From: Bacteroidaceae bacterium | GTDB lineage: Bacteria > Bacteroidota > Bacteroidia > Bacteroidales > Bacteroidaceae | Reading direction: 5' to 3' | Length of the DNA: 32,188 nt | NCBI GenBank assembly: GCA_017936265.1 | Contig: JAGBFX010000019.1 | Location: 1 to 32,188, forward strand | In this document: positions 1 through 32,188 of the stretch, in pieces | Numbering within the stretch: the first letter of the stretch is position 1 | How the letters are laid out: every line of letters begins with the position of its first letter | Position numbers and translations under genes: made by a program | Notes under the pieces: generated by a model | Told to the model about the DNA's origin: nothing | Seen by the model: the letters and a program-made list of their open reading frames with translations, nothing else | The model's database searches: none

Positions 1-396
1 CGTCCAACGGTTTCACTTAGCGATGCTTTCCGTCTGCAATTCCGTGTTAAAGAAAACGACAACGACACCAACTGGGTAGAACGAATAAATAATGTGGGAT
101 CGGATGGCACAGATATTTTAGTGAAAGCAATGGTGAATATCATGCTTATTAATGTCTTCAAAAAGAAGGTAGCAAAGAAGAGTGGAGACTTCATTGTGCA
201 TTGTATGATGGACGAAATTGGACGATTACATCCCAATAATATTAAAGGTATTTTACAGTTTGCAAATTCACGTAATATTTATCTAATCAATAGTTCTCCA
301 ACGTCGTATAATCCATATGATTACCGCTATACTTATATGTTGAGTAAACATGGGGTGAAGACAAGAGTTGAAAAATTATTGAAACGTACTAACTAA
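1..396 (+). CDS. C-terminal end of an SMC/MukB-like ATPase, JetC-like (partial, 5' end outside window)
   Basis: Frame 1 is open from the first base, so this is the last 131 codons of a longer gene; the ATG at 94 is internal. The tail holds the second half of an ABC/SMC-type ATPase head. A degenerate signature motif (GSDGTDILVKAM, codons 32-43) is followed by a hydrophobic strand ending in Asp-Glu (FIVHCMMDEIG), which is a Walker B. A further strand (NIYLINSSP) sits where a switch region is expected. This layout is known from MukB/MksB/JetC ATPases, which work with a kleisin (JetA) and a winged-helix partner (JetB) to extrude and recognise plasmid DNA. The next gene, 9 bases downstream, is a JetD-like Toprim protein, which is the usual JetC-JetD order. 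JetA and JetB would have to lie upstream. The region is AT-richer than the genes from 1381 on, suggesting horizontal acquisition. A different SMC-like ATPase family cannot be excluded from this fragment. Confidence 0.68.
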   Translation, partial: RPTVSLSDAFRLQFRVKENDNDTNWVERINNVGSDGTDILVKAMVNIMLINVFKKKVAKKSGDFIVHCMMDEIGRLHPNNIKGILQFANSRNIYLINSSPTSYNPYDYRYTYMLSKHGVKTRVEKLLKRTN

Positions 397-405
397 TTGT
401 AATAT

Positions 406-1251
406 ATGGCAATAAGTGCATCAATAAAAGCTTTGATGACAGGTGAGCAAGTCGCCGGTTCGAAAATAAATAATAAATTACTAGAAGAACTGTTAGCTGA
501 AGGTCTGTTATTGGTTAATTCTCGTGGTTCCAGAAAATCATATCGTGCACGTGATGTCAATGCCCTAAAACGTTATCTCATTGATAAAGACGAGAACTAT
601 CGTATGTTGGAAGTTGATGTGTTAGATTCGCGTGCTTATATGGCTGCGGAAACAGGTAACTCAAAACTTGCAATAGTTCGTTCGTGCCCAGGATTTCCAG
701 TGAATAGTTATGAATCTATTGAGTGCTGGTTGAATACTGAACCCTTTGTGGTTAATCCCCAGGAAGGGTATTTCTTCTTCGTTACAGAATGGAATCATTT
801 TTCAATACCAGAGGATGTGACAGTCATCGGTATCGAAAATATGGAAAACTTTAGACTGATTCGCCAACAAAGATCGTTTTTTGGGACTTACCTCAAAACA
901 CGTAGATTGCCAACAAAAGTGCTTTTTGTTTCTCGATATCCACAATCAGTAGACTTGAGGAAGTGGCTTGTGTCTATTCCTAACCATTATCTACATTTCG
1001 GTGATTTTGATCTGGCAGGCATTCATATATTTTTATCTGAGTTTCAACGATATTTAGGTAAGGAGCGTTCCTCTTATTTAATACCAGATGATATTAAATC
1101 CAGACTAAAATCAGGTTCAAGAAAAAGATATGATGAACAGTTTTGTCGTTTCAAAGACATAAAATCTGATTGTTGCGAGTTGCAACAGTTAATAGACCTA
1201 ATTCACGCTGAACGCAAAGCATATGATCAAGAAGGCTATATATTGTCGTAA
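406..1251 (+). CDS. Toprim-domain protein, JetD-like (Wadjet-type DNA nuclease subunit)
   Basis: A 281-residue soluble protein. The N-terminal part (about residues 1-60) looks like a winged helix. The C-terminal part carries a Toprim fold: the acidic strand VIGIENMENF with Glu144, then HFGDFDLAG with Asp200 and Asp202, the Glu...Asp-x-Asp metal site of DUF2220/JetD proteins. It ends in a helix containing DQE, also seen in that family. In Wadjet systems JetD is the nuclease that cuts circular plasmid DNA once the SMC-like JetABC complex stalls on it. Family members I know are nearer 380-400 residues, so this one is compact, mainly in its N-terminal half. It starts 9 bases after the stop of the SMC-like ATPase and is probably co-transcribed with it. 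Function is inferred from motifs and gene order. Confidence 0.72.
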   Translation: MAISASIKALMTGEQVAGSKINNKLLEELLAEGLLLVNSRGSRKSYRARDVNALKRYLIDKDENYRMLEVDVLDSRAYMAAETGNSKLAIVRSCPGFPVNSYESIECWLNTEPFVVNPQEGYFFFVTEWNHFSIPEDVTVIGIENMENFRLIRQQRSFFGTYLKTRRLPTKVLFVSRYPQSVDLRKWLVSIPNHYLHFGDFDLAGIHIFLSEFQRYLGKERSSYLIPDDIKSRLKSGSRKRYDEQFCRFKDIKSDCCELQQLIDLIHAERKAYDQEGYILS

Positions 1252-1312
1252 ATTCATATAGACTTTTTATGAGTCCAATGATTCGGATAATAATAAAATT
1301 AACAATATATCC

Positions 1313-1342
1313 TTTTTCTTCACTTAGCTTTCATTATTTTTG
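1313..1342 (+). promoter_or_regulatory. Probable Bacteroidetes promoter for the OPT transporter
   Basis: TATTTTTG at 1335-1342 matches the -7 consensus TAnnTTTG. A T-run at 1313-1316 sits 18 bases upstream, where the -33 TTTG box should be, but lacks the G. The start codon follows 38 bases downstream. The stretch 1252-1380 holds no gene and marks the join between the AT-rich left edge and the core genes. Confidence 0.5.
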
Positions 1343-1380
1343 CAAAATATCATTAAATGGTAAAATAAACAGTATATAAA

Positions 1381-3366
1381 ATGAAACAGGAAAATGAAAA
1401 ACCGACGGGATTGCCGGAAAACGCGTTCCGTCCTTTGAACGAGGGTGAGGAGTACAAGCCCTTGATGTCACCTGACAAGAAGTACCCCGAGGTCAACTTC
1501 TGGTCGGTGTCGTGGGGTATCCTCATGGCGGTGCTCTTCTCGGCAGCATCGGCTTATCTTGGTCTTAAGGTGGGTCAGGTGTTCGAGGCTGCTATTCCCA
1601 TTGCAATCATTGCAGTAGGTATGTCTACTCTCGCAAAGCGCAAGGGTGCTCTCGGCGAGAATGTGATTATCCAGTCTATCGGTGCATGCTCGGGCGTTAT
1701 TGTCGCAGGTGCCATCTTTACATTGCCGGCACTTTACATCCTGCAGGCGAAGTACCCCGAGATGACCGTGAACTTCATGCAGATGTTCATCAGTTCGTTG
1801 CTTGGCGGTATACTGGGTATTCTGTTCCTTATCCCTTTCCGCAAGTACTTCGTTAAGGAGAAGCATGGCGAGTACCCTTTCCCCGAGGCTACGGCAAGTA
1901 CCCAGGTGCTTATTTCGGGCGAGAAGGGCGGTAGCCAGGCGAAGCCTCTGCTCATTGCGGGTCTCATCGGTGGTCTCTACGACTTCATCGTGGCTACCTT
2001 CGGCTGGTGGAACGAGAATGTGACTACACGTATTGTAGGCTGGGGCGAGGTGCTTGCCGACAAGGCGAAGATTGTCCTTAAAATCAATGTCGGTGCTGCG
2101 GTGCTTGGTCTCGGTTGTATCATCGGCCTCAAGTATGCAATCATCATCTGTGTGGGTTCTTTGGCTGTGTGGCTCATCATAATCCCTGGCATGTCACTGC
2201 TTTTCGGTGACCAGGTGTTGAATGCATGGAATCCCGCCATTGTACAGACTGTCAGCGAGATGTCTCCCGAGGTTATCTTCAAGGAGTATGCAAAGAGCAT
2301 CGGTATAGGCGGTATCGCCATGGCCGGTGTAATAGGTATCTTCAGGTCTTGGGGCATCATCAAGAGTGCTGTCGGTCTCGCTGCGCGTGAGATTGGCGGC
2401 AAGAAGGGTGGCGAGAATGTGGAGCGTACACAGAAGGACCTCTCGATGAAGGTTGTGCTCTTCGGCTCTATCTTCACTCTTTTGCTGGTGTTCGCGTTCT
2501 TCGTGCTTGATGTCATGAACGGTAATCTCCTGCACAGTATTGTCGCTGTCCTGCTTGTGGCTGTCATATCTTTCCTCTTCACAACCGTGGCTGCCAATGC
2601 AATCGCAATCGTGGGCTCGAACCCTGTGTCGGGTATGACGCTTATGACTCTCATCCTTGCATCGGTAATCATGGTCGCTGTAGGGCTGAAAGGCTCATCA
2701 GGCATGGTCGCTGCACTCATCATGGGCGGTGTGGTATGTACTGCACTCTCAATGGCGGGTGGCTTCATCACTGACCTCAAGATTGGCTATTGGCTGGGCA
2801 GCACCCCTGCAAAGCAGCAGACATGGAAGTTCTTGGGTACATTGGTTTCGGCCGCTACCGTTGCAGGTGTAATCATGATTCTCAACAAGACATACGGTTT
2901 CACAAGCGGCGAGCTTGCTGCGCCTCAGGCAAATGCCATGGCAGCAGTCATCGATCCGCTGATGAACGGTGTAGGTGCACCTTGGCTGCTCTATGATATA
3001 GGTGCCGCCTTGGCGCTTGTGCTTACGTTCTGTAATGTTCCTGCATTGCCTTTCGCACTCGGTATGTTCATACCTCTCGAACTTAACCTTCCTCTTCTTG
3101 TGGGTGGTATCATCAACTGGTATGTGACAACACGCAGCAATGATGCTGCATTGAATGCCGAGCGTGGCGAGAAGTGTACTCTGCTTGCATCGGGTTTCAT
3201 CGCCGGTGGTGCGCTTATGGGTGTGCTCAGTGCCGGTCTCCGTTTCGGCGGTATCAACATGATAAACGAGGCATGGCTTGCATGCTACTGGAGCGAGGCC
3301 ATTGCCATTGTGGCATACGCTTTGCTCATCATCTACCTTGTGAGAGCAAGCATGAAGGTAAAGTGA
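1381..3366 (+). CDS. OPT-family oligopeptide transporter
   Basis: A 661-residue inner-membrane protein with about 14-16 hydrophobic segments. The N-terminal tail is short and cytoplasmic (residues 1-40), followed by the first helix (WGILMAVLFSAASAYLGLK). The loop motif HGEYPFPEATAS (residues 162-173) and NPVSGMTLM further on are hallmarks of the bacterial branch of the OPT family. These proteins import oligopeptides, and some eukaryotic relatives carry metal chelates; the substrate here cannot be read from sequence. Length is normal for bacterial members. It stands alone as a plus-strand unit with its own promoter, and it ends at a long palindrome facing the convergent patatin gene. Large opposite-strand open frames within it are by-products of its codon use. 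Confidence 0.93.
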   Translation: MKQENEKPTGLPENAFRPLNEGEEYKPLMSPDKKYPEVNFWSVSWGILMAVLFSAASAYLGLKVGQVFEAAIPIAIIAVGMSTLAKRKGALGENVIIQSIGACSGVIVAGAIFTLPALYILQAKYPEMTVNFMQMFISSLLGGILGILFLIPFRKYFVKEKHGEYPFPEATASTQVLISGEKGGSQAKPLLIAGLIGGLYDFIVATFGWWNENVTTRIVGWGEVLADKAKIVLKINVGAAVLGLGCIIGLKYAIIICVGSLAVWLIIIPGMSLLFGDQVLNAWNPAIVQTVSEMSPEVIFKEYAKSIGIGGIAMAGVIGIFRSWGIIKSAVGLAAREIGGKKGGENVERTQKDLSMKVVLFGSIFTLLLVFAFFVLDVMNGNLLHSIVAVLLVAVISFLFTTVAANAIAIVGSNPVSGMTLMTLILASVIMVAVGLKGSSGMVAALIMGGVVCTALSMAGGFITDLKIGYWLGSTPAKQQTWKFLGTLVSAATVAGVIMILNKTYGFTSGELAAPQANAMAAVIDPLMNGVGAPWLLYDIGAALALVLTFCNVPALPFALGMFIPLELNLPLLVGGIINWYVTTRSNDAALNAERGEKCTLLASGFIAGGALMGVLSAGLRFGGINMINEAWLACYWSEAIAIVAYALLIIYLVRASMKVK

Positions 3367-3385
3367 CAACAGGATATTCCGACAT

Positions 3386-3433
3386 TTGAACAATAAAAGC
3401 AACAATCACGTGATTGTTGCTTTTATTGTTCAA
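3386..3433. terminator. Perfect 48-base palindrome, likely bidirectional terminator
   Basis: Two 24-base arms (3386-3409 and 3410-3433) are exact reverse complements with no loop other than the central CACGTG. The T-rich stretch lies within the arms. It sits between the stop of the OPT gene (3366) and the convergent patatin gene, and includes the patatin stop codon (3423-3425) and its last codons. Confidence 0.75.
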
Positions 3434-5708
3434 TGAAACGTTCATGGAACATGAACCAACCGATAGTGATACCGAAATTGACGCTGTTTCTGTGCGAACT
3501 GTAATAGTTGGCAAATGCGCTAACTGATATGTTCGAGAACTTTGCTGCGACAGTGAAATCGCCTATGTACTGGAAGTCGTTGAAACGCTTTCCCGCATAA
3601 TAGGCTGTACCGTCGCTCTTCTCTTTAATCATACGGTAGGGCACAAAGGCATAGAAGCTGGGGCGTATCTGCAGAAAATTGTTCAGCTTGATGATCGGAG
3701 TGACACCACCTGCAACGAACTGGTTGGCACGGAACTTTGGGTCGTAGTTGAAGAGGCTGTTCATGGTGGGTGTGAAGGATCCGGCCTGCATCATTGTCGA
3801 CTGATAGGTGTGTGACAATCTACGGGTTGAATAGAAGAGCTGAAGGTATGTACCCAACGTCAGTTTCTTGCCCACATCGAAGTGGTCGCGGCGTATGTAT
3901 CCCAACTGTAGCCATGATTGCTCAATCCTGTTTGTCGGCAACTCTGTGATACCGCGGTATTTCTCGGTGCCGGTAATGAACTGTGCCGTCAGCGACTCGT
4001 ACATTCCCGATGTGGAGTATACCTTGGCATCGAGAGTGTTGCCTTCGAACCTTATCCCTGTGCCATAAAGTACCATGTCGTTCCTGTCATATTCAGGTGT
4101 GTTCAGGTCGAGTATGTTCGATGGCATATACTCATCCTTGATGTCGGCTATGCCTATGCTGAACTCTGCCTTATGCTGGCTCAGGAACGGAAGTATGAAC
4201 TTTACCTTCGCGAACATCTCGCGCTGGTGGTTGAGTGCCATTGAGTTCTCCATCGAGAAGGGGTACTTCATGTTGAAGTAGTCAATGGTGGAGTATGAGC
4301 CGAGGAACTTCATCGATACGGGCAACTTGGTCAGGAAATCTATACGTGCCGATATCTGGGCATTGTTGTAAACCTTACCGAACTGGCCGTCAAGGATGAA
4401 CTCCTTAGCGTGGTTGTCGAGGTTGCGGTAATGTAGCCCGAAGTAGAGCTGGTTCGACACGTTGGTAGCCATGTTGCCACCCAACTTGAGTGTGAATGGC
4501 GGGTTGATGCTTGCATCAATGTAGAGCGTGTATGTGCTGTCGGCCTCATTATATACCGCATGCGGGATGATGGACTCGATGTTGTTGCCCGACATGAGGC
4601 TGTAGTATCCCTTCTTGCACTCATCGTACGTAAACGTGTCGCCGAACTTGCGGAATTCATTAGCGATAGACCTCTGCTGTTCCTTTGTGACACCGCTGAC
4701 AACCACGTCTCTGAACTTCAGCTCGGGTATACGTTTCTTAAATTTCTTGCGGCTGTCGGCGAGCAGGGTGCTGTCACGTCGTGTGCGGATACGTCCCTTA
4801 ATGGAATCTATTCTTTCCATTGTATGTATGTATCCGGCATCTACTATCTCATCAATCTTGTGGAAATCGAGAAGGTTCACTCCCTTGGCGTCGATATTGA
4901 GCAGGAAACCATCCTTGTCGCTTATGGTGTAGTCACTTCTGTTTATAATCATGTTCTGCACTTGGCTCATGATGTCCCTCTCATCGGGTGGTGGGGGATT
5001 GTCGCTGACTACACTTCCAATAATCATGTCCGGGCTGAACTCATCTTTCATTATGTCAAGCGGGAAGTTGTTGTATATGCCTCCATCATATAGCAGTATG
5101 CCATCCTTCCTTATCGGCTTAAAGAAAAACGGATAGCTCATTGAGGCGCGTACCGCATCGCCGAGGTCACCATTGGAAAAAACGACCTGCTTCTTCTTGT
5201 GTACGTCTGCAGCCACGCAACGGAAGGGAATCATCAGGCTGTCGAAGTCGCTCTTGCATGCTGCGTTTGCGCCGGCGAATATCTCCATGAATCCAAGGTT
5301 CATGGGAGTCGCACTGATAAGGTTGACTGTGGGCTTGAGAATGCGCAACGAATCCTTTATGTCGAAATGTATGCTCACCATGTCAGGGACATCCTTCGGG
5401 CGTTTGAAGTAGAACATGTACTTGCGGTCCATGGTTCCTGTGTACCAGCGTTGGAAATCGCTGCTTTTCATTACGGCAATCATCTCATCCGGAGTATATC
5501 CCATGGAGTAGAGCGCCGCTACTATGGCACCCATTGATGTTCCTGTTGCATAGTCAATGGGTATGTTCTCCTCCTCAAGTGCCTTGATTACTCCTATGTG
5601 GGCGAGTCCCTTTGCGCCGCCACCACTCATGACAAGTCCGACCTTCTGCTGCGCATTGAGCAGGGAAGGTAGGAGTGCGATGAGTATTATGGCAAGCAGT
5701 TTTTTCAT
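3423..5708 (-). CDS. Patatin-like phospholipase with C-terminal outer-membrane barrel (PlpD-like)
   Basis: A 761-residue exported protein. Residues 1-20 are a signal peptide (ends LLNAQ). The patatin domain follows (about 20-310). It has the oxyanion loop GGGAKG (29-34), the nucleophile Ser58 in GTSMG and the catalytic Asp208 in DGG, so the Ser-Asp dyad is complete. A short POTRA-like segment comes next (about 330-405), then a long stretch of alternating beta strands (about 410-761) like a BamA/Omp85 barrel. This is the layout of type Vd autotransporters such as PlpD and FplA, in which the barrel anchors or exports the lipase. The likely role is phospholipid hydrolysis at the cell surface or in the periplasm. 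It is transcribed alone, away from the addB terminator. Confidence 0.9.
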   Translation of the reverse strand: MKKLLAIILIALLPSLLNAQQKVGLVMSGGGAKGLAHIGVIKALEEENIPIDYATGTSMGAIVAALYSMGYTPDEMIAVMKSSDFQRWYTGTMDRKYMFYFKRPKDVPDMVSIHFDIKDSLRILKPTVNLISATPMNLGFMEIFAGANAACKSDFDSLMIPFRCVAADVHKKKQVVFSNGDLGDAVRASMSYPFFFKPIRKDGILLYDGGIYNNFPLDIMKDEFSPDMIIGSVVSDNPPPPDERDIMSQVQNMIINRSDYTISDKDGFLLNIDAKGVNLLDFHKIDEIVDAGYIHTMERIDSIKGRIRTRRDSTLLADSRKKFKKRIPELKFRDVVVSGVTKEQQRSIANEFRKFGDTFTYDECKKGYYSLMSGNNIESIIPHAVYNEADSTYTLYIDASINPPFTLKLGGNMATNVSNQLYFGLHYRNLDNHAKEFILDGQFGKVYNNAQISARIDFLTKLPVSMKFLGSYSTIDYFNMKYPFSMENSMALNHQREMFAKVKFILPFLSQHKAEFSIGIADIKDEYMPSNILDLNTPEYDRNDMVLYGTGIRFEGNTLDAKVYSTSGMYESLTAQFITGTEKYRGITELPTNRIEQSWLQLGYIRRDHFDVGKKLTLGTYLQLFYSTRRLSHTYQSTMMQAGSFTPTMNSLFNYDPKFRANQFVAGGVTPIIKLNNFLQIRPSFYAFVPYRMIKEKSDGTAYYAGKRFNDFQYIGDFTVAAKFSNISVSAFANYYSSHRNSVNFGITIGWFMFHERFIEQ

Positions 5709-5820
5709 TTCTGTCTATCGGTAATCATATCATTCTGTGAAAACATCAACATACGAACAAGACGGATGAAACCTGTTTAAGCATATCATTGCGAGTGAAG
5801 ACTATTTTCACACTTTAGTG

Positions 5821-5828
5821 CAAAATTA
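5821..5828 (-). promoter_or_regulatory. Probable -7 element for the patatin gene
   Basis: The minus strand reads TAATTTTG, an exact match to TAnnTTTG, 113 bases before the patatin start codon. No convincing TTTG is at the usual distance upstream, so only the -7 box is claimed. Confidence 0.4.
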
Positions 5829-5960
5829 TTAATAATTTTCAGAATATGTTATCCAAAATATATTCTTTAATGTTCATTAAGTATTCAAAAACAGTTCATG
5901 AGCGGTTAAACGTAGCTGTCGCCTACGGTTAAGGCAACTTTTCCGTTCCTTTACCCGGGC

Positions 5961-5996
5961 AAAAAAAAGCTGCGCCTTAGGGGAACGACGCAGCTT
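5961..5996 (-). terminator. Intrinsic terminator downstream of addB
   Basis: On the minus strand the 8-base arms AAGCTGCG and CGCAGCTT (5989-5996 and 5967-5974) flank a 14-base loop and run into a T8 tract (including the last two stem bases). This is a classical rho-independent terminator. It ends either the sbcD-addB operon or a small transcript from 6003-6103. Confidence 0.85.
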
Positions 5997-6002
5997 CTTT
6001 GT

Positions 6003-6103
6003 CCGAGCAAACGCTTTTGCCCGTTCGGGCATCGGCTTTCACAAGCGGATGCTACCGTAAATAAATCTATTACTATGAAAAACACATTCATATAACCGCT
6101 CGG
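6003..6103 (-). ncRNA. Possible structured RNA (small RNA or leader) upstream of a terminator
   Basis: The 431 bases between the patatin and addB genes hold no protein gene. Read on the minus strand, this part can fold into a hairpin at 6029-6052 (GCATC-C-GCTT, tetraloop GTGA of the GNRA type, AAGC-C-GATGC). A second, tight GCCCG/CGGGC hairpin overlaps it at 6019-6030. A 6-base pairing (6098-6103 with 6003-6008) could close the whole. The terminator at 5961-5996 follows directly. It may be a small RNA, a structured 3' end of the addB message, or an attenuator. No known riboswitch pattern was recognised and no clear promoter was found. Confidence 0.28.
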
Positions 6104-6139
6104 GAGGGAGGAATGTTCCGGGCACGTGGTTAAAAAATG

Positions 6140-9130
6140 TTATTTTCCACAGATTTCCTTGTATTTACAGTATTCGCAACTTTTCTCGTTCTGTGCAAAT
6201 GAGAAAGGTGTGTCAATATCGAATATCTCATACAGCACATCGTTCAGTTTTGCAATGAACTCCTCTTTCAATGATTTTATATCAGTGACAGCTTCCTTTT
6301 CAAGTTTGATTATACAGTCCTCTCTGCTGATATTGTCTATCGGTTGCTTTGTCTTCTTGTCTTTGCTCTTCTTCATGTAAATAAGCGAAGGTGCTACCTT
6401 TCTTGCCCCAGACTTCTTGACCTCATTGACCCATGCAAGGTCGCTTTCCAACACCATTCCTGTGTTCTTCTCCAACAGTTCATCAAGAGCTATGGCGTAC
6501 AGGAATGCCTGCAGTCTGTAGCCTGCGCTGTCGGCATTGTTGCTGAATATGTCATCAAGCGAGATGTTCTCCTTCTTGTCGGCACTGCCTGTCTTGTAGT
6601 CGACAATGTTGACGGTGTCCCCCTTGACATCAATGCGGTCAATCTTTCCGCCAATCCTCAGCTGCGCATCAAAGCCGTTGCACTTGAGCGGGTATCCTAT
6701 TCTTATGCTCTTCTCGCCGCCTATATATAGGAAATCGGCATAACCTGCATCTATCTTTGCCAGACGCAGCAGATAGTTGTGGAGTACTCCTCTTTTTATA
6801 TACTGCTCGCCGTTGTATTCAAGCTTGCCCTTCTTGAAGAACTCTTTCTTGAAAGCAGCGTCAATGAATTCGTACAGCAGCTTGGGGTTGTTCACATAGT
6901 GTTCGAGCAGGTTGCCTGTTATAATGTTGCTCCAGTTGCCGACAATCTTATCGTACATCATTTCGGCCGATGAGTGGAATATCGTACCTAGGTCAGTGGC
7001 TTCCAACTCGGTGCTTGCCTCTTCCATAGGCTTAAGCCCGAGGACGTAGTAGTAGAAGAACTCTAGTCCGCACCTGATGTAACGGTTTATCGCCGAGGGC
7101 GATATATCCATCGCCTGACTGCTGTAGCCGGTATCAAAGCGTTCGCGGAGCCTCTTTATCATCTCGGGTGTCTTTATGACCTCGTTGATGACAATCTCCT
7201 TGTTCTCCTGTCTTGCGCTAAGTGTTATCTTCTTGATGTCGTACAGGTTGCTTCCGAGCAACTGCAGTATGTAACGCGAGCATTCGCCACGGTACTTGCC
7301 GTCGGTGGAACTGTTGTATACTAGTGTAACGTTCTCGGCACGTTGCAACAGACGGTAAAAGTTGTATGCATATATTGAATCTCTATGCTCGCTCAACGTA
7401 AGACCGAATGCCTTCCTCAGGTTGTATGGCACAAACGAGTTCTCGCTGCTCACTCTGGGGAGGGCACCTTCGTTGACCGATAACAGTATGATGTTCCTGA
7501 AATCAAGGTTTCGTGTCTCGAGCAGTCCCATCAGCTGTAGCCCCACGACGGGCTCCCCATGGAAAGGTACGCTGAGCGATGAGAGCATTCTCATGAACAG
7601 ACGGCCCAGAGTCGGCAGTTTCATGTTCAGTTCTCCTGCGCTGTGAAGAGCCTTGAGGCGCTGCGCCTGAGAGTGTACTTTCATTATGGCTTCGCTGAAG
7701 AGTTTGTCATATATTTCATCTTTCTCTTCGGCAACCTTTGAGCGGTTCTCGGCAACGGTGTAGATTATCCCGGAAATATGTTCTATCCATTGGCCGTTTT
7801 CGGCTGAGTGAGTGAAGAGCATTCCCAGGAAACTGTCCTTGTCAAGTTGCTCTTCAGTAGGGTAGAATACATTGTTCCTGACGAGGTATGTGTATAGTTC
7901 CTCGGCTGCGTTGCTGCCCTGTATGACGTAAGGGTGCTTGAGCAATTTACATACATGGTTAAGGTTGAAGGCATTGTGCTTTTCGCTCCATCCCCGTGTC
8001 TGCAACTCAACGAGCTGTTTGACAAGTGAGAATATGGGTGTGTTCTGTATCGGGTAACCCATAGTCACGTTCATCGAGTTCAGTGTATGTCCGTTTGCCT
8101 CGCCTGGGATTGTGTGGAGTACAGGGTCAAGCAGTGTCTCATCGCATAGGACAATTGCAGTCTCTACGTTATTGGCGGTAAGGTTGCTGTCGAGCCATGA
8201 TGATACATAACGGGCACCGATGCTGTCAGTACCTGCCGAAACGACAGTGATGTTCTTTTTGCTTTGGCTCAGATAATTGAAATCCTCATTATGCAAGGCA
8301 TTAGGGAACAGCTTCAGGTTCTTGCGCATGAAGTGTCCTGCCTCATGTCCGGCCGATTCGGTGTAGTGCTTGTCATAATCCCAGTAGAATAGTGCCTTGC
8401 CGCTCTCCTTTATTCTCCTGAAGAGTGCTGTCTCGGCGCCGTTCAAAGCGTTGAAACCTACGAATACATACTTCTCGTGCTTGAGCAGCAGCTCCTCATC
8501 CCTCTCAATGACATCACGGTAGAGCATGCCCTCATAGGCAACGTTTATCTTTCTAAGGCTCTCCTTGAAATTGCTGTATATTGTGTACATACGCTCCCAA
8601 AGGTTCTGGAAACAGCTCTTTACATCACTGCCTGCATCGGGATTGAAGTTCTTGAAGAATCTCTCTATCGACTCCTTCTGTTCATCTGTCAGGGTATCCT
8701 TCCCTGTGCCCATCTCCTTCAAATCCTTTATATTGGCAAATAGACGTCCGGCATCGGCAAGATTCTTGTCAATGTCATCAAAATCCCTTATCATCATCTC
8801 GCCCCAATAGTAGAACGAGTCAATGTCCTCTATGCTCTTCTCATACTCCTCCTGGCTTTCATCCGCGCGTTTGGGTCGGATGTATTCCTTATATAGCTTG
8901 CTTACAAGCAATATGGAGTCGCCCACGACAAGCTCGCTGTTCTGCTGGAAAAGTTCACTGATTGTCATGTATCTTGGGCTCCATATCGGGGTGTTACCGC
9001 TGCACTCAAGCAGATATTCGTTGAAAAAAAGCCCTGCGCGTTTGTTGGGGAACACTACGGCTACACTGTCAAGTTTGCCTTCGAATCTCCTATATATATC
9101 CTCTGCTACTGACTTCAAAAATGGTTTCAT
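6140..9130 (-). CDS. addB: AddB-like nuclease subunit of the AddAB helicase-nuclease
   Basis: A 996-residue protein. The C-terminal PD-(D/E)XK nuclease (about 680-996) has His719, Asp831 in GGKIDRID and the Asp844-Tyr-Lys846 triad in VDYKTG. One cysteine before the nuclease (Cys687, IRCGLEFF) and three at the very end (CEYCKYKEIC; Cys985, 988, 994) match the four-cysteine iron-sulfur staple of AddB. The N-terminus has the inactivated-helicase layout, but the usual ATP-binding loop reads FPNKRAG (27-33), so ATP binding is doubtful. The start ATG overlaps the addA stop as ATGA, implying translational coupling. AddAB resects double-strand ends for RecA loading. The assignment rests on the nuclease, the cysteines and pairing with addA. 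Confidence 0.87.
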   Translation of the reverse strand: MKPFLKSVAEDIYRRFEGKLDSVAVVFPNKRAGLFFNEYLLECSGNTPIWSPRYMTISELFQQNSELVVGDSILLVSKLYKEYIRPKRADESQEEYEKSIEDIDSFYYWGEMMIRDFDDIDKNLADAGRLFANIKDLKEMGTGKDTLTDEQKESIERFFKNFNPDAGSDVKSCFQNLWERMYTIYSNFKESLRKINVAYEGMLYRDVIERDEELLLKHEKYVFVGFNALNGAETALFRRIKESGKALFYWDYDKHYTESAGHEAGHFMRKNLKLFPNALHNEDFNYLSQSKKNITVVSAGTDSIGARYVSSWLDSNLTANNVETAIVLCDETLLDPVLHTIPGEANGHTLNSMNVTMGYPIQNTPIFSLVKQLVELQTRGWSEKHNAFNLNHVCKLLKHPYVIQGSNAAEELYTYLVRNNVFYPTEEQLDKDSFLGMLFTHSAENGQWIEHISGIIYTVAENRSKVAEEKDEIYDKLFSEAIMKVHSQAQRLKALHSAGELNMKLPTLGRLFMRMLSSLSVPFHGEPVVGLQLMGLLETRNLDFRNIILLSVNEGALPRVSSENSFVPYNLRKAFGLTLSEHRDSIYAYNFYRLLQRAENVTLVYNSSTDGKYRGECSRYILQLLGSNLYDIKKITLSARQENKEIVINEVIKTPEMIKRLRERFDTGYSSQAMDISPSAINRYIRCGLEFFYYYVLGLKPMEEASTELEATDLGTIFHSSAEMMYDKIVGNWSNIITGNLLEHYVNNPKLLYEFIDAAFKKEFFKKGKLEYNGEQYIKRGVLHNYLLRLAKIDAGYADFLYIGGEKSIRIGYPLKCNGFDAQLRIGGKIDRIDVKGDTVNIVDYKTGSADKKENISLDDIFSNNADSAGYRLQAFLYAIALDELLEKNTGMVLESDLAWVNEVKKSGARKVAPSLIYMKKSKDKKTKQPIDNISREDCIIKLEKEAVTDIKSLKEEFIAKLNDVLYEIFDIDTPFSFAQNEKSCEYCKYKEICGK

Positions 9131-12100
9131 AGCGTTACCGGTTTAATCTCGTTCTTGTATACATACCACAGATATCCTGTCACGTTCCTGTAGCCCATCT
9201 CTTTGAGCAATTCCATGTATTCCTTTACCTGCTCCTCGTAGGACTCATTCTCACGTCCGAACTTGTAGTCTACGACAACGGCCTCATCGCCTTCAATCAT
9301 CACTCGGTCGGGACGTCGCGCCTGTTTTTTTCTGCGGCTCAGGATTGTACACTCGTTGTAGAGCCTGTATCGGCCGTTGAACCACTCTGCTGCCTTCGGG
9401 TTGGATAGCGCCTGCCCGACAAGCTCCTTTATCCTTTTATGTCGTGATGCATCTTCGATGACACCCTGAAGCATCAGCTTGTCAAGAGCCTTGTCAATAT
9501 CATCGACAGTCTCAATCTCCTGCATTACCATGTGCATGAGCTCTCCCTCGGCGATGTTCTTCAGCACCTTTTTCTCCTCCTCGCTTGCCAGGAAACGGGT
9601 CAGCTCACGTGACTGCTTTACCTCGAGCCTGTTGCCGTGGAATGTTAGCGGCGTCCTTTGCGGAACAGATTCCGACTCGAACGGGTTATCACAAGCCTCG
9701 CTGCCCGCATCTTTGCCTTTATCCTCGCCCTTGCTCGCGACAATCTCGCCATAACGGTATATCTTGAGCAGTTCTTCATCGGTTTCCGTCATCCCTGGCA
9801 ATGCATTGCTCTGTGCAATGTCTACTACGGCATGGTTTATGAGTTTCCACACAGGATAAGTCTCTGTTTCCTTGTTCTCGGTAAAGATGAAAAGGTTACT
9901 CTTGGCACGTGTAGTCGCTACATAAATTATGTTTAGGTTGTCCACAATCTGGTACAGGAACTCCTCGTTGTAGTCTTTTGCAAAGTATGATTCCTTCATT
10001 TCGCTCTTGCTCTTGACAGGCAGAAGACTCAGCTTGTTGAACGGTTCCACTTGCGGTTCGCACCACAGGAGGCTCCTCTCATCGGCTGTCAGTTTCCAGT
10101 CGCAGAACGGCATTATCACTGTATGGAACTCAAGACCTTTCGATTTGTGTATCGTCATGGCTTTGATGCTGTCATCGCTCTCTGCAGGAATGCATTTGTC
10201 GCACAATCCCTCATCCCATGCGTTCAGGACGGCGTTCAGGTCGGCGCTTTTGTTGTTTATGTACTGCGACATATGGTCGAGGAAGGCGTATATGTATGCC
10301 TCTTCGCCTTTTGAGCTCTCGATATTGAGTATCGCCATGAGTCTTTCTATCAACTCGTATGTCGGCAATCCCTTCATGTGCTCAAGGTCGCAACGGAACT
10401 TCTCAGGCAACAGTTCAATGAGTTCACCCTGTGAGAGATATCCTTCAAGCGGGGTGTCGTTCTTCAGGATTACCTTGTTGTAAAGGTTCAGAAGGTTGGC
10501 GATGTTTATCTTGTCCTCGGGTGTCGCGATGTATCGCATCGCAGCAATGGCAAGTGATACTGTCAGTGAAGACGATAGCCTGTATGCCTCATCGCTGACA
10601 ATATTCAGGTTCGGGAACTCACTCTTGAACGCATCCACAATCTTCTCGATATGTCTGTTGGTGCGGACAAGTATTACAATGTCCTTCGGCTTGACTCCTT
10701 TCTCCTCCAACAGTGTATGCAGCGTTGACATTAGATTGCCCAGAACAATGGCGTCAAACTCCTTGTCTTTAGTCTTCTTGACCCTCTCGATTATCCTTAC
10801 TTCGGCATATCCCTGTTCGGGTTTCGGACTTTTGCCCGGGGCGGGTAGGGGATAGGCCTGCTCCACATCATCGTATGCGCTTGTGATTTCATTAAGCATG
10901 CTCTTCCCGAGGTCATCGCTGAATGTGCTCTCAATGACTTTTATTGCACTGCGGTACAAGGCATTGTTGAACGATATTATGCGGCGGTCGCTCCTGTAGT
11001 TTACCGATTTGAACTTCTTGCCGTCAATTATGGTCTCTTGACTCTCGAACTCAAGAGTGTCGCCGAATTCCTTGAAATAAGAGGCAAGATTGTTCATTAT
11101 TTTCCAGTCTCCGTTGCGCCAACGGTATATGGCCTGCTTCACGTCGCCCACGATGAGGTTGTAGTTGCCCCTTGCCAGAATCTCCTTCAGCAGAACCTCG
11201 AAGCATTGCCATTGCAATTTTGAGGTGTCCTGGAACTCATCGATGAAGATATGTTCAATCTCGGTGCCTATCTTCTCGAATATGAAGGTAGTGTTCTCCT
11301 TTATCAAGGTTGTCAGCAGGTGCGTGGTCTCGGCGAGCATGAAACGGTTCTCTCTTGTATTCTCCTCCTTGAGTGTCCTTGCTATGCTGTTGAGCAGTCC
11401 CAACTGATGGATATGCTTCAATGCGAGTTCACAGCTTGTATATTTCTTCATGACAGCCTTGTATCTGTCGAACAGTGGCGCTGTGGCTTCGCAACACTGC
11501 TCTATCTTGGAAATCCTGCTTGAATCATCCATCATCGCGTTTATGGTCTTGCCCACATTGGGCATCTTGCCGTCCCTCAGCTTCTCGAAGAAGGGCCATG
11601 CACCGTTGGATTTTCCCGAAAAATCATCGATTCTCCTGCCGTCATTGAGAACAAAGAACTCATTGCCAATCTCCTTCAATTCCTCCTTAGCCTCATCCCT
11701 TAGCCTTCTTATACTGATACGGAACTCTTCGAACAGCTTTCCGTTCTCCTGGTCAATCTCCTTGCGGAGTTGTTCTCCTCGTTCCTGATACTCCTCCTCA
11801 AGAATATTCTTCGCGAAGCTCTTCAATGCCTTGTCCACATTCCAGTCGCTGCCGCTCTCAAGTTGCTCATCAATATATCTGACAACCTGCTCAATCTCTT
11901 TCTTCCCCGGATCGAGTTCTCTGATGTATGTGTCAACCGCATTCTCGAGATACTCATCTCTCTCTATTGCAATCTCCATGTCGCCACTCAGCTCAAGCTC
12001 CTTGGCTAGGCCACGGAGTACGGTCTGGAAGAATGCGTCGATTGTCTGAATACGGAAATGGCCGTAATCATGCATTATGAGGCCGAAAGCCATCCTTGCC

Positions 12101-12372
12101 CTCTCCCTAATCAGCTCCTCGCTCATGTGCGGCATCTGCTGCTTGACCTTTTCCATGTACTCCTTGGCGCTCTTTGAGCAGTTGGCAACACCGTACAACT
12201 TGCCCAGTATGCGCTCTTTCATCTCGGCTGTAGCCTTGTTGGTAAAGGTCACAGCGAGTATGTTGCGGTACGAGTAGGGGTTCTGTACAAGCAACTTGAT
12301 GTATTCCAGTGCAAGGGTAAAAGTCTTTCCCGACCCCGCCGATGCCTTGTATATCTTTAAGGTTTTTCTCAT
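9127..12372 (-). CDS. addA: AddA-like UvrD-family helicase with C-terminal nuclease domain
   Basis: A 1081-residue superfamily 1 helicase. Visible motifs are Walker A ASAGSGKT (10-17), the TFTNKAT motif (42-48), Walker B FIDEFQDTS (376-384), VGDVKQAIYRWR (408-419), the TIHKSKGLEF motif, and VATTRAK of motif VI. The end of the protein carries a RecB-type PD-(D/E)XK nuclease with Asp1022, Asp1035-Tyr-Lys1037 and Gln1048. This gives AddAB two nuclease sites, unlike RecBCD, which has one. The length is slightly below the roughly 1,200 residues of the Bacillus protein. It begins 8 bases after the sbcC stop and overlaps addB by 4 bases, so the four genes are almost certainly one transcript. Confidence 0.92.
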   Translation of the reverse strand: MRKTLKIYKASAGSGKTFTLALEYIKLLVQNPYSYRNILAVTFTNKATAEMKERILGKLYGVANCSKSAKEYMEKVKQQMPHMSEELIRERARMAFGLIMHDYGHFRIQTIDAFFQTVLRGLAKELELSGDMEIAIERDEYLENAVDTYIRELDPGKKEIEQVVRYIDEQLESGSDWNVDKALKSFAKNILEEEYQERGEQLRKEIDQENGKLFEEFRISIRRLRDEAKEELKEIGNEFFVLNDGRRIDDFSGKSNGAWPFFEKLRDGKMPNVGKTINAMMDDSSRISKIEQCCEATAPLFDRYKAVMKKYTSCELALKHIHQLGLLNSIARTLKEENTRENRFMLAETTHLLTTLIKENTTFIFEKIGTEIEHIFIDEFQDTSKLQWQCFEVLLKEILARGNYNLIVGDVKQAIYRWRNGDWKIMNNLASYFKEFGDTLEFESQETIIDGKKFKSVNYRSDRRIISFNNALYRSAIKVIESTFSDDLGKSMLNEITSAYDDVEQAYPLPAPGKSPKPEQGYAEVRIIERVKKTKDKEFDAIVLGNLMSTLHTLLEEKGVKPKDIVILVRTNRHIEKIVDAFKSEFPNLNIVSDEAYRLSSSLTVSLAIAAMRYIATPEDKINIANLLNLYNKVILKNDTPLEGYLSQGELIELLPEKFRCDLEHMKGLPTYELIERLMAILNIESSKGEEAYIYAFLDHMSQYINNKSADLNAVLNAWDEGLCDKCIPAESDDSIKAMTIHKSKGLEFHTVIMPFCDWKLTADERSLLWCEPQVEPFNKLSLLPVKSKSEMKESYFAKDYNEEFLYQIVDNLNIIYVATTRAKSNLFIFTENKETETYPVWKLINHAVVDIAQSNALPGMTETDEELLKIYRYGEIVASKGEDKGKDAGSEACDNPFESESVPQRTPLTFHGNRLEVKQSRELTRFLASEEEKKVLKNIAEGELMHMVMQEIETVDDIDKALDKLMLQGVIEDASRHKRIKELVGQALSNPKAAEWFNGRYRLYNECTILSRRKKQARRPDRVMIEGDEAVVVDYKFGRENESYEEQVKEYMELLKEMGYRNVTGYLWYVYKNEIKPVTL

Positions 12373-12380
12373 GACTCCTG

Positions 12381-15300
12381 TTATTCTGTAATTATCCTGC
12401 TCTTTCCGTTGCCCTTCTTTACCACTCTGATTCTTGTAGGAATACGTTCGAGCATATCACTCAAATGTGATATTACACCAATCTTGCGTCCTTTGCTCTG
12501 TAGCTTCTCGAGCACATCAATGGCCTCTTTCAAAGTGTCGCCGTCGAGCGCTCCGAACCCTTCATCAATGAACAGTGACTCAATGTTCATCCTGTTTGAT
12601 GATACAGATGAGAGTGCAAGCGACAATGCCAACGATGCAAGGAAAGTCTCTCCGCCAGAGAGTGAGTGTACCGAGCGGCTGTCCGACATCATCTCAAGGT
12701 CAATGACCTTTATGCCCAATGACTCCTGTGATATACGTGAGAGCATGTAGCGTCCCGAAAACTCCTTCAGGTGGATATTGGCGACATCAAGAAGAATATC
12801 GAGCGTGTATCCTTGTGTCAGACGTGTCAGTTTGTCACCGTTCGCCGAGCCGAAAGCCGCATTGAGAGCGCACCAGTCATCAGCCGTTTTCTGCTTGCTT
12901 TCGTGCAGTTCGCGGTATTTGCTGTATCTCTCGTTGTTCTCCTTGTCCTTGAGCAGCGTCGCGTTTACTGCACTTTTCTTTTCTGTCAGTTCACTGCGTC
13001 GTGCAAGTGCCTTTTCCGTAGCCTCGAGAACATCCCCGATACTCTTGTCTTCCTGAGGCTTTGCAGTTGCCTTAAGGTGTTCCTCGAGGTTACGCTTCCT
13101 CTCATCGAGGGTGGCTGTAGCATTAAGGAGTGCCTTTGTAACCTCCTCGCTCTGCCTGCGCATCCTGGCAACATCGTTGTCGGGGCTCAACAACTCATCA
13201 AGCTCTTCCTTGCTCATGTTGTCGGTACGCTCCGCCAGATATTGTCCAATCTCCAACGAAAGTCTTTCTACTATTTTCCCTTGCGCTTCGACAAGCTTTT
13301 CCATCTCTTCGATGCTGCCTTTCAGCTTGCTGTAGTTGCTTGCTGCCGTACTTTTCTTCTCAACAGCCTCGGCAAAAGCCTTGTTCGCATCAGTCACCGC
13401 CTTCCCGAAATGACGCTCGGCTTCTTCCCTGTTCTTCCACTCTCCAAGCATCGTTGCAAACTGTTTCCGGTTCTCCTCGATTTCGGCATACAGTGCCTTG
13501 ATGACTGCGTCGCGTTCGGCCAGCACTTCTGTCAGCTCATCGACACGTGCGGCCGATAGTTCAATTCCCTTGCTCTTTACTGATGCCTCTTCTTTTATGG
13601 CTACAAGGCGTTTGCTCTTGCTCTCCCAACTGTTTGCCAGGGTCGAAAGCTCTTTGACTGCATTCTTGTCGGCTATAATCTCTTCTCTCCTTTCAATGCC
13701 TTCGAGCAATGCCATGCAGTTTGCGGTCAACGTCGCTATCGAGGTTCCAAGAGTATCGATACCGCTCTGTAGCCTTGTGATGTCGTTCTTGTAGCTTTCA
13801 ATACTTTGTGTCAGCAGCTCAATGCTTTTTCTTACGCACTCCCTTGCCTTCTCAAGCTCGGTCTCTGCAAGTGTCTTCTGTCCGTTTCGGGTAATATGAT
13901 GATTCCTGCTACCGCATACAGGGCAAGGTTCCCCTTCGACAAGACGGCTGCGCAGCTCGGCAATCTCTTTTGAGAGCGTACCTGCGAGTTCCTCCTCCTT
14001 TGTCTTTGCCTCGGCAAGTCTCTTCTCGTTGTCGGCAAGCATAGCCTTGGTTGCCGTAAGTCTCTTCTCCTGCTCTTCTATCTGCATGCGTGTATCTGCA
14101 ACGACACGCATGTTGGAGAGGATGACCGGAATGTTGGGGACAATCCTTTCATACTCCTTGTGTTCACTGAACCACTGCTCAATTCCATTGCTCTCTTCGG
14201 TACACTCCTCCAGTCTTTTCTTCTCTTCCTGTATGGATTGAACAAGCTTCTCCCTCTCCTCATAAGAACGCTTTCTTGCTTCGCAGTTCTCTTTGAGACG
14301 TGACTCGCATCCTTTTATCTGCTCCTCAATCTTTATTGCCTCTTTAAGCCTGGGCTTGAATGTGTCATATTCACTCTGAATCTTTGCCGTCAACTCCTCG
14401 GCCTGTTTGGCCAAGGTAACGGTATCGGCCAGTACCTGTGCGGCAGCGGGTTCGCTCCCTTTCAGGAGTGCAAGGGCTTTGCAGTTCTCTTTTAGGTGCT
14501 CAGCGGTTGATGCCCTCTGCATGTATGTGTCGCGTATCTCCTGTACACTGTCAATGCGTTTCAGCTTCTCTGCCACAGGGCGGTTCTGCTCTTTCAGTGA
14601 GAGCGCCGTCCTGTATACTCTCTCTGCCTCGGCGAGTTCCCTTTCGAGCAGGGTGTGCCGCTCAATCCATTGCTTTTCCATTGCAAGACGCGCAAGCATA
14701 AGCTCATTCTCTTTGTTGAAACGGTCGAGCTCATCAATTGTGGCATAAAGTTCCTCCTTCTCCTCGGGCGAGAGACGTTCAATATCCTTTATCTGGTTCT
14801 CTATCAGCTCAAGTTCATGTCTTGCATCGCTGTAGCGGCTGTATATCATAGCCGATATGCGGCTGTATATTTCCGTTCCTGTCAGCTTTTGCAGGATAGC
14901 TGCCTTTTCCTTCTCGGGTGCCTTGAGGAATGCGGCGAAGTTCCCTTGCGAAAGAAGTACCGCGCGGGTAAACTCCTCGTATGTCAACCCCACCAACGTA
15001 GGTAACAGCGCTTTGTACTCCTTTGTCTTGTAGACTTGATGTGTTCCGTCAGTAAGGTTGAAAAGGTCATATGCCGTCTTGCGGAAATTGCCGTCCGCCT
15101 TGTCGCCTGCCCTTGATATGGTAAGCCTTACCCGATACTCCTTGTTGTCGACGGCAAGGAACTCCACCTCGGCATATCCGGTGTGACAACCTTTGCTCAG
15201 GATTGTCTTTGCATCATTCTCGAATATACCTTTCTCGCCATGTCTTTCTATGGCCTCGCTGTCCTTTATGCTCTCGAGACGTGGAGTCTTCTCATAAAGG

Positions 15301-15458
15301 GCTATGCACATGGCATCAAGAATAGTGCTCTTTCCCGAGCCTGTGCTTCCGGTTATGGCGAACAGGCCTGCTGAACGCAACGGCTCAGAGCGGAAGTCTA
15401 TCTCGAACTCTCCCGTCAGTGATGCGAGGTTCTTACCTCTTATTGCCAAGATTTTCAT
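12381..15458 (-). CDS. sbcC: SbcC, ATPase subunit of the SbcCD nuclease (Rad50-like)
   Basis: A 1025-residue SMC-like ATPase. It has Walker A GSTGSGKS (37-44), a Q-loop region (LLSQGNFAAFL, 168-178), two long coiled-coil arms, and a zinc hook CPVC (Cys512, Cys515) at the midpoint. The signature is LSGGE (933-937) and Walker B is LFIDEGFGALD (962-972). With SbcD it forms the bacterial Mre11-Rad50 complex, which opens DNA hairpins and removes protein-blocked ends. Its start lies 26 bases inside the end of sbcD, and it starts by ATG in the typical family form MKILAIRGKNLASL. The length is normal. Confidence 0.96.
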   Translation of the reverse strand: MKILAIRGKNLASLTGEFEIDFRSEPLRSAGLFAITGSTGSGKSTILDAMCIALYEKTPRLESIKDSEAIERHGEKGIFENDAKTILSKGCHTGYAEVEFLAVDNKEYRVRLTISRAGDKADGNFRKTAYDLFNLTDGTHQVYKTKEYKALLPTLVGLTYEEFTRAVLLSQGNFAAFLKAPEKEKAAILQKLTGTEIYSRISAMIYSRYSDARHELELIENQIKDIERLSPEEKEELYATIDELDRFNKENELMLARLAMEKQWIERHTLLERELAEAERVYRTALSLKEQNRPVAEKLKRIDSVQEIRDTYMQRASTAEHLKENCKALALLKGSEPAAAQVLADTVTLAKQAEELTAKIQSEYDTFKPRLKEAIKIEEQIKGCESRLKENCEARKRSYEEREKLVQSIQEEKKRLEECTEESNGIEQWFSEHKEYERIVPNIPVILSNMRVVADTRMQIEEQEKRLTATKAMLADNEKRLAEAKTKEEELAGTLSKEIAELRSRLVEGEPCPVCGSRNHHITRNGQKTLAETELEKARECVRKSIELLTQSIESYKNDITRLQSGIDTLGTSIATLTANCMALLEGIERREEIIADKNAVKELSTLANSWESKSKRLVAIKEEASVKSKGIELSAARVDELTEVLAERDAVIKALYAEIEENRKQFATMLGEWKNREEAERHFGKAVTDANKAFAEAVEKKSTAASNYSKLKGSIEEMEKLVEAQGKIVERLSLEIGQYLAERTDNMSKEELDELLSPDNDVARMRRQSEEVTKALLNATATLDERKRNLEEHLKATAKPQEDKSIGDVLEATEKALARRSELTEKKSAVNATLLKDKENNERYSKYRELHESKQKTADDWCALNAAFGSANGDKLTRLTQGYTLDILLDVANIHLKEFSGRYMLSRISQESLGIKVIDLEMMSDSRSVHSLSGGETFLASLALSLALSSVSSNRMNIESLFIDEGFGALDGDTLKEAIDVLEKLQSKGRKIGVISHLSDMLERIPTRIRVVKKGNGKSRIITE

Positions 15459-16644
15459 TCTTTACCTCTTTGATTATTTCTGTCAACAACTGCTCAAGAT
15501 GCCGGGGCATTGTCTCTCCTTTACCTTTCTTGTATATCTCTTTAATCAGTTCAATAGGCTCGGCTCTCTTGAACTCTTCATAAGTCATGGGTCTGCATTC
15601 GCCGTCCTCTCTTGTTATGTTGCTTGTAGCCGATATGTTAGCAAGCCGCACCGCCTTCTCTGCCAGAGCCTCTTCTATGCGTTGCCTTATTGTAGGGTCG
15701 ACTGTACTGACAAGCACTTTGATTTCAAGGTACGGGGTGTAGTCGCCGGCCTCTCCGGCAGGGAGCCTTGAAATCTCATCGAGCACGACGTCTATCGGCT
15801 CGGGTTTCTCGGGAATGCTCAGCAGTTTTACCGGAGTGTCGAATGGTATCTTTTCAATGTTGCACGAATTCCCTTCAATCACAACTTCTGTCACACTCTG
15901 CCTGTTCCTGAGTTCGGCAAATGACATGGGCAGCGGCGAACCTGAATAGCGCACATTATCTCTCTTGCCCACGCGCTGTGCCTTGTGCAGGTGTCCCAGC
16001 GCAGTGTATGCAATGCCGTCGGCACAGAATCCTGTGTCTACGCCTTCCATTCCTCCTATTACCATATGCTCCGATGAGTCGCCGACCGAAACCTCGGCAC
16101 CCGATGCCTGAAGGTGCCCCATGGAAATGATAGGGTAGTAACCCTTTTCACGTGCCCTCTCATAAAGGTTGGAATACATCTTTGCAATTCCCTCGCTGTA
16201 GGTCTCAGCCTCGGGAAGGTCGCTGTATCTAAGGTAAGGAACCGCAAGGCAACAGCCGTTATTGGCTATGGGAATAATCATGCTGTCATAGTCAATTTCC
16301 CCATCCTTGTAGTGTACAACACCCGATACCTGCACGTTGAAGGCATTGAGTAGGGGAGATGGTGCCTCGATGCGTGCCGCCGAGTCGTGGTTGCCAGCTG
16401 TGACAATAATCTGCAATCCATCATTTTCGGCCGTTATTTTTTTCAGGAAACTGTAATATATCCGCTGTGCCTCGGCCGAAGGATTCGGATTATCAAAGAT
16501 GTCGCCGGCTATGAGCAACAGCTCCGTTCCGCGCTCTTTGATGAGGGAACAGAGCCAGTCGAGGAACAACACATGCTCCTTGCTGCGGTCGTAGTTGTAG
16601 AATGTCTGTCCAAGGTGCCAGTCGGCTGTGTGTATTATCTTCAT
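15433..16644 (-). CDS. sbcD: SbcD, nuclease subunit of the SbcCD complex (Mre11-like)
   Basis: A 403-residue calcineurin-like phosphoesterase. Metal ligands are visible in order: Asp8 and His10 (TADWHLG), Asp48 (AGDIFD), Asn85-His86 (AGNHD), a later His in MGHLQASG and GHLH. The C-terminal capping domain follows the catalytic core. It is the first gene of the sbcD-sbcC-addA-addB operon. On the minus strand TATCTTAG at 16677-16684, one mismatch from the -7 consensus, lies about 30 bases before the ATG and may be its promoter. Confidence 0.95.
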   Translation of the reverse strand: MKIIHTADWHLGQTFYNYDRSKEHVLFLDWLCSLIKERGTELLLIAGDIFDNPNPSAEAQRIYYSFLKKITAENDGLQIIVTAGNHDSAARIEAPSPLLNAFNVQVSGVVHYKDGEIDYDSMIIPIANNGCCLAVPYLRYSDLPEAETYSEGIAKMYSNLYERAREKGYYPIISMGHLQASGAEVSVGDSSEHMVIGGMEGVDTGFCADGIAYTALGHLHKAQRVGKRDNVRYSGSPLPMSFAELRNRQSVTEVVIEGNSCNIEKIPFDTPVKLLSIPEKPEPIDVVLDEISRLPAGEAGDYTPYLEIKVLVSTVDPTIRQRIEEALAEKAVRLANISATSNITREDGECRPMTYEEFKRAEPIELIKEIYKKGKGETMPRHLEQLLTEIIKEVKNENLGNKR

Positions 16645-16924
16645 TTTCGGTTTTCCGTTCTTGCTGTTATATCATGCTAAGATAGTGATTTTTGCGCAGA
16701 ATTTCTAAGAAACACTAATATATTTCTTTGCTGATACAGTGACGTCAATATTTCGCATATCTATTTTAACTCTAAATCACGTAGCAGGACTTTTTGCATA
16801 AAGGATGTCAGTATAACTTCCATTTCACCCCCTAACGCTTTTGTGCTTAAGGATACCTGTTGGGTAATGACAGGGCTCAGCCCATCTTGGGAAAAGAGAT
16901 GATGATGGCATTTCCATATAATAA
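16645..16924. other. Gene-free region between sbcD and the flavoprotein gene
   Basis: No open frame of interest was found. Besides the weak -7-like box for sbcD at 16677-16684, two very short hairpins are visible on the plus strand near 16872-16890 (GGGCT-c-AGCCC and CCCA-tct-TGGG). No recognisable RNA gene or repeat was seen. Confidence 0.4.
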
Positions 16925-16956
16925 TGTAGAGAAAAAGCCGAAACTTTTTCTCTACA
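16925..16956 (-). terminator. Terminator downstream of the flavoprotein gene
   Basis: A perfect 13-base stem (16925-16937 with 16944-16956) encloses a 6-base loop that reads TTTCGG on the minus strand. It is followed on that strand by TTATTATAT. It lies 20 bases after the flavoprotein stop. Confidence 0.8.
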
Positions 16957-16975
16957 TATTCTTTTTTACTTGTTA

Positions 16976-17611
16976 CTACAGCTCCGCCATCTTCCGGCCG
17001 GCGTCGAATGCCTTCTTCAAATCCTCTTCCCAGTGGGCATCGCGCCAGGTGTGCTTTGCTTCCTCGGAGAAGCTGCCGAGCTCGTAGTTGTCATATTTTG
17101 CCACTTGGCATGTGTTGTAGCCGATGATGCGCTCTGGCTCGCCAAGAGCTGTCGTTATGCACCATTCCATCGTGCCGAAATGGTTGCTGTTATTGCGCTC
17201 TGGAGTGCCGTTCATCGTTTCAATGAGCACCACCGGCATACGCTTCGGCGCGGTCAGGCTGTAATCGTTGTACGAGAGCCACGGGAAGGAGAGGCGCTCA
17301 AGAAAGGCGCGCATCACTCCTGTCACCTCTCCGAAATATATTGGCGAGCCAAGGACAAGGCCGTCGGCATTGGCTATCTCTTCCAATACAGGAGTCAGTG
17401 CATCCTTGAATTTGCATACGTTTGAGGCCTTGCCCTTGAGTTTGCAGGCCATGCATGACATGCAACCTTTGTAGTCCAACTCATAGAGCCGCACTCTTTT
17501 TATCTCGACATCTTTGCCTGCTGATTCTGCACCCTCGGCAAATTTCTGCAATAACTGTGCGGTGTTCATGTTGCGGCGTGGCCCGCCGTCAATGATAACT
17601 ATCTTTTTCAT
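16976..17611 (-). CDS. Flavodoxin-family protein, iron-sulfur flavoprotein type (NADPH-dependent FMN reductase-like)
   Basis: A 211-residue soluble protein with a flavodoxin-like fold. The start MKKIVIIDGGPRRNMNT forms the FMN phosphate-binding loop. GLVLGSPIYFGEVTG (84-98) is the second flavin-contact motif. Between them is the cysteine cluster Cys50-x2-Cys53-x2-Cys56-x9-Cys66, like the 4Fe-4S site of iron-sulfur flavoproteins, although the last spacing is longer than in the archetype. It probably moves electrons between an unknown partner and FMN. It stands alone with its own terminator. The substrate cannot be told from sequence. Confidence 0.83.
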   Translation of the reverse strand: MKKIVIIDGGPRRNMNTAQLLQKFAEGAESAGKDVEIKRVRLYELDYKGCMSCMACKLKGKASNVCKFKDALTPVLEEIANADGLVLGSPIYFGEVTGVMRAFLERLSFPWLSYNDYSLTAPKRMPVVLIETMNGTPERNNSNHFGTMEWCITTALGEPERIIGYNTCQVAKYDNYELGSFSEEAKHTWRDAHWEEDLKKAFDAGRKMAEL

Positions 17612-17707
17612 ATTCTGCTATTTTATATCTAATGAACGTATGATAAACAATCCATACTGAAATCGCGTTTGGAGATTCCTCACTGCGTATCGGAATGACA
17701 AAACAAC

Positions 17708-17780
17708 GTTTTGTTATCGGTGAGTTCATTAGTGTAACAATGAACGAACCAATGTTCTTTTGTTTTGTTATCGACGAGTT
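17708..17780. repeat. Short direct repeats and inverted repeat in a gene-free region
   Basis: The 442 bases from 17612 to 18053 contain no convincing gene. GTTTTGTTATCG-nn-GAGTT occurs twice, at 17708-17726 and 17762-17780, 54 bases apart and differing only at two positions. Between them GTTCATT (17724-17730) and AATGAAC (17739-17745) form an inverted repeat. Just upstream, CAAAAC-aac-GTTTTG is another. It may be a dispersed intergenic repeat or a protein-binding region. Confidence 0.45.
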
Positions 17781-17860
17781 TTGCAGCAACAGGTCAAACG
17801 TAGCATAGCAGTAGGTTATGCCGTTTGGGTTGCGAAAAGCAAAACGAGTCAATGACAGTG

Positions 17861-17868
17861 CAAATATA
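17861..17868 (-). promoter_or_regulatory. Possible -7 element reading toward the flavoprotein gene
   Basis: The minus strand reads TATATTTG, an exact TAnnTTTG match, 250 bases before the flavoprotein start. If real, it gives a long leader that runs through the repeat region. No matching -33 box was seen. Confidence 0.33.
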
Positions 17869-17961
17869 GAATGACAGGTCCGCGGTTCTGTGTGAATTTA
17901 TATCTTGCTTACGTTAATAACAATTAGTATGCCCTAAAGTTACTGATTATTTTGATACGGC

Positions 17962-17992
17962 ATTGCCTTTTGATAAAAATGATGTAACTTTG
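17962..17992 (+). promoter_or_regulatory. Bacteroidetes promoter of panB
   Basis: ATTG at 17962-17965 (three of four bases of TTTG), a 19-base spacer, then TAACTTTG at 17985-17992, an exact -7 match. The panB ATG is about 60 bases downstream. Confidence 0.7.
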
Positions 17993-18053
17993 CCGTCGCT
18001 TTCAAAAGCACACGAAGACAAACATTTTTAATTTTCATAAAAAGATTTTAATC

Positions 18054-18875
18054 ATGTCAAAGTATTTGGTGGAAGACACACGAAAGGTTACTACGCACCG
18101 ATTTATTGAAATGAAGCGCAAGGGTGAGAAGATTGCAATGCTCACCGCATACGATTATACTACAGCATCTATCCTTGACAATGCGGGTATTGACGCGCTG
18201 CTCGTGGGAGATTCGGCGTCCAATGTAATGGCGGGTAATGTAACCACCTTGCCAATCACACTCGACCAGATGATTTATCACGCAAAGGGTGTCGTACGTG
18301 GAGTTAAACGCGCGTTGGTAGTTGTCGATATGCCTTTCGGTACATATCAGGTAAATGCAGACGAGGCTGTGAAGAACGCAATCCGCATCATGAAGGAGAC
18401 TCATGCTGATGCTCTCAAGCTTGAGGGTGGTGAAGAGATTCTGCCTTCAGTGCGCAAGATTCTTGATGCCGGTATCCCCATTATGGGTCATCTTGGACTT
18501 ACCCCTCAGAGCATAAACAAGTTCGGAACCTACGCTGTACGTGCCAAAGATGAGGCAGAGGCTGCAAAGCTCCTTGCCGATGCAAAGCTCCTTGAAGAGG
18601 CCGGCTGTTTTGCACTTGTCCTTGAGAAGATTCCTGCTGCTCTTGCCGAGAAGGTGGCGAGCTCAATCTCAATTCCAGTAATCGGTATCGGTGCAGGTGT
18701 CAAGGTTGACGGTCAGGTGCTTGTATATGCCGATATGCTCGGTATGACAGCCGATTTCTCTCCGAAGTTCCTCCGTCGCTATGCCGACCTCAACACAATC
18801 ATCACCGACGCTGTAGGCAGCTATGTGAGCGATGTCAAGGCTTGTGATTTCCCTAACGAGAAGGAACAGTACTGA
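18054..18875 (+). CDS. panB: 3-methyl-2-oxobutanoate hydroxymethyltransferase
   Basis: A 273-residue cytosolic TIM-barrel enzyme. It transfers a hydroxymethyl group from 5,10-methylenetetrahydrofolate to alpha-ketoisovalerate, giving ketopantoate, the first step of pantothenate (coenzyme A) synthesis. Family motifs are present: [10 protein letters not shown] near residue 29, the metal-binding [35 protein letters not shown] and IGIGAG. The length is typical. panC and panD are not beside it. A clear promoter precedes it and a hairpin terminator follows. Confidence 0.96.
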
Positions 18876-18898
18876 TTGATAAATACCTCTTGTAGAAT

Positions 18899-18946
18899 AA
18901 CCCCCAAGAACTTATCAGCTTTTGCGGATTTCGGTTCTTGGGGGTT
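18899..18946. terminator. Bidirectional terminator between panB and the phosphate transporter gene
   Basis: A perfect 13-base stem, AACCCCCAAGAAC at 18899-18911 with GTTCTTGGGGGTT at 18934-18946, encloses a 22-base loop. It lies between the convergent stops at 18875 and 18969. Confidence 0.75.
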
Positions 18947-18968
18947 GATTGTGTAATGTCATCTGCCG

Positions 18969-20702
18969 TTATTTATTGGCGAATGCCTTCTCAAGGTCTT
19001 GCGAGATGTTGATTATGAAATCTCCCATGCGCTCGAACTCGTTAAGGATGTCCATATAATAGACACTCGCCTGATAGTTCTTTCCGCCATTCTCAAGTGC
19101 CTCAATCTCGGCATTGCGCAGGCTGTTCCTCAGCTCATTGATATAATTCTCGGCATTATATGCGTTTGATATGCAGCCAAGTGTGCCAGCGTGTGCGGCT
19201 TCAAGGTTCTCGAGCATTGCACCGTATGCTGCATCGACTGCATCTGCTATGCTCTCAAGGTTTCCTATTGTCGTTGCATCGAAGCTCTTGTTGTGGATGT
19301 TCCTTCGTGAGATAATGCGGCTTATGGCCTCTCCCGAGTCGCCCAATGATTCCAACTCTCCTATAATCTTGTACATGGCCTTGATTCTCATAGAAGTCTC
19401 TTCGCTGATATCCTCCATGGAGACTGCATTGAGGAATGTGGCAATCTCATACTCTATCTTGTCCGATATCTCTTCATACTTTACCAGCTTGGTACGCAAC
19501 GTCTCGAACTTGCCTGAGTCGCTCTCGCTGACAGCCTGCTTTGCATATCCGAGTCCTTTCCTTGATATCTGTGCAAAGTGCATGATTTCGTTGAACGCCT
19601 GCTCGGTCGCAAGTTCCGGCGTAGCGACAGGACCTGCCGAAATGTATTTGAGCCTGAATACTTCGCTATCCTGGTTTGCGGGTGTCTTTATAATCCATAC
19701 GACCACCTTCTCGATGTATTTCACGAACCACACAAGAATAAGTGTATTGATTGTGTTGAAGAGTGTATGGAGCATTGAAAGACCGTATAGTGCCGCTGTA
19801 CCTTCATCCGAGACTGGATTATTTACCACAAATCCTTCGGCAGCAGGGTTTGGTAGGCCGAACAGTTCTATAAGGTAACCGACCAGTGCAAGGAACGGCT
19901 TGAAGAGCAACAATGCCCATGCGACTCCGAATAGGTTGAATATGGTGTGTGACATTGCGGCTCTCTTTGCCTGTGTGTTTCCGACTGCTGCGGCAATGTT
20001 GGCTGTAATGGTTGTACCGATGTTCTCTCCCAACACCATCGCGCATGCCATGTCAAATGGAATCCAGCCCATGCTGAGCATGATGAGCGTGATAGCCATT
20101 GTAGCCGATGATGATTGCAGGACCAATGTCAGTAGCGTACCGAACAGCAGGAAGATGATTACGGAACCGAATCCGTGACTTGACCAACTCTTGACAAAAT
20201 CGAGAACCTGTGGCGTCTCATTCAGGTCCGGAACCGATTCCTTCATGAATGAAAGACCAAGGAACAGCAGACAGAAACCGACTATAAGTTCTCCTATGTT
20301 CTGTCTCTGGTTCTTCTTTGAATTGGAGAACAGGAAACCCAGCGCCATAAGCGGGATTGCAAGTATAGAGATATCCGCCTTGAATCCGAGCCATGACACG
20401 AGCCATGCGGTAACGGTAGTACCGATGTTGGCACCCATGATGACTCCGATGGCCTGTGCAAGTGTCAGAAGTCCTGCGTTCACAAAACTGACGACCATGA
20501 CGGTTGTTGCCGATGATGACTGGATTACAGAAGTGATTCCCAATCCTGTCATTACACCTTTAAAAGGGTTTGATGTCATTGCCGATAGAAATTCCCTAAG
20601 TTTGTTCCCGGACGCTTTCTGCAGTCCCGAACTCATGAGGTTCATTCCATAGAGGAACATTCCCAATGCTCCCAAAAGTGTAAAAATCTGTAGGATTCCC
20701 AT
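18969..20702 (-). CDS. Na+/phosphate symporter family protein with PhoU-like C-terminal domain
   Basis: A 577-residue inner-membrane protein. Two inverted halves of the transporter each carry the signature QSSSAT (61-66 and 196-201), the core of NptA/NaPi-II cotransporters. GANIGTT and GENIGTT repeats follow them. About eight hydrophobic helices end near residue 340. The remainder (about 360-577) is a soluble helical bundle of the PhoU type. It likely takes up phosphate or another anion with sodium. It follows the antiporter gene by 3 bases and is probably co-transcribed with it, though a functional link between the two is not obvious. Confidence 0.9.
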   Translation of the reverse strand: MGILQIFTLLGALGMFLYGMNLMSSGLQKASGNKLREFLSAMTSNPFKGVMTGLGITSVIQSSSATTVMVVSFVNAGLLTLAQAIGVIMGANIGTTVTAWLVSWLGFKADISILAIPLMALGFLFSNSKKNQRQNIGELIVGFCLLFLGLSFMKESVPDLNETPQVLDFVKSWSSHGFGSVIIFLLFGTLLTLVLQSSSATMAITLIMLSMGWIPFDMACAMVLGENIGTTITANIAAAVGNTQAKRAAMSHTIFNLFGVAWALLLFKPFLALVGYLIELFGLPNPAAEGFVVNNPVSDEGTAALYGLSMLHTLFNTINTLILVWFVKYIEKVVVWIIKTPANQDSEVFRLKYISAGPVATPELATEQAFNEIMHFAQISRKGLGYAKQAVSESDSGKFETLRTKLVKYEEISDKIEYEIATFLNAVSMEDISEETSMRIKAMYKIIGELESLGDSGEAISRIISRRNIHNKSFDATTIGNLESIADAVDAAYGAMLENLEAAHAGTLGCISNAYNAENYINELRNSLRNAEIEALENGGKNYQASVYYMDILNEFERMGDFIINISQDLEKAFANK

Positions 20703-20705
20703 ATA

Positions 20706-21653
20706 TTAAGATATTTGATTTGTTATAAGGTACCAATTGTAGAATACGAAACATGCTATCATTAACAATCCGCTCAAACGGCCAATTCCGCCTCTCAATC
20801 CTATAATCAAAGGTAGTAGGGCTGCTGCAATCATTACAGAGTAGTCGACAAGAGTAATGTCCGATGAGGTAAGCGGCATGACCTGAGAACTGATGCCAAG
20901 GATGAAAGTAATGTTGAAGATGTTGGAGCCTATTATGTTTCCAAGAGCCATGTCGGTGTTCTTCTTGACCGCAGCTGCAATGGAGGCTGCCAGTTCGGGC
21001 AATGATGTGCCGCATGCAATAAGTGTCAGTGATATAAAGGCGTTGCTTACTCCAAAGGATTTTGCTATGTACACCGCATTGTCGACAAAGAAATCGCAGC
21101 TTGTGACAAGCAGTGCAAGTCCGCCTGTAACCTTAAGGATGCCTATCCATAGCGGGCCCTCTTCGTTGCTTTCGGATGCAGTTGGCTCATTCTCTTTCCT
21201 GTCACGTAAGAACGAATACCACATGTATGTTGTGAACAGGAGCAGAAGGAGTATTCCGTCCATGCGTCCTATTGAGGCTGCTTCTCCGTTGAAGAAGTTC
21301 AATGCGAGGAGCGTCTGCAGTGCAGAGACCCCTATTGCATAAGGAATCTCGAATTTCATATTCTTCCTGTCTATTGCTACAGGAAAGAATAGGGCAGTGA
21401 GACCTAAAATGCCCAATACGTTGAATATGTTTGAGCCGACAACATTGCCTATTGCAACGTCGGCGTTGCCGTTCAATGCTCCGATGAAACTGACTACGAA
21501 CTCGGGCATTGATGTGCCCACTCCGACAATTGCTGCTCCGATGACAAAGTCGGAGACTTTGAACCTTCGGGCTACTGACACCGCGCCCGAAACAAGATAG
21601 TTCGCTCCGATGACGATACCTGCCAAGGAGAAAACCAGAATTAAATATTCCAT
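20706..21653 (-). CDS. Calcium/sodium antiporter of the CaCA family (YrbG-like)
   Basis: A 315-residue inner-membrane protein with about ten helices in two repeats. The alpha-repeat motifs are GTSMPEF (46-52) with GNVVGSNIFN (69-78) in the first half, and GTSLPEL with GNIIGSNIFN in the second. The acidic residue after each Ser-x-Pro and the Asn of GSNIFN form the ion-binding sites of the family. It exchanges sodium or protons for calcium. It is the first gene of a two-gene unit with the phosphate symporter. The 136 bases upstream hold no recognisable riboswitch. Confidence 0.92.
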   Translation of the reverse strand: MEYLILVFSLAGIVIGANYLVSGAVSVARRFKVSDFVIGAAIVGVGTSMPEFVVSFIGALNGNADVAIGNVVGSNIFNVLGILGLTALFFPVAIDRKNMKFEIPYAIGVSALQTLLALNFFNGEAASIGRMDGILLLLLFTTYMWYSFLRDRKENEPTASESNEEGPLWIGILKVTGGLALLVTSCDFFVDNAVYIAKSFGVSNAFISLTLIACGTSLPELAASIAAAVKKNTDMALGNIIGSNIFNITFILGISSQVMPLTSSDITLVDYSVMIAAALLPLIIGLRGGIGRLSGLLMIACFVFYNWYLITNQIS

Positions 21654-21789
21654 GTTACATTCTTTTCATTTCATTATTTGCTTTCTTGATAATGCATGGC
21701 TCACTTGTGCTGTCTGCACGACAGAAAGAGTGGCATCCTCCTGACGTGTGGCAGGATAATGTCACATGATTGCAATATATGTAAGAATG

Positions 21790-22179
21790 CTAAATAATGA
21801 GTTTGCCAAGACTGATTAACATGGAAACGGGCTTGACAACGAGGCGGCGAATGTTTAAGGATTCGTTTATTGTGAAATTTGTTGTTCCGGCATTTGTCGA
21901 TTTGTGGGATTGGGCAAATTCAAGGTTGTTCCTGTGGGTGCTGCCCGTCCTTTTTGCAGAACTCTGCATTCGAAACATGTTTGTGCCGGAAATCTGACTT
22001 GGAAGATTGAGAACGGAACAGGATGAAGGGGATTCCATATAACAGACCTCTATCTCTGTTTGTCGGTTTGAGGTATCATATCCCTGATGAATGGGGAACT
22101 CAATATCGGCACTACCCGTAAAGGCAAATGCGGTCAGAACCAAGATGAATGGTATCAGATACCTCAGTCTATTTCTCAC
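21790..22179 (-). CDS. Small exported protein of unknown function
   Basis: I do not recognise a named family. The frame is open from 22209, but a -7 promoter box overlaps that point, so I place the start at the GTG at 22179 (129 residues). From there the N-terminus is basic (VRNRLR) and followed by a hydrophobic stretch (YLIPFILVLTAFAFTG), a good signal peptide with likely cleavage near GSA. The mature part is polar, with Cys residues in EVCYMESPSSCS, then LNLPSQISGTNMFRMQSSAKR and a Lys-rich middle. It has no other membrane segment. It lies alone between the antiporter gene and the prs terminator. The -7 box and signal peptide support a real gene, but proof would need homologues. Confidence 0.55.
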   Translation of the reverse strand: MRNRLRYLIPFILVLTAFAFTGSADIEFPIHQGYDTSNRQTEIEVCYMESPSSCSVLNLPSQISGTNMFRMQSSAKRTGSTHRNNLEFAQSHKSTNAGTTNFTINESLNIRRLVVKPVSMLISLGKLII

Positions 22180-22206
22180 AATTCTCAATGCTTGACAATT
22201 CCAAAG

Positions 22207-22214
22207 CAAAGATA
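22207..22214 (-). promoter_or_regulatory. -7 element for the small exported protein gene
   Basis: The minus strand reads TATCTTTG, an exact TAnnTTTG match, 28 bases upstream of the GTG at 22179. No clear -33 box was found. Confidence 0.5.
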
Positions 22215-22267
22215 ATGTTTTTCAACGAGATGACGGTTCTGATATTGTTAAATTAAGGTAAAAAGGA

Positions 22268-22323
22268 ATACATTGAGAGAGGACGGATATTGCAGTGGCA
22301 ATCTCCGTCCTCTCTCAATGTAT
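22268..22323 (-). terminator. Terminator of the prs transcript
   Basis: A perfect 20-base stem (22268-22287 with 22304-22323) has a second 5-base stem inside it (ATTGC/GCAAT with loop AGTG). On the minus strand it is followed by TTCCTTTTTACC. It starts 11 bases after the prs stop. Confidence 0.88.
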
Positions 22324-22333
22324 GTAAGTGTTA

Positions 22334-23269
22334 TCAGCAGATGTACTGCTTGCTGATAGACTGGTTGTTGAGCACGCACTGGATAGCCTCGGCAAAGCCC
22401 TTGGCAATAGAGAGCTGCTTTACCTTAGGACAACCGCGGTCGTAAGGAATACTGTTTGTGAAGACAATCTCGGTCATCTTTGACTCACGTACTCTCTCCG
22501 ATGCGTTGCCTGACATGATGCAGTGTGATGCAAGCGCGCGTACTGACTTTGCGCCATTCTCAATCATCAGGTCTGCAGCCTTTGAGATTGTTCCGGCTGT
22601 GTCAACGATGTCATCTACAAGGATGACGTTCTTTCCCTCGACCTCACCGATAATCTGCATTGTGTCCACGACATTTGCCTTTGCGCGTGTCTTGTGGCAG
22701 AGTACCAGGGGTACACCAAGGCATTTTGAGTATGTGCTTGCACGCTTTGAACCGCCTACATCCGGTGTGGCGATTACAAGGTCCTCAAGGTTGAGAGACT
22801 TGATATATGGGATGAATACCATTGATGCATAGAGATGGTCAACAGGAATGTCGAAGAATCCCTGGATTTGGTCGGCGTGAAGGTCCATTGTGATTACACG
22901 GCTTACACCTGCAACGCTCAGAAGGTCGGCAACTAACTTTGCGCCTATCGAAACACGTGGCTTGTCCTTGCGGTCCTGACGGGCCCAACCGAAATATGGC
23001 ATTACAGCAACGATGCTCTTTGCCGAAGCACGCTTTGCAGCATCAACCATGAGCAGAAGCTCCATGAGGTTGTCCGAATTGGGGAATGTAGACTGTACAA
23101 GGAATACATTCTTTCCGCGGATTGACTCTTCGTAAGAAACGGCAAACTCGCCATCGGCAAAATGTGTTGTGTTCATCTGACCGAGTTCGCAGCCCAATTC
23201 TTTGCAAATCTCTTCAGCAAGGTAGCGTGACTTTGTACCTGCAAATACCATGTAAGGAGTATTGTCCAT
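22334..23269 (-). CDS. prs: Ribose-phosphate pyrophosphokinase (PRPP synthase)
   Basis: A 311-residue cytosolic enzyme making 5-phosphoribosyl diphosphate from ribose 5-phosphate and ATP, feeding purine, pyrimidine, histidine, tryptophan and NAD synthesis. Motifs in order: FADGE (38-42), RQDRKDKPR (98-106) of the ATP site, catalytic His131 in DLHADQIQGFF, the flexible loop HKTRAK (192-197) and the PRPP loop DDIVDTAGT (219-227). The length is typical of class I enzymes. It lies 55 bases behind a ThiE/TenI-like gene and ends at a strong hairpin. Confidence 0.97.
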   Translation of the reverse strand: MDNTPYMVFAGTKSRYLAEEICKELGCELGQMNTTHFADGEFAVSYEESIRGKNVFLVQSTFPNSDNLMELLLMVDAAKRASAKSIVAVMPYFGWARQDRKDKPRVSIGAKLVADLLSVAGVSRVITMDLHADQIQGFFDIPVDHLYASMVFIPYIKSLNLEDLVIATPDVGGSKRASTYSKCLGVPLVLCHKTRAKANVVDTMQIIGEVEGKNVILVDDIVDTAGTISKAADLMIENGAKSVRALASHCIMSGNASERVRESKMTEIVFTNSIPYDRGCPKVKQLSIAKGFAEAIQCVLNNQSISKQYIC

Positions 23270-23324
23270 AATACTTTTTAATTTATTTATTTGTTATAAT
23301 ATTTTCTTCTTTTTTCACTTGTCG

Positions 23325-23909
23325 TTATAGCTTGTCGACGGCCTTCTTTATCCTCTTGAACCGGTCGATGAGGTCGCTGTAGTCGGTTGAGCGGCAAGAG
23401 TCGAAGTTGCTCCACATGAGCTCATCGATTATCACTCCGCCAAAACCGTAGTTTGTCAGGCGCTTGAGGTTTGCCTCGTCAATGTCGCCGAATGCCCAAG
23501 TGTTCTTGTTTATCATCTTCTTGCCTATCTCGTTCAGCTCTGCGCTCTGATAGAATGTGCGGCCAAGAGGACCGAAGCATACGATGTCGTATGTCTTACG
23601 CAGCTCCTTCAGATGCATCAGATTGCTTGCATAGCCTACAAGTTTCCCCTTTTCGTTGCCCATCGGTGGGTTAGAGCCAGGTGTAAACAGGGTGCCCGCC
23701 ATCTTGTATTCCTGCATAAGGCGGTTGTTGCAGGTGTATATCTTCTTGTGATATTTCTTTGGTATAAGATTGAGTAGTCTCTCCATGAACTGTGGATGGG
23801 CATACTCCTTATAGAGGAAAAGACAATTAAGCCCCTCGTCGAAAAGACGGGTGATAATCTTGTCCTCTTCTACAAAAAAGGTCGGTTTTGTAAGTACGGC
23901 CAGTTTCAT
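23325..23909 (-). CDS. ThiE/TenI-like TIM-barrel protein, divergent
   Basis: I take the ATG at 23909 (194 residues; start MKLAVLTKPTFF) rather than the upstream TTG at 23918. The strand-helix rhythm fits a small TIM barrel, and the start, the EEGLNxLFLYKE-like region (residues 25-35), and the end NYGFGGVIIDELMW resemble the thiamine-phosphate synthase/TenI proteins common in Bacteroidales. The usual phosphate and metal motifs of true ThiE are not evident, so a catalytic role in thiamine synthesis is uncertain. It probably shares a transcript with prs. An exact -7 box lies 36 bases upstream. Confidence 0.6.
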   Translation of the reverse strand: MKLAVLTKPTFFVEEDKIITRLFDEGLNCLFLYKEYAHPQFMERLLNLIPKKYHKKIYTCNNRLMQEYKMAGTLFTPGSNPPMGNEKGKLVGYASNLMHLKELRKTYDIVCFGPLGRTFYQSAELNEIGKKMINKNTWAFGDIDEANLKRLTNYGFGGVIIDELMWSNFDSCRSTDYSDLIDRFKRIKKAVDKL

Positions 23910-23944
23910 ATGATACAATTATGATTATTCTTTATAATTCAATG

Positions 23945-23952
23945 CAAAATTA
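23945..23952 (-). promoter_or_regulatory. -7 element for the ThiE/TenI-like gene and prs
   Basis: The minus strand reads TAATTTTG, matching TAnnTTTG exactly, 36 bases before the ATG at 23909. A weak -33-like TTCG lies 22 bases further up. The remaining gene-free bases to 24246 show nothing else I can name; no clear plus-strand promoter for the ferritin gene was found. Confidence 0.5.
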
Positions 23953-24246
23953 ATACTTTTTATGATAATGTACACGAACAAGCGCGACTTTTATTACATA
24001 AAAGTATCTGATATATCCATTTTGCATCCATAGCCTATCGGTATGGTGGCAAACGGACGTCATATGCAATGCTGTCTTGGTTTATTCCGCAACGGCAACA
24101 TTCAATATTCACTGTTTAGCGCCAATACGCTTTAGCGCAAATATAATTGAAAAAGAACAGTAAGCAAAAAAATAGCTGCAATAAATTAAACAAATGAGTG
24201 GACTCCATGTTTTACTTTCCGTAAGTATACCTAAAAACGGATTGAT

Positions 24247-24762
24247 ATGGCAAAAGAGAGTATTTTGATTCTTCGCAAGAGGATAGACCTTCCCGAGTTG
24301 ATTTCACAGCTTAATGCAGCGCTCAGTGAGGAGTGGCTGGCCTTCTACCAGTACTGGATTGGCTCGCTGGTGGCAGAAGGGGCGATGCGCTCCGACGTGC
24401 AGCGCGAATTCGAAGAGCATGCCATGGAGGAGTTCAAGCATGCGCGTTTGGTGGCCGACAGGATAATACAGCTTGAGGGTACCCCGGTTCTTGACCCTGA
24501 AAGGTGGGGCATCCTTGCAAGATGCAAGTATTCTGCACCCTTGAGCCCCGATGTCGCGACGCTCCTCAAGCAGAATATCGCAGCCGAGCGTTGCGCGGTG
24601 GTGCGTTATGAGGAGATTGCAACATTCTGCAATAATGTCGATTATACGACCTGCGACATAGCAAAGCGCATAATGGCCGAGGAAGAGGAGCATGAACAGG
24701 ACCTTCAGGATCTGCTCAGGGATATTGAGTGGATTGTAAAAGCGATGGAAACAAAATGCTGA
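24247..24762 (+). CDS. Ferritin-like protein, Dps-like / bacterioferritin-like
   Basis: A 171-residue four-helix bundle. The di-iron ligands can be placed: Glu29 in helix 1, Glu62 and His65 (EEFKHA), Glu114, then Glu146 and His149 (EEEEH). Spacings within each pair match bacterioferritin (Glu51/His54, Glu127/His130). Cys93 and Cys116 flank the site, recalling the cysteine pair of Dps-like DpsL (thioferritin) proteins known from Bacteroides. The likely role is oxidation and storage of ferrous iron using peroxide or oxygen, in protection from oxidative stress. The stop codon lies inside the following hairpin. Length is somewhat longer than a classic bacterioferritin. Haem ligands were not sought with confidence. 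Confidence 0.82.
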   Translation: MAKESILILRKRIDLPELISQLNAALSEEWLAFYQYWIGSLVAEGAMRSDVQREFEEHAMEEFKHARLVADRIIQLEGTPVLDPERWGILARCKYSAPLSPDVATLLKQNIAAERCAVVRYEEIATFCNNVDYTTCDIAKRIMAEEEEHEQDLQDLLRDIEWIVKAMETKC

Positions 24763-24795
24763 AAGAGGTCCCACTCGGGACCTCTTTCAGCATTT
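24754..24795. terminator. Bidirectional terminator between the ferritin gene and aguB
   Basis: A perfect 19-base stem (24754-24772 with 24777-24795) encloses the loop ACTC. It contains the ferritin stop codon (24760-24762) and has A/T ends on both sides. It lies 15 bases from the convergent aguB stop. Confidence 0.88.
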
Positions 24796-24810
24796 AAATA
24801 CACTTCTCAA

Positions 24811-25698
24811 TTATTCTTCGTCAAGGTATCTTTTGGTGATTCCGCCATACTCCTCAATGCGGCGGTCGCGGAGGAATGGCCACCATTGGCGCACTGTCTC
24901 GCTACGCTTCATGCTGACCTCGATAACCTCGCACTGCTCCTGTTCGCCCAGATGAGCGATGAATTCTCCCTGCGGCCCTGCAATGAAACTGTGTCCCCAG
25001 AACTGTATGCCGTTGGTCATTCCCGACGGGTCGGGCTCATGCCCGCAGCGGTTCACTGCAATTACAGGGATGCCGTTGGCTACTGCATGGCCGCGCTGTA
25101 CCGTCTGCCATGCACCGAGCTGACGTTCCTTCTCCTCGGGGGTGTCGGTGCTCTCCCAGCCGATAGCGGTAGGGTAAATGAGCATGTCGGCTCCGCGGAG
25201 CGCCATAAGACGTGCTCCCTCGGGGTACCACTGGTCCCAGCATACCTGTACGCCCAATGTTCCTATTGAGGTCCTTATCGGGCGGAACCCGATATCGCCG
25301 GGTGTGAAATAGAATTTCTCGTAGTATGCAGGGTCATCTGGGATATGCATCTTGCGGTATTTGCCGGCAATGCTGCCGTCACTGTCGAATACAACGGCGG
25401 TGTTGTGGTAGAGACCCTTTGCACGAGCCTCGAAAAGGGATGTGACAAGCACCACCTTGCACTCGGCCGCTACTTTGCTGTAGAACTCGGTCGATGGGCC
25501 GGGGATTGGCTCAGCATAAGAGAAATTCTCGGTAGACTCTACCTGACAGAAATAGGGCGAATTGTGCAGTTCCTGCAACACTACCAATTGTGCGCCCTTT
25601 GCCGCAACATCACGTATGCATTGCGCAAGTTTCTGCTTGTTGCACTCGATGTCTGTCCCGATACTCTGTTGTATGATTCCTACTTTTATCGTATCCAT
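24811..25698 (-). CDS. aguB: N-carbamoylputrescine amidase
   Basis: A 295-residue cytosolic nitrilase-fold enzyme. The catalytic triad is Glu43 (LQELHN), Lys116 (KYRKMHIP) and Cys153 (GVQVCWDQWYPE). It hydrolyses N-carbamoylputrescine to putrescine, ammonia and carbon dioxide, the second step of putrescine synthesis from agmatine. The preceding gene, aguA, makes its substrate, with a 14-base gap, so the pair is an operon. The length and motifs fit AguB rather than a generic amidohydrolase. Confidence 0.94.
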   Translation of the reverse strand: MDTIKVGIIQQSIGTDIECNKQKLAQCIRDVAAKGAQLVVLQELHNSPYFCQVESTENFSYAEPIPGPSTEFYSKVAAECKVVLVTSLFEARAKGLYHNTAVVFDSDGSIAGKYRKMHIPDDPAYYEKFYFTPGDIGFRPIRTSIGTLGVQVCWDQWYPEGARLMALRGADMLIYPTAIGWESTDTPEEKERQLGAWQTVQRGHAVANGIPVIAVNRCGHEPDPSGMTNGIQFWGHSFIAGPQGEFIAHLGEQEQCEVIEVSMKRSETVRQWWPFLRDRRIEEYGGITKRYLDEE

Positions 25699-25712
25699 AT
25701 TTCCTTATCTTT

Positions 25713-26744
25713 TTATCGTGGGTATTGCATGGTCACACAATGTAATGAGCCATGCTGTTTAATCAATGCGCGGCAATCGATACCTACAATCTCATGTGTG
25801 GGGAACGCCTTGCTGAGTGCGACTGCAGCATCACGGTCGTTCTCCTCCTGTGCGTATATGGGGTAGAGTACGCAGTTGTTCATGATGAGGAAGTTTGCGT
25901 AAGTTGCCGGCAGACGTTCTCCGTCTTCATCATATATGGGTGCAGGGGAGGGCAGGGCTATCATCCTGTATGGCTTGTCCTCGGCTGTACGTAATGCCGC
26001 AATCTCATCCTCCATGGCCTTGAGGTCTTCGTATTGCGCATCGTTCTCATCTGTGCACTGCATGTACACGATTGTATTGTTGGGCGCAAGGCGTGCAACG
26101 GTGTCGACATGACCATCGGTGTCGTCGCCGATGAGGTTGCCGTGGTTAAGCCACAATATGCGCTCGGCATGAAGCATCTTCTTCAGGCACTCTTCAATCT
26201 CCTCCTTGCCCATTGGCTGGTTGCGGTGCGGAGCAAGCAGACATTGGCTTGTAGTGAGGATTGTTCCTTTACCGTCGCTCTCTATTGAGCCTCCTTCGAG
26301 CACGAAAGAGGTGCAGTCCTCATACTCGCCTTTTACAATACCGGCGTCATATAGTTTGCCGTTGATGGCATTGTCAAGCGAGGCTTCGAACTTACGGCCC
26401 CAACCGTTGAAGCAGAAATCGACGTAGTGCGGCACGTTGTCGCCAAGGATTGTTATGAAGGCGTGGTCGCGTGCCCATGTGTCGTTGGTTTCGCACTGGA
26501 ACAGAATGATATTGTTCATCTTCGCCCCACATTTCTCGAGTGTCACACGCACTTTCTCTGTATCGGGCGCGACAACAAGCAACTGCACCCGTGAACTTAT
26601 AGCCTTGGCAAGTTCCATATAACACTCTTCGACTTCGTGGAGCATGTAGTTCCAGTCAGTCCCTTCGTGCGGCCATGTAAGCTGCACCATCTGTAGCCTA
26701 TGCCACTCTGCGGACATGAATAGCTGTCTTTTCGGTTGCTCCAT
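25713..26744 (-). CDS. aguA: Agmatine deiminase
   Basis: A 343-residue peptidylarginine deiminase-fold enzyme. Motifs are WARDHAF (90-96), EGGSIESDG (150-158), NHGNLIGDDTDGHVD (200-214) with His212 and the Asp residues of the site, and the nucleophile Cys336 in GSLHC near the end. It turns agmatine into N-carbamoylputrescine and ammonia. Its start codon shares one base with the upstream stop (TAATG), which implies coupled translation with the DUF2148 gene. Confidence 0.93.
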   Translation of the reverse strand: MEQPKRQLFMSAEWHRLQMVQLTWPHEGTDWNYMLHEVEECYMELAKAISSRVQLLVVAPDTEKVRVTLEKCGAKMNNIILFQCETNDTWARDHAFITILGDNVPHYVDFCFNGWGRKFEASLDNAINGKLYDAGIVKGEYEDCTSFVLEGGSIESDGKGTILTTSQCLLAPHRNQPMGKEEIEECLKKMLHAERILWLNHGNLIGDDTDGHVDTVARLAPNNTIVYMQCTDENDAQYEDLKAMEDEIAALRTAEDKPYRMIALPSPAPIYDEDGERLPATYANFLIMNNCVLYPIYAQEENDRDAAVALSKAFPTHEIVGIDCRALIKQHGSLHCVTMQYPR

Positions 26745-27286
26745 TACTGCTGTGGTTGTACTTTACGTTTGCGGTCGAAGAACGGGTTCTTTGAACTTGC
26801 GCTAACCGGTATTCCTATTATATAATTGCATCCTGGCATCCAACCGAGTTTGAGTGCTGCATAACCTACTGAATACATCACGCGTGTGTCGAGCCTGAGG
26901 TCGGCTGCCGTAGCGCATGCAGAGCCTACGGCAATGCCTACGTCTATTGTGTTCATTGCGCATGGTACACCTTCGGTACGCTCGCCGCAAGTGGGGAAAC
27001 CGCAATAACCACAGTTCAGGCACATTGCCTCTTCGCGTGAACCGATGAGCAGGACAGCCTCGGCAGAGAGGATGTTGTCGGCATCGCGCATGAGTCCGCC
27101 GCGGCCCATGTTCTCGCCAATCTGATGAAGGGCGTTGCTGAGCGCAACGATATCATCATCGGTAATCATTGAAATCTCTATAATGTCCACGCCTTTGGCC
27201 TTGGGAGCGGTGCGTGCGGCTGTCATCATCTGTTTTGCACATTCAATCACATGCAAGTGACGTTCATCTCTTTCGTTATAAACCAT
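26744..27286 (-). CDS. DUF2148 ferredoxin-domain protein
   Basis: I take the ATG at 27286 (180 residues), preceded by GGAG seven bases upstream and matching the family N-terminus; the longer frame to 27352 adds an unlikely leader. The central cysteine cluster Cys89-x2-Cys92-x2-Cys95-x4-Cys100 (LNCGYCGFPTCG) with Cys109 and Cys16 marks an iron-sulfur protein of the DUF2148 type. The function of the family is unknown; it may be a redox or electron-transfer protein. It is the first gene of the operon with aguA and aguB, so an agmatine or polyamine link is possible. A near -7 box (TATCTTCG, 27313-27320) lies just upstream. Confidence 0.85.
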   Translation of the reverse strand: MVYNERDERHLHVIECAKQMMTAARTAPKAKGVDIIEISMITDDDIVALSNALHQIGENMGRGGLMRDADNILSAEAVLLIGSREEAMCLNCGYCGFPTCGERTEGVPCAMNTIDVGIAVGSACATAADLRLDTRVMYSVGYAALKLGWMPGCNYIIGIPVSASSKNPFFDRKRKVQPQQ

Positions 27287-27427
27287 AGTACTCCTTGAAT
27301 GAATAGTTTCTGCGAAGATAATGAATATTTCATAAAGTAGCTCAGATGTCATGCTAAATTTTGCACTCTGCTATGGACTGTTGTAAAGATATTTTAACAC
27401 AATACGTTTAAAAATAATATGTCAAGG

Positions 27428-27458
27428 TTTGATAATTTTGTAGTTTTATATAATTTCG
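27428..27458 (+). promoter_or_regulatory. Probable promoter of the M16 peptidase gene
   Basis: TTTG at 27428-27431, a 19-base spacer, and TAATTTCG at 27451-27458, one mismatch from the -7 consensus. A second -7 match, TAATTTTG at 27433-27440, lies inside it but lacks a -33 box at the right distance. The ATG at 27519 is about 60 bases downstream. Confidence 0.55.
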
Positions 27459-27518
27459 CACGTCTAATATGTATTGATATCATGTTCAAAAAATAATACT
27501 TTAAACTTATATATTATT

Positions 27519-30314
27519 ATGAAAAGGTTTTTTATTTCCTTGATGGCGATATCTGTAGCCATTATCTCATTCGGACAGACACAGTTGCCCGTTGATGAGA
27601 ATGTAAGAATAGGCAAGCTCGAGAATGGCTTGACATATTACATCCGTCACAACGACAAGCCTGCCCAACGTGCCGAGTTCTATCTGGCAACCAATGTGGG
27701 TGCTTTCCAGGAGGCAGACGACCAGGACGGTCTTGCTCACTTCCTTGAGCACATGTGCTTCAACGGTACAAAGAATTTTCCCGACAAGACATTGCTCGAC
27801 TATCTGCGCAGCATAGGTGCAGAGTTCGGCCGTAACATCAATGCATCTACAGGCTTCGAGCAGACACAGTATATGCTCAACAATATTCCTGTCGTACGCG
27901 AGGGTATCATTGACTCTTGTCTTCTTATTTTGCACGACTATTCACACTACGTGACATGTGACCCCAAAGAGATTGATGCCGAGCGTGGTGTAATCCTTGA
28001 GGAGCGCCGTTCACGCCGCGATGCCAACTGGAGAATGTTCGAGAAATCATTGCCATACTACTTCGGTGACACCCAGATGGCACGCCGTACACTTATCGGC
28101 GGCGAGGAGCAACTCAAGACCTTCAAGCCCGAGAGTCTTGTGAACTTCTACCGCAAATGGTACAACCCTGACATGCAGGCTGTAGTTGTCATCGGAGATG
28201 TGGATGTTGACCAGATTGAGCAGAAGATAAAGAATACATTCGGTTCAATCCCCGCTCCGGCTACTCCCACGGTGAAGCCCATTATTCCCGTTCCCGCCAA
28301 TAAAGAGCCTGTCGTTGCTGTAATAACCGACCCCGAAGCAAACTCATCAATGGTTGAGTTTTTATGGAGAAGCGAGGCAATGCCCAAGGAAATGGCATCA
28401 ACCGACGCAGCTTTCGTGCTTGACATTGTAAAGGCAGTCATCAGCAATGTGTTCAGTGAGCGCATGGAGGCAATCACTGCTTCATCCAATGCTCCATTCA
28501 TCGGTGGCGGTCTTGGCATAGGTGCGCTTTGCGAGGGCTGCGATGCAGTACAGGCACAGGTTGTATTCAAAGACGGCGATTATACAAATGCAATGAAGGC
28601 ATTCTATACCGAGGTTGAAAGACTGCGCCGTCACGGCTTAACCGAGAGCGAACTTGAGCGCGCAAAGACAAAGCTCATAAGCCGTGCCGAGAAAGCAGCC
28701 GAGGCGGCATCAAGCCGCCAGAATGCAGAGTTCGTATGGCCTATCCTCGGTAACTTCTTCCAGAATAGCTACCTCCTCTCGCCCGAGGTTGAGCTTCAGA
28801 TGACTCAGACCATTTGCGGACAGTTGCCTTCAATGGTATTCCAGCAGATACTTTCACAGATATTCACTGAAGAGAACTTTGTGGTAATCTACAAGGCTCC
28901 TTCACGCGAAGGTCTTGTTCACCCCACAGAGGGAGAGATTCTTTCCGTAATCAACGAAGTTAAGGCAAGCGAGGTCTCTGCACCAGTAGAGGAGGGCGCA
29001 AACGAGCCGCTGCTTGATGCCGATGCCATTGTCCCCGGCAATGTGAAGAAAGAGAAGAGTGGGGCTTACGGTTCAACTGAGTGGACACTCAGCAATGGCG
29101 TGAAGGTTGTTTTCATGCCTTCGACTCTCAAGAACGACCAGGTTCTCTTCGAACTTGTAAAGAAGGGCGGTTCTTCACTCATCGAGACTGCCGAGCTTCC
29201 CTCTTTCGAGGATAATATATGGACGCTTTATACACAGAACCGTGGTTTGTCGAAGTTCAGCGGCGTGCAACTCAAGAAGATGCTTACCGGCAAGAATGTG
29301 CGTTGCAATATCACAATCGGTGGCAGAGAGCATAAAATAGGTGGTGTTAGCACTCCAAAGGATATCGAGACAGCAATGCAGTTGCTCTATTTGAACATCA
29401 TGGAGCCGCGTTTCGACAACGATGAGTTCATGACAGGCATCAACCAGATAAAGGCTATTCTTCCTAACCTTGAGAAACAGCCTATGATGCAGTTCCAGAA
29501 GCATGCCAATGCAACACTATATGGCAATCATGAGCGCCGTATGGTAATCAACACCGAGATTCTTGAGAAAGCCAATATTAAAGATGTCGAGAACGCAAGC
29601 CGCCGTCTCTTCGGTAATGTGGCCGGTGCTACACTCTATGTAGTCGGTAATGTGGACAAAGAGACTCTGAAACCTCTTGTAGAGAAATATGTGGCATCGC
29701 TCCCCGGTGGCAAGAAAGGTGCAAAGGCCATCGACCACAAGGAGTATATTGTGAAGGGCGAGGTTGTAAAGGACTTCCCTGTTGAGATGGAGACTCCAAA
29801 GAACACCGTACTTCAGGTTTACTCGGCAAAGGTTCCCGCAACAGTGGAGAATGAGGTTCTTCTTGATGTTGCAAAGCAGTATCTCGATATGCTTTACGTG
29901 GAGTCTCTCCGCGAGAGCGAGGGCGGCACATATGGAGCAAGCGTAGCCTCTGCGCTAAACCGTGAGCCTAAAGAACTCGCGCTCATGCAGGTGGCATTCG
30001 AGACTAATCCAGAGAGCGTGAAGAAACTCTCTGAACTTGCAATTACCGGAATGTACAGTCTTGTCGAGGATGGAATTCCGGCTGACAAGCTCGATATGAT
30101 TATAAAGAATATCAAGAAGAATATTCCGCAGAGAAGAATCGAGAATTCTTACTGGATGTCAAACCTCCAGCAGCATGCCGACTATGGTATCGACTATGAT
30201 GCCGCTTATGATGCTGCGGTGAATGCTGTCACATCGGAGGCTGTCGTAGCTCTCATGCAGACAATACTCGGACAAGGAAACTTCATCCAGATTTCTTTGA
30301 GCCCCGCAAAGTAA
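27519..30314 (+). CDS. M16-family zinc metallopeptidase, exported
   Basis: A 931-residue protein from the ATG at 27519, chosen because it begins with a signal peptide (MKRFFISLMAISVAIISFGQ); the upstream ATG at 27474 adds 15 residues with no role. The inverted zinc motif HFLEH (His74, Glu77, His78) is intact, followed by the downstream Glu-rich helix (ERGVILEERRS) that supplies the third ligand. The protein has the pitrilysin layout of two M16 halves; only the first carries the zinc site. It probably degrades short peptides in the periplasm. The gene is monocistronic with its own promoter and hairpin terminator. The divergent DUF2148-agu operon shares the region upstream. Confidence 0.93.
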   Translation: MKRFFISLMAISVAIISFGQTQLPVDENVRIGKLENGLTYYIRHNDKPAQRAEFYLATNVGAFQEADDQDGLAHFLEHMCFNGTKNFPDKTLLDYLRSIGAEFGRNINASTGFEQTQYMLNNIPVVREGIIDSCLLILHDYSHYVTCDPKEIDAERGVILEERRSRRDANWRMFEKSLPYYFGDTQMARRTLIGGEEQLKTFKPESLVNFYRKWYNPDMQAVVVIGDVDVDQIEQKIKNTFGSIPAPATPTVKPIIPVPANKEPVVAVITDPEANSSMVEFLWRSEAMPKEMASTDAAFVLDIVKAVISNVFSERMEAITASSNAPFIGGGLGIGALCEGCDAVQAQVVFKDGDYTNAMKAFYTEVERLRRHGLTESELERAKTKLISRAEKAAEAASSRQNAEFVWPILGNFFQNSYLLSPEVELQMTQTICGQLPSMVFQQILSQIFTEENFVVIYKAPSREGLVHPTEGEILSVINEVKASEVSAPVEEGANEPLLDADAIVPGNVKKEKSGAYGSTEWTLSNGVKVVFMPSTLKNDQVLFELVKKGGSSLIETAELPSFEDNIWTLYTQNRGLSKFSGVQLKKMLTGKNVRCNITIGGREHKIGGVSTPKDIETAMQLLYLNIMEPRFDNDEFMTGINQIKAILPNLEKQPMMQFQKHANATLYGNHERRMVINTEILEKANIKDVENASRRLFGNVAGATLYVVGNVDKETLKPLVEKYVASLPGGKKGAKAIDHKEYIVKGEVVKDFPVEMETPKNTVLQVYSAKVPATVENEVLLDVAKQYLDMLYVESLRESEGGTYGASVASALNREPKELALMQVAFETNPESVKKLSELAITGMYSLVEDGIPADKLDMIIKNIKKNIPQRRIENSYWMSNLQQHADYGIDYDAAYDAAVNAVTSEAVVALMQTILGQGNFIQISLSPAK

Positions 30315-30330
30315 ATACCTTATGAAATAT

Positions 30331-30375
30331 ATACAGAAGACGGACCGAGCATAGGACTCGGCCCGTCTTCTGTAT
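30331..30375. terminator. Bidirectional terminator between the M16 and glycosyltransferase genes
   Basis: Outer 13-base stem (30331-30343 with 30363-30375), one A/C mismatch, then an inner 5-base stem CCGAG/CTCGG with a 7-base loop. It lies between the convergent stops at 30314 and 30382. Confidence 0.83.
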
Positions 30376-30381
30376 TCAGAA

Positions 30382-31239
30382 TCACTGTTGCGGACAAAGC
30401 CTCTGCATGAGTCTTGCCGTAAACTCGATCCATTCATCTTTGTAAGGCTCTATCATTTCCTTTGTGGGATGGCATCTCCTTATCTCATATAGACATCGCG
30501 AATATGCCGTTGCAAAAGGAAGGCGCTCGATAAAACCTCTGTCATGCTCCTCGAAGAATGTGATGATGTCATCGGCGCACAGTGCGCGGAACAGTGCGTA
30601 TTTGAACGGCGATGCCTTGTGTGTGAGGCTCTCGCTGTTCATACGATAGATGTAGCCGCAGTTGTCGGTGTATACAACCTTGTTGGCAAGGTAGAGCATC
30701 GGTATGATGACGGGAGTGTCTTCTATGAAACGGCGTGTGGAGTAGGGTACCTTTTCGTGCAACGAACGCCTTATGAGCTTGTTGTTCATGAAAACGACTT
30801 TCTCGCCCCAGAATCGGCAAATCTTGTCATCTCCTTCCACGCTTACGTTGCCGTAGGATGATGTCTCCCTTGAACCGTCATCGTGCTCTATGGTTATTCC
30901 GCCACTTACTATGTCGGCATCTTGTTCTATCGCTTTGCCGTAAAGTTCCTCGACGAAATCCTCTTTAATTAGGTCGTCGCCGTCAAGCAGCAGTATATAT
31001 TCCCCACTGGATGCCTCTATTCCGCGTCTGCGTGATGCGCCTGCACCGATATTCCTGTCATTGTAAAGGATTTTAATCCTATTGTCGCTTAATATTGCGA
31101 GCTCTTTTCGCGTGTTGTCCGTTGAGCAATCCTCGACTACAATGATTTCAATGTCGTTATATCTCTGCCTGCAAGCAGACCTGACGGTTTCTTTAATCCA
31201 CTTTTCTACATTGTACGCGGTTATGACTATGCTGACCAT
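30382..31239 (-). CDS. Family 2 glycosyltransferase
   Basis: I take the ATG at 31239 (285 residues; start MVSIVITAYN), 4 bases after the upstream stop and preceded by AAAGG. The longer frame from 31299 would overlap the preceding gene. It has a GT-A fold with ITAYNVE (6-12), EDCSTDNT (36-43), the NIGAGASRRRGI region and the metal-binding DGDD (86-89). It probably transfers a sugar in the making of surface polysaccharide or glycan. No membrane helix is apparent. The acceptor and sugar cannot be told. It is the last gene of a unit with two small unknown proteins, and no other sugar genes are beside it. Confidence 0.9.
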   Translation of the reverse strand: MVSIVITAYNVEKWIKETVRSACRQRYNDIEIIVVEDCSTDNTRKELAILSDNRIKILYNDRNIGAGASRRRGIEASSGEYILLLDGDDLIKEDFVEELYGKAIEQDADIVSGGITIEHDDGSRETSSYGNVSVEGDDKICRFWGEKVVFMNNKLIRRSLHEKVPYSTRRFIEDTPVIIPMLYLANKVVYTDNCGYIYRMNSESLTHKASPFKYALFRALCADDIITFFEEHDRGFIERLPFATAYSRCLYEIRRCHPTKEMIEPYKDEWIEFTARLMQRLCPQQ

Positions 31240-31243
31240 CCTT

Positions 31244-31489
31244 TTATGCAGTCTTGAAACCGAGAGCCTTGAGGAACGCTGTGAATTTTTCATAATCAAT
31301 GATGAATCCCAGTGGTGTTATGCTCATGCCGGTTTCCGGCATCTGGCTGTTGTTGCATGTTGCGTCGCCAATGTTCACATACACCACGTTCGGATTTGTC
31401 AGTCCTGTCCCGAATTGAAGCCCTGTACCAATTTGTGGAGTGATGTCGTAGAGTGTGTCTCCAATTTTGATTCTGTTTATTCTTGCCAT
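31244..31489 (-). CDS. Small protein of unknown function
   Basis: An 81-residue frame starting with ATG and ending 4 bases before the glycosyltransferase start. I do not recognise a named family. The N-terminus MARINRIKIGDTLYDI and the Gly-rich GLQFGTGL stretch recall short proteins in phage-like clusters of gut Bacteroidetes, and a hydrophobic helix-like end (FTAFLKALGF) follows. There is no signal peptide or membrane segment. The tight spacing on both sides supports translation. A phage or tail-fibre link is only a resemblance. Confidence 0.6.
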   Translation of the reverse strand: MARINRIKIGDTLYDITPQIGTGLQFGTGLTNPNVVYVNIGDATCNNSQMPETGMSITPLGFIIDYEKFTAFLKALGFKTA

Positions 31490-31492
31490 ACT

Positions 31493-31774
31493 TTATAATA
31501 TATATATAATGTAATCTTTTTCAAATATGTTCTCTCCTTCAAGAACGAGTATCCCGCCATTTACGTTTACGCATTTTGCTGTACTACCGTGTAGCTCGGG
31601 TGTTTCGCTGTCGAATGTCATCCACACTTTGATAACCGTGTTACGGCATGTGGCGGCTATCTGTGCCGCGATGTGTCCGATTTCCGATTCGCCGAAATTC
31701 TCAATAAGGCGCATCAGCAGTTTCATTGCCGGTGTTCCGCCCGAAGAACTGAAAATAATCTTTTTCTTTTTCAT
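31493..31774 (-). CDS. Small protein of unknown function
   Basis: A 93-residue frame. It starts with four lysines followed by a polar stretch (SSSGGTPAMK), a helix (LLMRLIENF) and a beta-rich end (GGILVLEGENIF). I do not recognise it. It ends 3 bases before the next small gene, and a -7 promoter box lies just upstream, so it is probably the first gene of the three-gene unit with the glycosyltransferase. It contains two cysteines (Cys43, Cys68) and no signal peptide. Confidence 0.55.
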   Translation of the reverse strand: MKKKKIIFSSSGGTPAMKLLMRLIENFGESEIGHIAAQIAATCRNTVIKVWMTFDSETPELHGSTAKCVNVNGGILVLEGENIFEKDYIIYIL

Positions 31775-31786
31775 CTTTTTTTATGG

Positions 31787-31794
31787 CAAAGATA
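31787..31794 (-). promoter_or_regulatory. -7 element of the small-protein/glycosyltransferase unit
   Basis: The minus strand reads TATCTTTG, an exact TAnnTTTG match, 13 bases before the ATG at 31774. The -33 box is not clear. It is divergent from the strong promoter at 31921. Confidence 0.5.
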
Positions 31795-31920
31795 TTGTCG
31801 TGTTGGGGCAGTAAGGTTGCTGTCTTGACATAAACGAAACTTTTTTATATCTCTATTTGCCTGATTTTAGAGGCCTTTTTAAAAATATTTAAAATTTATT
31901 TGAAATTATTTCGCGTTTTG

Positions 31921-31951
31921 TTTGCCAGTTCAGAAAAAAGCTCTACCTTTG
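31921..31951 (+). promoter_or_regulatory. Strong Bacteroidetes promoter, probably of an rRNA operon
   Basis: TTTG at 31921-31924, a 19-base spacer, and TACCTTTG at 31944-31951 match the consensus fully. The preceding 60 bases are A/T-rich with A- and T-tracts (31875-31915), as expected of an UP-like activating region for rRNA promoters. Confidence 0.8.
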
Positions 31952-32188
31952 CACTCGCTTTCGGGAAGCAACGTGGTTGCTCCGCGATAAAGCAAGATGA
32001 TCCTTGACAACATTCCATACAGACAAGCAGTACAACGTGTCCTTTGATTTTTTGGTCAAAGGTCAACAAAGTAAGTAAGGAACGAAAAACGAACCGTCAA
32101 TAGATTTGATATACTTTTTAATTCCGGCCGGTACAAACAATTTGAGAAGTGATGTCCTTCGGGGCATTTGCAGATATAATCTACAACG
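31952..32188 (+). other. Probable 5' leader of an rRNA operon; 16S rRNA would begin at or just past the window end
   Basis: No open frame of note follows the strong promoter. The leader holds a hairpin at 32041-32062 (CCTTTGA/TCAAAGG) and a 6-base stem at 32152-32167 closed by a C(TTCG)G tetraloop. The final bases, ATCTACAACG, resemble those immediately before the 16S sequence of Bacteroidales, which normally continues with a GAGAGTTTGATC-type start. The 16S gene itself is not in the window, so this is an inference. Confidence 0.55.

What the first reader, a model, noticed from the sequence alone, without database searches (positions are those of the whole stretch)
1..1251. Edge of a JetC/JetD-like (Wadjet-type) plasmid-defence operon
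An SMC-like ATPase tail with a degenerate signature and Walker B is followed after 9 bases by a Toprim protein with the Glu144...Asp200-x-Asp202 metal site. This order is that of JetC-JetD. The region is AT-richer than the core genes after 1381. Visible motifs are direct; the system assignment is inferred from family knowledge, and JetA and JetB are not in view.
Basis: partly seen in the sequence, partly recalled or inferred. Interest (0 to 1): 0.72.

Follow-up and report, generated by a model that had tools for sequence, protein, structure and literature searches.

The report
Divergent short-nuclease Wadjet-type plasmid-defence operon
The contig begins inside the last two genes of what looks like a bacterial DNA-reeling machine with an attached DNA-cutting enzyme, a distant cousin of the known Wadjet anti-plasmid systems that annotation tools did not name, and some relatives lack the cutter and may use the machine for something else.

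Summary
Window 1-396 is the last 131 codons of an SMC-type ATPase (Pfam DUF3584); nine bases later, 406-1251 is an intact 281-aa Toprim protein (DUF7281). The contig starts here, and no other piece of the operon was found in the assembly. Relatives supply the rest: of 96 fetched loci, 83 hold four genes A-B-C-D, kleisin-like A (about 399 aa), MksE/JetB-like B (about 185), SMC C (about 1218), Toprim D (about 283); four of the 96 duplicate others. A's model resembles JetA and MukF, B matches Pfam MksE in 30 of 30, D keeps E144, D200, D202 in 50 of 50 and matches only JetD models in PADLOC, weakly. So it is a JetABCD/MksBEFG-type system, most likely cutting small circular DNA. It is a divergent branch: D is about 100-120 aa shorter than type I JetD, and neither PADLOC nor the RefSeq annotations seen name it. 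Three proteobacterial plasmids carry order C-B-A-D. The operon is absent beside the same transporter gene in 12 of 12 same-genus loci inspected. Five relatives lack D, at least four changes on the C tree; one Parabacteroides distasonis genome has both forms. Anti-plasmid action is inferred, not shown.

The parts
1..396 (+). C-terminal 131 codons of gene C (SMC-type ATPase, JetC/MksB-like), cut by the contig's left end
   Evidence: DUF3584 E=1.8e-9; 99% identical to residues 1086-1216 of a complete 1216-aa C in a same-genus genome
94..114 (+). ABC signature-like motif VGSDGTD
   Evidence: V, G, S, G, T and D invariant in 32 full-length C proteins; coordinates counted
190..222 (+). Walker B motif FIVHCMMDEIG
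   Evidence: H, C, M, M, D, E, I, G invariant in 32 C proteins
406..1251 (+). Gene D, 281-aa winged-helix plus Toprim protein (JetD/MksG-like, Pfam DUF7281), intact
   Evidence: AF2 model pLDDT 88.6; only PDB fold match under E 0.001 is Spo11 8urq_A, E=2.8e-4, prob 0.99, TM-score 0.37
418..588 (+). N-terminal winged-helix-like domain of D (residues 5-61)
   Evidence: secondary structure of the AF2 model; winged-helix repressors among the Foldseek matches
835..837 (+). Glu144 of D, predicted metal ligand (motif GIENMENF)
   Evidence: invariant in 50 of 50; aligned with the invariant E of type I JetD
1003..1011 (+). Asp200-x-Asp202 of D, predicted metal ligands (motif GDFDLAG)
   Evidence: invariant in 50 of 50; aligned with the DxD of type I JetD
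1231..1233 (+). Glu276 of D in motif YDQEG, counterpart of the C-terminal LEQE of JetD/MksG
   Evidence: invariant in 50 of 50; alignment with type I JetD; the two conserved glutamates of JetD were proposed as nucleophiles according to passages of PMC10123090
1287..1401 (.). Right-hand junction of the acquired segment and upstream region of the neighbouring transporter gene
   Evidence: 12 same-genus loci match the window only from a point between 1329 and 1380 onward; G029 carries a 97% copy of 1287-1401 beside an ATPase gene that elsewhere precedes gene A

Best explanation
Window 1-1251 is the 3' end of a four-gene operon A-B-C-D that encodes an SMC-type complex (kleisin A, KITE/MksE-like B, SMC ATPase C) with a partner Toprim endonuclease D. 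It is a divergent branch of the Wadjet (JetABCD = MksBEFG) group. Proposed mechanism, inferred from characterised type I systems: the ABC motor loads on DNA and reels it in with ATP; on a small closed circle extrusion runs to completion and the bent DNA is passed to the D dimer, whose winged-helix and Toprim domains, with E144 and D200/D202 binding metal, cut both strands. Shown here: gene set and order in relatives, ATPase and nuclease motifs, predicted folds of A and D, regular association of D with ABC, patchy distribution. Inferred: the upstream genes in this organism, assembly into one complex, loop extrusion, plasmid cleavage.
For: Conserved operon: 83 of 96 fetched loci hold A, B, C and D (L019/L052, L020/L045, L021/L050 and L022/L100 are the same places, and three of the 83, L060, L071 and L105, have C in two frames). 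C has Walker A (GTQGVGKST) and Walker B in 32 of 32 aligned and spans DUF3584 nearly end to end. B matches Pfam MksE in 30 of 30. A's model has as its four best PDB matches an E. coli JetABCD chain (8q72_E, prob 0.91) and MukBEF or MukEF chains (9gm7_C, 7nz2_C1, 3euh_B, prob 0.93-0.97), taken as JetA and MukF from their lengths. D matches a PADLOC JetD1 model at E<=0.001 in up to 36 of 50 (per model), and no other PADLOC family is matched at that level. Profile-profile comparison with nine or ten MksE-containing operons of the phylum, most of them classical Wadjet: B E=2e-7 over its whole length, C ATPase head 5e-11, D Toprim 4e-4, A 5e-3; one unrelated pair as control 0.52. D follows C in 20 of 22 assessable C rows of an order-wide sample. 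C is present in 24 of 393 genomes of the order, and the operon is absent beside the same transporter gene in 12 of 12 same-genus loci inspected, a patchiness usual for defence genes.
Against: A, B and most of C are not in the window's own assembly, so the operon's completeness in this organism is unproven. Sequence links to known JetA and JetD are weak: hhalign probability 6.9% for A and 35% for D. None of the four profiles hit a JetABCD chain in the PDB by sequence. No fold match of A reaches E 0.001 and its model is of modest confidence (pLDDT 75.7, pTM 0.43). JetD structures are not among the 50 fold matches shown for D, and the Spo11 match has a TM-score of only 0.37. No functional data exist for this branch. 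Five relatives lack D, so ABC may have another role.
Confidence: 0.8

Rival explanations
1. An MksBEF-type chromosome organiser: ABC works mainly on the host chromosome, and D is an auxiliary or regulatory Toprim protein rather than a plasmid-cutting effector.
For: B of L052 fits the Pfam MksE model better (137.8 bits) than any B found in the phylum sample (at most 94.9 bits). ABC sets without D and with both Walker motifs exist in five relatives. One P. distasonis genome has both a D-less ABC, collinear with a place among housekeeping genes in another strain, and a separate ABCD.
Against: D accompanies C in 20 of 22 assessable rows and keeps its predicted metal ligands in 50 of 50. The system is rare (24 of 393 genomes) and lies at different sites in the window's genome and its closest relative G013, unlike a chromosome organiser.
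Confidence: 0.12
2. A defence system whose trigger is phage or replicating foreign DNA rather than plasmids (as in Lamassu or Gabija), using the same SMC plus nuclease parts.
For: In six loci an ATPase of a PADLOC phage-defence-candidate family (PDC-S01; one of the six was scanned) lies directly upstream. The rearranged cousin L150 has a C that weakly matches LmuB (E=2e-4).
Against: Lamassu lacks a kleisin and MksE pair as far as I recall; here both are present. D matches no OLD/Gabija family.
Confidence: 0.1
3. A decaying remnant in this particular genome: the contig end reflects a broken operon.
For: Only the 3' part was found, and three of the 83 ABCD loci have C split into two frames.
Against: D is full length with all motifs, and the first 360 bases of the window are 92-100% identical, by 60-base bins, to an intact operon. 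A contig end inside a gene is common in draft MAGs.
Confidence: 0.08

Closest known systems
Wadjet type I, JetABCD = C. glutamicum MksBEFG (PMC10123090 and PMC10586767, passages read)
   Same: Kleisin, KITE, SMC and Toprim genes in one operon; D ligands E...DxD plus a C-terminal QE motif; homology detectable for B, the C head and the D Toprim
   Different: D is 281 aa against 380-403 aa in seven classical operons of the same phylum, with a much shorter N-terminal part; A is about 399 aa against 481-506; the C signature is GSDGT instead of SGGQ; PADLOC gives only weak partial matches
MukBEF / MksBEF condensins
   Same: A's model matches MukF-type chains; B belongs to Pfam MksE; C belongs to DUF3584
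   Different: This operon carries a Toprim gene in most cases; five relatives lack it
Spo11 / topoisomerase VI-A
   Same: D's predicted winged-helix plus Toprim fold: only PDB match under E 0.001 is 8urq_A, TM-score 0.37; a Pseudomonas D matches TOP6A-Spo11_Toprim at 1.8e-4, just under the cut-off
   Different: D sits in an SMC operon; whether it has a catalytic tyrosine was not examined

Membership tests
Wadjet/JetABCD/MksBEFG group | Four co-directional genes: kleisin, KITE, SMC, Toprim | tested here: met
   83 of 96 relative loci; in the window itself only the C tail and D can be seen
Wadjet/JetABCD/MksBEFG group | JetC/MksB-type SMC ATPase with Walker A and B | tested here: met
   32 of 32 full-length relatives keep both motifs; DUF3584 2e-49 for L052 C; the window holds only the C-terminal part with Walker B
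Wadjet/JetABCD/MksBEFG group | JetB/MksE-type KITE subunit | tested here: met
   in relatives: Pfam MksE in 30 of 30; hhalign to JetB of other operons E=2e-7
Wadjet/JetABCD/MksBEFG group | JetA/MksF-type kleisin | tested here: inconclusive
   in relatives: JetABCD and MukBEF chains are the four best fold matches (prob 0.91-0.97) of a modest-confidence model, but none reaches E 0.001; by sequence only E=5e-3, prob 6.9%
Wadjet/JetABCD/MksBEFG group | JetD/MksG Toprim with Glu and DxD metal site | tested here: met
   50 of 50 keep E, D, D; 36 of 50 match one JetD1 model at E<=0.001
Wadjet types I, II or III as modelled in PADLOC | All four subunits match the type's models | tested here: not met
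   no Jet match for A, weak partial matches for B, C and D (two operons scanned); no cut-offs are given by the tool; type II and III operons were not available for direct comparison (searches gave only weak matches, mostly in type I operons)
Wadjet type I | Long N-terminal CAP domain of JetD | tested here: not met
   D has about 100-120 aa less than JetD of seven classical operons; the model shows only a small winged helix and a small beta region before the Toprim
Wadjet/JetABCD/MksBEFG group | Restricts small circular plasmids by ATP-dependent cleavage | not testable with these tools
   needs an experiment
OLD/Gabija or DnaG-type Toprim proteins | D matches an OLD, GajA or primase family | tested here: not met
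   no such match in Pfam or PADLOC (50 members) or, for the window's D, in NCBIfam
Lamassu | LmuB-type SMC with LmuA/LmuC and no kleisin-MksE pair (recalled) | tested here: not met
   MksE-type B and a kleisin-like A are present in relatives; a LmuB match of only 0.57 for L015 C

The most novel reading that the evidence does not exclude
The window's operon belongs to an unnamed short-nuclease branch of the Wadjet group that spans Bacteroidota and, in another gene order, Proteobacteria. Within it the nuclease has been lost repeatedly, leaving an SMC complex without a cutter that at least some Bacteroidota (e.g. Parabacteroides distasonis) keep among housekeeping genes as a chromosome organiser. 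That could be part of the answer to which SMC complex works in Bacteroidota that were reported to lack a known condensin, and a natural defence-to-housekeeping series.
Probability: 0.25. Interest if true: 0.72.

Novelty: new variant of a known kind. Interest (0 to 1): 0.5.

Why it matters
If it restricts plasmids, it is a barrier to genetic work in gut Bacteroidales that PADLOC 2.0.0 models match only weakly and the RefSeq records seen label as hypothetical. The small D would be a simpler nuclease for studying how a loop extruder hands DNA to a cutter. The repeated absence of D, with both forms in one P. distasonis genome, makes the proposed passage between plasmid defence and chromosome organisation directly testable in a phylum for which one Hi-C study found no known condensin in the two Bacteroidetes species it examined (PMC10197239, passages read).

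Tried and rejected
OLD nuclease, primase and Gabija readings of D: no family match. Extension of the operon in the own genome: only this fragment found. Sequence search of the PDB with profiles of A, B, C and D: no JetABCD hit; the few matches (designed protein, apolipoprotein, photosystem subunit, STN1) were taken as chance. Types II and III for comparison: models PDLC00556 and PDLC00591 over 277 genomes each rang in 6 and 18 genomes, weakly, mostly in type I operons, so the branch could not be placed on a tree against all types. DUF7281 itself, searched in 296 genomes of the phylum, rang only in the window's genome and in none of 14 controls, though profiles of the family find many more members. 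Phage records and viral contigs: no relative of D (E 1e-5, 32 pattern matches, none confirmed). The gene directly upstream of A was considered as a fifth part and rejected because its identity changes between loci. The first C tree took a wrong long protein for three rows (L084, L025, L238); it was rebuilt with C chosen by profile, and only the rebuilt tree is used. A first profile labelling without --max showed no matches and was repeated with --max. Alignments are subsets: of 66 loci (L031-L110) with all four genes as single ORFs, 50 were kept as non-redundant; D rows drop L102; A rows drop L047, L077, L080, L094; C and B rows are smaller picks plus four plasmid-collection records. A paper search for Wadjet with Bacteroidales genera was uninformative: none of the 15 listed papers contains the word Wadjet.

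Full report
OBSERVATION. The window is the start of contig G000:C39 of a 2.40-Mb draft genome in 62 contigs. Bases 1-396 are the end of a frame open to the left (131 aa), and 406-1251 encode a complete 281-aa protein. Pfam puts the first in DUF3584 near the C-terminal end of the profile (E=1.8e-9) and the second in DUF7281 (E=6.3e-8). PADLOC gives only weak JetD1 matches to the second protein (best E=2e-4) and none to the first; NCBIfam gives none. The first 1251 bases have 36.5% G+C, the second lowest of 155 overlapping stretches of that size in the window.

THE MISSING GENES. A same-genus genome (G013) has a C protein 99% identical to the window's fragment. A scan of genome contigs with D gave 111 pattern matches and 102 relatives, of which the best 80 were kept. 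Together with 12 regions of relatives and four plasmid-collection records, 96 loci were checked with the proteins of one complete operon. 95 gave a match and 83 hold A, B, C and D; the others hold CD (8), D (2), BC (1) or BCD (1), and one locus (L109, D cut by the contig end) gave none. Four of the 96 duplicate others, and in three of the 83 C is split into two frames. In the loci printed neighbouring genes mostly overlap or lie within about 15 bases, as in a translationally coupled operon (not counted). No second piece of the operon was found in the window's genome, so its own A and B remain unseen.

WHAT THE PROTEINS ARE. C (about 1218 aa) has Walker A GTQGVGKST, Walker B HCMMDEIG and an unusual signature VGSDGTD (one position variable), conserved in 32 aligned members. 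B matches Pfam MksE in 30 of 30. A has no Pfam match over a cut-off in the two scanned. The AlphaFold2 model of A of L052 (pLDDT 75.7) has as its four best PDB matches a chain of E. coli JetABCD and chains of MukBEF or MukEF, prob 0.91-0.97, but none reaches E 0.001; I take these chains as JetA and MukF from their lengths. The model of the window's D (pLDDT 88.6) is a winged helix followed by a Toprim domain; the only PDB match with E below 0.001 is Spo11 (TM-score 0.37). E144, D200, D202 and E276 are invariant in 50 of 50 D proteins. In a wider set of 107 D proteins a pattern for the EN, DxD and QE motifs matched 101; the six that failed it keep these residues by eye. The same residues align with those of type I JetD, and in C. 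glutamicum MksG changing E236 or D279, the residues predicted to bind the ion, drastically impaired cleavage (PMC10123090, passages); that these correspond to E144 and D200 is my inference.

RELATION TO KNOWN WADJET. Pfam MksE is found in 41 of 296 genomes of the phylum; 14 regions were fetched. By size, seven of the 14 (L144, L147, L148, L151, L152, L154, L156) are classical four-gene operons: JetA 481-506, JetB 191-233, JetC 1133-1171, JetD 380-403 aa; three are variants (L143, L149, L150); three are cut or broken (L145, L146, L155); and L153 shows no JetD-sized gene after C. Three JetD proteins of the classical set match PADLOC JetD1 models strongly (L144, L148, L151). Profile-profile comparison with alignments of nine or ten of these operons (L143 and L149 included) gives E=2e-7 for B (full length, prob 93.5), 5e-11 for the C head (97.1), 4e-4 for the D Toprim (35) and 5e-3 for A (6.9), against 0.52 for one unrelated pair. 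Of 50 D proteins, 36 match one JetD1 model at E<=0.001 and 23 another, and no other PADLOC family is matched. So the operon is homologous to Wadjet but far from the modelled types; D is about 100-120 aa shorter than the classical JetD. A tblastn search with C found 13 plasmid records. Of the five from Proteobacteria or Salinibacter I looked at four: Vibrio breoganii, Pseudomonas sp. Leaf58 and Rhodoferax plasmids have a four-gene set in order C-B-A-D, whose D proteins match DUF7281 strongly (4e-19 to 1e-22), though their A is assigned only by place and size. A Salinibacter plasmid (A-B-C-D with an 879-aa C and a 231-aa D) and G335 (C-D-A-B) look like further, more distant variants; DUF7281 matches the Salinibacter D above its cut-off and the G335 D below it. 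In the eight annotated records seen, the genes are called 'ATP-binding protein' or 'hypothetical protein'.

DISTRIBUTION AND MOBILITY. Of 150 relatives 13 have D, the own genome included; C is strong in 15 of the same 150, with four further weak matches that I take for coiled-coil similarity. In an order-wide sample 24 of 393 have C. In the same genus only G013 and the window's genome have D, and G013 carries the operon on another contig than its copy of the window's neighbouring transporter gene. Twelve same-genus loci around that transporter gene were inspected: none matches the window's 1-1286, and similarity starts at a point between 1329 and 1380, except one short copy in G029; two of the twelve show less than 1 kb upstream. 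G029 carries a 97% copy of window 1287-1401 next to an ATPase gene 92.5% identical (414 aa) to the one that directly precedes A in L032, a family found at that place in six loci, so the site has exchanged pieces of such a segment.

LOSS OF D. In the order-wide sample D lies beside C in 20 of 22 rows where this can be judged (window included); G056 and G503 lack it, and five rows are cut by contig ends. In G056 no remnant of D was found. Three public records also have A-B-C without D: P. distasonis (L239) and Persicobacter plasmids L238 and L259. A profile search of the 14-20 kb around all five, and around the P. distasonis NM39_I3 copy, finds A, B and C with both Walker motifs and no D. On a tree of 42 C proteins the presence or absence of D needs four changes (quick method, long outgroup branches; the label is no more clustered than in 87 of 500 shuffles; change counts cannot by themselves tell loss from gain, but the outgroup has D). 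P. distasonis strain NM39_I3 has both an ABCD and a D-less ABC whose C is 97.4% identical to that of L239, with the surrounding DNA about 97-98% identical and collinear; in L239 the neighbours include NAD synthase, gcvT and pepT. Of the 21 genomes, G776 (Phocaeicola faecium) has two ABCD sets. This fits the idea, stated in a review for P. aeruginosa MksBEF, that such complexes arise from JetABCD by loss of the nuclease (PMC10586767, passages). It may bear on a report that found no known condensin in B. caecimuris and M. intestinale (PMC10197239, passages), but C was found in only 24 of 393 genomes of the order, so it cannot be their general condensin.

LITERATURE. DUF7281 is in no paper of the held library. 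DUF3584 is in five, judged by their titles not about this; the one opened names it once in a table for a plasmid 'chromosome segregation ATPase' of Methanoperedens (PMC9674854, one passage). Searches for MksG with Wadjet, MksBEF with Bacteroidetes, Wadjet types (30 of 48 listed), MksB with Wadjet, subtype and Bacteroidota, MksB/E/F with Wadjet and JetD with Toprim (12 of 24 listed) showed no description of a short-nuclease branch in titles or abstract starts. The library lacks most subscription papers, and two key papers were not held. The broad catalogue behind PMC7617805 kept only MksF of 400-1200 aa (passage), which would drop the many A proteins of 399 aa; its list was not read, so this branch may be in it.

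JUDGEMENT. It is a new variant of a known kind. Function as plasmid defence is the best-supported reading but rests on homology.

Noticed in passing
L239:6200-11630; L285; L289; L176; L260; L238; L259: A-B-C sets without the nuclease gene D but with both Walker motifs in C; P. distasonis NM39_I3 has both forms.
   Followed up: partly
L032:1996-3240, L037, L042, L071, L072, L052 (partial); L038-L041 and L044: An ATPase gene directly upstream of A in 11 loci (two kinds; the one of L032 matches PADLOC candidate PDC-S01 at 2e-105); other loci have other genes there, so a swapping accessory position.
   Followed up: partly
window 1-1251 against L052:5890-7400: Mosaic similarity by 60-base bins: DNA 88-100% identical in the C tail, 78-98% in the first third of D, then 60-77% (one bin 90%) after window position 660, as if the Toprim half had been exchanged.
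   Followed up: partly
L079:3722-5356: A 544-aa gene that by eye looks like an AlbA/Schlafen-type ATP-binding regulator is inserted between B and C and ends with the residues NEDEIPE also found at the end of B; no Rfam element in the locus.
   Followed up: partly
L143:3735-9826 and L149:6501-12623: Two other MksE-containing four-gene sets with a 305- or 317-aa Toprim-like protein that PADLOC does not or hardly match; possibly another unlabelled branch.
   Followed up: partly
L210:8212-9898 (G029): A 97% copy of window 1287-1401, including the start of the transporter gene, lies about 1.6 kb upstream of the intact transporter gene, with a 408-aa BspA-like ORF (named by eye) between.
   Followed up: partly
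L258:3169-8016: An A-B-C fragment in a Bacteroides finegoldii record beside an annotated class A beta-lactamase gene; C is cut by the record's start, so D cannot be judged.
   Followed up: no
L153:6706-12213: A classical-looking A-B-C set with an 822-aa gene instead of a JetD-sized gene after C; possibly another nuclease loss outside the window's branch.
   Followed up: no
window 1381-3366 and 3423-5708: By eye, an OPT-type oligopeptide transporter gene and, on the other strand, a patatin-like phospholipase gene follow the operon; ordinary neighbours, families not searched.
   Followed up: no
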